A DNA stretch of 64,000 bases. Source: Burkholderiaceae bacterium. Its GTDB lineage: Bacteria > Pseudomonadota > Gammaproteobacteria > Burkholderiales > Burkholderiaceae_C. The translations under genes and the position numbers were made by a program. The DNA is taken from the NCBI GenBank assembly GCA_004323695.1, contig SCRU01000150.1, positions 1 through 64,000 of the forward strand. The letters are read 5' to 3'. Shown here piece after piece: positions 1 through 64,000 of this stretch. The notes beneath the pieces were generated by a model. It was given only the letters and a program-made list of their open reading frames with translations. It made no database searches and was not told the origin of the DNA. The stretch's first letter is position 1. Each line of letters begins with the position of its first letter.

Positions 1-1266
<1,266 letters not shown>

Positions 1267-1411
1267 TTACCCTGAGCTGCCGCGCGACACCAGTGGAAGG
1301 AACGCAACACAAACCGGCAACACCGGCGCTAAACTACCCTGCATGCTGCATCGTGACGCTCTGCAAAAGCCCAACCCGGCCCGCGGGCCATCCAGGAAGC
1401 AACGTCTACCC

Positions 1412-1897
1412 ATGAGATTTTCCAGCGCTTTTCTGTTCGGCGTGGCATGCCTGCTGTCAACCTCGGCGATGGCACAGTGGCAGTGGATCGACAAGGCTGG
1501 CCACAAGGTCTTCAGCGACCGGGCGCCGCCCGCCGACATACCTCCCAAAAATATCCTGATGCAGCCGGCCGCGGGCGCCCTTGCGGCCACCCCACCGCCG
1601 GTGGCCGCGAACGCACCCGCCCTGGCGCCCAAGGTCAACGGCAAGGATAAGGAACTCGACGAAAAGAAAAAGCAGGCCGACGAAGCGGCGGCCGCCAAGA
1701 AGAAGGCGGAAGAAGAAAAAGTAGCGAAGGCCAGGGCCGACAATTGCGCACGGGCCAGGCAAGAGAAAACCACCCTCGACTCGGGCGTGCGTATCGCCAC
1801 CACGAATGCGGCCGGTGAACGCGAATTCATGGATGATGCCGCGCGCACCACCGAGACCCAGCGCGTTCAGGCGATCATCGAGTCAAACTGCAACTAG
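1412..1897 (+). CDS. DUF4124-domain secreted protein with Lys/Glu/Ala-rich coiled-coil segment
   Basis: Signal peptide followed by QWQWIDKAGHKVFSDRAPPADIPPKNIL, typical of DUF4124. Confidence 0.8.
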   Translation: MRFSSAFLFGVACLLSTSAMAQWQWIDKAGHKVFSDRAPPADIPPKNILMQPAAGALAATPPPVAANAPALAPKVNGKDKELDEKKKQADEAAAAKKKAEEEKVAKARADNCARARQEKTTLDSGVRIATTNAAGEREFMDDAARTTETQRVQAIIESNCN

Positions 1898-1923
1898 GCC
1901 GGCCTCCCGTGCCGGGGGTCGCC

Positions 1924-2259
1924 TCACTCGCCGGGCCTGGTCCCCGGGCGTTTCTGGGCGAACAGCCCCGCGGCCCTGGCACCTTGCTTTCGAAAGCGCT
2001 CGCGCCGCGCAACCTTGGGGTCCACCGCCAGCGGCCGGTAGATTTCGACCCTGTCGCGCTCGCGCAGCGGTTGGTTCAGGTCGGCCTTGCGGCCCCAGAT
2101 TCCGACCTCGGCCTGCACCAGATCGATTTCGGGAAACCGCCGCAGCACGCCACTGGCCTGCACGGCCTGCAGCACGCTGGCGCCGTCGTCCAGTGTGACC
2201 CTTTCTTCAAAGGTATGGCGCGCCTGGCTGGAATAGACAACGCTCACGCGAATCGTCAT
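1924..2259 (-). CDS. RnfH family protein
   Basis: MTIRVSVVYSSQARHTFEERVTLDDGASVLQAVQASGVL..., next to ratA and smpB as usual. Confidence 0.8.
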   Translation of the reverse strand: MTIRVSVVYSSQARHTFEERVTLDDGASVLQAVQASGVLRRFPEIDLVQAEVGIWGRKADLNQPLRERDRVEIYRPLAVDPKVARRERFRKQGARAAGLFAQKRPGTRPGE

Positions 2260-2262
2260 GGC

Positions 2263-2703
2263 TCAGCCGTAAACCTGCCCGGCCCGTTTCACGAACGCAT
2301 CGACCAGGCTGCCCGCGATCCTGTCGAACACCGGCCCGATCAGCGTGGCCAGCGCCGCATTGTCGAAACCGTAATTGAGCGTGAGTTCGACCCGACAGGC
2401 GGGCGCGCCCCCCTCCCCCAGCGGAATGAAATTCCATTGGCCGTCGAGCCGGGAAAACGGTCCCTTGACCAGCGTCATGCCGACCTCGCGGCCCGCCACG
2501 TGGTGGTTGCGGGTCACGAACACCTGGCGGATACCGCCAAAAGAAATCCCGACTTCGGCCGTCATGCCGGCGTCCGAAGTGTCGACCACGCGGGCGTGAT
2601 CGCACCAGGGAAGAAACTCGGGATAGCGTGCAACATCGGTGACCAGGGCGAACATTTGTTCGGGGCTGTACCAGATCAGGACGGACTTGTGGACTGTTTT
2701 CAT
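2263..2703 (-). CDS. ratA: RatA-type coenzyme Q-binding/START-domain protein
   Basis: MKTVHKSVLIWYSPEQMFALVTDVARYPEFLPWCDHARV; neighbour of smpB. Confidence 0.85.
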   Translation of the reverse strand: MKTVHKSVLIWYSPEQMFALVTDVARYPEFLPWCDHARVVDTSDAGMTAEVGISFGGIRQVFVTRNHHVAGREVGMTLVKGPFSRLDGQWNFIPLGEGGAPACRVELTLNYGFDNAALATLIGPVFDRIAGSLVDAFVKRAGQVYG

Positions 2704-2783
2704 AGAATGCAGGGCTCGCGGAATTGTAGGCATGCCTTGCGCGCAGCTCTTACAACGCCGACTTTCGCCCCCATCTGAACCCC

Positions 2784-3269
2784 ATGGCCAAGAAACCCGA
2801 TACCGCAGCGCAAAAATCCACCCGGATTGCCGATAACAAAAAGGCCGCCTACAACTACTTCTTCGAGGAGCGCTTCGAGGCAGGCATGGTGCTGGAAGGC
2901 TGGGAGGTCAAGTCGCTGCGGGAAGGCAAGGTACAGCTCACTGATGGCTATGTAGTGATCCGGGATGGCGAGTTGTATGTGATCGGCTGCCAGATCAATC
3001 CGCTGGGCAGTGCCTCCACCCATATCAGCCCCGACAAGGTGCGCACCAAGAAGCTGCTGATGCACAAGGAAGAGATCAAACGGCTGATTGGCAAGGTGGA
3101 GCAAAAAGGCTACACCCTGGTGCCGCTGAACCTGCACTGGAAGGCCGGCAAGATCAAGTGTGAGATTGCGCTGGCCAAAGGCAAGGCCGAGCACGACAAG
3201 CGCGACACCATCAAGGACCGCGAAGGCAGGCGCGAGGTCGAACGGGTCATGAAAGCCCGCCACCGTTGA
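2784..3269 (+). CDS. smpB: SsrA-binding protein SmpB
   Basis: [43 protein letters not shown]... Confidence 0.96.
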
Positions 3270-3361
3270 GGCAGATACAGCAATCAACGCGGCATCACCG
3301 CGATCGAGCCCTGGACAGGTAACCGACGAGGCGGGGGCAGCCGGGCCCGTCGCGCGGGCGT

Positions 3362-4300
3362 CTATTCGGCGCTGGAGGTACAGGCCGGGCCCGTTCCGGG
3401 CACGCCGGCCGCACGGGCACGACCACGCCAGCCCAGAAGTTCGTTGCCGGCCAGCGCACCGATCACCAATGTGCCGCCCATCAAGACTTCCCTGGCAGGC
3501 ACCTCATTCGCGCCCAGCCACGCCCAGAGAATGCCGAAAATCACCTCCAGCAGCGCCAGCAGCGCCACCTCGGGCGCCTTTAATGCGTTCGCGCCGATCA
3601 CCGCAAGAATGCAGGGAATGGCCAGTTGAAACAGCCCCAGAAAGGCCAGCAGGCGCAAGTCGGCGCTTGTGGCCACAAACGGAACCGCCAGCGGCAGCGT
3701 CAGCAGCGACGAGAGCACGGCACCGACCAGCACGCTGGGTACCAGGTCAATTTTCTCGCCCTGGGCCTGGCTGCGTTGCACCACGGTCCAGTTGACCGCG
3801 CTGGCCATGGGCACGCAGGCGGCCACCGCCAGGCCCAGTAGCGTCGAGCCCGGGCCAAAGGCAACGTGGACCTGGGAGCCGAACATGTAGCCCATGCCCA
3901 GACCCGCGAAGACGATCGCGCCCCAGGTTCGCGGCGCGATCGGGTGGCCGATCACCACACGTGCCAGCAGCGCGGTCAACAGCGGGCTGACCGACATGGT
4001 GACGAGCACGTTGCCCACCGAGGTCAGCGTGAGCGCCACCATGTAGGCGGTGAACATGACGCTCCAGCACACACCGGATATCCAGAACGCCGGGCTGGCC
4101 CAGCGCATGGCGCGGAACACGCCGCAGCCCGGCCACACGGGCAGGATGATGAGCAACGACACGGTGGTGAAGAAGCTGCGCCAGAACGTGACCTCGAAGC
4201 TGTGTGCGTATTGCAGATGGCGCGTCACGACGCCGGCGACCGACCACATCAGCGTCACCGCCACCATCGTCAACACGGCCTGACCATGCGTGAGTTTCAT
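3362..4300 (-). CDS. DMT/EamA-family transporter
   Basis: About 10 hydrophobic segments, EamA-like repeats in a 312-aa ORF. Confidence 0.8.
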   Translation of the reverse strand: MKLTHGQAVLTMVAVTLMWSVAGVVTRHLQYAHSFEVTFWRSFFTTVSLLIILPVWPGCGVFRAMRWASPAFWISGVCWSVMFTAYMVALTLTSVGNVLVTMSVSPLLTALLARVVIGHPIAPRTWGAIVFAGLGMGYMFGSQVHVAFGPGSTLLGLAVAACVPMASAVNWTVVQRSQAQGEKIDLVPSVLVGAVLSSLLTLPLAVPFVATSADLRLLAFLGLFQLAIPCILAVIGANALKAPEVALLALLEVIFGILWAWLGANEVPAREVLMGGTLVIGALAGNELLGWRGRARAAGVPGTGPACTSSAE

Positions 4301-4351
4301 CGCACTTGTCCCGCTGAAGCGGGGTATCGCCCGCTGCTGCCTTCACCCGGT

Positions 4352-6184
4352 TTAAAGATTGTCACGGCTGGCCCGCTTGCGCTCGTGCTCCTTCAGATAG
4401 CGCTTGCGCAGACGGATCGATTTGGGGGTGATCTCGACCAGTTCGTCGTCCTCGACAAACTCCACGCCGTATTCCAGCGTGAGCGTGATCGGCGGCGTGA
4501 TCTTGATCGCGTCTTCCTTGCCGCTCACGCGGAAGTTGGTGAGCTGCTTGGTGCGCGTGGCGTTGACCACGAGGTCGTTGTCGCGGCTGTGAATGCCGAC
4601 GATCATGCCCTCGTACACCGGGTCGTTGGCACGCACGAACATGCGGCCGCGGTCGTCGAGCTTGCCCAGTGCGTAGTTGAAGATCTCGCCGTCGTCCATG
4701 GAGATCAGCACGCCGTTCTTGCGGCCGGCGATCTCGCCCTTGTACGGCTCGTAGCTGTCGAAGATATTCGAGATCAATCCCGAGCCGCGCGTCAGGTTCA
4801 GGAATTCATTGGAAAAGCCGATCAGCCCGCGTGCCGGAATGCGGTATTCCAGCCGCACGCGCCCGCGCCCGTCCGATTCCATGTTGATCAGGTCGCCCCG
4901 GCGCTCGCCCAGGGCCTGCATCACGCCGCCCTGGTGCTGCTCCTCGATGTCGGCCGTGACGAGCTCGATCGGCTCGTGGCGCTCGCCGCCCACGTCCCGG
5001 AACACCACGCGCGGCTTGGACACGGCCAGCTCATAACCCTCGCGGCGCATGTTCTCCAGCAGGATGGTGAGGTGCAGTTCGCCGCGGCCCATGACCTCGA
5101 ACACGCCTTCCTCGCCCGTTTCGCTGACACGCAGCGCCACGTTGTGTTGCAGTTCCCGCTGCAGCCGGTCCCAGATCTGCCGGCTCGTGACGTACTTGCC
5201 TTCGCGCCCGGCCAGCGGGCTGGTGTTGACGCAGAAGTTCATCGTGAGTGTCGGTTCGTCGACCTTGAGCATGGGTAGCGGCACGGGGTTCAACGGGTCC
5301 GTGACCGTCACGCCGATGCCGATATCGGCAATGCCGTTGATCAGCACGATGTCGCCGGGGCCGGCCTGCGTCACCTGCACGCGCTCCAGCCCCTGGAATG
5401 TCAGCACCTGGTTGATGCGCCCCTTGTACGACGCGCCCTCGGGCCCTTCCATCACGAGCACGTCCATGCCGGGCTTGACGGTTCCGGCGTTCACGCGCCC
5501 GACGCCAATGCGGCCCACGAAGGTCGAGAAGTCGATGGCCGAGATCTGCAACTGCAGCGGCGCGTCCGCCTCGCCCTCATGCGGCGGGACGTGGGCCAGG
5601 ATGGTGTCGAACAGGGCCGACATGTCGGGGCCCCACTGCTCCCCCTGCCCACCTTCTTCCATCGAACTCCAGCCGTTGATGCCCGAGGCGTAGACCACGG
5701 GGAAGTCCAGTTGCTCGTCGCTGGCGCCGAGCTTGTCAAACAGGTCGAAGGCAGCGTCGACGACGTATTGCGGGCGCGCGCCCGGCTTGTCGACCTTGTT
5801 CACCACCAGGATCGGGCGCAGGCCCAGCGCGAGCGCCTTCTTGGTCACGAAACGGGTCTGCGGCATCGGGCCTTCCTGCGCATCGATCAGCAGCACCACG
5901 CCGTCCACCATGGAAAGGGCCCGCTCCACCTCACCGCCGAAGTCGGCGTGGCCGGGGGTATCGACGATGTTGATGTGCGTGCCCTTCCAGCTCACGGCGC
6001 AGTTCTTGGCCAAGATGGTAATGCCGCGCTCGCGCTCGATGGCGTTGTTGTCCATCACGGTATCAACCACTTTTTCGTGCTCGGCAAAGGTACCGGACTG
6101 GCGCAGTAACTGGTCCACCATGGTGGTCTTGCCATGGTCCACGTGGGCGATGATGGCGATGTTGCGAATTTGCTTGTTGCTCAT
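4352..6184 (-). CDS. typA: Translational GTPase TypA/BipA
   Basis: [26 protein letters not shown]...; 610 aa. Confidence 0.97.
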
Positions 6185-7140
6185 GGTTGGCTTTCTAAAT
6201 ATTCGAGGATTTGCTTTATTTCAGGGGGGCTGAGCAGCCGCCCCGGGATCAGTTCGCCTGCCATGACGTGGCCCGTGCCAAGCAGGGCGTGCGGCGCATC
6301 GCCGTACACGGCGACCTGCGGCGCATCGGGCCAGGGGCCACGCCGGCGCACGCCGCTCAGGAAGCGCCCCGCATCGGCGGCGTCCAGCATGACGCGGGCG
6401 TGATCCGGCAGCAGTGACTCCACGGGCAGGAGGCAGGCCAGGCGCTCCGATTCCGTCATGGCCTCCAGCGCTTCCAGCGTCACGCAGCACGAGAGATCGA
6501 AGTTGCCCGTCTCCGTGCGGCGCAGGGCTGTCAGGTGGGCGCCGCAACCGAGGGCTTCGCCAATGTCTTCACCGAGCGTGCGGATATAGGTGCCTTTGCT
6601 GCATTTTGCTCTGATATTAATAGCTCTACCACCATTTGAGATGGGGGCCAGGGTCACATTCAGCTCAAATATTTCGACATCCCGCGGTACCCGCTCTACC
6701 TCGATGCCGGCGCGGGCGTATTCGTACAGCGCCTTGCCGTCCTTCTTGAGCGCGCTGTGCATCGGCGGCAGTTGCCGCAAGCGGCCGGTGAAGCGGCGTG
6801 CGACTTCGGCAATTTGCGCTTCGGTGACGTTCACCGGGCACCGCGCCATCACCTCGCCCTCGGCATCACCGGTGCTGGTCTTGATGCCCAGCAGGGCGGT
6901 CGCCTCGTAGGTCTTGTCAGCGTCCAGGTGCAGCTGGCTGAACTTGGTCGCCGCCCCAAAGCACAGCGGCAACACGCCGGTGGCCAGCGGATCGAGCGTG
7001 CCGGTGTGGCCGGCCTTTTCCGCGCGCAACAACCATTTGGCCTTTTGCAGTGCGGCGTTGCTGGAAAAGCCCAGTGGTTTATCGAGCAGCAACACCCCAT
7101 GCACAGGGCGCCGCTGCACCCTTGTGCGTGGCGCGTGCAT
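6181..7140 (-). CDS. truB: tRNA pseudouridine(55) synthase TruB
   Basis: [58 protein letters not shown]; stop overlaps typA start (ATGA). Confidence 0.95.
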
Positions 7141-7142
7141 GG

Positions 7143-7511
7143 TCAGTCGTCTTTCGAACGGGAAGCGACGGCCCGCGCAATCAGCGCGTTCATGTCGGCC
7201 GCGCGCTCGGTAGTGCGGTCGAACTGGAAGTGCAGCGTCGGCACCGTATGGATGTGCAGGCGCTTGAACAGCCCGGCACGCAGGAAGCCCGCGGCCTGGT
7301 TCAACCCCTCTTCGCATTCCTTCGGGTCACCCTGCAGCACGCTGAAAAACACCTTGGCGTGCGCGTAATCCGGCGTGACTTCCACCGCCTGGATCGTCAC
7401 CATGCCCACACGCGGGTCTTTCAGCTCGCGCGCGATCAGCTCCGTCAGGTCGCGCTGGATCTGATCGGCCACCTGGAATCCGCGATTCGGCTTGCCCGTC
7501 TGCTTTTTCAC
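7143..7511 (-). CDS. rbfA: 30S ribosome-binding factor RbfA
   Basis: [53 protein letters not shown]; start codon uncertain (ORF open to 7580). Confidence 0.9.
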
Positions 7512-7530
7512 CGTGTCTGCCCCAGCGCCA

Positions 7531-10416
7531 TCACAGGGTTCGCGCGACTTCCTTGATTTCGAAGAACTCCAGCACGTCACCCTCCTGGATGTCGTTGTAG
7601 TTCTTGATGTTCAAGCCGCATTCGAAGCCTTCCTTGACTTCCCGCACATCGTCCTTGAAGCGTTTGAGCGAATCGAGCTCGCCCGTGAAGACAACCACGT
7701 TGTCGCGCAGCAGGCGCAGCCGTGCGGTGCGGCGCACCAGGCCCGACGTAACCATGCAGCCGGCGATCGCGCCGATCTTGCTGACCTTGAACACCTGGCG
7801 GATCTCGGCGGTTCCGATGACCTCTTCCTTCTTGTCTGGCGTGAGCATGCCCGACATCGCGACCTTCAGTTCATCGACGGCGTCGTAGATGATGCTGTAG
7901 TAGCGGATGTCGACCCCGTTGTTCTCGGCGAGCTTGCGCGCGCCCGCGTCGGCCCGTGTGTTGAAGCCAATGATCACGGCCTTGGACGCAATCGCCAGAT
8001 TCACGTCCGACTCGCTGATCCCGCCCACGGCGGTGTAGACCATCTGTACCTTGACCTCGTCGGTGGAGAGCTTCTGCAGCGACTGCGACAGCGCCTCCTG
8101 CGAGCCCTGCACGTCGGCCTTGACGATGATGGGCAGCATCTTGACCTCGCCGGCGGCCATGTCGGAGAACATGTTCTCCAGCTTGGCAGCCTGCTGCTTG
8201 GCCAGTTTCGTGTTGCGGAACTTGCCGGCGCGATAGGTCGCGATCTCCCGGGCGCGGCGCTCGTCCGACATCACCATGAACTCGTCGCCGGCCTGCGGCA
8301 CCTCCGTCAGGCCCTGGATTTCGACCGGAATGGACGGGCCCGCCGTCCTGGCCGTCTTGCCGTTCTCGTCCAGCATGGCGCGCACGCGACCGTAGGTGGA
8401 GCCGGCCAGCACTACGTCGCCGGTCTTGAGCGTGCCCGACTGCACCAGCACGGTGGCGACCGGGCCACGGCCCTTGTCGAGTTGCGCCTCAATCACCAGG
8501 CCCTTGGCCATGGCGTCCACAGGCGCCTTGAGTTCCAGCACCTCGGCCTGCAGCAGCACCTGCTCCAGCAGCGCATCCACGCCCTCGCCGGTTCGGGCCG
8601 AAACGCCGACAAACGGCGATTCGCCGCCGAACTCCTCGGGAATCACCTGCTCGGTCACCAGTTCGCCCTTGACGCGCTCCAGGTTGGCATCGGGTTTGTC
8701 GATCTTGTTGATGGCGACCACGATCGGCACACCGGCGGCTTTCGCGTGCTTGATGGCTTCCCGAGTCTGCGGCATCACGCCGTCATCCGCGGCGACCACC
8801 AGGATCACGATGTCGGTGGCCTGCGCGCCGCGCGCCCGCATGGCGGTGAACGCCTCGTGGCCGGGAGTGTCGAGGAACGAGATCACACCGCGCGGTGTTT
8901 CCACATGGTAGGCCCCGATGTGCTGGGTGATGCCGCCGGCTTCACTGGCCGCGACCTTGGCGCGCCGGATGTAATCCAGCAGCGAGGTCTTGCCGTGATC
9001 GACGTGGCCCATCACGGTCACCACCGGCGCGCGTGGCAGGGCCTGCGCCTCCTGCTGAGACACTTCCTCGTCGGTGAACGCTTCCGGATCATCGAGCGCG
9101 GCCACGATGGCCTTGTGCCCCATTTCCTCCACCACGATCATTGCGGTGTCCTGGTCCAGCGGCTGGTTGATGGTGACCATCTGCCCCAGCTTCATCAACT
9201 GCTTGATCACCTCGGAGGCCTTCACGGCCATCTTGTGCGCGAGTTCCGCCACCGTGATGGTTTCGGGCACGTGGACTTCGAGCACGCGCGCCTCCACCGG
9301 CGCCGCCTGCACATATTCTTCCCGGCCGCCGCGCTCGGTGCCGCGCCGCCCGCGTGGCCCGCCGCGCCAGTTGCCGCGGCCCACGCCGCCACTGCTGTCG
9401 CCGCGCGTCGGAATGGCCTTCTTCTTGGCCGGATCACCGGCCCAACTGGACGACAGCTTGGCCGACTTGACTTCCTTGCCAGCCGCGCCCGCCGTGCCGG
9501 CCGGGGCACCCGCCCTCGCCGCCGTGCCGACCGCACCCGCCGGCTTGTGCAAAGTCCCCTTGATCGCGCCCTTGGCGTCCGCCGCACCAGGCTTGGCCAC
9601 TACCTTGGGTTCGGGCTTCTTGGCGACCAGCACCTTTTGCGGCGTGGACATCATGGAGCGGATTGCCGCGGCCTCGGCTTCGGCCTTGCGGCGCCGGTCG
9701 CTCAGGTCCGCCGCGCGCGCCGTGTCTTCGTCGGCCAGCGCTTTCGCTTCGCTGGCGGCCTTTTCCCGTGCCTGCGTCTGCGCGAGAGCGTGCGCCTCGG
9801 CCCGGCCCGCAGCGGCCGCAGCATCGTCATCGACGGCGCCGTCTGGCGCTCCATCTGCCTGTTCCAGGGCCGGTTCGGGCTGCCGGCGTGCCGGCACCGT
9901 CTCGCGTGCCGCTTGCTCCGCGGCCTCGCGCTCGCGCGACTCCCGCGCTTCACGCTGGCGCCGCTTTTCCGCCAGTTCTTCTTCCTGGCGCCGAATCAGC
10001 TCGGCCTGACGCCTGGCCTCTTCCTCGCGGCGGGCGAGTTCGGCCTCGTCGAGGACCGATCTTGCGGGTGTCTCCGCGGCGGGAGCTGTGACTTCCTCCG
10101 GCGCGTCCGCGCCTTCATCGCGTTTCACAAAGGTGCGCTTCTTGCGCACCTCGACCTGAATCGTTCTGGCCTTGCCGGTGGCGTCGGCCTGCTTGATCTC
10201 GCTGGTGGACTTTTTCACCAGCGTGATCTTCTTGCGCTCGGCGCTCGCGGTACCGTGGCTGGCCTGCAAATGGGCCAGCAGTCTTTGCTTGTCGGACTCG
10301 GTCAGCGGATCGGACGCGGCCGTCTTGGCCACTCCCGCCGACTTGAGCTGTTCAAGCAGGGTTACTGTTGGTTTCTTGAGTTCCGTTGCGAACTCGGCGA
10401 CTGTGGTGCTGGACAT
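7531..10416 (-). CDS. infB: Translation initiation factor IF-2
   Basis: 961 aa with [27 protein letters not shown]-domain and long charged N-terminal region. Confidence 0.97.
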
Positions 10417-10440
10417 ATTTGGTTCGTGCCTCCATGGCCA

Positions 10441-11928
10441 TTACTCTTGACCCGCGAACCAGTGCTCGCGCGCCTTCATGATCAACGTTTTGGCCTCATC
10501 TTCCGGCTGACCGGTGATGTCGGTGAGTTCGTCGACGGCCAGGTCGGCCAGATCGTCACGGGTATTCACGCCGGCCCCGGTCAGCTTGACAATCAGTTCG
10601 GGGGTGAGACCTTCCAGGTCCTGCAGATCCTGCGAAACGGTCCCGTCGCCCTCTTCCCTGGCAATTTCCATCGTGAGCAGCGCATCCTTGGCGCGCGTGC
10701 GCAGCTCGGTGACCGTATCCTCGTCGAAGCTCTCAATTTCCAGCATTTCCTGCAGCGGCACATAGGCCACCTCTTCCAGGCTGGTGAATCCCTCATGAAT
10801 CAGGATGTCGGCGATTTCCTCGTCGACGTCGAGCTTGTCCATGAACAGCTTGCGGCTGGTGTCGGTCTCGCTGGCCTGCTTCTGCGCGGATTCGGCCGCG
10901 TCCATGATGTTGATTTTCCAGCCCGTGAGGTCGGACGCCAGGCGCACGTTCTGGCCGCCGCGGCCGATCGCGATCGCGAGGTTTTCTTCATCCACCACCA
11001 CATCCATGGCACGGCGCTCTTCGTCCACCACGATGGATGACACGTTGGCGGGCGCCAGCGCGCCAATCACGAACTGCGCCGGGTCTTCGCTCCAGAGAAC
11101 GATATCCACACGCTCGCCGGCCAGTTCGTTGGTCACGCCGTTGACGCGGGTGCCGCGCACGCCGACGCAGGTGCCAATCGGATCCACGCGCTTGTCGTGC
11201 GAGAGCACCGCAATCTTGGCGCGTGAGCCGGGGTCGCGCGCGCAGGACTTGATCTCCAGCAGGCCCTGTTCGATCTCGGGCACTTCCTGGCGGAACAGTT
11301 CGATCATGAACTCGGGCGCGGAGCGCGACAGGATGATGGGCGCGCCGCGCAGCGTCAAATCCACCTCCATGATCATGGCGCGCACCCGGTCGCCCGAGCG
11401 CAGGTTTTCTTTCGGGATCATTTCGCTGCGGCGCAGGCGGCCTTCGACGCGCCCGCTCTCGACAATGATGTCGCCCTTGTCCATGCGTTTGACGGTACCG
11501 ACAAAGATCTTGTCGCCGCGCGACATGAAGTCGTTGAGCAGCATTTCGCGCTCGGCATCGCGGATTTTCTGCAGGATGACCTGCTTGGCCGCCATCGCGC
11601 CGATGCGTCCGATCGGCACCGACTCTACCGGCTCCTCGATGTAGTCGTCGACCTCGATGTCGGCAATCTGCTCCTTCGCCTCGAACAGCAGGATTTCCGC
11701 GTCGGGTAGTTGCAGGCCGGCCTCGTCGGGCACCACATGCCAGCGGCGAAAAGTCTCGTAGTCGCCGCTGTCACGGTCCACCGCGACCCGGATGTCGACT
11801 TCGGCACCTGCATAGAGCTTCTTGGTCGCCTGGGCGAGCGCCGCCTCGACCGCGCCAAACACGACGTCGCGCTCGACGTTCTTCTCGCGCGAGATGGCAT
11901 CCACCAGCATCAACATTTCGCGATTCAT
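10441..11928 (-). CDS. nusA: Transcription termination/antitermination protein NusA
   Basis: 495 aa, [37 protein letters not shown] with S1/KH and C-terminal acidic repeats. Confidence 0.97.
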
Positions 11929-11945
11929 GTCACGAATCTCCTGTC

Positions 11946-12548
11946 TTAAACTTGAACTTCGCCACCGCCCGCGGTGGCCCTGGCCTTGCGGCCCTTGAAA
12001 TCGACAATCGGCGCCAGACGCGCCTCGCGCAACTCGTCCAGCGTAAACCCCAGAACCTGTAGCGGCGCCGGCGCCCTCTTCCTGCTGACCTTTTGCCCCG
12101 GCTTGACGGCCGGCTCGTCACGCCAGACGATCTGCCAGTTCACCCCATCAGCCGTCTCGACCCGCTCCAGCGTGCCGCGAAACTTCTTGCGGTTGGCATG
12201 GACCGGGCCCGCGCCCGGTGCGGCGGCCTCCTTGCCGATCGGCGCCTTCAAGGTGATATCGACCACCTCGCCCACAAATCGCTCGAAATCCTGTTCCCGC
12301 TTCAAGGGGCGGTCGATGCCGGGCGAGGACACCTCGAGCCGCCTGTATTCCACCGCATCGACCTCGAGCGCAAATTGCAACTGGCGCGTGACCTTCTCGC
12401 AGTCCTCGACACCGATGAACTGCTCGACGCCCGGCGCCCAGGGCAGATCGATCGTGATGCGCAGCAGCCCCCCGGCGGATCGTTCGATCTCCACCAGCTC
12501 GTAACCGAAACCGGCCACGGTTTGTTCCACAATATCCTGTAACGCCAC
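11946..12548 (-). CDS. rimP: Ribosome maturation factor RimP
   Basis: From GTG at 12548: (V/M)[35 protein letters not shown]; directly upstream of nusA. Confidence 0.92.
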
Positions 12549-12595
12549 GTCGCCCCTCGTGCCCTGACCCCCAACCGCTCCAAAAGGGATCGCCC

Positions 12596-12623
12596 AAAAA
12601 AAAAGGGCGGTTGGTACCCGCCC
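12596..12623 (-). terminator. Intrinsic terminator-like hairpin plus U9 in the rimP-nusA leader
   Basis: Minus strand GGGCGG-GTACCAA-CCGCCC followed by T9, about 50 nt upstream of the rimP start. Confidence 0.75.
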
Positions 12624-12747
12624 GTTTGGTCGTGAGCCTTTGATTGTACTGCAAAACCCGGTGCAAGTGCGTTGATTTGTATGGTTTTGACCCTCGGGCC
12701 GAAGACTTCGCATGCGACAATTCCGCAAAAACAAGGAGTTGTGAACC

Positions 12748-13536
12748 ATGGGGTTTCTCACCGGAAAAAAACTGCTGATCACCGGCGTGCTGTCGAACCG
12801 TTCGATCGCCTACGGCGTTGCCAAGGCCTGCCACGCGCAGGGGGCCGAGCTGGCGTTCAGCTATGTGGGCGAGCGCTTTCGGGACCGCATCGCCGAATTC
12901 GCGGGCGATTTCGACTCGAAGCTCATCTTCGATTGCGACGTCGGCGACGATGCGCAAATCGAAAAGCTGTTCGCCGACCTCGCGCAGTCCTGGCCCCAAT
13001 TCGACGGCTTCGTGCACAGCATCGGCTTCGCGCCGCGCGAGGCGATTGCGGGTGATTTCCTGGAGGGCCTGAACCGGGAAGCCTTCAGGATCGCGCACGA
13101 CATCAGCGCCTACAGTTTCCCCGCGATGGCGAAGGCGGCCCTGCCCTACCTGAATGACAAGTCGTCTCTGCTGACCATGACTTACCTTGGGGCACTGCGC
13201 GCCGTGCCGAACTACAACACCATGGGGCTGGCCAAGGCGAGCCTGGAAGCCTCGGTGCGTTACCTGGCCGAATCGTTCGGGCCGCGCGGCATGCGCGTGA
13301 ACGGCATCAGCGCGGGCCCGATCAAGACGCTCGCGGCCAGCGGCATCAAGGACTTCGGCAAGCTGCTGGGCATGGTGGCGTCGGCCTCGCCGCTGCGCCG
13401 CAACGTCACGATCGAGGACGTGGGCAACGTCGCGGCTTTCCTGCTGAGCGACCTGGCCAGCGGCGTCACGGCGGAGATCACCTATGTGGACGGCGGCTTC
13501 AGCCACACCGCGGGCATCTCGCGCGACAACGTTTGA
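12748..13536 (+). CDS. fabI: Enoyl-[ACP] reductase FabI
   Basis: [39 protein letters not shown]; 262 aa. Confidence 0.96.
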
Positions 13537-13622
13537 CCTCGGTTTAGCATCAAATGGAGTGCAAGCCCTTATCCTTCAATGATTGTTTGCTTCAATCATG
13601 AGAGCATTGACCTGACGCCGCC

Positions 13623-14489
13623 ATGCACCTGCGACGCGTTTTCCTGTTACTGGCCTTCGGCGCGCTGACCGCGCTGGCTGGCGCACCCGGCTGGGCGGGC
13701 ACCGCCTCGCCGCTGATGCTGGCCAATGTCTACCGCCCCGGCGTGCCGCTGGCCGACTACTGGGTGAGCGAAAAGTACGACGGCGTGCGCGGTTACTGGG
13801 ACGGCACGCAGCTGCGCACGCGCGGGGGCGAGCGCATCAACGCACCGGCGTGGTTCACCGCGGGGTGGCCGGCCACCCCGCTGGACGGCGAGCTCTGGGC
13901 CGGCCGTGGGCAGTTCAGCAAGGCGGTCGCCACCGTGCGCCAGCAAACGCCCGACGACGCGGCCTGGCGCGGCATGCGCTTCATGGTGTTCGACCTGCCC
14001 GCGCAGGGCGGCCCCTTCACGGATCGCATCCCGGTGCTGAACCGGCTGCTCGCCGAACTGCTCGTGCCGTGGGTGCAGCCGGTGGCGCAAAGCCGCGTCG
14101 CCACTCCCCAGGCACTGCAAGCCCTGCTCGCCAAAACCGTCAAGGCCGGGGGCGAAGGGCTGATGCTGCACCGCGGCGCGTCGCTCTATCGGGCGCAGCG
14201 CAATGACGATCTGCTCAAGTTCAAGCCCTTTGAAGACGCCGAAGCGCAGGTCGTTGGACACCTCCCCGGCAAGGGCAAATACGCGGGCATGCTGGGCGCG
14301 CTGCTGGTGCAAATGCCAGGTGAACCAGGCCAGCCGGGGCAGCGCTTCAAGCTGGGAACGGGCCTGCGTGACGCGCAGCGCCGCGATCCCCCGGCGCTGG
14401 GCAGCTGGGTGACCTACCGCTTCCGGGGCCTGACCGACAGCGGCTTGCCGCGATTCGCCAGCTTCCTGCGCGTGCGCGAGGACATCTGA
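13623..14489 (+). CDS. Secreted ATP-dependent DNA ligase (Lig E-like)
   Basis: N-terminal signal peptide then nucleotidyltransferase motif SEKYDGVRGYWDG; minimal ligase length (288 aa). Confidence 0.85.
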   Translation: MHLRRVFLLLAFGALTALAGAPGWAGTASPLMLANVYRPGVPLADYWVSEKYDGVRGYWDGTQLRTRGGERINAPAWFTAGWPATPLDGELWAGRGQFSKAVATVRQQTPDDAAWRGMRFMVFDLPAQGGPFTDRIPVLNRLLAELLVPWVQPVAQSRVATPQALQALLAKTVKAGGEGLMLHRGASLYRAQRNDDLLKFKPFEDAEAQVVGHLPGKGKYAGMLGALLVQMPGEPGQPGQRFKLGTGLRDAQRRDPPALGSWVTYRFRGLTDSGLPRFASFLRVREDI

Positions 14490-14526
14490 CCAACGTGCGG
14501 CGGCATTCCTTCGACGGCGCTGGCCC

Positions 14527-15393
14527 ATGACACTCACCGGGCCGGTCGTGCTCGCGGTACTGTTCGGGGCACTATTGCATGCCAGCTGGAATGCGCTCAT
14601 CAAGTCGTCGCGCGACAAGACGCTGGACACGGCGCTGATCCAGGCCGCCGGCGTGCTGCTGGCGCTGCCGCTGCTGGCCGCGACCGGGCTGCCGCCGACG
14701 CGGGCGTGGCCCTATATTGCCGCCTCTGCGCTGGTGCATGTGGGCTACTTCACTGCGCTCACCGGCGCCTACCGGTATGGCGACCTGGGGCTGACCTATC
14801 CGGTGATGCGCGGCAGCGCGCCGCTGCTGGTGGCGCTGGGCAGCGAGGCCCTGCTCGGCGAAAGCCTCTCGCCGCTGGCGTGGGTGGGCGTGGCCGGTAC
14901 CTGCACCGGCGTGCTGCTGCTGGGCTTGTCGCCCACCCGCCTGCACGCATCGCAGGGCCATCGCGGCAAGGCGCTGCGCTTCGCGCTGGTGAATGCCGTC
15001 ATCATCGCGCTGTACACGGGCATCGATGGCCTCGGGGTGCGTGCGTCCGGCAACGCGGCGGCCTACGTGGCGGCCCTGTGCCTGTTCGACGGCTTGCCCT
15101 ACCTCCTGCTCGTGCTGTGGCGCCACCGCGGCCGGCGCCAGGCCGTGCTGGACCACGCGGCGCGGCGCTGGAAGATCGGCCTGGCCGGAACGCTGGCGCT
15201 GACGGGCAGCTACGGCATTGCGCTGTGGGCGATGACGCACGCGCCCGTGGCCTCGGTGGCCGCTTTGCGCGAGACCTCGGTGCTGTTCGCCGCACTGATC
15301 GGCACGCTGTGGCTGCGCGAGCCCTTCGGTCGCCAGCGCGCGCTGGGCACGCTGGCCGTGATGGCGGGGGTCATGGCGCTGCGCTTTGGATAA
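14527..15393 (+). CDS. EamA/DMT family transporter
   Basis: 288-aa multi-TM protein with EamA-type repeats. Confidence 0.8.
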   Translation: MTLTGPVVLAVLFGALLHASWNALIKSSRDKTLDTALIQAAGVLLALPLLAATGLPPTRAWPYIAASALVHVGYFTALTGAYRYGDLGLTYPVMRGSAPLLVALGSEALLGESLSPLAWVGVAGTCTGVLLLGLSPTRLHASQGHRGKALRFALVNAVIIALYTGIDGLGVRASGNAAAYVAALCLFDGLPYLLLVLWRHRGRRQAVLDHAARRWKIGLAGTLALTGSYGIALWAMTHAPVASVAALRETSVLFAALIGTLWLREPFGRQRALGTLAVMAGVMALRFG

Positions 15394-15467
15394 GCTGCTG
15401 ACGGCGCCTTGCAGTTTGCTACTTCTTATAGAGCATCAAATGCCCGTTCCGTCAGGGAATTCAAGCT

Positions 15468-17741
15468 TCAGCACACGCAATCCGCATAATAGTGCCGGGT
15501 GCCGCCCGCATCCTGTTCTTCGACCAGGCCATGGATATCGGTTTCGAAGCCCGGACACTGGGCATTGAATTCGCGCGCGAACTTCAGGTAGTCCACGATC
15601 TTGCGGTTGAACACCTCGCCCGGGATCAGGAGCGGAATCCCGGGCGGGTACGGCGTGACCAGTCCCACGGTGATACGGCCCTCGAGTTCGTCGATCTCGA
15701 CCCGCTCCGTCTGGCGCAGCGCAATGTGGGCGTAGGCGTCGCTCGGCTTCATCGCGGGCGTCAGGTCGCTGCGGTACATGTCGGTGGTGAGCCGCGCGAT
15801 GTCGTGCCGCGCATACAGCGTGTGCAGGCGCTGGCACAGATCGGCCAGGCCCATGCGTTCGTACTGCGGATGCTTGCGGCAGAACTCCGGCAGGATGCGC
15901 CACATCGGCTGGTTCCTGTCGTAGTCGTCCTTGAACTGCTGCAGCGCAGTGACCATCGTGTTCCATCGCCCCTTGGTGATGCCGATCGTGAACATGATGA
16001 AGAAGCTGTAGAGCCCGGTCTTCTCGACCACCACGCCGTGCTCGGCCAGGTACTTCGTGACGACCGCGGCCGGAATGCCGGTTTTGGCGAAGCGCCCGGT
16101 CAGATCCATTCCCGGCGTGACGATGGTGGATTTGATCGGGTCCAGCATGTTGAAGCCGGTCGCCATGCGCCCGAAGCCGTGCCAGTTGGTGCCGTTCTTC
16201 GCATTCTTGATCTCGCCCTTGATGATCCAGTCGTCGGGCAGACCGATGCCCTCTTCCACCAGCTTCTCGGGCCCCCAGACCTTGAACCACCAGTCGTCGC
16301 CGTACTCGGCGGCGATCTTGCGCATCGCGCGGCGAAAGTCCAGCGCCTCGGCGATGCTCTCCTCGACCAGCGCCGTGCCGCCGGGCGGCTCCATCATGGC
16401 GGCGGCCACGTCACAGCTGGCGATGATGCTGTACTGCGGCGAGGTCGAGGTGTGCATCAGGTACGCCTCGTTGAACAGATGCCGGTCGAGCTTGACCTTC
16501 TGCGAATCCTGTACCAGCACCTGACTGGCCTGACTGATGCCCGCCAGCAGCTTGTGAATCGACTGGGTCGAATACACCACCGACTTCTTCGGCCGCGTGC
16601 GCTTCCTGCCCATCGCGTGGTAGCTGCTGTAGAACGGGTGGAACGCCGCATGCGGCAGCCAGGCTTCGTCGAAATGCAGGTTCTCGACATAGCCGTCGAG
16701 CATGCGCTTGATGGTCTCGGTGTTGTAAAGCACCCCGTCGTAGGTTGACTGGGTCAGCGTGAGGATGCGCGGCTTCACCCGATCCGCGTCGACATCGGCG
16801 AGCAGCGGATTCGCGCGGATCTTGGCGCGAATGGCCGCCGGCTCGAATTCGGCCTGGGGGATCGGGCCGATGATGCCGTAGTGGTTGCGCGTGGGTTTCA
16901 GGAATACCGGGATCGCTCCCGTCATCACGATGCAGTGCAGGATCGACTTGTGGCAGTTGCGGTCCACCACCACCACGTCACCCGGCGCGACCGTATGGTG
17001 CCAGACCATCTTGTTCGAGGTGCTGGTGCCATTGGTCACAAAGAAGCAATGGTCCGCGTTGAAAATGCGCGCGGCATTGCGCTCGCTCTCGCCGATCGCG
17101 CCGTCGTGGTCCAGCAACTGGCCCAGTTCTTCCACCGCGTTGCAGACGTCGGCGCGCAGCATGTTCTCGCCATAGAACTGGTGGTACATCTGCCCGACCG
17201 GGCTCTTGAGGAACGCGACGCCGCCCGAGTGGCCGGGGCAGTGCCAGGAGTAGGAGCCGTCCTCGGCATACTCCAGCAGTGCCTTAAAGAACGGCGGCTG
17301 CACGCCGTCCAGGTAGCTTCGCGCCTCGCGGATGATGTGGCGCGCAACGAACTCCGGCGTGTCCTCGAACATATGGATGAAGCCGTGCAACTCGCGCAGG
17401 ATGTCGTTCGGGATGTGGCGCGAAGTCTTGGTTTCGCCATACACGTAGATCGGCACATCGGGGTTCTTGCGGCGCACCTCCTCGATGAAGGTGCGCAGGT
17501 TCAGTACGGCGGGATCCAGGTCCGGCCCCGGTGTGAACTCTTCGTCGTCAATTGACAGAATAAACGCGCTGGCGCGGCTTTGCTGCTGGGCAAACTGGCT
17601 CAGGTCGCCATAGCCGGTTACCCCGAGCACCTCGAAACCTTCACTTTCGATGGCTTGCGCCAGCGCGCGAATGCCCAGACCCGAGGTGTTCTCGGAACGA
17701 AAGTCCTCGTCGATGATGACAATGGGAAAGCGAAATTTCAT
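15468..17741 (-). CDS. Orn/Lys/Arg family decarboxylase (PLP-dependent)
   Basis: MKFRFPIVIIDEDFRSENTSGLGIRALAQAIESEGFEVLGVTGY receiver-like wing domain; DRNCHKSILH...STQSIHKLLAG PLP-lysine region. Confidence 0.93.
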   Translation of the reverse strand: MKFRFPIVIIDEDFRSENTSGLGIRALAQAIESEGFEVLGVTGYGDLSQFAQQQSRASAFILSIDDEEFTPGPDLDPAVLNLRTFIEEVRRKNPDVPIYVYGETKTSRHIPNDILRELHGFIHMFEDTPEFVARHIIREARSYLDGVQPPFFKALLEYAEDGSYSWHCPGHSGGVAFLKSPVGQMYHQFYGENMLRADVCNAVEELGQLLDHDGAIGESERNAARIFNADHCFFVTNGTSTSNKMVWHHTVAPGDVVVVDRNCHKSILHCIVMTGAIPVFLKPTRNHYGIIGPIPQAEFEPAAIRAKIRANPLLADVDADRVKPRILTLTQSTYDGVLYNTETIKRMLDGYVENLHFDEAWLPHAAFHPFYSSYHAMGRKRTRPKKSVVYSTQSIHKLLAGISQASQVLVQDSQKVKLDRHLFNEAYLMHTSTSPQYSIIASCDVAAAMMEPPGGTALVEESIAEALDFRRAMRKIAAEYGDDWWFKVWGPEKLVEEGIGLPDDWIIKGEIKNAKNGTNWHGFGRMATGFNMLDPIKSTIVTPGMDLTGRFAKTGIPAAVVTKYLAEHGVVVEKTGLYSFFIMFTIGITKGRWNTMVTALQQFKDDYDRNQPMWRILPEFCRKHPQYERMGLADLCQRLHTLYARHDIARLTTDMYRSDLTPAMKPSDAYAHIALRQTERVEIDELEGRITVGLVTPYPPGIPLLIPGEVFNRKIVDYLKFAREFNAQCPGFETDIHGLVEEQDAGGTRHYYADCVC

Positions 17742-17880
17742 GCAGGCCTCGGTGCCGGTAACAGGAAGACAGAAAAAACCAGCCAGCGCGAAGTGTAAGG
17801 AATTAACGCGCCAGCGCTCTTGCGAGGCCATCTTTTGCCCCAAAATGTGGCTCAGGGAACACAACGGGAACACGATTGAC

Positions 17881-18306
17881 ATGGCTGAATCAACCATCTG
17901 GTGGCTGCTCGCGGGCGCTGCGGTCGTCGTGGAGCTGACGACGGGCACGTTTTACCTGCTGATGCTTGCCATCGGGCTGGCCGCCGCCGCGCTGTCCGCG
18001 CAATTCGGTGCCGGCACCATCGCCCAGTTGCTGATCGCCGCGGTCGTGGGCGGCGGTGCGGTTGTGTCGTGGTATTTCGTCCGCAGCCAGCGCGCGGCCA
18101 CATCGTCCGCCAGCGCGAATCCGAACGTCAACCTGGATATCGGCGAGACGGTCACCGTGGAATCCTGGAACCCCGACGGTACCGCCACGGTGAAGTACCG
18201 GGGCGCAAACTGGACCGTCATGCACCGCCCCGGCAGCACGCCCGCGAGCGGCCCACACAGGGTCGCCGAGGTCATCGGCAGTCGATTGCTGGTCGACAAG
18301 ATCTGA
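17881..18306 (+). CDS. NfeD family protein
   Basis: MAESTIWWLLAGAAVVVELTTGTFYLLMLAIGLAAAALSA, OB-fold C-terminus; followed by an SPFH gene. Confidence 0.88.
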   Translation: MAESTIWWLLAGAAVVVELTTGTFYLLMLAIGLAAAALSAQFGAGTIAQLLIAAVVGGGAVVSWYFVRSQRAATSSASANPNVNLDIGETVTVESWNPDGTATVKYRGANWTVMHRPGSTPASGPHRVAEVIGSRLLVDKI

Positions 18307-18344
18307 AAACCAAACCAACCACCAACCAGCCAGGGAATGAGAAC

Positions 18345-19259
18345 ATGGAAATCGCCGTCGTCATCTTTGTCATCGCCGTCATCTTCATCACGCGCTCGAT
18401 CAAGGTCGTTCCGCAACAGCATGCCTGGGTGGTTGAGCGGTTGGGCAAGTACCGCGACACGCTCACGCCCGGACTGAACTTCCTGGTTCCGTTCATCGAC
18501 CGGGTCGCCTACAAGCATGTGCTCAAGGAAATCCCCATGGATATCGCCAGTCAGGTCTGCATCACGCGCGACAACACGCAACTGCAGGTGGACGGCATCC
18601 TGTATTTCCAGGTGACCGATGCGATGCGCGCCAGTTACGGCTCATCCAACTATGTGGTGGCGATCTCGCAGCTGGCACAGACCTCGCTGCGTTCCGTGAT
18701 CGGCAAGCTGGAACTGGACAAGACCTTCGAGGAGCGCGACATCATCAATGCCCAGGTGGTGCAGGCCATCGACGAGGCCGCGCTGAACTGGGGCGTGAAG
18801 GTGCTGCGCTACGAGATCAAGGACCTGACACCGCCGAAGGAAATCCTGCATGCGATGCAGCAGCAGATCACCGCCGAGCGGGAAAAGCGGGCACTGATTG
18901 CGGCCTCCGAGGGGCGCATGCAGGAGCAGATCAACATCGCGGCCGGCGAGCGCCAGGCCTTCATCGCACGCTCCGAGGGCGAGAAACAGGCCGCCATCAA
19001 CAATGCGCAGGGTGAAGCCGGGGCCATCACCGCCGTGGCCGAAGCCACGGCCCGGGCCATCGAAGTGGTGGCAAACGCCATTCGCCAGCCCGGCGGCGAG
19101 CAGGCCGTACAGTTGAAGGTCGCCGAGTCGGCCGTGGGTGCCTACAGCAAGGTGGCCGCGGATGCCAGCACCACGCTGATCGTGCCCAGCAACATGACCG
19201 AGGTTTCCGCCCTGATCACATCGGCCATGAAAATGATCCAGACCCAGAAAGCGCAGTGA
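18345..19259 (+). CDS. SPFH/stomatin-like (paraslipin) protein
   Basis: FITRSIKVVPQQHAWVVERLGKYRDTLTPGLNFLVPFIDRVAYKHVLKE. Confidence 0.92.
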   Translation: MEIAVVIFVIAVIFITRSIKVVPQQHAWVVERLGKYRDTLTPGLNFLVPFIDRVAYKHVLKEIPMDIASQVCITRDNTQLQVDGILYFQVTDAMRASYGSSNYVVAISQLAQTSLRSVIGKLELDKTFEERDIINAQVVQAIDEAALNWGVKVLRYEIKDLTPPKEILHAMQQQITAEREKRALIAASEGRMQEQINIAAGERQAFIARSEGEKQAAINNAQGEAGAITAVAEATARAIEVVANAIRQPGGEQAVQLKVAESAVGAYSKVAADASTTLIVPSNMTEVSALITSAMKMIQTQKAQ

Positions 19260-19333
19260 CCCGGTTGCGGCGCAATTGCCCGGTCGCGAGCCCGGCGAGC
19301 CGCCTCGCGCTGATACAATGGCGCCCTCTGACT

Positions 19334-19423
19334 GGAGCGGTGGATGAGCGGTTTAAGTCGCACGCCTGGAAAGCGTGTGAGGGGTAACACCCTCCGCGGG
19401 TTCGAATCCCGCCTGCTCCGCCA
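19334..19423 (+). tRNA. tRNA-Ser (anticodon GGA)
   Basis: 90-nt class II tRNA: acceptor GGAGCGG/CTGCTCC, anticodon loop CTGGAAA, long variable arm, GGTTCGAATCC T-arm, encoded CCA. Confidence 0.96.
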
Positions 19424-19450
19424 GTTATCGATGCGCTCGCAGGGAACATC

Positions 19451-19476
19451 GGGCCTGATGCGCCATTGGCAGGCCC
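19451..19476 (+). terminator. Probable hairpin terminator after tRNA-Ser
   Basis: GGGCCTG-N12-CAGGCCC followed by TTGTTCTCCC. Confidence 0.45.
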
Positions 19477-19496
19477 TTGTTCTCCCTTAGTTCACC

Positions 19497-20261
19497 ATGC
19501 GATCCGCCGCGCCGAGATTGCCCTGGCTTGCGCCTGGCGCACCGTTTCCGTCGCCGGAACAGGCGTGGGGCGAGTCGGATCCCGCACCCGGATTACTCGC
19601 GGGTGGCGGTGCGCTGGACGTGGAAAGCCTGGTTAGCGCCTATTCACAAGGTATCTTTCCCTGGTTCAGCAACGATCAGCCTATTTTGTGGTGGAGCCCA
19701 CAGCCGCGCATGGTGCTGCCGGTGACGGAGTTCAAGCTGCATCGTTCGCTGCGCAAGACGCTGCGTCGTCTGCAACCGGATTCGCGCTTTGAGGTCCGCA
19801 TCGACAGCGCCTTCGCCCAGGTCATTCATGCCTGCGCGACGCGTCCGCGTCCCGGCCAGCCGGGGACCTGGATTGTGCCTGCGATGGTGCAGGCCTACGA
19901 GGCCCTGCATCGTGCGGGATTCGCGCACAGCGTGGAAGCCTGGTTGAGCGGGCAACTCGTGGGCGGCCTGTACTGCGTCGCGCTTGGCAAGGCGGTGTTT
20001 GGTGAATCAATGTTCGCCCAGGTGCCAGATGCATCCAAGATCGCGCTGGCGGCGCTGGTTTGCTTTTGCCGGCACCACCGCATCGACTTGATCGACTGCC
20101 AGCAGAACACTCCGCATCTGGCGTCGCTGGGAGCGCGGGCAATCACTCGAGCCAGCTTCGTGAATCAGGTGGCCCGCAACGCAGTGCTGGCGCCGCCGCA
20201 GTGGCAGTTCGAGCACGTATACTGGCAGGAACTCCTGCCCGCCAAGACCGTGCCGACGTGA
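19497..20261 (+). CDS. aat: Leucyl/phenylalanyl-tRNA--protein transferase
   Basis: [39 protein letters not shown]. Confidence 0.96.
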
Positions 20262-21010
20262 CGCACCTCAAGGATCTCCCCCTTCAGACCTTGCAGTTTT
20301 ATGCAACGGCACCCTATCCTTGCAGCTATTTGCCGGGCAACCAGGCCCGGTCGCAAGTCGCCACGCCCAGCCACCTGATCCACAACGACACCTACTCCGA
20401 CCTGGTCGCCCAGGGCTTTCGGCGCAGCGGCATGTTCACTTACCGCCCCTATTGCGACGGTTGCCACGCCTGCCTGCCGCTGCGGGTTCTGGTCCAACGC
20501 TTCAGCCCGGACCGCAGTCAGCGCAGGGCGCGGGAGCGTCACCAGACGCTGCAGGCGCGGGTGCTCAAACTGTGTTTCGTGCCGGAGCATTACCACCTGT
20601 ATCTTCGCTATCAGAATGGTCGCCATGCGGGCGGCGGCATGGACCACGACAGCATCGACCAGTACACGCAGTTCCTGCTGCAGAGCCGGGTGAATTCACG
20701 TCTCGTCGAATTCCGGGAAACGCTGCCGGATGGCGCACCCGGTGCACTCAAGATGGTCTCGGTCCTCGACGTCCTGAATGACGGCCTCTCGGCCGTGTAC
20801 ACGTTCTATGAGCCCGACGCCCATGCCAGCTATGGCACCTACAGCGTGCTGTGGCAAATCGACCAGGCACGCGCGCTGGAGTTGCCTTATGTCTATCTGG
20901 GCTACTGGATCCGCCAGAGTCCGAAGATGAACTACAAAGCCCGGTTCCGGCCCCACGAAGTCCTGCGGGATGGCCACTGGGAGGCGAACGCGTTTCGCGC
21001 GGGCGGCTAG
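20258..21010 (+). CDS. bpt: Aspartate/glutamate leucyltransferase (arginyltransferase family)
   Basis: From GTG 20258: [36 protein letters not shown]; overlaps the aat stop. Confidence 0.94.
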
Positions 21011-21060
21011 CTTCGCTCCATATCCGGGAGCCGATCGGCAAGGTGGCGTTTCACCAGATA

Positions 21061-21079
21061 AAATATCAATCCGATATTT
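21061..21079. promoter_or_regulatory. Perfect 7-bp inverted repeat, candidate IclR operator
   Basis: AAATATC-AATCC-GATATTT, 13 bp upstream of the IclR-family ATG. Confidence 0.55.
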
Positions 21080-21092
21080 GGTGCCTGCCCCC

Positions 21093-21887
21093 ATGAAACG
21101 ATCCGTCCCTTCCGTGCCGACGACCCCTACCGTGCAGGTCATTGAGCGCATGTTCGCGCTGATCGATGTGCTGGCGGCGCACGACGAACCGGTGTCGCTC
21201 AAGGAAATCAGCGCGCTGACCGGCCTGCACCCATCGACCACGCACCGCATCCTCAACGACTTGGCCACGGGACGCTTTGTGGATCGCCCCGAGGCAGGCA
21301 GTTACCGGTTGGGCATGCGCCTGCTGGAACTTGGCAACCTGGTGAAGGGGCGCCTGAGCGTGCGCGACGCGGCGCTCGGCCCCATGCGCGATCTACATCA
21401 TCTGATCCAGCAGCCGGTGAATCTGAGCATGCGCCAGGGCGATGAGATCGTGTACATCGAACGGTCGTTCGGCGAGCGTTCGGGCATGCAGGTGATACGG
21501 GCCATCGGTGGGCGCGCGCCCTTGCATCTGACTTCGGTAGGCAAACTGTTCCTGGCCGAAGACGATCCGCAGCGGGTGCGCGCATACGCCACCCGTACGG
21601 GCCTGCACGGGCACACCAAAAACAGCATTACACAGTTGGCGGCGCTGGAGCGGGAACTCGCCAAAACCCGGCAGTTGGGGACGGCGCGCGACGACGAAGA
21701 ACTCGAGTTGGGGGTGCGCTGCATGGCGGCCGGCATCCATGATGACCAGAAAAAGTTGATCGCCGGCCTGTCGATCTCGGCACCGGCGGATCGTCTCGAC
21801 GAAGGCTGGCTGCCCAAACTCCAGGCCACCGTGAACGAGATCGCGGCGGCCCTGGGCTATAAGCCGCCGGCGGGCCGGCCCGCCTGA
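21093..21887 (+). CDS. IclR family transcriptional regulator
   Basis: VQVIERMFALIDVLAAHDEPVSLKEISALTGLHPSTTHRILNDLATGRFV. Confidence 0.93.
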   Translation: MKRSVPSVPTTPTVQVIERMFALIDVLAAHDEPVSLKEISALTGLHPSTTHRILNDLATGRFVDRPEAGSYRLGMRLLELGNLVKGRLSVRDAALGPMRDLHHLIQQPVNLSMRQGDEIVYIERSFGERSGMQVIRAIGGRAPLHLTSVGKLFLAEDDPQRVRAYATRTGLHGHTKNSITQLAALERELAKTRQLGTARDDEELELGVRCMAAGIHDDQKKLIAGLSISAPADRLDEGWLPKLQATVNEIAAALGYKPPAGRPA

Positions 21888-21892
21888 ACGAC

Positions 21893-23014
21893 TCAGCCGT
21901 TGTTGTCCTGTGCCGCCGAGGTAAAACTGATGGCGGTTCTGGGATCGGACTCGACCCAGCGCCGTACACGCTCCGCATCGGCAAAGCGGCTGAGCGATCC
22001 CGCGGAGTCGAGGAATACCATGATCAGGTTGCGCCCGGCAACCTTGGCCTGCATCAGCAGGCAGTGTCCCGCTTCATTGATGAAGCCCGTCTTTGACAAC
22101 CCGATATCCCAGCCCGGGTTCTTCACGAGCCGATCGGTGTTGTGGAACTGCACCACGCTGCGGCCCATGTCGACGTCCATGCCGTGCGAGGTGGTGACTT
22201 CGCGCAACAACGGGACCTGGTAGGCCACGTTCGCCAACAGGGCCAGGTCGTGCGCGCTGGACTGGTTGTGAAACGACAACCCCGTGGGCTCCACATAGTG
22301 GGTACTCGTCATGCCGATCATTTTTGCCTTGGCATTCATCACCGCGACGAACGCAGGCACCCCGCCGGGATAGGTTCTCGCGAGCGCGTGCGCCGCCCGA
22401 TTCTCACTCGCCATCAGCGCCAGATGCAGCATTTCGCCGCGGGTCAGCGTGGTCCCGACCCGCAGGCGCGAGCGACTGTGCTTGATGGTATCGACATCGT
22501 CCTGCGTAATGGTGATCATCTGGTCCATCGGCAAGCCGGACTCGCTGATGACCAGGCCCGTCATCAGCTTGCTCAGCGACGCAATGGGCAACACGGCGTC
22601 GTCGTTCTTGCTGAACAGCACCTCGTGCGTGTCCTGGTCCATCACCAGGGCCGCGCCCGATCTGAGATCCAGCGGCCCCTGTTTCGCGTGCAGTCCATCC
22701 AGTTCACCGAAAGACTGAGGGGCCGGTGTATATGCCACGCGCACGATGGACCGGCGCTTCGCACTGGCCACCACCTTGACCCTGTGGCCGTTCTTTCGCG
22801 CACGAGGAACGATTCTGGCAATCACGCGCTTTGAGGTCGCCCGATCGCGCTTGGCAATATGGACGGAATGCGTGTGCTTTTTCACAACGGGTTTCTTCGC
22901 GCTGGCTGCCTGCGCCACAGGAAAAACCAGACTACTCGCGAACAACACGGTCAAAAAAAACTGGAGCAGGCGTTTCAAAATATGACCTGGTTGGAGGTTT
23001 GCACAGCGGGACAT
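21893..23014 (-). CDS. D-alanyl-D-alanine endopeptidase / PBP7-like serine hydrolase
   Basis: SGAALVMDQDTHEVLFSKNDDAVLPIASLSKLMTGLVI (SxxK), SKTGFINEAG (KTG). Confidence 0.9.
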   Translation of the reverse strand: MSRCANLQPGHILKRLLQFFLTVLFASSLVFPVAQAASAKKPVVKKHTHSVHIAKRDRATSKRVIARIVPRARKNGHRVKVVASAKRRSIVRVAYTPAPQSFGELDGLHAKQGPLDLRSGAALVMDQDTHEVLFSKNDDAVLPIASLSKLMTGLVISESGLPMDQMITITQDDVDTIKHSRSRLRVGTTLTRGEMLHLALMASENRAAHALARTYPGGVPAFVAVMNAKAKMIGMTSTHYVEPTGLSFHNQSSAHDLALLANVAYQVPLLREVTTSHGMDVDMGRSVVQFHNTDRLVKNPGWDIGLSKTGFINEAGHCLLMQAKVAGRNLIMVFLDSAGSLSRFADAERVRRWVESDPRTAISFTSAAQDNNG

Positions 23015-23130
23015 GGCGTTATCTCCGATACGCTTGAACAAACCCCGAGTGTATCCAAATGAAAAGATCGCGCAAGATCAAATACTTGGAGAATTTTCAT
23101 AAACTGGTATCGAGGTTTTAGGTGTTTACC

Positions 23131-24669
23131 CTAGCCCTGGGCGGCCACCGCGTCAGATTTACTCTGTAACTTGTTGAGCGCATTCAGATAAGCCTTGGCG
23201 GAAGCCACCACGATATCGGGATCGGCCCCGACACCGTTGACGACGCGACCGCTGTTTTGCAGGCGGATGGTCACCTCGCCCTGGCTCTCGGTGGAACCGC
23301 TGATGGCATTCACCGAATACAGCACCATTTCGGCGCCGCTCTTGACGTGGGTCTCGATGGCCTTGAGCGAGGCGTCCACCGGACCGTTGCCATCAGACTC
23401 GCCTGTGACTTCCTTGCCCTGCGCGGTAAAGACGACGGTGGCCTGCGGGCGTTCACCCGTTTCACTGTGCTGTGCCAGCGAGATGAACATGTACTTCTCA
23501 TGGTCGCGCGCGATGCTTTCATCGCTGACCAGCGCGAGAATGTCCTCGTCGAAAATGTCGCTCTTGCGGTCGGCCAGTTCCTTGAACCGGGCAAAGGCGG
23601 TGTTGATGTCCGCCTCGCTGTCCATCGCGACACCGAGTTCCTGCAGGCGCTGCTTGAATGCATTGCGGCCGCTGAGCTTGCCCAGCACGATCTTGTTGTT
23701 GGTCCAGCCCACGTCTTCGGCACGCATGATTTCATACGTGTCACGCGCCTTCAGCACGCCATCCTGATGAATCCCCGAAGCGTGCGCAAATGCGTTCGCG
23801 CCAACCACCGCCTTGTTCGGCTGGATCACGAAGCCGGTGGTCTGGCTGACCATGCGGCTGGTGGCGAGGATGTGCCGTGCATCCACGCCAACCTCAAGGC
23901 CAAAGTAGTCCTTGCGGGTTTTCACCGCCATCACGATTTCCTCCAGCGAGCAGTTGCCGGCGCGTTCGCCCAGACCGTTGATGGTGCACTCCACCTGACG
24001 GGCGCCGCCGATCTTGACCCCTGCGAGCGAGTTTGCCACGGCCATGCCCAAGTCGTTATGACAGTGCACCGACCAGACCGCCTTGTCGCTGTTGGGAATA
24101 CGCTCGCGCAGGGTTCTAATGAAGTTGCCGTACAGCTCGGGAATGGCGTAGCCCACGGTGTCGGGAACATTGATGGTGGTGGCGCCTTCGGAAATCGCGG
24201 CTTCGAGGACACGACACAGAAAATCCACGTCACTGCGGTAGCCATCCTCGGGGCTGAACTCCACGTCGCCCACCAGGTTGCGCGCGAAGCGCACCGAAAG
24301 CCGGGCCTGCTCGAACACCTGGTCGGGCGTCATGCGCAGCTTCTTTTCCATGTGCAGCGCGGACGTGGCGATGAAAGTGTGAATGCGCGCCCGCGCAGCC
24401 GGCCGGAGCGCCTCCGCCGCGCGCGCAATGTCCCGGTCGTTGGCACGCGACAGGCCGCAGACGGTCGACTCCTTGATCACGTTGGCGATCGCCTGCACGC
24501 ACTCGAAGTCGCCGTTGGAACTGGCCGGAAAGCCGGCCTCGATCACATCGACCTTGAGCCGCTCTAGCTGCCGTGCGATACGCAGCTTCTCGTCACGCGT
24601 CATCGACGCGCCAGGCGACTGCTCGCCATCGCGCAAAGTGGTGTCGAAAATAATCAGTTTTTCGGCCAT
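23131..24669 (-). CDS. leuA: 2-isopropylmalate synthase, LeuA type 1
   Basis: 512 aa, [50 protein letters not shown]. Confidence 0.93.
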
Positions 24670-24710
24670 GAAGGGCTCCTGGTGGCGGTATTTTAAGCGT
24701 GGCCCGGGAC

Positions 24711-26450
24711 TCAGGCGGCCACGCCGACGGCGCTGGCAGCGGCCGGTGGCACTGCAGTTTCACGATCCCGCGGCAGCGGTACCGCCAGCACGCCCGCGCG
24801 CCGCATGCCCGAGACAATGGCCCTCAGCGACGCCGTGACAACATTCGCGTCCATGCCGACGCCGAACAGGGTTTGCCCGCCGGCGATGCACAACTCGATG
24901 TAGGCCACCGACCTGGCATCGGCCCCCGCGCCCACTGAATGCTGGCGGTAGTCGAGAATGCGAACATCCCGCCCCGTCGCCTGATTCAACCCCTGAATGA
25001 AGGCATCGATCGGCCCGGTCCCGTGGCCTCGCAGCGTCAAAGGGCCATCACCCAGATCGAGGTCTGCCACCAGCGCAACGCCGCACGAGGCGCCGCCGCC
25101 GTCGGACGCTTCGATCACCTGACAGCGCAGTGCATCGATGCTCATGAGGCCGTATTCGCGCTCGAACATGTGCCAGAGATCCTGCGCCGTGAGTTCCTTG
25201 CCCGACGCATCCATGACCGCCTGCACTGCGTGGCTGAACTCGATCTGCAGGCGCCGCGGCAATTCGAGGCCGAATTCGCTCTCCAGCAAATACGAGATGC
25301 CGCCCTTGCCCGACTGGCTGTTCACGCGGATCACCGCCTCGTAGCTGCGCCCGAGATCCTTCGGATCGATGGGCAGATAAGGCATGTCCCAACGCTGCCC
25401 TGGCGCGCGCGCCGCAAACGCCTTCTTGATGGCGTCCTGATGGGATCCCGAGAACGAGGTGTACACCAGGTCGCCCACGTACGGATGGCGTGGATGCACC
25501 GGCAACTGGTTGCAGTGTTCCACGGTGCGGCGCACCTCGTCGATGTCGGAGAAATCGAGCCGCGGGTCCACCCCCTGGGTGTAGAGATTGAGCGCAACGT
25601 TGACCAGATCCACGTTGCCCGTGCGCTCGCCATTGCCGAACAGGCAACCTTCGATCCGGTCCGCCCCCGCCATCAGGGCAAATTCGCCTGCGGCCGTGCC
25701 GGTGCCGCGATCGTTGTGCGGGTGCACCGACAGCACGATGGCGTCGCGCCGCGCGAGATGGCGATGCATCCACTCCATCATGTCCGCAAAGATATTCGGA
25801 GTGGAATGCTCCACCGTGGACGGCAAATTCACGATGCACTTGTGCTCAGGCGTCGGCTGCCACACCTCGGTGACCGCATCGACCACGCGTTTGGAGAATT
25901 CCAGTTCGGTGCCCGAGAACATTTCCGGCGAATACTGGAATGTCCAGTGCGTTCCGGGTTGCTGTGCAGCAAGCTCGCGAAACAAGCGAGCATTGGCCAC
26001 CGCCAGTTCGACAATGGCGTCCTCGTCCATGCCCAGAACCACGCGGCGCATCACCGGGGCGGTGGCGTTGTATAGATGCACGATGACCTGCCTGGCGCCG
26101 CGCAGCGCGTCGAAGGTGCGGCGAATCAACGGCTCGCGCGCCTGCGTCAGCACCTGGATCGTGACGTCATCGGGAATCAAGTTGCCCTCGATCAGCCGGC
26201 GCACGAAATCGAATTCGATTTGCGACGCAGATGGAAACCCGACCTCGATTTCCTTGAAGCCGATCTTCACCAGCATCTCGAACATGCGCAGCTTGCGCAC
26301 GATGTCCATCGGCTCGATCAACGCCTGGTTGCCGTCCCGCAGATCCGTGCTGAGCCAGATCGGCGCTTTCGTCAGGATCACATCCGGCCACGTCCGGTCG
26401 GTCAGATGAACCGGTTTGAACGGTGAATATTTGCTGGCGGGGTTTTTCAT
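24711..26450 (-). CDS. leuA: 2-isopropylmalate synthase, LeuA type 2 (long form)
   Basis: 579 aa, [43 protein letters not shown]. Confidence 0.94.
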
Positions 26451-26493
26451 CTTGCTCGAATCTCCTTGCTTAAAACCAGCAACCCAAAACAGA

Positions 26494-26524
26494 AACGGCC
26501 CGTTGCTGGTGCATACGGGCCGTT
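26494..26524 (-). terminator. Attenuator terminator in the leuA leader
   Basis: Minus strand AACGGCCCGT-atgcaccagca-ACGGGCCGTT followed by TCTGTTTT; lies between the leader peptide and leuA. Confidence 0.85.
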
Positions 26525-26543
26525 GTGATGGTGTGCGCGTGCG

Positions 26544-26597
26544 CTACCGTCTCCGCCCGTAGGGGGATAGCAGTAGCGCCAGCGAAATGTTTTTCAT
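26544..26597 (-). CDS. leu operon leader peptide MKNISLALLLSPYGRRR
   Basis: 17-codon ORF with four Leu codons out of five (CTG GCG CTA CTG CTA), followed by the terminator hairpin and leuA. Confidence 0.82.
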   Translation of the reverse strand: MKNISLALLLSPYGRRR

Positions 26598-26659
26598 GTC
26601 GCGAACTGTAGCACAAGTTTCAGGCAGGGTGGGCATCCGTAGCGGATATTGCGGGCGTG

Positions 26660-27475
26660 CTACTTGTGCAACCCACGTTCTTCCGGCTCGTCGGTGGAGG
26701 TGCTGATCAGGCTGGTGCGCACCCCCTTGGCCTTGCGCCAGCCATACACCGCGTAGCCGCTGAAGCCATAGATGACGAAGAGGCCGAACAGGACGGTCGC
26801 AGGCTGAATGTTGATGATGGCGATGCCCAGTGCAATCAGCACGATGACCGCGAACGGCACGCTTTTTTTCATGTGCACGTCCTTGAAACTGTAGAACGGA
26901 ACGTTCGTCACCATCGTCAATCCCGCGTAGAGCGCCAGCGCGAACATGGGCCAGGCGACCTCGGGGCCGGGGATGCCGACATCGGTCATGACCCAGATGA
27001 ATCCGGTGACCAGCGCTGCGGCCGCCGGCGACGGCAGGCCCTGGAAATAGCGCTTGTCGATCACGTGGGTGTTGACGTTGAAGCGCGCCAGCCGAAGCGC
27101 CGCGCAGGAGCAATAGACGAAGGCGGCGATCCAGCCCCAGCGGCCCAGCCCCTTCAAGGCCCACTCATAGGCGATCAGCGCGGGCGCGGCGCCGAACGAC
27201 ACCATGTCCGAGAGCGAGTCCATCTGTTCGCCAAAGGCGCTTTGCGTGTTGGTCATGCGCGCCACGCGGCCGTCCAGGCTGTCGAGCACCATGGCAAAGA
27301 ACACGCCGATGGCCGCCATGTCGAAGCGGCCGTTCATCGCCATCACGATCGCGTAAAACCCGCCAAACAGCGCCGCCAGCGTGAACAGGTTGGGCAGGAT
27401 GTAGATGCCCTTGCGGCGCTTGCGCACCACCACCGCCTCGCCTGGAGAAAAGTCGGAATCCGAACCATCATGCAT
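26660..27475 (-). CDS. pssA: CDP-diacylglycerol--serine O-phosphatidyltransferase
   Basis: KGIYILPNLFTLAALFGGFYAIVMAMNGRFDMAAIGVFFAMVLDSLDGRVARMTNTQSAFGEQMDSLSD (CDP-alcohol phosphatidyltransferase motif). Confidence 0.94.
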   Translation of the reverse strand: MHDGSDSDFSPGEAVVVRKRRKGIYILPNLFTLAALFGGFYAIVMAMNGRFDMAAIGVFFAMVLDSLDGRVARMTNTQSAFGEQMDSLSDMVSFGAAPALIAYEWALKGLGRWGWIAAFVYCSCAALRLARFNVNTHVIDKRYFQGLPSPAAAALVTGFIWVMTDVGIPGPEVAWPMFALALYAGLTMVTNVPFYSFKDVHMKKSVPFAVIVLIALGIAIINIQPATVLFGLFVIYGFSGYAVYGWRKAKGVRTSLISTSTDEPEERGLHK

Positions 27476-27628
27476 ATATAAAGCCTGTAGCCCTTATAGG
27501 TATTAAGATGATAGCTATTGAATTAATAGTATGCCAGTGTTTCCCGCAAGCCGGTTCGCCGTGCCTGCCGTGCCCGGGCACATGGCGGCAAGTGTAAGAC
27601 AGCCGTGTGCGTGGCGGCCGCACCAAGC

Positions 27629-27652
27629 AAAAGACCACCCGAAGGTGGCCTT
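27629..27652 (-). terminator. Terminator downstream of ilvC with UUCG tetraloop
   Basis: Minus strand GAAGGCCACC-TTCG-GGTGGTCTTTTGCTT. Confidence 0.75.
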
Positions 27653-27669
27653 CATCGGGGCGCCGCCTC

Positions 27670-28698
<1,029 letters not shown>

Positions 28699-28714
28699 TT
28701 AGCTGCAAATATCG

Positions 28715-28790
28715 CCGTTCGCGCTGAGCCTGTCGAAGGGCTCAAGCGGACCTTGCACGGCAAGGGCTTCGACAGACTCAGCCCGAACGG
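28715..28790. repeat. REP-like palindromic repeat, 24-bp arms with 2 mismatches
   Basis: CCGTTCGCGCTGAGCCTGTCGAAG ... CTTCGACAGACTCAGCCCGAACGG. Confidence 0.85.
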
Positions 28791-28816
28791 ACGGGAGTGG
28801 CTGAGCCCTGCACATC

Positions 28817-29308
28817 TCAAACCCGCAGGATTCTCTCACCCCGGCCGATGCCGCTGGCGCCGGTACGCACCGTCTCCAGAATGGCGCTGCGCTCCAGCGC
28901 CTCCAGGAAGGCATCGTTCTTGGACTGGTCGCCGGTCAGCTCGAGCGTATAGCTCTTGTCGGTCACGTCGATGATGCGGCCGCGGAAGATGTCGGCCATG
29001 CGCTTCATCTCCTCGCGCTCCTTGCCGACCGCGCGCACCTTGACCATCATGAGCTCGCGCTCCGTGTAGGAGCCTTCGGTCAGGTCCACCACCTTGACAA
29101 CCTCGATCAGGCGATTCAGGTGCTTGGTGATCTGCTCGATGACGTCGTCGGAGCCGGAGGTCTGGATCGTCATGCGCGACAGCGTGGCGTCCTCGGTAGG
29201 CGCCACGGTCAGCGACTCGATGTTGTAACCGCGGGCCGAGAACAGGCCCACCACGCGGGACAGGGCGCCCGGTTCGTTTTCGAGCAAAACGGCAATGATG
29301 TGTTTCAT
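28817..29308 (-). CDS. ilvN: Acetolactate synthase small subunit
   Basis: MKHIIAVLLENEPGALSRVVGLFSARGYNIESLTVAPTED (ACT domain). Confidence 0.96.
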   Translation of the reverse strand: MKHIIAVLLENEPGALSRVVGLFSARGYNIESLTVAPTEDATLSRMTIQTSGSDDVIEQITKHLNRLIEVVKVVDLTEGSYTERELMMVKVRAVGKEREEMKRMADIFRGRIIDVTDKSYTLELTGDQSKNDAFLEALERSAILETVRTGASGIGRGERILRV

Positions 29309-29449
29309 TTGGAGATTCCTCTTTTCGCTGCCCTCCCCCGCGCACGGTAATGCGCGGGCTTGGCAGACAATAGATTCGGCAATGGGAAAGCTAAATTGAT
29401 TGGGAACAGGATTTGGCGCCCGGGTGGCTGCGGTCTGACCCGCAAAGTC

Positions 29450-31255
29450 TCATAAATCTTCCGATCCGAGCAGCATTTCGGTGATGCCCTTGCCGGCCTG
29501 CACCATCGGGAACACGTTTTCCGTCGGGTCGGTGCGAAAGTCCATGAACACGGTGCGGTCCTTGAGCTTGCGCGCCTCGCGCAACGCGGGCTCCACGTCC
29601 TGCGGCTTCTCGATCAGCATGCCGACATGCCCGTAGGCCTCGGCCAGCTTCACAAAGTTGGGCAGTGCGTCCATGTAGCTGCTGCTGTAGCGCCCTGCAT
29701 ATTCCACTTCCTGCCATTGCCGCACCATGCCGAGGTAGCGGTTGTTCAGCGACACGATCTTGATCGGCGTGTTGTACTGCAGGCAGGTGGAAAGCTCCTG
29801 AATGCACATCTGCACCGATCCCTCCCCGGTGATGCAGAAAACCTCGCTGTCCGGCCGGGCCATCTTGATGCCCATGGCGTACGGAATGCCCACGCCCATC
29901 GTGCCCAGACCGCCCGAGTTGATCCATCGGCGCGGCTCGTCAAAGCGGTAATACTGCGCCGCCCACATCTGGTGCTGGCCCACGTCGGAGGTGATGTAGG
30001 TGTCGGCATCCTTGGTGAGGTTCCACAGCGTCTCGACCACGTGCTGGGGCTTGATCACATCTCCGGTACCGCGGCTGTACTTGAGACAGTCGCGCCGGCG
30101 CCATCCCTCGATCGTGTCCCACCAACTGCCCAGCGCCCTGGCGTCCGGCTTGACGGGCGACTCTTTGATCATGCCGATCAACTCGGCCAGCACGTCCTTC
30201 ACGTCGCCCACGATCGGGATGTCGACCTTCACGCGCTTGGAGATGCTCGACGGATCAATATCGATGTGGATGATCTTGCGTTCGTTCTGCGCGAAATGCC
30301 TGGTGTTGCCAATCACGCGGTCGTCGAAACGCGCGCCCACCGCCAGCAGCACGTCGCAGTTCTGCATCGCGTTGTTCGCCTCGACCGTGCCGTGCATGCC
30401 CAGCATGCCGAGGAACTTGCCGTCGCTGGCCGGGTAGGCGCCCAGGCCCATCAGGGTGTTGGTCACCGGGTAACCGAGCATGTCGACCAGGGTGCGCAGC
30501 TCATGCGAAGCGTTCGCGATCACCACGCCACCGCCGGTGTAGATGTAGGGCCGCTTGGCCGCCAGCAGCAGTTGCAGCGCCTTTCGAATCTGGCCGCCGT
30601 GCCCCTTGCGCACCGGGTTGTACGACCGCATCTGCACGGTTTCGGGATAACCCGTGTACGGTGTCTTCTTGAAGGAAACGTCCTTGGGGATATCCACCAC
30701 CACGGGGCCGGGCCGACCGCTGCGTGCGATGTGAAAGGCCTGCTTCATCACTTCGGCCAGATCCCGCACGTCCTTCACCAGAAAGTTGTGCTTCACGATC
30801 GGGCGCGTGATCCCGACCGTGTCGCATTCCTGAAACGCATCGAGACCGATCGCGTGCGTCGGCACCTGGCCGCTGACGATCACCATCGGGATGCTGTCCA
30901 TATAGGCCGTCGCAATGCCGGTGACCGCGTTCGTAACCCCGGGCCCGGAAGTGACCAGCGCCACGCCGACGTCGCCCGTGGCCCGAGCGTAGCCGTCCGC
31001 CGCATGAACCGCGGCCTGCTCGTGCCGCACCAGAATGTGCTGGATCGTGTCCTGCTTGTAGAACGCGTCGTAGATGTAGAGCACCGCTCCGCCGGGATAA
31101 CCCCAGACGTACCTGACGTTTTCGGCCTGCAGCGCCTTCACCAGTATTTCGGCGCCCATCAACTCCTGCGGACCACCCGGCGTGGCGCCCGGCGACTTGT
31201 GGGCGGCGGCCGTCGCGGCTGCGGCCGATGCGATTTCAGCTTTGGAGATTTCCAT
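29450..31255 (-). CDS. ilvB: Acetolactate synthase large subunit (biosynthetic)
   Basis: EILVKALQAENVRYVWGYPGGAVLYIYDAFYKQDTIQHILVRHEQAAVHAADGYARATGDVGVALVTSGPG. Confidence 0.96.
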   Translation of the reverse strand: MEISKAEIASAAAATAAAHKSPGATPGGPQELMGAEILVKALQAENVRYVWGYPGGAVLYIYDAFYKQDTIQHILVRHEQAAVHAADGYARATGDVGVALVTSGPGVTNAVTGIATAYMDSIPMVIVSGQVPTHAIGLDAFQECDTVGITRPIVKHNFLVKDVRDLAEVMKQAFHIARSGRPGPVVVDIPKDVSFKKTPYTGYPETVQMRSYNPVRKGHGGQIRKALQLLLAAKRPYIYTGGGVVIANASHELRTLVDMLGYPVTNTLMGLGAYPASDGKFLGMLGMHGTVEANNAMQNCDVLLAVGARFDDRVIGNTRHFAQNERKIIHIDIDPSSISKRVKVDIPIVGDVKDVLAELIGMIKESPVKPDARALGSWWDTIEGWRRRDCLKYSRGTGDVIKPQHVVETLWNLTKDADTYITSDVGQHQMWAAQYYRFDEPRRWINSGGLGTMGVGIPYAMGIKMARPDSEVFCITGEGSVQMCIQELSTCLQYNTPIKIVSLNNRYLGMVRQWQEVEYAGRYSSSYMDALPNFVKLAEAYGHVGMLIEKPQDVEPALREARKLKDRTVFMDFRTDPTENVFPMVQAGKGITEMLLGSEDL

Positions 31256-31557
31256 GATCAACCTTTGTGATTTTCTCTAACGAAAAACCTTGGGTGCCCC
31301 TGGTGCGAACTCTTGTGGAGCCGACTCGGAACTTGAGGCCAAAGCCATGGGCGAACTGCTTGCGTCGCCGGACCGTGACCCGTTTGCCTTTTGACTTGCA
31401 GCGCACATTATTGCACCGCAACACGGGGAAGTCAGCCGTCTGGGACAAAAAAATTTGCCCGACAATGCATAATTCGCCGGCAAGCGCATTGAAAAAGAAC
31501 AAGGCGCACTCCCTGCGAGGCAATACTCATCGCACAGCCGCCATGGCTTGATCCCTC

Positions 31558-32124
31558 TTGGCCACCGAACAAGAACTCTCAGACTTCCTCAAGAGCGTGG
31601 AAAAACGAGCCTTCAAACGCTCCGTGTATCACGTACGCAACGAAGAATCCGCGCTCGACATCGTGCAGGACAGCATGATGAAGCTGGCCGAGCATTACGG
31701 CGACAAGCCCGCGCAGGAACTGCCGATGTTGTTCCAGCGCATCCTGTCCAACTGCACGCTGGACTGGTTTCGGCGCCAAAAGACGCGCAACGCCCTGTTT
31801 TCCAACATGAGCGACTTCGAGATCGCGGGAGACGACGGAAATTTCGATCCGCTTGAAACTTTGCAAATTGCCGAAGACTCAGAGCGCACGGAGAGCGCCG
31901 AAGACACCATGGGACGGGCCCAGGTCTTTGTCCAGATTGAAGCTGAAATACAGGAATTACCGCCACGTCAACGACAAGCCTTCCTGATGCGTTACTGGGA
32001 GGAGATGGACGTTGCCGAAACCGCAACGGCCATGGGTTGCTCGGAAGGCAGCGTCAAGACGCATTGTTCACGGGCAGTCCAGACCTTGAGTCGGGCGCTC
32101 AAGGCAAAGGGAATACGACTATGA
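31558..32124 (+). CDS. RNA polymerase sigma factor (ECF-like); TTG start
   Basis: sigma-70 region 2 (HVRNEESALDIVQDSMMKLAEHY) and region 4 (LPPRQRQAFLMRYWEEMDVAETATAMGCSEGSVKTHCSRA). Confidence 0.9.
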   Translation: MATEQELSDFLKSVEKRAFKRSVYHVRNEESALDIVQDSMMKLAEHYGDKPAQELPMLFQRILSNCTLDWFRRQKTRNALFSNMSDFEIAGDDGNFDPLETLQIAEDSERTESAEDTMGRAQVFVQIEAEIQELPPRQRQAFLMRYWEEMDVAETATAMGCSEGSVKTHCSRAVQTLSRALKAKGIRL

Positions 32125-32558
32125 CCAACTCAACTCAGGAACAGGCCGGGATTTTCGAGGACCGTTTCGGCCGGCAGGTCGCCGCACGGCTATCCGAAGG
32201 CGCGGCCGATCTGCCGCACGATATCTCCGAGCGCCTGCGCGCATCGCGCGCGCAGGCGCTCGCGCATCGCAAGGTGGCTCGCACCCAGACCGCGGCGGTC
32301 GTGGCGTCTTCCGCAGGCACCGCGACGCTGGCGTTCGGCAACGAAGGCTTGAGCTGGTGGGGACGCATTGCCTCGGCCCTGCCCATTGTGGTGCTGGCCA
32401 TCGGCATGGTGGCGATCAATGTCGTCCAGGACAACAGCCGTACCGTGGAAGTGGCCAAAGTGGACACGGCCCTGTTGACCGATGATTTGCCGCCGGCGGC
32501 GTACACGGACCCGGGCTTTTTGCAGTACCTTCATTCCAGCAAGGACCTGACCCAGTAA
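32121..32558 (+). CDS. DUF3619 family single-TM protein (possible anti-sigma)
   Basis: ATGA overlap with the sigma gene; cytosolic N-terminus, one TM (ALPIVVLAIGMVAINVV), short C-terminus. Confidence 0.75.
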   Translation: MTNSTQEQAGIFEDRFGRQVAARLSEGAADLPHDISERLRASRAQALAHRKVARTQTAAVVASSAGTATLAFGNEGLSWWGRIASALPIVVLAIGMVAINVVQDNSRTVEVAKVDTALLTDDLPPAAYTDPGFLQYLHSSKDLTQ

Positions 32559-32564
32559 ATCCGG

Positions 32565-33413
32565 ATGAAAATCATTCCGCAAGCGCCCGTAGGCAAGCTT
32601 AACCCGCTCGCGACGGGCGCCGCTATTTTGGCCGCCGCATTCCTGTTGCTGTACGGGGTTCTGCGCGTGGTTCCGGACGACCAGGAGCCGGCGCCGCCCG
32701 CCACAGCAGCCGTCGCTGCCATGGCCCCGGGTGCCACGCCGGCGGTCGCCGCCATGGCCTCGAAGCCGCCGGCCGCGCCTGCTCTCGCCAATCCCAAATC
32801 GCCCGTGCGCAACAGCCGAATCATCCCCAGGAAGAAGCAGCGCAGCGCGGCCCGAAGCGCCTGGAGCGAACTCGGTGCGCCTCAGCAGCAGGCGCTCGCG
32901 CCCCTGGCTTCCATCTGGGACGGCATGAGCCAGTTTCAGCGGCGCAAGTGGCTTGCCATGTCCAGGGATTTCCCGTCCATGCCGCTGGACGAACAGGCCA
33001 AGCTGTATAGCCGCATGGTGGAGTGGGCCTCCCTGAGCGCCCAGCAGCGGGTGCAGGCGAGGCTGAACTTCGCCGACACCGAAGAATTGCCGACCAAGGA
33101 GAAGGAAGCGAAGTGGAAAGCGTATCAGGCGCTCAGCCCTGAAGAGAGGCGCAAATTCGAGGCCAGGGCGCCCGCCCGAATCAGGGGTGCGGCGCCAGCG
33201 CTGCGGCCGGCGCCGCACCGGAAAATGCGGCCTCTGCGGCCCCTCAAGCCGGCGCCGGCTGAGGCGCGGGCGCCGGACGCCACTCCGAATCCCGCTGCGG
33301 CGCCCAAATATCCCCCCAACATTCTGGCCACCGAGCACCGGACCGATCCGAACACCCTGCTTCCGCTCGCACTGCCGATTAAGTCCGCTTCGCCGCCTGC
33401 GGAACCTCATTGA
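32565..33413 (+). CDS. DUF3106 family protein
   Basis: N-terminal TM, then LAPLASIWDGMSQFQRRKWLAMSRDFPSMPLDEQAKLYSRMVEWASLSAQQRVQARLNFADTEEL. Confidence 0.78.
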   Translation: MKIIPQAPVGKLNPLATGAAILAAAFLLLYGVLRVVPDDQEPAPPATAAVAAMAPGATPAVAAMASKPPAAPALANPKSPVRNSRIIPRKKQRSAARSAWSELGAPQQQALAPLASIWDGMSQFQRRKWLAMSRDFPSMPLDEQAKLYSRMVEWASLSAQQRVQARLNFADTEELPTKEKEAKWKAYQALSPEERRKFEARAPARIRGAAPALRPAPHRKMRPLRPLKPAPAEARAPDATPNPAAAPKYPPNILATEHRTDPNTLLPLALPIKSASPPAEPH

Positions 33414-33496
33414 GCGGTGGAGCCGGCCAGCACCACCGGTTTCACCGGTAAAAAGCCGCTTTGGCCCTTATCCACCATGCCAAACTTGCTTTCAAA

Positions 33497-33994
33497 ATGA
33501 TAGTAACCGACTTTCAGGCACCGTCGCTGCGGCGGCGCATGGCGTGCTGGCTCTACGAGGGCATGCTGCTGTTCGGGGTGGTGTTCATCGCGGGCTACCT
33601 GTTCAGCACCCTGACCCAGACCCGCAACGCCATGGACAACCGCCACCCGCTGCAAGCCTTCCTGTTCGTGGTGTTCGGCATTTACTTCACCTGGTTCTGG
33701 GCCAAGGGGCAAACGCTGGCCATGAAGACATGGAACATTCGCGTGGTGGACCGCCAGGGGCGGGCGTTGACGCAGCCGCGCGCGTTCTGGCGCTACGTCC
33801 TGAGCTGGCTCTGGTTCCTGCCGCCGCTGGCTGCACAGGCGCCGTTCAAGCTCTCGGGCGGCACCTTCACCCTGGTTACCGCCGGCTGGATCGTCTGTTG
33901 GGCGCTGGCCAGCCGTTTGCATCCGCAAAGACAGTTCTGGCATGACGCCATTGCGCGCACGCGGCTGGTGTCGTCGATGCCGCTGAGCCGATAG
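33497..33994 (+). CDS. RDD family membrane protein
   Basis: APSLRRRMACWLYEGMLLFGVVFIAGYLF...MKTWNIRVVDRQGRALTQPRAFWRYVL. Confidence 0.85.
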   Translation: MIVTDFQAPSLRRRMACWLYEGMLLFGVVFIAGYLFSTLTQTRNAMDNRHPLQAFLFVVFGIYFTWFWAKGQTLAMKTWNIRVVDRQGRALTQPRAFWRYVLSWLWFLPPLAAQAPFKLSGGTFTLVTAGWIVCWALASRLHPQRQFWHDAIARTRLVSSMPLSR

Positions 33995-34044
33995 CCGCCG
34001 GTCCAATCGCGCGCCGGGGCGGCCACGTCAGCGACAATTCACGC

Positions 34045-34454
34045 ATGTCACAAGAAAAATCCGATACCAGGGTCAAGGACGGCACGAATCCACAGAAATC
34101 ACGCACCGGCCTCGACCGGATCTGGCACGCTGGCGGCTATTCCCTGGACGGCTTGCGCGCCGGCTGGCACGAAACCGCTTTCCGCCAGGAGGCCATCGCG
34201 GCCCTGGTGTTGATACCGGCGGCGTTCTGGCTCGGGCGCAATTGGGTCGAAACAGCCTTGCTCGCCGGCTCGGCGCTGATCGTGCTGATGGTGGAGTTGC
34301 TCAATACCGGGCTGGAAGCCACCATCGACCGAATAGGCCCCGATTGGCATGAGTTGTCCAAGCGCGCGAAAGACATGGGTAGCGCCGCGGTGTTACTGAG
34401 CCTGCTGCTGTGCGCGGGCATCTGGCTCGCTGCCGTGTTCGAGAGATTCGCCAA

Positions 34455-34458
<4 letters not shown>
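34045..34458 (+). CDS. dgkA: Diacylglycerol kinase
   Basis: LVELLNTGLEATIDRIGPDWHELSKRAKDMGSAAVLLSLLLCAGIW. Confidence 0.92.
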
Positions 34459-35419
<961 letters not shown>

Positions 35420-37096
35420 TTAAGCGCGGAACTTGCTGGTAATAGGATACCGCCAATCCTTGCCAAAGCTGCGGTGCGTCACGCGGATGCCCACGGGGGC
35501 CTGGCGCCGCTTGTATTCGTTGATCTTGATCAGGCGCGTGACGCGCTCCACATCGGCGCGCGCAAAGCCGGCGGCGATGATCTCCTCGATGCTCTGGTCG
35601 TTCTCCATGTAGCGTTCCAGAATCGCGTCCAGCACCTCGTACGGCGGCAGGGAATCCTGGTCGGTCTGGTCCGGGCGCAGCTCGGCGCTGGGCGGGCGCG
35701 TAATGATGCGCTCGGGGACGGGATTGGCGCCGGTGCCGTACGGGTCGTGCGCGTTGCGCCAGCGCGCCAGGCGGAACACCGTGGTCTTGGCCAGGTCCTT
35801 GATGGCCGCGAAACCGCCCGCCATGTCGCCGTACAGAGTGCAGTAGCCGGTGGCCAGCTCGCTCTTGTTGCCGGTGGTCAGCACGATGGCGCCGAACTTG
35901 TTGGAAAGCGCCATGAGCAGCGTGCCGCGGATGCGGGCCTGGATGTTTTCCTCGGTCGTGTCGTCCTTCAAACCCTGGAACTCACCTGCCAGACTGGCCT
36001 TGAAGGCTTCGAACATCGGCAGGATGGAAATCTCGTCGTAGCGCACGGCCAGGCGCGCCGCCATCTCGCGCGCGTCGATCCAGCTGATGTCGGCCGTGTA
36101 GGGCGAAGGCATCATCACGGTGCGCACCCGGTCGGGTCCGAGGGCGTCGACAGCGATCGCCAGCACCAGTGCCGAGTCGATGCCGCCCGACAGGCCGAGG
36201 ATCGCGCCCGGGAAGCCGTTCTTGCCGATGTAGTCGCGCACGCCCAGCACCAGCGCGTCCCACAGGTCCGCATCGGGGCCACGCTGCGGGGCCACATTGG
36301 CTACCAATTTGATTGCCAACTTCGACCGCTGCACCTCGACTTCAAACAGTGTTTCCTGAAAACCCGGGGCGCGCCCGGCCACCGAACCATCGGTATTCAA
36401 CGCGAACGAGTAGCCTTCGAACACCACCTCGTCCTGCCCGCCCGCCAGGTGTGCATACACCAGCGGCAGGCCGCAGGCCAGGGCGCGCTGGCGCATCATC
36501 TGCTCGCGCTCGTCGCCCTTGCCCACATGGAATGGCGAGGCGTTGATCACGGCCAGCAGTTCGGCGCCCGCTTCCTTCGCCAGTTGCGCGGGCTCCTCGA
36601 ACCAGGCGTCCTCGCAGATCAGCAGGCCCACGCTGAGCCGCTCCACCCCTTCGCCCACCTGGAACACGCACACGCCCTGGCCCGGCGTGAAGTAGCGGCG
36701 CTCATCGAACACCTGGTAGTTGGGCAGCTCACGCTTGGCATAGGTCTCCAGCACGCGGCCCTCGCTGAGCACACTGGCCGCGTTGTGCCGGTGCGGCACC
36801 GCCACCGACCGGCTGCGCACGTCTCCGCCCGTCGGATGGCCAACCACGACTACCAGGCCTTTTAACCCGGCGAGTTCGCGGGCCACCGTTTTCACGGCAT
36901 CATCGCAGGCAGCGATGAAGGCGGGGCGCAGGAACAGGTCCTCCGCCGCGTAGCCGCAAATCGACAGTTCCGGTGTCAGCACCAGCCGGGCGCCACCAGC
37001 GTAGGCGAGTCGCGCGGCGTCGATGATTTTTTGTGCGTTGCCGGTCAAGTCGCCCACGACAAAGTTGAGCTGCGCCACACAGATTTTGAGAGTCAT
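35420..37096 (-). CDS. nadE: Glutamine-dependent NAD+ synthetase
   Basis: N-terminal nitrilase domain plus C-terminal GLSGGIDSALVLAIAVDALGPDRVRTVMMPSPYT. Confidence 0.95.
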   Translation of the reverse strand: MTLKICVAQLNFVVGDLTGNAQKIIDAARLAYAGGARLVLTPELSICGYAAEDLFLRPAFIAACDDAVKTVARELAGLKGLVVVVGHPTGGDVRSRSVAVPHRHNAASVLSEGRVLETYAKRELPNYQVFDERRYFTPGQGVCVFQVGEGVERLSVGLLICEDAWFEEPAQLAKEAGAELLAVINASPFHVGKGDEREQMMRQRALACGLPLVYAHLAGGQDEVVFEGYSFALNTDGSVAGRAPGFQETLFEVEVQRSKLAIKLVANVAPQRGPDADLWDALVLGVRDYIGKNGFPGAILGLSGGIDSALVLAIAVDALGPDRVRTVMMPSPYTADISWIDAREMAARLAVRYDEISILPMFEAFKASLAGEFQGLKDDTTEENIQARIRGTLLMALSNKFGAIVLTTGNKSELATGYCTLYGDMAGGFAAIKDLAKTTVFRLARWRNAHDPYGTGANPVPERIITRPPSAELRPDQTDQDSLPPYEVLDAILERYMENDQSIEEIIAAGFARADVERVTRLIKINEYKRRQAPVGIRVTHRSFGKDWRYPITSKFRA

Positions 37097-37103
37097 AGGA
37101 ACA

Positions 37104-38360
37104 GTGAAAAGCGATTCAAACGATTATGTCATCCGGGTGTTTTCCTCGCCGCTGGAGGTGGGCGCCGCCGACTGGAACGCCCTGCTGTCGCGCCAGCCCG
37201 AGGCCAACCCCTTCATGCGCCACGAATACCTCGCCGCGCTGCACGAGAGCGGCAGCGCGGCACCACAAACCGGCTGGACGCCACGCTTTTTCACGCTGTG
37301 GCAGCGCCAAGCGCTGGTCGCCGCCTGCGCGCTGTACCTCAAGGATCACTCCTACGGCGAATATGTGTTCGACTGGGCCTGGGCCAACGCCTACGAGCAG
37401 CATGGCCTCGCGTACTACCCGAAGGCCGTGCTCGCGTCGCCCTTCACGCCGGTGCCCGGTGCGCGCCTGCTGGCGTGCGACGCGCCCGCACGCCATGCCC
37501 TGCTCAAAGCGCTGGTGCACTGGTGCGGCGAGCAACGACTGTCATCGCTGCATTTGCTGTTCATCGGCGAGGCGGATGTCGCGGCTTGCGAACAAGCCGG
37601 ACTCATGCTGCGCCACACGGTGCAATTCCATTGGACCAATTTGCCCTCCACGCCCGACGACGAAACGGGGTATCGTGATTTCGACCACTTCCTCGCCGGC
37701 CTGAGCCAGGACAAGCGCAAGAAAATCCGCCACGAACGTCGCAAGGTGGCGCAGGCGGGGGTCGGCTTCCGCTGGTCACTGGGGCGTGACATCAGCCCAG
37801 ACGACTGGGACTTTTTCTACCGCTGCTACGAGCGCACCTACTACGAGCATGGCAACGCGCCGTATCTGAGCCGCGACTTCTTCCGGCGCATGGCCGACAC
37901 CATGCCGGAGAACTGGCTGCTGTTCGTGGCCGAGCGCGGCGGCATGCCCATCGCTACCAGTTTGATAGCTGTCAGCGGAGATCCGGAAAGGGCAACCGGC
38001 CCATCTGGCTCACAAATGGCCGGCGAAGCGGGCGCGCGTGTCGCGTACGGCCGTTACTGGGGCGCGCTCGAGCGCGTAGACTGCCTGCATTTCGAAGCCT
38101 GCTACTACCAGCCGCTGCAGTGGTGCATGGAACATGGCGTGCAGCGCTTCGAGGGCGGCGCCCAGGGCGAGCACAAGATGGCGCGCGCCCTGCTGCCGGT
38201 CAGGACCACCAGCGCGCACTGGCTGGCGCACCCGGCCTTCGCCGACGCGGTGGAGCGCTTTCTGGCGCGCGAAGGCGAAGGCATTGAGCACTATATGGAG
38301 GACTTGGCGCGCCGCAGCCCGTTCAAGCGGGCCAGCACCGGCAACGCCGGCTCCACTTGA
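37104..38360 (+). CDS. GNAT/FemAB-like (peptidogalycan biosynthesis-type) protein
   Basis: From GTG 37104; FLAGLSQDKRKKIRHERRKVAQAGVGFRW...LHFEACYYQPLQWCMEHGVQRFEGGAQGEHKMARALLPV. Confidence 0.85.
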   Translation: MKSDSNDYVIRVFSSPLEVGAADWNALLSRQPEANPFMRHEYLAALHESGSAAPQTGWTPRFFTLWQRQALVAACALYLKDHSYGEYVFDWAWANAYEQHGLAYYPKAVLASPFTPVPGARLLACDAPARHALLKALVHWCGEQRLSSLHLLFIGEADVAACEQAGLMLRHTVQFHWTNLPSTPDDETGYRDFDHFLAGLSQDKRKKIRHERRKVAQAGVGFRWSLGRDISPDDWDFFYRCYERTYYEHGNAPYLSRDFFRRMADTMPENWLLFVAERGGMPIATSLIAVSGDPERATGPSGSQMAGEAGARVAYGRYWGALERVDCLHFEACYYQPLQWCMEHGVQRFEGGAQGEHKMARALLPVRTTSAHWLAHPAFADAVERFLAREGEGIEHYMEDLARRSPFKRASTGNAGST

Positions 38361-38539
38361 TGCGATGCGGAAAACCAGCCCGGTGCCTCGGTAAAAACCC
38401 CGAGACCGCGCGTCGCCAAGGAGACGAAAACGAGGACAGTGTTCTCTAAAACCAACTTGAAACTGCGCGCCGTGATGGACAAAGCTGCTAATGTCAGCCC
38501 CATGACAACATCCCGGCGCAAGGCGCCTGCACCGACCTG

Positions 38540-39343
38540 ATGACCGCAGCCACGGCACGCCCCCAGACAACTGAAAACCGCCCCGATCTGGCGCCACCCA
38601 GCCATTGGCTGCTGGCCATGGAGTTTCGGGCCTTCTGGGAGTTTGGCGCGGTGCTGCCGGCGTGGCCCATGCTGCAGCGCGCGCCCGGCGGCGACGGCCA
38701 CCCCGTCATTGTGTTTCCGGGCCTGGGCGCCAACGACGCCTCCACCGTGCCGCTGCGTCGCTATCTGGGCAGCCTCGGCTATGACGCCGCCGGCTGGAAC
38801 CAGGGCTTCAACTTCGGCCCGCGCGCGGGGGTGCTGGGCGCGGCGCGCCGGCAGGTGGAAGATACCTTCCAGAGCGCCGGCAGAAAGGTCAGCCTGATCG
38901 GCTGGAGCCTGGGCGGCGTGTACGCGCGCGAACTCGCGAAGCTGCTGCCGCACATGGTGCGGGGCGTGATCACGCTGGGCACGCCGTTTGCCGGGCCGCC
39001 CAGGAGCACGAACGCCTGGCGCATCTACGAGTTCACGAGCGGCCACAATATTGAGATGGAGTCACGCGACTATGACTTGCCTGCGCCGCCGCCGGTGCCC
39101 ACCACCTCGGTGTATTCACGCAGCGATGGCATCGTGGCGTGGCAGGGCAGCATCCAGGCACCCAGCCATGCCAATCCGGACACTGAAAACGTCGAAGTCA
39201 TCGCCAGCCACGTGGGCCTGGGCTTGAATCCCAGCGCCTGGTGGGTCGTGGCCGACCGGCTCTCGCAGGCCGAAGGTGAATGGAAACCCTTTGAGCGCAG
39301 GCGCGGCCTGCACGGGCTGATTTTTCCCGATCCGCAGCGCTGA
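38540..39343 (+). CDS. alpha/beta hydrolase
   Basis: HPVIVFPGLGANDASTVPLRRYLGSLGYDAAGWNQGFNFGPR...LIGWSLGGVYARELAK (GxSxG). Confidence 0.85.
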   Translation: MTAATARPQTTENRPDLAPPSHWLLAMEFRAFWEFGAVLPAWPMLQRAPGGDGHPVIVFPGLGANDASTVPLRRYLGSLGYDAAGWNQGFNFGPRAGVLGAARRQVEDTFQSAGRKVSLIGWSLGGVYARELAKLLPHMVRGVITLGTPFAGPPRSTNAWRIYEFTSGHNIEMESRDYDLPAPPPVPTTSVYSRSDGIVAWQGSIQAPSHANPDTENVEVIASHVGLGLNPSAWWVVADRLSQAEGEWKPFERRRGLHGLIFPDPQR

Positions 39344-39442
39344 CCCCCACCGCGAGCTACCGCGTCCAGACAGCCGCTTGCGCTGGCGCCGAATCCGCGA
39401 TTGCTTTGCTTTCTATAGCCACTTTGTCAATACCGGCAAGGG

Positions 39443-40014
39443 CTACATACCTTTTTCGTAGGTCACTGGCGCCTGCGCGCGTGCCTTCGCCTGGTAGCTC
39501 GCAATGCCATCCATGATTTCCTTCCTGGCGGCATCGACGCCTTCCCAGCCCAGAATCTTCACCCACTTGCCAGGCTCCAGATCCTTGTAATGCTCGAAGA
39601 AGTGGGCGATGGTGTTCAGTCGCGCCGGGTTCAGATCCTCGGGCTTTTGCCACTGCGTGTAGATCGACAGGATCTTGTCGATCGGCACCGCCAGCACCTT
39701 GCCGTCGTCGCCGGCCTCGTCCTGCATCTTCAATATGCCGAGCGGGCGGCAGGTCACCACCACCCCGGGAATCAGCGGCACCGGCGTGATCACGAGCACG
39801 TCCACCGGGTCGCCGTCGCCGCTCAAGGTGCGCGGCACGTAGCCGTAATTGGTGGGGTAATGCATGGACGTGCTCATGAAGCGGTCCACGAAGATGGCAT
39901 CCGTCTCCTTGTCCACCTCGTATTTGACGGGATCGGCGTTCATCGGAATCTCGATGATCACGTTGAAGGCGTCCGGCGCGTTTTTGCCGGGGGTTACTCT
40001 GTCCAGGGCCATGG
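39443..40014 (-). CDS. ppa: Soluble inorganic pyrophosphatase
   Basis: [59 protein letters not shown]. Confidence 0.96.
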
Positions 40015-40257
40015 TGGTGTCTCGGGTTGGAAATAAATCAGGAAATTTTCCTAGGATTAACCCTGATTTTACCGGCACACCCATTGCTTTATCGACCCTG
40101 TGATCGTCCCGACAAACTTTTCCGCTTATATTTCCGGCGTTGGCCAATCGACTCCACCGTGGCTGTGCTGGACTGGGGTAGCGAGGAAGCAACGCAGCGG
40201 GGGCACCGCTTGCGTGCTGCCCCCACCCGGCGACAACAACGAGCAGGAGAAATTTTT

Positions 40258-42321
40258 ATGAATGGCAACATGGCGCTGATCCTGGCGCTTGTCTGCGGGC
40301 TGATTGCCGTGGCGTACGGCATCTGGGCGCGCAGCTGGATTCTTTCGCAGGACGCAGGCAATGCGCGGATGCAGGAAATTGCAGCCGCGATCCAGACCGG
40401 CGCGGCCGCCTACCTCGCGCGGCAGTACCGCACCATTGCGATCGTCGGCGTCGTGCTGGCGATCCTGATCGGCATTTTTCTGGACGTGAAGACCGCGATC
40501 GGCTTCATCGCGGGCGCGGTGCTGTCCGGCGCCTGCGGCTTCATCGGCATGAACGTCTCCGTGCGCGCGAACGTGCGCACCGCGCAGGCGGCCACGCGCG
40601 GCATGGGCCCGGCGCTGGACGTCGCGTTCCGCGGCGGCGCGATCACCGGCATGCTGGTGGTGGGCCTGGGCCTGCTCGGCGTGACCTGCTTCTACTGGTT
40701 CCTGACCGCTGGCGGCGCGGCGGGCACAGCGCTCGGCGCGGAACTGACCCCGCTGATCGGCTTCGCGTTCGGCGCGTCGCTCATCTCGATCTTCGCGCGT
40801 CTGGGCGGCGGCATCTTCACCAAGGGCGCCGACGTCGGCGCGGATCTGGTCGGCAAGGTCGAGGCCGGCATCCCCGAAGACGACCCGCGCAACCCGGCGG
40901 TGATTGCCGACAACGTGGGCGACAACGTCGGTGACTGTGCCGGCATGGCGGCCGACCTGTTCGAGACCTACGCGGTCACGCTGATCGCCACCATCGTGCT
41001 CGGCGTGCTGCTGATCGCGAACGCCGGCGCGCAGGCGGCGGTCTATCCACTCGCGCTCGGCGCGGTCTCCATCGTCGCCTCCATCATCGGCTGCTTCTTC
41101 GTGAAGGCATCGCCCGGCATGAAGAACGTGATGCCGGCGTTGTACCGTGGCCTGGCCGTGGCCGGCGTGCTGTCGCTCGTCGCGTTCTACTTCGTCACGA
41201 CCTGGCTGATGCCGGACAACGCGGTGGCCGCCAGCGGCAGTCAGCTGCGGCTGTTCGGCGCCTGCGTGGTCGGCCTGGTGCTGACCGGTGCGCTGGTCTG
41301 GATCACCGAGTACTACACCGGCACGCAATATGCTCCGGTGCGCCATATCGCACAGGCATCCACCACCGGGCACGGCACCAACATCATCGCCGGCCTGGGC
41401 GTGTCGATGCGTTCCACCGCCTGGCCGGTCGTCTGTGTCTGCATCGCGATCGGCGTCTCGTACCAGCTCGCCGGCCTGTATGGCATTGCGGTCGCCGCGA
41501 CCTCGATGCTCTCGATGGCCGGCATCGTGGTCGCGCTCGACGCGTACGGTCCGATCACCGACAACGCCGGCGGCATCGCCGAGATGAGCGAGATGCCCAG
41601 CAGCGTGCGCGACATCACCGACCCGCTGGACGCGGTCGGCAACACCACCAAGGCAGTGACCAAGGGCTACGCGATCGGTTCCGCCGGTCTGGCGGCGCTG
41701 GTGCTGTTCGCCGACTACACGCACAAGCTCGAGTCGTTCGGCCAGACCATCGACTTCAACCTGTCGGACCCGATGGTGATCATCGGCCTGATCATCGGCG
41801 GGCTGATTCCCTATCTGTTCGGCGCGATGGCGATGGAAGCCGTGGGCCGCGCTGCCGGCGCCGTGGTGGTTGAAGTACGGCGCCAATTCCGCGACATCAA
41901 GGGCATCATGGATGGTTCGGGCAAGCCCGAGTACGGCAAGGCAGTGGACATGCTGACCTCGGCGGCCATCAAGGAAATGATGATCCCCAGCCTGCTGCCC
42001 GTGGTGGTGCCGATTCTGGTCGGCCTGATCCTCGGCCCGAAGGCGCTGGGTGGCCTCCTGATGGGTACGATCGTGACCGGCCTGTTCGTCGCGATCTCGA
42101 TGTGCACCGGCGGCGGCGCCTGGGACAACGCGAAGAAGTACATCGAGGACGGCAACTTCGGCGGCAAGGGCTCGGAAGCGCACAAGGCGGCCGTGACCGG
42201 CGATACCGTCGGCGACCCGTACAAGGACACGGCCGGCCCGGCGGTGAACCCGCTGATCAAAATCATCAACATCGTCGCGCTGTTGATCGTGCCGCTCGTG
42301 ATCCACTTCCACGGCGGCTGA
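40258..42321 (+). CDS. hppA: Membrane-bound proton-pumping pyrophosphatase, predicted K+-independent type
   Basis: [74 protein letters not shown]. Confidence 0.95.
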
Positions 42322-42444
42322 AAACGATCGCCACGGCATGCCGCGCTGACGAAGCGGCGAACGCATTGACTGGAATTGGCGCGGATGCCGCCGGCGTCGA
42401 TGTGCCGTTGCACTAGTCTCGCGGCCGAATACCTTGCCAACAGG

Positions 42445-42469
42445 AAAACCCGCCTCGCGCGGGTTTTTT
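42445..42469 (+). terminator. Intrinsic terminator
   Basis: AAAACCCGC-CTCGC-GCGGGTTTT followed by further T. Confidence 0.85.
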
Positions 42470-42695
42470 AATCCCTCTCGTGATCTGACTTCGAGCGCAG
42501 GCGCGAGACACCGCTCTGAAGCAGCCCCGCTCGAATGGCACGGGGAGGCTCCAACATCTGCGCCGCAACTATCTGCCCGGCCGCCGCCAACAATACCGGA
42601 CAGGCCACCAAATTCACGGTGAGGTCCGCCAGCCAACCCTGGTAAGGAGTAGGATTCTCAAGTGTTGCTGACGCACCCGAATTAGGAGATTTGAC

Positions 42696-43169
42696 ATGTC
42701 CAGGACAGTTCATTTGAAAGTCAACGGCCAGCCGCACGACGTCTCGGTCGAGCCTGGAACCATGCTGCTCTACGTGTTGCGAGACAACCTCGGACTGCAC
42801 GGACCGAAGTTCGGCTGCGGCTTGTCGCAGTGCGGCGCATGCACAATCCACCTGAACGGGCAGGCGATTCATTCGTGCGTGTTGCCGGTGGAGGCAGCGG
42901 CAGGTCACGAAATCACCACGCTCGAAGGGCTCGGCACGATTGACCGTCCGGATCCGCTGCAGAAGGCGTTCATCGATGAGCAGGCCGTGCAGTGCGGGTA
43001 CTGCATCAACGGCATGATCATGACGGCCAAGGCGCTGCTGAAGGCGAAACCGCATCCGACGCGGGACGACATCAAGCAGGCGCTGGACGGCAACCTGTGC
43101 CGTTGTGGCACGCATATGCGCATCGTCCGCGCCATCGAGCGGGCCGCCAAGGCGGGAGAACCGGCATGA
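42696..43169 (+). CDS. (2Fe-2S)-binding subunit of a molybdenum hydroxylase (isoquinoline 1-oxidoreductase alpha-like)
   Basis: LRDNLGLHGPKFGCGLSQCGACTIHLNGQAIHSC...QCGYCINGMIM...LCRCGTHMRI. Confidence 0.94.
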   Translation: MSRTVHLKVNGQPHDVSVEPGTMLLYVLRDNLGLHGPKFGCGLSQCGACTIHLNGQAIHSCVLPVEAAAGHEITTLEGLGTIDRPDPLQKAFIDEQAVQCGYCINGMIMTAKALLKAKPHPTRDDIKQALDGNLCRCGTHMRIVRAIERAAKAGEPA

Positions 43170-45511
43170 ATACGCTGGATCATGATGGGATCGACAGGGT
43201 GGAACCGGCTGGTCTCGGCGCCAGCCGCCGCGCGTTCCTCAAGACTTCGGGAGGCCTGGTGCTGGGCTTCAGTCTGTTCGCACCGGCGGCGGCCATGGCT
43301 GCGACGCGTGAATTGCCGTTGGATACGAGTGTTGCCGCGATGAGCGGCACCGGCCCGTTCCCGGCGGTGGATCCGGCCAGGCTGGATGCGTGGATCGCAA
43401 TCCATCCGGACAACACCGCGACGCTGTTCACGGGCAAGGTGGAACAGGGCAACGGTTCGCCAAACGCGCTGCTGCAAATCGCCGCCGACGAGCTGGACTT
43501 CCCGTTCGATCGCTTTTACCTCGTGATGGGTTCGACGACCGAGACGGTCGATCAAGGACCGTCCTACGGCAGCATGGCCGTGCGTTACGCGGGGCCGCAG
43601 ATCCAGCACGCTGCGGCGGCCGGCCGCCAGGTGCTGCTCGACATGGCCAGCAAGCACTTCGGCGTGCCGGTGGACCAACTGGTAGCAAGCGCGGGCGTCA
43701 TCACCGTCGCGGGCGCGTCGGGCAAATCCATCACTTACGGAAACCTCGTGGGCGGCAAACGCCTCGACGTGACCATTGGCGCCAGCGGCAAGACCTTTGG
43801 CATGAAGGTGGCACCCAATGCCAAACTCAAGGACCCGTCCAAGTACACCGTGATCGGGACCTCGGTACCGCGCAAGGACATTCCCGGCAAGACGACAGGC
43901 CAGTTCACGTTCATGCAGGACGTGAAGGTGCCCGGCATGCTGCACGGCCGCGTCGTGCGCCCGTACGGCGTCGGCGCGAAACTTTTGAAGGTCGATGAAA
44001 CCGGCCTCAGGGACATCCCCGGCTTCGTGCAAATCGTGCGCCAGGGCAACTTTCTCGGCGTGGTGGCGCAAACCGAGTGGGGCGCGATCCAGGCGGCGCA
44101 GAAGCTGGGCTCCAAACTCAATCGCAAGGGGCCGGACGACGGCCTGGCGAAGTGGTCGGACTGGAATGGCCTCGCCGCGACCGATGAGGTCTGGGACGCG
44201 GTGCGCAAGGCGCCCGGCAAGGCGCAGTCCGTGGCCAGCCATGGCGATGTCGACAAGGCGCTCCAGTCTGCCGAACACACGCTCAAAGCCACGTATCTGA
44301 CGCCGTTCGAGACCCATGGTTCGATCGGCCCGGAGTGCGCCATTGCCGACGTCAGCAAGGACAAGGCCATTGTCTGGGGCGGCACGCAGATGCCGCATCA
44401 GGCGCAGCGCGATCTGGCCGAGCTGTTGGGTTTTCCGGTCGATCAGGTCGAAATTCGTTGGATCGAAGCATCGGGCCAATACGGGCGCAATGGCCTGGAG
44501 CACGTGATGGCGGATGCCGTCATCATGTCGCGGGCCGTGGGCCGGCCGGTGCGGGTGCAGTGGATGCGCTGGGACTCGCACGGCTGGGATCCGAAGGAGC
44601 CGCCAATCGTCCAGGACCTTGAGGGGGCGCTCGACGCGCAAGGCAATGTCACGGCCTGGCGTCACCACATGTGGGTACCAACGTTCTCGAACACTCGCCT
44701 GCTTCCTTCGGAGTTGATCGGCAAGCCGGTCGGCACGGAGAATCTCGGCAACGCCGCGATCGGCTACGAGTACACGTTCGACAACGCGGATGTGTCTTCC
44801 CACAACGAGAGCCGTGTCGGGGTGATCACGGCGTGGATGCGCGCGCCCGGTCAGTTCGAGACCACCTTCGCGATGGAAGCCTTCATCGACGAGCTGGCGG
44901 CGGCGGCGAAGCAGGATCCGCTGGAATTCCGGCTCAAGTACCTCAAGGAACCGCGCACCGTCGGGGTGCTGAAGGCCGCCGCGAAGCGCTATGGTTGGCA
45001 GCCGCGTGCGGCGTTCAGCGCCGGCAAGCAGAGTAGCCGCATGGCCAGGGGCCGTGGCATCGCGTGGGTCAACCGCGACGACAGCCTGGTGGCGACCATC
45101 GCGGACGTCGAAGTCGATCAGACGACCGGCGAGATTCGCGTCGTGCGCGTCGTCGTCGCGCACGACAACGGCCTGGTCATCAGCCCGGACGGCATGCACA
45201 ACCAGATCGAGGGCAACATCATCCAGTCGATCAGTCGCACGTTGCACGAGGAAGTGACCTTCAACCACGCGCACGTCACCAGTCGCGACTGGGCGAGCTA
45301 CCCGATCCTGCGTTTCCACGAGATTCCGGACAGCATCGATATCGTGCTGGTGAACAACGATCCCAAGTTCATGTCCACCGGCGGCGGCGAACCGTCGACC
45401 TGCCCGACGGCCGCAGTCATCAGCAACGCCGTCTACGACGCGGTGGGGGTGCGCCTGCGCCAGAGACCGTTCCGGCCCGAGCGGGTCAAGGAAGCCATGA
45501 GCGCGGTGTAG
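43166..45511 (+). CDS. Xanthine dehydrogenase-family molybdopterin-binding subunit (isoquinoline 1-oxidoreductase beta-like), Tat signal
   Basis: SRRAFLKTSGGLVLGFSLFAPAAAMA Tat-like signal; ATLFTGKVEQGNGSPNALLQIAADELDFP; GGGEPSTCPTAAVISNAVYDAVGVRLRQRPFRPERV. Confidence 0.93.
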   Translation: MNTLDHDGIDRVEPAGLGASRRAFLKTSGGLVLGFSLFAPAAAMAATRELPLDTSVAAMSGTGPFPAVDPARLDAWIAIHPDNTATLFTGKVEQGNGSPNALLQIAADELDFPFDRFYLVMGSTTETVDQGPSYGSMAVRYAGPQIQHAAAAGRQVLLDMASKHFGVPVDQLVASAGVITVAGASGKSITYGNLVGGKRLDVTIGASGKTFGMKVAPNAKLKDPSKYTVIGTSVPRKDIPGKTTGQFTFMQDVKVPGMLHGRVVRPYGVGAKLLKVDETGLRDIPGFVQIVRQGNFLGVVAQTEWGAIQAAQKLGSKLNRKGPDDGLAKWSDWNGLAATDEVWDAVRKAPGKAQSVASHGDVDKALQSAEHTLKATYLTPFETHGSIGPECAIADVSKDKAIVWGGTQMPHQAQRDLAELLGFPVDQVEIRWIEASGQYGRNGLEHVMADAVIMSRAVGRPVRVQWMRWDSHGWDPKEPPIVQDLEGALDAQGNVTAWRHHMWVPTFSNTRLLPSELIGKPVGTENLGNAAIGYEYTFDNADVSSHNESRVGVITAWMRAPGQFETTFAMEAFIDELAAAAKQDPLEFRLKYLKEPRTVGVLKAAAKRYGWQPRAAFSAGKQSSRMARGRGIAWVNRDDSLVATIADVEVDQTTGEIRVVRVVVAHDNGLVISPDGMHNQIEGNIIQSISRTLHEEVTFNHAHVTSRDWASYPILRFHEIPDSIDIVLVNNDPKFMSTGGGEPSTCPTAAVISNAVYDAVGVRLRQRPFRPERVKEAMSAV

Positions 45512-45627
45512 TTGCCAGGCGCATTCTGATGGCGCGCGCCTTCATCACCGGCGCCGCCGGCCGCGCCACGCCGACGCCTTGACCCGGGCACGCAGCCACG
45601 GCGCCGCATTGGGGCAAAATCACACTC

Positions 45628-47061
45628 ATGCAACTCAACTACATCGCCAATGCCGGCGTCCCCTCTTCGTCCGGCCACCTGATTCCGGTCATCGATCCGT
45701 CCGACGGAAAGCCCTTCGACGAACTGCAACGCAGTAATGCGCAGGACATTGACGCCGCCGTGCAGGCCGCGCGCCAGTGCCTGGATGCGGTCTGGAGCAA
45801 GATCAGCGCGGCCGAGCGCGGCCGGCTGCTGATGAAGCTCTCTGCCAAGGTGGCCGAGCACGCCGACGAACTGGCGCTGATCGAGCAGCGCGACTGCGGT
45901 AAGCCCACCAAACAGGCGCGCGCCGACGCGCTGGCGCTGGTGCGTTACTTCGAGTTCTACGCCGGCGCCTGCGACAAGCTGCATGGCGAGACCCTGCCCT
46001 ACCAGGACGGCTACAGCGTCTTCACCTGGCGCGAACCGCACGGCGTCACCGGCCACATCATCCCGTGGAACTACCCGATGCAGATCTTCGGGCGCAGCGT
46101 GGGCGGCGCGCTGGCGGCGGGCAACGTATGTGTGGTCAAGCCCTCCGAGGACGCCTGCCTGTCGCTGATCCGCGTGGCGCAACTGGCGGCCGAGGTCGGC
46201 TTTCCGCCCGGCGCCCTCAACATCGTGACGGGCTACGGCCACGAGGTGGGCGACGCGCTGGCGCGCCACGAGGGCATCGACCACATCAGCTTCACGGGCA
46301 GCCCCAAGGTCGGCACGCTGATCCAGCAGGTCGCGGCCGAGCGTCATTGCCCGGTCACACTGGAGCTCGGCGGCAAGAGCCCGCAGATCATTTTTGCCGA
46401 CGCCGATCTGGATGCGGCGCTTCCCGTGGTGATCAACGCGATCGTGCAGAACGCCGGGCAGACCTGCTCGGCCGGCTCGCGCCTGCTGGTGGAGCAGGCC
46501 ATTTACGAGCCCCTGCTGGAACGGCTGGGAAAGACCTTTGCGAATCTGCGCGTCGGCCCGGCCGCCATGGACCTGGATATCGGCCCGCTGATCCGCCAGA
46601 GCCAGCAGCAGCGCGTGTGGGATTTCCTCTCCGACGCGCATGTCGCCAGCATCCCCATGGTGGCGCAGGGGCAGATCGTCGACGAAGCCCCCGACACCGG
46701 CTACTACCAGGCGCCCACGCTGTTGCGCGATGTGCCGGTGATGCACCGGCTCGCGCAGGAGGAAGTGTTCGGCCCGGTGCTGGCCGCCATGAGCTTCCGC
46801 GACGAGGACCACGCCGTGGAACTGGCCAACGCCACCCGCTTCGGCCTGGTCGCCGGCATCTGGACGCGCGACGGCGCGCGCCAGTTCCGCATGGCCAAAC
46901 GGGTCAAAAGCGGCCAGGTGTTCATCAACAACTACGGCGCCGGCGGCGGCGTGGAGCTGCCCTTCGGCGGCGTCAAGTCGTCCGGCTACGGGCGCGAGAA
47001 AGGCTTCGAGGCGCTATATGGATTCACCACCCTGAAAACAGTGGCGATCCGTCATGGGTGA
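45628..47061 (+). CDS. Aldehyde dehydrogenase family protein
   Basis: ITFTGSPKVGT-type NAD motif, VTLELGGKSPQIIFADADLD, NAGQTCSAGSRLLV. Confidence 0.94.
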   Translation: MQLNYIANAGVPSSSGHLIPVIDPSDGKPFDELQRSNAQDIDAAVQAARQCLDAVWSKISAAERGRLLMKLSAKVAEHADELALIEQRDCGKPTKQARADALALVRYFEFYAGACDKLHGETLPYQDGYSVFTWREPHGVTGHIIPWNYPMQIFGRSVGGALAAGNVCVVKPSEDACLSLIRVAQLAAEVGFPPGALNIVTGYGHEVGDALARHEGIDHISFTGSPKVGTLIQQVAAERHCPVTLELGGKSPQIIFADADLDAALPVVINAIVQNAGQTCSAGSRLLVEQAIYEPLLERLGKTFANLRVGPAAMDLDIGPLIRQSQQQRVWDFLSDAHVASIPMVAQGQIVDEAPDTGYYQAPTLLRDVPVMHRLAQEEVFGPVLAAMSFRDEDHAVELANATRFGLVAGIWTRDGARQFRMAKRVKSGQVFINNYGAGGGVELPFGGVKSSGYGREKGFEALYGFTTLKTVAIRHG

Positions 47062-47143
47062 TTTTCCCAATGAAAAGCCTATTAAGCCCTTATAAATAAA
47101 CAATAGTTTGCTATCAAACTTGAATTTCCAGGAGAATGGCGCC

Positions 47144-47905
47144 ATGCGTGTGAAAGACAAATCCATCATCGTGACCGGCGCCGGCGGCGGCATTGGCGAG
47201 GGCATCGCCAAGCGGCTGGCCGCGGAAGGCGCCCGCGTCATCGTGAACGACATCAATGCCGCACTGGGTGAACAGGTGGTTGAAGCCATCCTGCGCGCCG
47301 GCGGCCAGGCGTCATTCTTCGCAGCGGACGTGACGAAGTCCGCCGACATGAAGGCGCTGGTCGATGCGGCCGTGCAGCGCCACGGCAAGCTCGACGTGAT
47401 GGTCAACAACGCGGGCTGGACGCACCGCAACCGCCCGGCGCTGGAAGTCAGCGAGGACGAGTTCGACCGGTGCTACGCGGTCAACGTCAAGAGCATTTAC
47501 CTTTCTACCGTGCATGCCGTGCCGGCGTTTCGCGCGAACAAGGGGGGCAGCTTCATCAACATCGCCTCCACCGCCGGCGTGCGACCGCGCCCGGGTCTGA
47601 CCTGGTACAACGGCTCCAAGGGAGCGGTCATCACCACGTCGAAATCGCTGGCTGCCGAGTTCGGCCCGGACAACATCCGCGTGAACTGCATCAATCCGGT
47701 GTTCAACCCCGACACGGGGCTGGCCGCCGAGTTCGCGGGCGGCCCGCTCACGGAAGAGCGCAAGGCCAGGTTCCGCGCGACCATTCCGCTCGGGCGCTTT
47801 TCCACCGCGCTGGACGTGGCGAATGCCGCGCTGTACCTGGCCAGCGACGAGGCTGCCTTCATCAGCGGCGTGTGCATCGAGGTCGATGGCGCGCGCTGCG
47901 TCTAG
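47144..47905 (+). CDS. SDR family oxidoreductase
   Basis: [32 protein letters not shown]...NNAG...YNGSKGA. Confidence 0.93.
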
Positions 47906-47985
47906 CGCCGCGCGTTAACAGCGTCCCGAACAGGGCCTCAGGCGGCGGCACCCTGAGCCAGGCCGGGCTCGGGCAAAATCGACGT

Positions 47986-49128
<1,143 letters not shown>

Positions 49129-49152
49129 GCCGGCCTTCAATCCGCAGATGCC

Positions 49153-49766
49153 ATGATAACTTCCGCGCAGATCACCGGGCTGGTGCTGGCCGGCGGGCGC
49201 GGATCGCGCATGGGCGGCGTGGACAAGGGCCTGCAGAGCTTCAACGGCAGGCCGCTCGCCTTGCACACCCTGCAGCGGCTGCAGGCACAGACGGGCAGCG
49301 TGATGATCAATGCGAACCGCAACCTTGCGACGTACCAGGAATTCGGCTCGCCGGTCTGGCCGGATGTGCTGTCGGACTACCCCGGCCCGTTGGCCGGATT
49401 CCTGACGGGCCTGGAACAGTGTGCCACGCCTTATCTGGTCACCGTCCCGTGCGATACGCCCCTGTTTCCGCCGGATCTGGTCGCGCGGCTGGCGCTGGCG
49501 CTGGAGCGCGAGCAGGCCGAGATCGCGATGGCCGCCGGCCGCGACGACGCCCCGCCCGCGGCCGTGCGCACCCAGCCGGTTTTTTGCCTGCTGCGAGTCG
49601 CGCTGCGGGAGAGCCTGGCGGCATTCGTGCACAGCGGCGGCCGGAAAATCGACGCCTGGACGGCGACGCACAAAACCGTGGTCGTGCCGTTCGATGCGCC
49701 CCATGACGATGGGCGCGCCTTCTTCAATGCGAACACGCTGGCCGAGCTGCGCTCGCTGGAGAATCC

Positions 49767-49770
<4 letters not shown>
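49153..49770 (+). CDS. mobA: Molybdenum cofactor guanylyltransferase
   Basis: [34 protein letters not shown]. Confidence 0.95.
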
Positions 49771-51032
<1,262 letters not shown>

Positions 51033-51048
51033 CGCGCCGCTTGCCTAA

Positions 51049-52662
51049 CCCGGATATTTCACCTATAGGAGTCGGCAGTCCCGCCCGAAGGTGCGTTGTC
51101 ATTGGTATCTGACGCCAATCACAACATGGGACTGCCAATGCCAAACTGTACCGAAGAAACTGGAACAAGCAAGATTGAATTTGGCCGGCTTGGCCGGCGC
51201 GTCGTGGAGGGCCGATTTGATGGCGGCAGCATGACATCGGATGCCGGTGTCATGCTGCTGGGGGCGACGGATCGCAAGCTAGGCCTGCTCGGGGCGGCGG
51301 CGCGCTGCATCACTGACCCGCGCAGCCCGCTGCTGATCAGGCATGGCGTGGTGGACATGCTGCGCCAGCGCGTATATGGGCTCGCACTGGGCTGGGAAGA
51401 CTTGAACGACCACGCGGCCTTGCGTCAGGACGTGGCGATGCAGACCGCTGTGGGCGTCGACCGAGAGGTAGCCAGCGCCCCCACGCTGTGCCGCCTGGAG
51501 AAATGGGCGGATCGACACACCGCCTGGCGCCTGCACGAAGTGCTGGTCGAGCAGTTCATCGCCAGCTTCAAGGCAGCACCCGAGGAACTCGTGCTCGACT
51601 TCGACGCCACCGACAATCCCTTGCACGGCCAGCAGGAAGGACGCTTCTTCCATGGCTACTACGACTGCTACTGCTATTTGCCGCTGTACGTGTTCTGCGG
51701 CCAGCAACTGCTGTGCGCCTACCTTCGCCCCAGCCGCATTGATGGGGCCAGGCACGCGGGCGCGATATTGAAGTTGCTGGTCAAGCGGCTGCGCCAGAAG
51801 TGGCCGCAGGTGCGCATCGTGTTTCGAGGCGACTCGGGCTTTTGCAGGCAACGCATCTTGAACTGGTGCGAGCGTGCCGGTGTGCACTACATCGTGGGCC
51901 TGGCGCGCAATGCGCGGGTGCAGGCCATCACTGAATTCCTTGAGCGAGCCATGAAGGATGAGTTTGAGGCCACCGGGCTCAAGCAGCGCGAGGTGGGCGA
52001 GTTTGTCTATGCCGCGCAGAGCTGGGCCAGGGAGCGCCGGGTGATCACGCGGCTGGAGTATGGCGCGCAGGGCAACAACCCGCGCTACGTGGTGACCAAC
52101 CTCACGGGAGACGCCCAGGCGCTGTACGACGATCTGTACTGCCAGCGCGGCGAGGCGGAGAACCGTATCAAGGAGGCGCAAGTCGGCTTGTTTGCCACGC
52201 GCACGAGCTGCCAGCACTTCCAAAGCAATCAGTTGCGCATGTTGCTGGCCGCTTTGGGCTATGTGCTGATCGAGCGGCTGCGTGCGCTGGCGCTGCAGGG
52301 CACGGCGCTGGCCTGCGCCCAGGTGGACACGCTGCGCATCAAGCTGCTCAAGCTGGCCGCAGTGGTCACGCGCAACACCCGGCGCATCCGGCTGTACCTG
52401 GCCTCCCACTGGCCCAGCGCGGACATCTTCGCGCATGCCATGAACCAGTTGCGCTCGCCTTGAACTCCATCCAGTGCCTGGCCCGCGCGTTGACACCCAC
52501 AAGGCCCGCATCCCAAGCCGGGGTAGGGGGAATCGCGCTCACTTCAGCGCTGATTGCATCTGTGCGCTCGCTCAATGCGCCAACAACGCACGCTTGAGGC
52601 CCGCGCAGCACTCAATCAATGTCAATCGGTCTGTACAGTGGGGGTAGCGTGAAATATGCAGG
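51049..52662 (+). mobile_element. IS1380-family insertion sequence, apparently intact
   Basis: Terminal inverted repeats CCCGGATATTTCAC (51049-51062) / CCTGCATATTTCAC (52662-52649, complement), 12/14 identical; 4-bp target duplication CTAA at 51045-51048 and 52663-52666; encodes one transposase. Confidence 0.92.
51126..52463 (+). CDS. IS1380-family transposase
   Basis: MGLPMPNCTEETGTSKIEFGRLGRRVVEGRFDGGSMTSDAGVMLLGATDRKLGLLGAAARCITDPR...LVLDFDATDNPLHGQQEG...YCQRGEAENRIKEAQ; start could also be 51138. Confidence 0.93.
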   Translation: MGLPMPNCTEETGTSKIEFGRLGRRVVEGRFDGGSMTSDAGVMLLGATDRKLGLLGAAARCITDPRSPLLIRHGVVDMLRQRVYGLALGWEDLNDHAALRQDVAMQTAVGVDREVASAPTLCRLEKWADRHTAWRLHEVLVEQFIASFKAAPEELVLDFDATDNPLHGQQEGRFFHGYYDCYCYLPLYVFCGQQLLCAYLRPSRIDGARHAGAILKLLVKRLRQKWPQVRIVFRGDSGFCRQRILNWCERAGVHYIVGLARNARVQAITEFLERAMKDEFEATGLKQREVGEFVYAAQSWARERRVITRLEYGAQGNNPRYVVTNLTGDAQALYDDLYCQRGEAENRIKEAQVGLFATRTSCQHFQSNQLRMLLAALGYVLIERLRALALQGTALACAQVDTLRIKLLKLAAVVTRNTRRIRLYLASHWPSADIFAHAMNQLRSP

Positions 52663-53127
52663 CTAACGCCGGCCCAGCGCGCGCTCCACGCCGCGGTTCG
52701 CCAGCGTATCGGCGCGTTCGTTGCCCGGATCGCCCGCGTGGCCTTTGACCCAGCGCCACTCGATCGCATGGCCCGCGCCCGACACCAGACCATCCAGCCG
52801 TTGCCACAGATCGACGTTTTTCACGGGCTGTTTGGCCGCGGTGCGCCAGCCGCGCGCCTTCCAGCCCGCAATCCACTCGGTGATGCCTTTGCGCACATAT
52901 TCGCTGTCCAGGTACAGGGTGACGCGGCACGGCCGCTTGAGCGCAGACAGCGCCTCGATCACGGCGGTCAGCTCCATGCGGTTGTTGGTGGTCTCCAGCT
53001 CGCCGTCGAACAGCTCCTTTTCGGTGCTGCCGGACTTCAGCCACGCGCCCCAGCCGCCGGGACCCGGGTTGCCCTTGCAGGCGCCATCGGTATAAATTTC
53101 AACGTGATTCAATGCGACGCTCTCCAT
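52663..53127 (-). CDS. rnhA: Ribonuclease HI
   Basis: [52 protein letters not shown]. Confidence 0.96.
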
Positions 53128-53930
53128 GATTGGCTGTCGTGACCGTCGACCCTTGCTCCACATGCACGGTGTGCTACTGAAACAGGGGCAGCAGCAACAC
53201 CCTTGGGCGCCTTCCAGGCGGGGCTGAGCAGCCTCATGCCATGCACCCGCTTGACCGCCACGAGAAAATAGACGGCGCCGAAAATGGGCCACCAATGGCC
53301 GCCGCTCCAGTCCATCCAGCGGAACCGGCCCAGCCATTTCTCGCTGCGCACCGCCGGCCGGTAGCAGCCGAAATTACCCATCTCCACTTCGAAACTGAGC
53401 AGCCGCAACCAATCGCGCAGGCGCCAGTAGCCGATGAATTCCCCCGCCGTTGGCAGGAACGGCGTGCCAAAGCCGAGACGCTGGTAAAGACGGGCCCGGC
53501 GCTGGCGCAGGCCCCACAGGCTGGCCGGGTTCAGGCCGCAGATCACGACACGGCCTTCCGGCACCAGCACGCGGGCGACTTCGCGCAGCGTGGCGTGCGG
53601 ATCGGCATTGAGCTCGAGCGCGTGCGGCAGCACCACCAGATCGAGGCTGTTCTCGGCAAACGGCAACGCCGCAAAATCGGTCACGAGGGCCGCGCGGCAC
53701 GGCGCCGCAGCAGCATCGCCGGCCATCGCGACGGGCTCGCCGGTGGCCAGCCAGCGGTGCGGCATGCGGTTTGCATGGAGGGTGTCCAGTTCGGGGAGTC
53801 CCAGTTGCAGGGCGTGGTAGCCAAAGATGTCGGTCACGGTATGGTCGAACTGCGCGCGCTCCCACGCCAGCAAATAACGGCCGGGGGGGGTTTCAAACCA
53901 GTCGTGCAAACTTATAATGTGCCCACTCAT
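53109..53930 (-). CDS. Class I SAM-dependent methyltransferase
   Basis: [51 protein letters not shown]. Confidence 0.88.
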
Positions 53931-54095
53931 GAAGTTACAGTTGCTGCCTGCCGCCGCCGACCGCGTCTTTCCGATGATGCCTGACCTGGGTCAGGCGCGC
54001 ATTGTTCACCCCCGGCTACGCATCGGGCAACTGGCAGCAAGACCGCTTGCGGCTCGTTGCGATTCTAGTCACCCACCGTCACACGGGCCGCGGCC
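53929..54095 (+). pseudogene. gloB: Remnant of gloB (hydroxyacylglutathione hydrolase), frameshifted and truncated
   Basis: Frame 1 [28 protein letters not shown] then another frame QQDRLRLVAILVTHRHTGRG, resembling the GloB N-terminus through the THHHxDH motif; lies between rnhA/methyltransferase and mltD. Confidence 0.6.
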
Positions 54096-54170
54096 CGGTG
54101 TGCCTCGCGCCAGCATCGGCTACCCGGTGCCCCTGTTCGCCACCTCTCGACCCTGGGATACCCCGTTCCG

Positions 54171-55790
54171 ATGAAACAACTCCTGCAAATCCTGTGCATC
54201 GCCTGCCTGCTCTGGCTCACCGGCTGTGCCAGCACCACCACCTCCCCCGCATCCCCCTCCCTCAGTTCCAGTTCCAGCGCCTCCTCCGGCGACACCAGCG
54301 CCTTGCAGCCGATCACGGCCGCAACGGCGGCGTCCCGGGCGGTTGCCCTGCTGCATCCGCCGGTTGACTTGTGGGAGCGCATCCGGCGCGGCTTCGCGAT
54401 GCCGAACCTGGACAACGACATGGTGCAGCAGCGCGTGCAGTTCTATGCCAGCCGGCCCGACTACATGCTGCGCATGACCGAGCGCTCGCGCAAGTACCTG
54501 TTCTACATCGTCGAGGAGCTGGAGTTGCGCCACATGCCGACCGAACTGGCGCTGCTGCCGTTTGTCGAGAGCGCGTTCAACCCGCAAGCGGTCTCCAGCG
54601 CCAAGGCGGTCGGGATGTGGCAGTTCATGCCGGCCACCGGCAAGACCTACGACCTCAAACAGAACATGTTCCGCGACGACCGGCGCGATGTGCTGGCCTC
54701 CACCAAGGCGGCGCTGGACTACCTTCAGAAATTGCATGACATGTTTGGAGACTGGCAACTCGCGCTGGCCGCCTACAACTGGGGCGAAAACAATGTCGCA
54801 AACGCCATCGCGAAAAACCAGCGCACCGGTCTGGGAACCAGCTATTCGGACCTGAGCATGCCGATGGAGACGCGCATGTACGTCCCCAAGCTGCAGGCCA
54901 TCAAGGACATCGTGGCGGATCCGCAAAAATACGGTGTCACGCTTCCCGATATCGGAAATCACCCGTATTTCCAGAGCGTTGACATCACGCACGATATCGA
55001 CGTGACGGTGGCGGCCAGGCTGGCCGAGGTCGACGTGAAGGACTTCAAGGAACTGAATCCGTCCGCGAACCGCCCGGTCATCCTCGCCGCCGGCACCCCG
55101 CAAATCCTGCTGCCCTGGGACAATGCCGCGATTTTCAGGCGCAACCTGAAGACTTACAACGTCAATCAACTGGCCAGCTGGACGGCGTGGACCGTGCCCG
55201 CCACGATGACGGCATCGAATGCGGCCAAGCGCGTCGGCATGAACGAGGACGAGTTACGCGCCGTCAACCATATCCCGCCGCGGATGATGATCAAGGTGGG
55301 CTCCACGCTGCTGGTGCCCCGCTCCGGGCGCATGGACAGCGACGTCACCGAGCATGTCGCCGACAACGCCCAGCTGGCACTGGCGCCGGAGCCGTCGCCC
55401 GTGCGGCTGCACCGCACCTTCGTGCGCGCGCGCCGCGGCGAATCGCTGGTGGCGCTGGCCAGGCGCTACGACCAGCGCCCGGCCAGCGTGGCCGAATGGA
55501 ACCGGCTCAAAGCCTCCGCATCGCTGCGGGCCGGGCAACGACTGGTCGTGTACCTGCCGGTCAAGACCCGACCCGCCGCAACGATGACGGCGCGTGCGCG
55601 CACGCGCCACGAAACCCGTGTGGCAGCACGCGCACCGACCCGGCATGGGGCCAGAGTGGTGGCACGCAGACAGACGCGGCACGAACCCAAACTGGCGGCG
55701 CGAGCGCGTACGCCTGCCAGGACGCAAGTCGCAAAATCCACCCGGCACCACCACGAACTGCACGGAACCCTGGTCGCCGAGAGTCACTAA
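54171..55790 (+). CDS. mltD: Membrane-bound lytic murein transglycosylase D-like, with LysM
   Basis: Lipoprotein-type N-terminus (CLLWLTGCAS), LPFVESAFNPQAVSSAKAVGMWQFMPATGKTYDLKQN, LysM-like VRARRGESLVALARRYDQRPASVAEWNRL. Confidence 0.93.
   Translation: MKQLLQILCIACLLWLTGCASTTTSPASPSLSSSSSASSGDTSALQPITAATAASRAVALLHPPVDLWERIRRGFAMPNLDNDMVQQRVQFYASRPDYMLRMTERSRKYLFYIVEELELRHMPTELALLPFVESAFNPQAVSSAKAVGMWQFMPATGKTYDLKQNMFRDDRRDVLASTKAALDYLQKLHDMFGDWQLALAAYNWGENNVANAIAKNQRTGLGTSYSDLSMPMETRMYVPKLQAIKDIVADPQKYGVTLPDIGNHPYFQSVDITHDIDVTVAARLAEVDVKDFKELNPSANRPVILAAGTPQILLPWDNAAIFRRNLKTYNVNQLASWTAWTVPATMTASNAAKRVGMNEDELRAVNHIPPRMMIKVGSTLLVPRSGRMDSDVTEHVADNAQLALAPEPSPVRLHRTFVRARRGESLVALARRYDQRPASVAEWNRLKASASLRAGQRLVVYLPVKTRPAATMTARARTRHETRVAARAPTRHGARVVARRQTRHEPKLAARARTPARTQVAKSTRHHHELHGTLVAESH
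55590..55733 (+). repeat. Four degenerate 36-bp (12-aa) tandem repeats in the mltD 3' end
   Basis: ARARTRHETRVA / ARAPTRHGARVV / ARRQTRHEPKLA / ARARTPARTQVA. Confidence 0.8.
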
Positions 55791-55854
55791 AAAGGCCTCT
55801 GGCCAACGACAGACGGTCGCACAACGCTATATTGGTAGCACCCCGCGGATGCGT

Positions 55855-56898
55855 TCAGGCCTTGAAGCGCTCCTTGGCCCTGAGTGCAAAGGTATTCGTG
55901 TAGATTCTCCGCAGGTCGATCCTGTCGGGCTTGATGGAAGAATCAAAATGGGCCAGTGCCCGCAGCGCCGTCTTCGGACCGTCCGCGGGAATGACGCCAT
56001 CCGGCGAAATGGCCTCCCGAACCTTCTCGAAGGTCGCCAGATAAAGCCCCCAGTCGCCCAGCAGATACGATTCGGGCACGGTCTTGATGATGTCCCTGGG
56101 GCCGGCCGTTTGCAGCCATTTCAGGCCGTGCACGATGGCATTGGCCAGCGCCTGGCAAGTGTTCGGGTTCTTCCGGATGAATTCCGACGAAGCGTAAAGA
56201 CAGCCGGCCGGCATGGGGCCGCCAAAAACTTCCTGCGTTCCCTTGAGGGTGCGTGTATCCACAATGACCCTGATATCGCCCTTTTGCTCCAGCATGGTCA
56301 TCACGGGATCCAGATCGCTGATCGCATCGATCTCGCCGGTACGCATCGCGGTCAACGCGCGGGTGCTCTCGCCAACGCCCACAAAGCTGACTTGCGCGGG
56401 CCGGACGCCGGCACGCGCAAGCACCAGATCGGCGACCATTTCGCTCGCCGAGCCCAGCGCCGAGACGCCAATTTTCCGGCCATCGAGATCGCCTGGATGG
56501 CGGTAATCCGGCACGGTTTTGGTCGATACGCCAACGACGATCTCCGGGGCCCGGCCCTGCAGCACCAAGACCTCGTAGAACTGGCCCTTGCTTTGCAGCG
56601 CGATGGTTTGATCGAACGCGCCTGAACAGACGTCTGCCGAGCCGCCGGCCACGGCCTGCTGCGCCTTGGCTGCACCGGCGAAATCGTCGATTTGCACGTC
56701 GAGGCCCTCCGCCTTGAAATAGCCCAGCTGCTCGGCGATGGTCAAGGGCAGGTAGTAAAACGTCGCCTTGCCGCCCACGGCAATCACGAGCCTGGATTTT
56801 TCCAGCGTGGGCTGGGCACGCAACGCGGGCACGGCCAGGGAGGCTGCCGCAGTGGCCAAGGCGCCGAACTTGCGCCGGCTGAAAAAAAGCGTCTCCAT
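55855..56898 (-). CDS. NitT/TauT-type ABC transporter substrate-binding protein
   Basis: FSRRKFGALATAAASLAVPALRAQ signal; YYLPLTIAEQLGYFKAEGLDVQIDDFAGAAKAQQAVAGGSADVCSGAF. Confidence 0.88.
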   Translation of the reverse strand: METLFFSRRKFGALATAAASLAVPALRAQPTLEKSRLVIAVGGKATFYYLPLTIAEQLGYFKAEGLDVQIDDFAGAAKAQQAVAGGSADVCSGAFDQTIALQSKGQFYEVLVLQGRAPEIVVGVSTKTVPDYRHPGDLDGRKIGVSALGSASEMVADLVLARAGVRPAQVSFVGVGESTRALTAMRTGEIDAISDLDPVMTMLEQKGDIRVIVDTRTLKGTQEVFGGPMPAGCLYASSEFIRKNPNTCQALANAIVHGLKWLQTAGPRDIIKTVPESYLLGDWGLYLATFEKVREAISPDGVIPADGPKTALRALAHFDSSIKPDRIDLRRIYTNTFALRAKERFKA

Positions 56899-57028
56899 TT
56901 TTTTGTCGTTGAGTTCTCGAACAACGCCCAGCTTAGGCAGGCGCGTGACATCCGGCATCGGGAACATCCCGTGCGGGTTTGTACGTAATGCGAACGACTC
57001 CGTTATTGGGCGAAGTGCGCGGCCACGG

Positions 57029-57619
57029 TCAGCGCCGGTCGGCCAGCGCGTGCGCGATGGTGCCCAGATCAACGTACTCGAGTTCGCTGCCGGCGGGCAC
57101 ACCGCGCGCGAGCCGCGTGACCTGCAGACCCCGGCTCTTCAGTGCCTCGCCAATCACGTGGGCCGTGGCCTCGCCTTCGGCCGTGAAGTTGGTCGCAAGG
57201 ATCACTTCCTGAACCACGCCATCGGTGGCGCGCTCGAACAGCTTTTGCAACCCGATGTCTTTCGGGCCGATGCCGTCGAGTGGGCTGAGCTTGCCCATCA
57301 GCACGAAGTACAGGCCCTTGTAGGCCGCGGTGCGCTCAAGCGCCGACTGGTCGGCCGGCGTCTCGACCACGCACAGTTTGCTCGCGTCGCGCCGCTCGTC
57401 CAGGCAGGTGTCGCAGATCGTGTTTTCGGTAAAGGTGTGGCACCGCTCGCAATGCTGGACATGGTCCGCCGCGTCCGCGAGGGCGCGCACCAGCAGCCGG
57501 GCGCCTTCGCGATCATGCTGCAGCAAATGAAACGCCATGCGCTGGGCCGACTTCATGCCGACGCCGGGCAAACGGCGCAGCGCCTGGATCAGGGCATCGA
57601 GAGAATGGGTGCCGGCCAT
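57029..57619 (-). CDS. recR: Recombination protein RecR
   Basis: [45 protein letters not shown] zinc finger; Toprim. Confidence 0.96.
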
Positions 57620-57620
57620 T

Positions 57621-58688
57621 TCACCGGGCCTTTTCGACCTGTGTGCGATACAGCGGCAGCCAGTCGCCGGGCGCGCCGCTGCAGCGGTCCTGGTAGTCGT
57701 AGCTCGACGGCTCAAAGCCCCGGCCATCAAACACCCACTGGGCCGCCACGCCGCAGTCGGCCAGGCCGCGCCCCTTGGCCGACGTCGACAGCGTTGCATC
57801 CTGGGGCGAGTAATCCGCCTCGGTCAGCACCGCCGGATCGTCGTCCGCGTCGGGCTTGGGCGCGCCGGGCGGGGGCGGCAAGGCCGCCAGCGTCGCCTGG
57901 GCCGGCGCGTTGCGCGGTGCGCGCAGCACCAGCACGCTTGCCTGATAGGCACCGCCCCAGCAGGTCAGCAGCACGAGGGCGTCGATGCCTGTCAGCGGCT
58001 GGGCGCTGTCGTCGCTGAAGTCCTGCAGATCCGGATCACAGTGCTGCTTCAGCAGCGCGGCGTGACTTGCCCGCACCGCATGGGCCAACGCCTGCGCATT
58101 GGGCAGAGGCGGCGGCACGGGCGCCGCACGCAGCACCGGCAAGGCGGGGGCTGCCGGGACCGCCGAAGCGGCGCCGCTGCCCGCGCGCAGCAACGCGGTC
58201 TGGTTGCCCACGCGGCCCTGCACGTCGTCGATGAAAAGCAATGCCGCGGACAGGCCGCGCAGGGAAACCGGCGGCGGGCTATTGCCACGGGACGTTTGCA
58301 GCATGCTGCCGGCGGCAAGACTGCGCGCCAGGGCCAGCGCCCCATCGCCTCCCAGCCGGTACCCACCGATGTCTGCGTCGGCCATCCAGTGCAGGCTCAC
58401 CGCCAGCGGCTTCCCGTCCAGTCGAAAGGACGACGTGTCGATTGCATCGTCGGCCGCGATCGAAGCTGTCAGCGCGCCCGCGGCACCAGCCGTGCGCCTG
58501 AATTTGAGCGTGTCGGCATCGGATTCATCGGGAACCGCCGACTTGGCAACGCAAGTGCGCTGGTTGTCGCAGCCCACGATCCAGTCCTTGAACTCCCGGT
58601 ACACCGGCACGGCCGGCAGCGCCGCGCATGCGTTGCCGCAGGCCAGCATCAACATGGCGGCGGCGACCGTGGCGAGGGTACGCCGCAT
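57621..58688 (-). CDS. DUF1176 domain-containing protein
   Basis: Signal peptide; [18 protein letters not shown] motif. Confidence 0.8.
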
Positions 58689-59020
58689 CAGAACGGGAAT
58701 TTCATGCCCCCGGGCAGGCCCGGCATGCCGGCGGTGAGTTTGCCCATCTTTTCCTGCGAGGTTTCCTCGGCCCTGCGCACCGCCGCGTTGAAGGCGGCCG
58801 CCACGAGGTCTTCGAGCATGTCCTTGTCGTCGCCCAGCAGGCTGGGGTCGATCGTGATGCGCTTGACGTCGTGCTTGCAGGTCATGGTGACCTTGACCAG
58901 GCCCGCGCCCGATTCGGCGGTGACTTCAATGGAAGCGAGCTCGTCCTGTGCCTTTTTCAGGTTGTCCTGCATGGCCTGCGCCTGTTTCATGAGGCCGGCG
59001 AGTTGTCCTTTGTTAAACAT
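58688..59020 (-). CDS. YbaB/EbfC family nucleoid-associated protein
   Basis: [55 protein letters not shown]. Confidence 0.95.
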
Positions 59021-59056
59021 GTTTGTTCCTGCGGTAAGTAGGCTGATGAAAATGGA

Positions 59057-60883
59057 TCAAAGAGGCTTGATGCTGCCGGGCACGATTTTCGCGCCAAAGT
59101 CACGCATCATGGATTGCACCAGTGGATCGCCCAGAATGATTGCCTCGGCGACACGCTGCTTCTCCAGCGCCGCCGCCGCGTTGCGCCGCGCCGGACTGTC
59201 ACTGACCATGCCAACTTCCACGCTGATCGTCGCCGCATGACCGGCCGCGCCCAGCGCGGTGCGCAGGCGCTCGCGGCTGGCCGGCTGGTTCAGCGATTCG
59301 CGCTCCACGCGCAGCATCCAGTGGTTGCCGTCGCGCGCCACCAGTTGCGACTGCAGCGCCAGTTCGCGCACCAGCGCCGTAATGGCCTCATCGGCAATCA
59401 GCTGCTGTACCGTGGCGTGCCAGAAGTCGCCCTCCTGCGTGCTGGTAAAGCCGGCCGGGCCCATGGCAGCCGGCACGCCACCTTCCTCGCGCAATTGCAT
59501 GCGCGCACCGGGTTCGGCCTGCACGCGAACCGGTATCGCTACTATTTTTGTAGCATGTTGTTCTTTTTCAGCAACGGTCTGGGCGCCATTTGATGAAGAA
59601 TCCGGCGGCACGACAACGGGCAGGACATGGCCGCTGGATGGTGCCGGATCGCGGTTGAAGGGCGCAGACGCCGGCACCTCGGGGCAAACCGGCGCCGCCG
59701 CCACGGGCTCAATCAGGCTTTTTTTTTCCGCCGGTGCGCCGGGCACCGGCGCAACACGGCCTGCGCTTGCCGTGGGCTTGAACGCCAGTAGCCGCAGCAG
59801 CACCATGGTCAGCGCCGCGTACTCGTCGGGCGCCAGACCCAACTCCGCGCGGCCATGCAGGCACATGCTGTAGAGCAACTGCGTCTCGTCGGGCGGCATC
59901 AACGCGGCCAGGCGAGCGGCCTCGGGCGCATCGGGGTCGCCCACGTCGGAAGATTCGTCCGCTGCTCCCGGCACCGCCTGCAGCACCGCCATGCGCTGCA
60001 ACAGCATGCTCATGTCCTCCAGCGTGGAGGCCGCGGAGAGGCCGTGCAGGCGCAATTCGTCGCAGGTTTCCACCACCGCCTTGCCGTCGCCGCGCGCCAG
60101 CGCCTCGATCAGGCGCAGCACGTAGCGGCTATCCACGCTGCCCAGCATCAGGCGCACCGCAGCCTCTTCGAGTTTGCCGCTGCCAAAGGCAATCGCCTGG
60201 TCAGTGAGCGACAGCGCATCGCGCATCGAGCCGCGCGCCGCGCGCGCCAGCAGGCGCAGCGCCGGCGCGTCGGCCGGCACGCCCTCAGCCTGCAACACGT
60301 GGTTCAGGTGCTCCAGCATCGTCTCGGGCGGCAGCGGACGCAGGTTGAACTGCAGGCAGCGCGAGAGCACGGTCACCGGCACCTTCTGCGGGTCGGTCGT
60401 GGCCAGCACGAACTTCAGGTACTCGGGCGGCTCTTCCAGCGTCTTGAGCATCGCGTTGAACGCGTGCCCGGTGAGCATATGCACCTCGTCGATCATGAAC
60501 ACCTTGAAGCGGCCCTGCACCGGCTTGTACACCGCCTGCTCCAGCAGGGCCTGCACCTCGTCCACGCCGCGGTTGGAGGCGGCGTCGAGTTCGGTGTAGT
60601 CGACAAACCGGCCGCTATCAATATCAGTGCATGCCTGGCAGACCCCGCAAGGGCTGGCGGTGATTCCACCATTGCCGTCCGGGCCCAGGCAGTTGAGCGA
60701 CTTGGCCAGGATCCGCGACACCGTGGTCTTGCCCACACCGCGCGTACCGGTGAACAGGTAGGCATGGTGCAGCCGCTGCGTGGTCAGCGCGTTCGTGAGC
60801 GCCTGCACCACATGCGCCTGCCCCACCAGTTCCGTGAACGTCTTGGGGCGGTACTTGCGGGCGAGCACGAGGTAGGACATCAC
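59057..60883 (-). CDS. dnaX: DNA polymerase III subunit gamma/tau
   Basis: MSYLVLARKYRPKTFTELVGQAHVVQALTNALTTQRLHHAYLFTGTRGVGKTTVSRILAKSLNC. Confidence 0.97.
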   Translation of the reverse strand: MMSYLVLARKYRPKTFTELVGQAHVVQALTNALTTQRLHHAYLFTGTRGVGKTTVSRILAKSLNCLGPDGNGGITASPCGVCQACTDIDSGRFVDYTELDAASNRGVDEVQALLEQAVYKPVQGRFKVFMIDEVHMLTGHAFNAMLKTLEEPPEYLKFVLATTDPQKVPVTVLSRCLQFNLRPLPPETMLEHLNHVLQAEGVPADAPALRLLARAARGSMRDALSLTDQAIAFGSGKLEEAAVRLMLGSVDSRYVLRLIEALARGDGKAVVETCDELRLHGLSAASTLEDMSMLLQRMAVLQAVPGAADESSDVGDPDAPEAARLAALMPPDETQLLYSMCLHGRAELGLAPDEYAALTMVLLRLLAFKPTASAGRVAPVPGAPAEKKSLIEPVAAAPVCPEVPASAPFNRDPAPSSGHVLPVVVPPDSSSNGAQTVAEKEQHATKIVAIPVRVQAEPGARMQLREEGGVPAAMGPAGFTSTQEGDFWHATVQQLIADEAITALVRELALQSQLVARDGNHWMLRVERESLNQPASRERLRTALGAAGHAATISVEVGMVSDSPARRNAAAALEKQRVAEAIILGDPLVQSMMRDFGAKIVPGSIKPL

Positions 60884-60969
60884 TTGATTCTAATTACTTG
60901 ACTCCAATCAAGCGCGCCAGCGGGTTCGCCACCTATGATGTCGACTCCGAAGTCCGCATTGGGATCGCC

Positions 60970-61515
60970 ATGATTCAAGCCTTCTCCAAACGCTATAGCG
61001 CCGCCAGCATCGGGTTGCACTGGCTCATGCTGGTGCTGATCGTCGCGGTGTATGTCTGCATGGATATTGATGACTTTTTCCCCAAAGGCAGCGCTGCCCA
61101 CGATGGTCTCAAGACCTGGCACTACATGCTGGGCCTGAGCGTGTTTGCGCTGGTCTGGCTGCGCCTGCTCGCACGGCTGGTGGGTAGCACGCCGCCCATC
61201 GCGCCCGAACCGCCCCGGTGGCAGGCACTGGCCGGCGAGGCCATGCATGTGGCACTCTACGTGTTCATGATCGGCATGCCGCTGCTCGGCTGGCTGACCC
61301 TGAGCGCGCAGGGCAAGCCCATCCCCTTCTTTGGCCTGACGCTGCCCGATCTGCTGTCAGAGGACAAGGGGCTGGCCAAGCAGATCAAGAACATCCACGA
61401 AACCATCGCCACCATCGGCTACTTCCTGATCGGCCTGCACGCGGCGGCGGCGCTTTTTCACCACTACATCCAGCGCGACAACACCTTGCGACGCATGTTG
61501 CCGTTGAAGGGGTAA
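60970..61515 (+). CDS. Cytochrome b561 family protein
   Basis: RYSAASIGLHWLMLVLIVAVYVCMDI...TWHYMLGLSVFALVWLRLLARL...IHETIATIGYFLIGLHAAAALFHHYIQRDNTLRRML. Confidence 0.92.
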   Translation: MIQAFSKRYSAASIGLHWLMLVLIVAVYVCMDIDDFFPKGSAAHDGLKTWHYMLGLSVFALVWLRLLARLVGSTPPIAPEPPRWQALAGEAMHVALYVFMIGMPLLGWLTLSAQGKPIPFFGLTLPDLLSEDKGLAKQIKNIHETIATIGYFLIGLHAAAALFHHYIQRDNTLRRMLPLKG

Positions 61516-61555
61516 CTGGCACGCGGGCCGGCGCACCGATCGCCTACAATCAGCG

Positions 61556-61653
61556 GTGACGGGCCTTCCCGCATGGTAAAGCGGCCAACCGGGTCAGGTG
61601 GGGAACCAAGCAGCCCTAACTGTGGAGTCAGTGCCGGGGTCAAGGCTCGTCAC
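61556..61653 (+). ncRNA. ffs: Signal recognition particle 4.5S RNA
   Basis: Complementary ends GTGACGGGCCTT / AAGGCTCGTCAC enclosing GGGTCAGGTGGGGAACCAAGCAGCCC (SRP domain IV signature); adjacent to dnaX. Confidence 0.9.
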
Positions 61654-61660
61654 CCTCATT

Positions 61661-61694
61661 GGCAAAAAGAGCAGCTCAAGCTGCTCTTTTTGCC
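61661..61694. terminator. Near-perfect 34-bp palindromic, likely bidirectional terminator
   Basis: GGCAAAAAGAGCAGCT-CA-AGCTGCTCTTTTTGCC between ffs (+) and the convergent DUF1839 operon (-). Confidence 0.9.
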
Positions 61695-61772
61695 TCCAAT
61701 AGTCCAGCCGGTATTTCTGGATGCGCAACGAGCGGCGCCCACTCGGGCGATCGCGAACGCACAGCGGCCCCG

Positions 61773-62774
61773 CTACAAACCCGGCCGGGACAAACCATCC
61801 GCCAGGAGGTTCATGCCACGATCCCAAGCCTGCTCCATCTCCGAGAACAGTGGCACTGCATCCAGCGGACGCCCCGAGTTGACGGCGCGGGCGCCCTTGA
61901 GAATGAGGGCCTTGTTGCCCTGGGCAATGATGTCGAAGCAGTCAGCGACAGCCGCCAAATCAGCGTGACCGAACCCCGCTTGCCAGCGCAGGTTGGCCGC
62001 AGCCAGGTCAAAGGCCGCGCCCGCCTGCCGGATGGTCGCAAAGGCCCATGCGTGGTAGTGAAGCAGGCCGCTGGCCTGCAGCTCGGGCAAATCCCGCGCA
62101 AAACGCTCCCCAAACCGCCGCAATGGGTTGGTTCCGGGTCGCCGCTCAAAGTGGCGCCGAAGCAGTTCGAACGAACAGGTGGCCAACTCCGCCGGAGGGC
62201 GCCTTCGAATTTTGTCGATACGGACCAGTTCCGCGAACAACGGCAAAAAAGCCGGATCCGGGTCGGCGCCTATCCGAAACAGCTGTGCGAAGTCTTCATC
62301 CGCGAGCTCAAAGTAGCCGGCGTTGTGAAAATAGCCCAACCGGCGCGCCCGCAGATCCAGGCTGGCGAGCACGATCGTGGTCTTGGTGTGCTTGTTCCGG
62401 TAGTCGGTGCCCGCGGTATCGGGCAGCCAGAATGCATCGGCCTCGGTGCTGATCAATTTGCCGGCACTCAGATGCTCCACGGCATGGTCGATCAAGGGGC
62501 GCCAAACCGTCAGTTCCTGAACATCGACGCCATACAGTTCGTACAGTTCCTCGTGCGACGGTTTGAAGAATGTCCATTGATCGTCCTCGAAATCCACGGC
62601 GACGGTAAATGGCAGCATCGCAAGCGGTTCCTGCCCGAGCGCATGGAGCAGTTCGATCCAGATGTCTCCGTAGCAGTTTTTCTCGGTCCAGACGGCTTCC
62701 TCACCGTGCAGGCGGTGTCGCTGATACCCGTTCGCGGCCAGACCGGGCAGGACGTCGATACGGCTCACGGCCAA
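61773..62774 (-). CDS. DUF1839 family protein
   Basis: 333 aa; HALGQEPLAMLPFTVAVDFEDDQWTFFKPSHEELYELYGVDVQELTVWRPL; overlaps the aaRS-like ligase gene by 10 bp. Confidence 0.8.
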   Translation of the reverse strand: MAVSRIDVLPGLAANGYQRHRLHGEEAVWTEKNCYGDIWIELLHALGQEPLAMLPFTVAVDFEDDQWTFFKPSHEELYELYGVDVQELTVWRPLIDHAVEHLSAGKLISTEADAFWLPDTAGTDYRNKHTKTTIVLASLDLRARRLGYFHNAGYFELADEDFAQLFRIGADPDPAFLPLFAELVRIDKIRRRPPAELATCSFELLRRHFERRPGTNPLRRFGERFARDLPELQASGLLHYHAWAFATIRQAGAAFDLAAANLRWQAGFGHADLAAVADCFDIIAQGNKALILKGARAVNSGRPLDAVPLFSEMEQAWDRGMNLLADGLSRPGL

Positions 62775-63676
62775 AGCTGCGCGCGCACGTCGGCGGGCCA
62801 GCGCTCGGGGTCGAAACCGTGTGTCTTGATGAGCGCCAGCGTCACGCGCTCCATGCCGAAACCGAGGCAGGCGGTATGCGCGACGGATTCATCGGCATTG
62901 CGAATCCGGAACTTGGAGGTGAAGTAATCCTGATGCCAATTGAATGAGCAAATCGCGGTGGGTTTGTCCAGCGAAATGACCGGAACCAGGATTTCAAACT
63001 TCAGGCGCTGGTCCAGTTGATTTGCCGCCAGCATCTTGCCGGCCCGCCCGAAAAATGGATCTGCCGCGAGATCGCTTTGCGCTTGCAGGCCCAATCCCTT
63101 CAGCAGCGCCAGCCCACGCTGCAACCACGCATCACGCCAGGCTACGACATCATCAGGCCGTCCCATGCGGATGAATTCGCGCATGCGAAACGACTGCAGC
63201 CGCGTGGGTTCATCCGACGGCTCATGGCGATACACCCACCCCAGCAATGTCAGCAGGCGTCCCGGCGCGGGCAACAGGCCGCTGAAGGTCGGGTAAACCG
63301 GATAACAGGCCGCCGGCGCGAGCATGACTTCAGTCATGTCGAGCAGGTCTTCCCAGCGCTCGCCGTCATTGACCCGGGCCGATAACTCCCTTGCCTTGGC
63401 CTCATTGCCGAAGAAACTGTGCACCGACCCTGCCAGTTGCGGGAACCGGGTCATGTAGGTCACTTCATCCAGCAGGGCACGCGGCAGGATAGGTGGAAAC
63501 AGCACTTCCTCGGCGCCATCAGGTTCGGATATCCGGCCCACCAGATCGTCGAAGCGCCGCAGGATATCCTCGAAAACGGCACCTCGGCCGTACCCTCCCT
63601 TGACCCCCGTGGGAATGATCAAGCCATGCTCTACCAGGCCAGCATAAAAGGAATCAATGTCGTAGGTCATCGTCAT
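62765..63676 (-). CDS. Amino acid--[acyl-carrier-protein] ligase, atypical SerRS-like catalytic domain without tRNA-binding arm
   Basis: 303 aa; motif 2-like VYRHEPSDEPTRLQSFRMREFIRMG and motif 3-like CLGFGMERVTLAL; putative Zn ligands C124, E167, C270. Confidence 0.85.
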   Translation of the reverse strand: MTMTYDIDSFYAGLVEHGLIIPTGVKGGYGRGAVFEDILRRFDDLVGRISEPDGAEEVLFPPILPRALLDEVTYMTRFPQLAGSVHSFFGNEAKARELSARVNDGERWEDLLDMTEVMLAPAACYPVYPTFSGLLPAPGRLLTLLGWVYRHEPSDEPTRLQSFRMREFIRMGRPDDVVAWRDAWLQRGLALLKGLGLQAQSDLAADPFFGRAGKMLAANQLDQRLKFEILVPVISLDKPTAICSFNWHQDYFTSKFRIRNADESVAHTACLGFGMERVTLALIKTHGFDPERWPADVRAQLWP

Positions 63677-64000
63677 GGCGTGTCCTTGAAAACCAGCAAC
63701 ATGGATGCGCTTTTCGCGGCGATTCGATCGTTCGAAATCATCAGCGACGCCGACAAGGAATCGCGGTATTGGCGCCCGAGGCTGAAGGGGCTGTCATTCT
63801 TGTATCCCAGAATGCCGACAATCTGCAGTGCGCGATGAACAATCTGCGGCACGGCCTCCGAGCAGGACATCTTCAGGTTATTCAGCCGCAATGCCCATCC
63901 GATGGTGGAGAGTGCCTCCCGGCCAGCCTCGCCCTCGCCCAGCGCATCAAAATCCTGAGCCGCCGACTGCCAGTTTTGCTTCATGGCTTGCAGTTGCACG
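63673..64000 (-). CDS. Acyl-CoA dehydrogenase-family protein, C-terminal part (runs off the window)
   Basis: ALSTIGWALRLNNLKMSCSEAVPQIVHRALQIVGILGYKNDSPFSLGRQYRDSLSASLMISNDRI; ATGA overlap with the ligase gene. Confidence 0.7.
   Translation of the reverse strand, partial: VQLQAMKQNWQSAAQDFDALGEGEAGREALSTIGWALRLNNLKMSCSEAVPQIVHRALQIVGILGYKNDSPFSLGRQYRDSLSASLMISNDRIAAKSASMLLVFKDTP

Follow-up and report, generated by a model that had tools for sequence, protein, structure and literature searches.

A predicted carrier-dependent condensing fold for DUF1839, encoded with an amino acid:[carrier protein] ligase in a conserved seven-gene cluster

In 2010, amino acid:[carrier protein] ligases were reportedly shown to draw on the toolbox of translation and to deliver amino acids to carrier proteins. 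In the D-alanylation of teichoic acids by the Dlt system, an amino acid is also placed on a dedicated carrier; there, the loading enzyme DltA is of the adenylation-domain kind, membrane proteins carry out the transfer and the resulting linkage is an ester. The biological role of the amino acid:[carrier protein] ligases was still described as unknown in a 2022 review (PMC9437257), which is also a source for the glycine or alanine specificity considered below. The neighbourhood analysed here was already recorded by Iyer et al. in 2010, in a note added in proof that mentioned a linked glycosidase and predicted for the linked ORF Atu2574 a role in coupling the amino acid, through an amide bond, to an amino sugar of the cell surface (PMC2922099); given the gene order, Atu2574 would correspond to the DUF1839 gene. 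In addition, bll0958, next in number to the Bradyrhizobium gene bll0957, is an acyl-CoA dehydrogenase gene (PMC10888616).

Several enzymes that draw on carrier-bound donors have been described in detail. In CcbD, carrier-bound proline is taken up by the catalytic Cys and then linked to a thiooctose at the amino group of this sugar, and the enzyme binds the carrier via arginines of its C-terminal part (PMC12945683); its fold was once described as being without database relatives (PMC4351081). CtaG, from closthioamide biosynthesis, has been described as a peptidyl transferase by which PHBA passes from one carrier to a peptide held on another (PMC6772006); judging from the titles of its PDB entries, the active-site residues that were mutated are C11, H128 and D144. 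BtrH, from butirosin biosynthesis, is a papain-like acyl carrier protein:aminoglycoside acyltransferase (PMC10318531). As for DUF1839 itself, it was named in a single survey in the open-access literature searched: this work of 2023 counted it as papain-like, with a C-(T/S)-H triad of non-canonical order (Thr/Ser taking the place of the His, and His that of the acid), and guessed a function in acyl-CoA-dependent glycan processing (PMC10318531).

The window analysed here is a stretch of 64,000 nt that forms the start of a 128-kb contig from a Burkholderiaceae bacterium, and the genes lying past position 64000 are given in the same numbering (Table 1). The three overlapping minus-strand genes reported at its right end by the first-pass annotation are present, with overlaps of 10 bases (62765-62774) and 4 bases (63673-63676), and the carrier protein gene that had been expected just right of the window was found on extending past 64000. 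The carrier gene and three more genes are nevertheless located on the opposite strand, in the order AcpS - carrier - GH2 - alpha/beta hydrolase, so that the locus is made of two divergent units and not of the single operon first proposed. In total, the cluster comprises seven conserved genes, four beyond the three initially noted. For the gene of the protein with an acyl-CoA dehydrogenase (ACAD) fold, a start near 64863 is suggested by the disorder of residues 1-33 in the AlphaFold2 model. The flanks in the window are housekeeping genes (dnaX, recR and a flavoprotein) and not glycan genes, which neither helps nor hurts the case for a sugar acceptor discussed below. Note that a 34-base stretch (61661-61694), lying between the convergent DUF1839 and cytochrome b561 genes, matches its own opposite strand at 94% and is likely a two-way terminator.

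Table 1. Features of the cluster at the right end of the window and in its continuation on the contig
Feature	Coordinates	Strand	Family match or location
DUF1839 protein, 333 aa	61773-62774	-	PF08893 (E 2e-100)
Amino acid:[carrier protein] ligase, 303 aa	62765-63676	-	NF005479 388 bits, cut-off 357
ACAD-fold flavoprotein, C-terminal part in window	63673 to window edge (63999/64000)	-	acyl-CoA dehydrogenase C-terminal domain (Pfam/NCBIfam)
ACAD-fold gene, whole	63673 to 64863 (likely start) or 64947 (first start codon of ORF)	-	
AcpS-type phosphopantetheinyl transferase	65032-65493	+	beyond window
Carrier protein	65504-65761	+	NF005480; PDB matches 2jq4, 4h2w_C; beyond window
GH2 glycosidase	65758-68310	+	beyond window
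Double (fused) alpha/beta hydrolase	68354-70192 (= L003:7355-9193)	+	beyond window

Judged by its sequence, the middle minus-strand gene codes for a genuine amino acid:[carrier protein] ligase. It scores above the curated cut-off of NF005479, in agreement with the Bll0957-type identity given to it earlier, and it is 44% identical over 276 aligned positions to the crystallised Bradyrhizobium aminoacyl-carrier ligase chain (PDB 4h2w), found among its best solved relatives. The class II aaRS core, of the atypical SerRS type, is in place, with motif 2 starting at residue 150 and motif 3 at residue 272, and the putative Zn ligands C124/E167/C270 listed in the first-pass annotation correspond in the alignment to C151/E196/C299 of the crystallised chain and occur without exception in 84/84 relatives. 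The ligase is also related to the archaeal-type SerRS (71 bits on NF002120), a kinship that would speak for the charging of a tRNA; however, the absence of a tRNA-binding arm, noticed from the start, is borne out by its length of 303 aa, its top family is the carrier-protein ligase, and a dedicated carrier and a phosphopantetheinyl transferase are encoded close by. Charging of a tRNA was thus rejected on the ligase architecture, its probability being close to nil. Two further observations concern the ligase family. At L064:394-2235, two tandem ligase genes lie upstream of a single DUF1839 gene, possibly reflecting two amino acid specificities. Other NF005479 matches of ~150 bits, among them L112:9311-10609, form a divergent and longer (about 400-480 aa) ligase-like family from several uncultured lineages, and at L112, the single locus of this family that was read, the other cluster genes are not nearby.

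Several proteins of the plus-strand unit display conserved active residues as well. The carrier has just two kinds of relatives in the PDB below E 1e-3, Atu2571 and the aminoacyl carrier protein from the co-crystal with the ligase, and the carrier serine is invariant (80/80). The locus resembles the Bradyrhizobium Bll0957 and Agrobacterium Atu2573-Atu2571 systems through the Zn ligands of its ligase and a carrier homologous to Atu2571; it differs from other ligase loci (L108-L111), in which DUF1839 and GH2 are missing, whereas here the cluster has both of them, together with AcpS and the double hydrolase. Both catalytic carboxylates of GH2 are present, with the acid/base E440 kept in 74 of the 78 sequences (Asp in 4) and the nucleophile E521 in all 78. 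In the double hydrolase, the C-half has an invariant Cys413 nucleophile (57/57), and the N-half is presumably dead, since its nucleophile position is occupied by Arg or Gly. A Cys nucleophile also occurs in acyl-transferring members of the alpha/beta hydrolase fold. The overall protein resembles a fusion of two exosortase A-associated hydrolases (TIGR03101 and TIGR03100, both below cut-off).

Although the ACAD gene product has the fold and the Pfam domains of an acyl-CoA dehydrogenase, its catalytic residues depart from this family. Indeed, the catalytic-Glu position of SCAD/MCAD, set by alignment to SCAD, is Ile or Val in 80/80 sequences, and the position that we presume to be the catalytic one of isovaleryl-CoA dehydrogenase is Ser in 74/80 and never Glu. 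The lack of the canonical glutamate makes a simple alpha,beta-dehydrogenation unlikely. The best sequence match is DnmZ, which we take to be a nitrososynthase-type protein, and a flavin reductase gene adjoins a few clusters; both observations lead us to favour, tentatively, oxygenation over dehydrogenation. The structural comparison was not decisive here, since dehydrogenases and monooxygenases rank together among the nearest structures of the model, the best TM among the matches listed belonging to the TcsD acyl-ACP dehydrogenase. The earlier proposal that this protein oxidises a carrier-bound intermediate is still plausible, because the ligase and ACAD stay together in loci without DUF1839 (see below), but ordinary dehydrogenation is improbable.

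Our genome scan recovered 341 DUF1839 relatives, the best 80 of which were taken as loci, with gene presence scored by tblastn. The cluster is real, conserved and well above chance: among the 39 loci flanked by 9 kb or more on either side, the ligase, the carrier and GH2 were each found in 38, ACAD in 37, AcpS in 33 and the hydrolase in 30, and in 72 of 75 loci the gene immediately upstream of DUF1839 is the ligase. The set of seven genes is met with repeatedly in beta-, gamma- and alphaproteobacteria as well as in Myxococcota. The hosts of the scanned loci are Burkholderiales, Gammaproteobacteria and Myxococcota, to which annotated plasmids add Alphaproteobacteria (Shinella, Rhizobium and Azospirillum) and Burkholderiaceae, with the order carrier - ACAD - ligase - DUF1839 - GH2 (the GH2 of the Azospirillum record being detected by tblastn only). 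The distribution of DUF1839 is patchy, as it occurs in 5/101 near relatives and in 16 of the 398 sampled Pseudomonadota genomes; a full-score ligase is found in 28 of the latter, and all 16 DUF1839 genomes fall within these 28. In a class-level sample, three of the four DUF1839 genomes also have the ligase. The distance correlations with DUF1839 (rho 0.70 for the ligase, 0.83 for ACAD and 0.82 for GH2) were given no weight, because they are uncorrected for the species phylogeny. In Rhizobium sp. NLR16a (L093:9549-12375), the cluster adjoins EF-P, EpmA and a lysine-2,3-aminomutase-like gene, i.e., another tRNA-synthetase-derived aminoacylation system, and this neighbourhood is probably a coincidence.

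The loci that depart from the full set indicate how its genes may be grouped. At L009:6593-13352 and L103:8614-15596, the carrier, ACAD, DUF1839, GH2 and hydrolase genes are present, no ligase match was found anywhere in either genome, and no gene replacing the ligase was recognised beside these loci; DUF1839 can thus persist without the ligase. An apparent ligase loss in four Ramlibacter-type genomes was rejected, since the ligase sits elsewhere in each genome, and the same holds for the ACAD loss in L012, where a copy of the same glutamate-free kind is located elsewhere. In the two Ramlibacter-type genomes checked (L101 and L102), the set is split into ligase, ACAD, AcpS, carrier and hydrolase on one side and DUF1839 and GH2 on the other. 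Moreover, the four ligase loci without DUF1839 (L108-L111) keep the ligase and the glutamate-free ACAD, and the carrier was found in L111. Taken together, the split modules and the latter loci suggest that ACAD acts on the carrier-bound amino acid, and DUF1839 and GH2 on the acceptor. Concerning these four loci, the ligase locus at L109:7197-11689 adjoins a homoserine O-succinyltransferase and a Cys/Met-metabolism PLP enzyme, near a PAPS reductase, and the one at L111:5312-10321 lies near a Cys/Met-metabolism PLP enzyme. They may represent a second kind of pathway that relies on an amino acid:[carrier protein] ligase, and in two of the four the surrounding genes are related to sulfur and homoserine.

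Using AlphaFold2 on a 73-sequence alignment, we obtained for DUF1839 a model (pLDDT 93.6, pTM 0.91) with a papain-like core and a C-terminal helical domain. Foldseek returned 18 PDB matches below E 1e-3, all of them AziU3/U2, CtaG or CcbD, with E-values from 5e-7 to 7e-4, TM of 0.51-0.60 and rmsd of 5.6-7.4 over 326-368 alignment columns, nearly the whole chain, and the next match was a cysteine protease at E 0.47. Cys34, His129, Lys131 and His150 are invariant in 92/92, residue 133 is Thr or Ser, and Cys34 opens a core helix (34-45) in the model. A sequence-profile search of the PDB with DUF1839 gave no relatives, including those of the CcbD and CtaG types, and PF14399, the BtrH family, was not matched; the likeness is therefore structural only, and DUF1839 would work like CcbD without being a member of its family. 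AziU3/U2 is the top match, CcbD has the higher TM and the three scores lie within about three orders of magnitude, so that the rank is not decisive. AziU3/U2 carries out a different chemistry and belongs to a natural-product pathway. The fold alone, with such an enzyme as top match, does not fix the reaction.

When compared to CcbD and LmbD (lincosamide synthetase), DUF1839 has a like predicted fold over nearly the whole chain and, presumably, a catalytic Cys and a carrier-bound amino acid as donor, the acceptor of CcbD being an amino sugar. In contrast, CcbD has a Cys-His-Glu triad and an adenylation-domain loader (PMC12945683, PMC4351081), and no sequence similarity is detectable between them. 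The predicted fold and the carrier-bound donor are also alike for CtaG, the acceptor of which is in contrast a carrier-bound peptide, and BtrH has in common with DUF1839 that both are papain-like enzymes, but belongs to the unmatched family mentioned above. On the strength of the model, DUF1839 most likely takes the aminoacyl group of the carrier on Cys34 and hands it to an amine, perhaps a sugar. The predicted fold supports the transferase function suggested for it in the first-pass annotation.

Altogether, the best explanation of these results, to which we give a probability of roughly 0.6, is a stand-alone carrier-protein-dependent aminoacylation pathway in which DUF1839 would form an amide from a carrier-bound amino acid. 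From its family, the AcpS-type enzyme would phosphopantetheinylate the carrier serine, after which the aaRS-derived ligase, by close homology to enzymes proven in vitro, would use ATP to load a small amino acid (glycine or alanine) on the carrier thiol. The ACAD-fold flavoprotein may then modify the carrier-bound amino acid, oxygenation being likelier than ordinary dehydrogenation. As CcbD does in celesticetin biosynthesis, Cys34 of DUF1839 would accept the aminoacyl group and pass it to an amine to yield an amide, a step suggested by the predicted fold and the invariant residues. Finally, and this is the most tentative step, the gene content hints at an amino sugar or a glycan intermediate as the presumed acceptor, which GH2 and the Cys-type alpha/beta hydrolase might process, unless they edit mischarged carrier. 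Such a logic would parallel that of Dlt D-alanylation and that of lincosamide synthetase, except that the place of the adenylation domain is taken by an aaRS-derived ligase.

Polysaccharide export, sugar transferase, WecG and UDP-glucose dehydrogenase genes are located near several clusters, sugar O-acyltransferase-type genes are adjacent in several clusters, and no exporter or resistance gene appeared among the annotated recurrent neighbours. Combined with GH2 and with the amino-sugar acceptor of CcbD, these neighbours circumstantially suggest a sugar, at somewhat less than even odds. A small aminoacyl-derived product had been put forward in the first-pass annotation, and GH2, the polysaccharide neighbours in other genomes and the CcbD-like fold now point rather to attachment to an amine, possibly on a sugar. 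In a first alternative, DUF1839 would couple the amino acid on the carrier, perhaps in oxidised form, with a soluble amine and yield a diffusible small molecule, the glycan genes being nearby by chance. The patchy distribution and the housekeeping flanks in the window would fit, as would the natural-product pathways to which CcbD, CtaG and AziU3/U2 belong, but the presence of GH2 in 38/39 full loci with both carboxylates kept, and the recurrence of glycan-related genes without exporters or resistance genes, make us consider it unlikely.

Other readings assign a different step to DUF1839. It could be a hydrolase or editing thioesterase clearing the carrier, in which case the acyltransferase would be the Cys-type alpha/beta hydrolase, whose invariant nucleophile is of the kind found in acyl-transferring members of its fold, or an enzyme encoded elsewhere. 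Papain-fold enzymes are indeed mostly hydrolases (PMC10318531); the top fold matches of DUF1839 are nevertheless condensing enzymes, with ordinary cysteine proteases far weaker, and the alpha/beta hydrolase was not found in 9 of the 39 full loci, whereas DUF1839 and the ligase occur together in 38, so that we hold this exchange of roles to be improbable. The product might instead be an amino acid that ACAD oxidises while it is held by the carrier, with DUF1839 performing a non-transfer tailoring like AziU3/U2. That AziU3/U2 is the top fold match, that the ACAD family is retained in those loci read that have the ligase but no DUF1839 and that flavin reductases are found as neighbours would agree with it, yet the scores of AziU3/U2, CcbD and CtaG are too close, CcbD has the higher TM and GH2 is left unexplained, and its chances appear quite slim.

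Since Iyer et al. predicted it in 2010 (PMC2922099), the idea of an amide to an amino sugar is not new; their prediction came without a fold, residues or a mechanism for the ORF, whereas a carrier-dependent condensing fold is predicted here. What our analysis adds is this fold-level support, the residue tests and the relation to carrier-dependent condensing enzymes; it also completes the set to seven genes, a dedicated AcpS among them, counts how often they co-occur and shows that ACAD lacks the catalytic glutamate. In a broader and rather doubtful extension, DUF1839 would found a widespread family of carrier-dependent aminoacyltransferases, enzymes attaching oxidised glycine or alanine to an amino sugar of an envelope glycan, as a Gram-negative, amide-forming counterpart of Dlt built on a tRNA-synthetase-derived ligase. 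As in Dlt, the amino acid would go from a dedicated carrier to an envelope polymer, but the loader here is a class II aaRS core and not a DltA-type adenylation enzyme, which sets the cluster apart from Dlt proper.

Our findings thus give a gene that almost always accompanies one class of ligases a predicted fold and a mechanism open to test with purified proteins. The proposal names the nucleophile (Cys34), the donor (the aminoacyl-carrier) and a short list of acceptors, and therefore proposes a fate for the carrier-loaded amino acid that experiments can examine. The models also suggest that the fold of CcbD may be spread over many proteobacterial and myxobacterial genomes.
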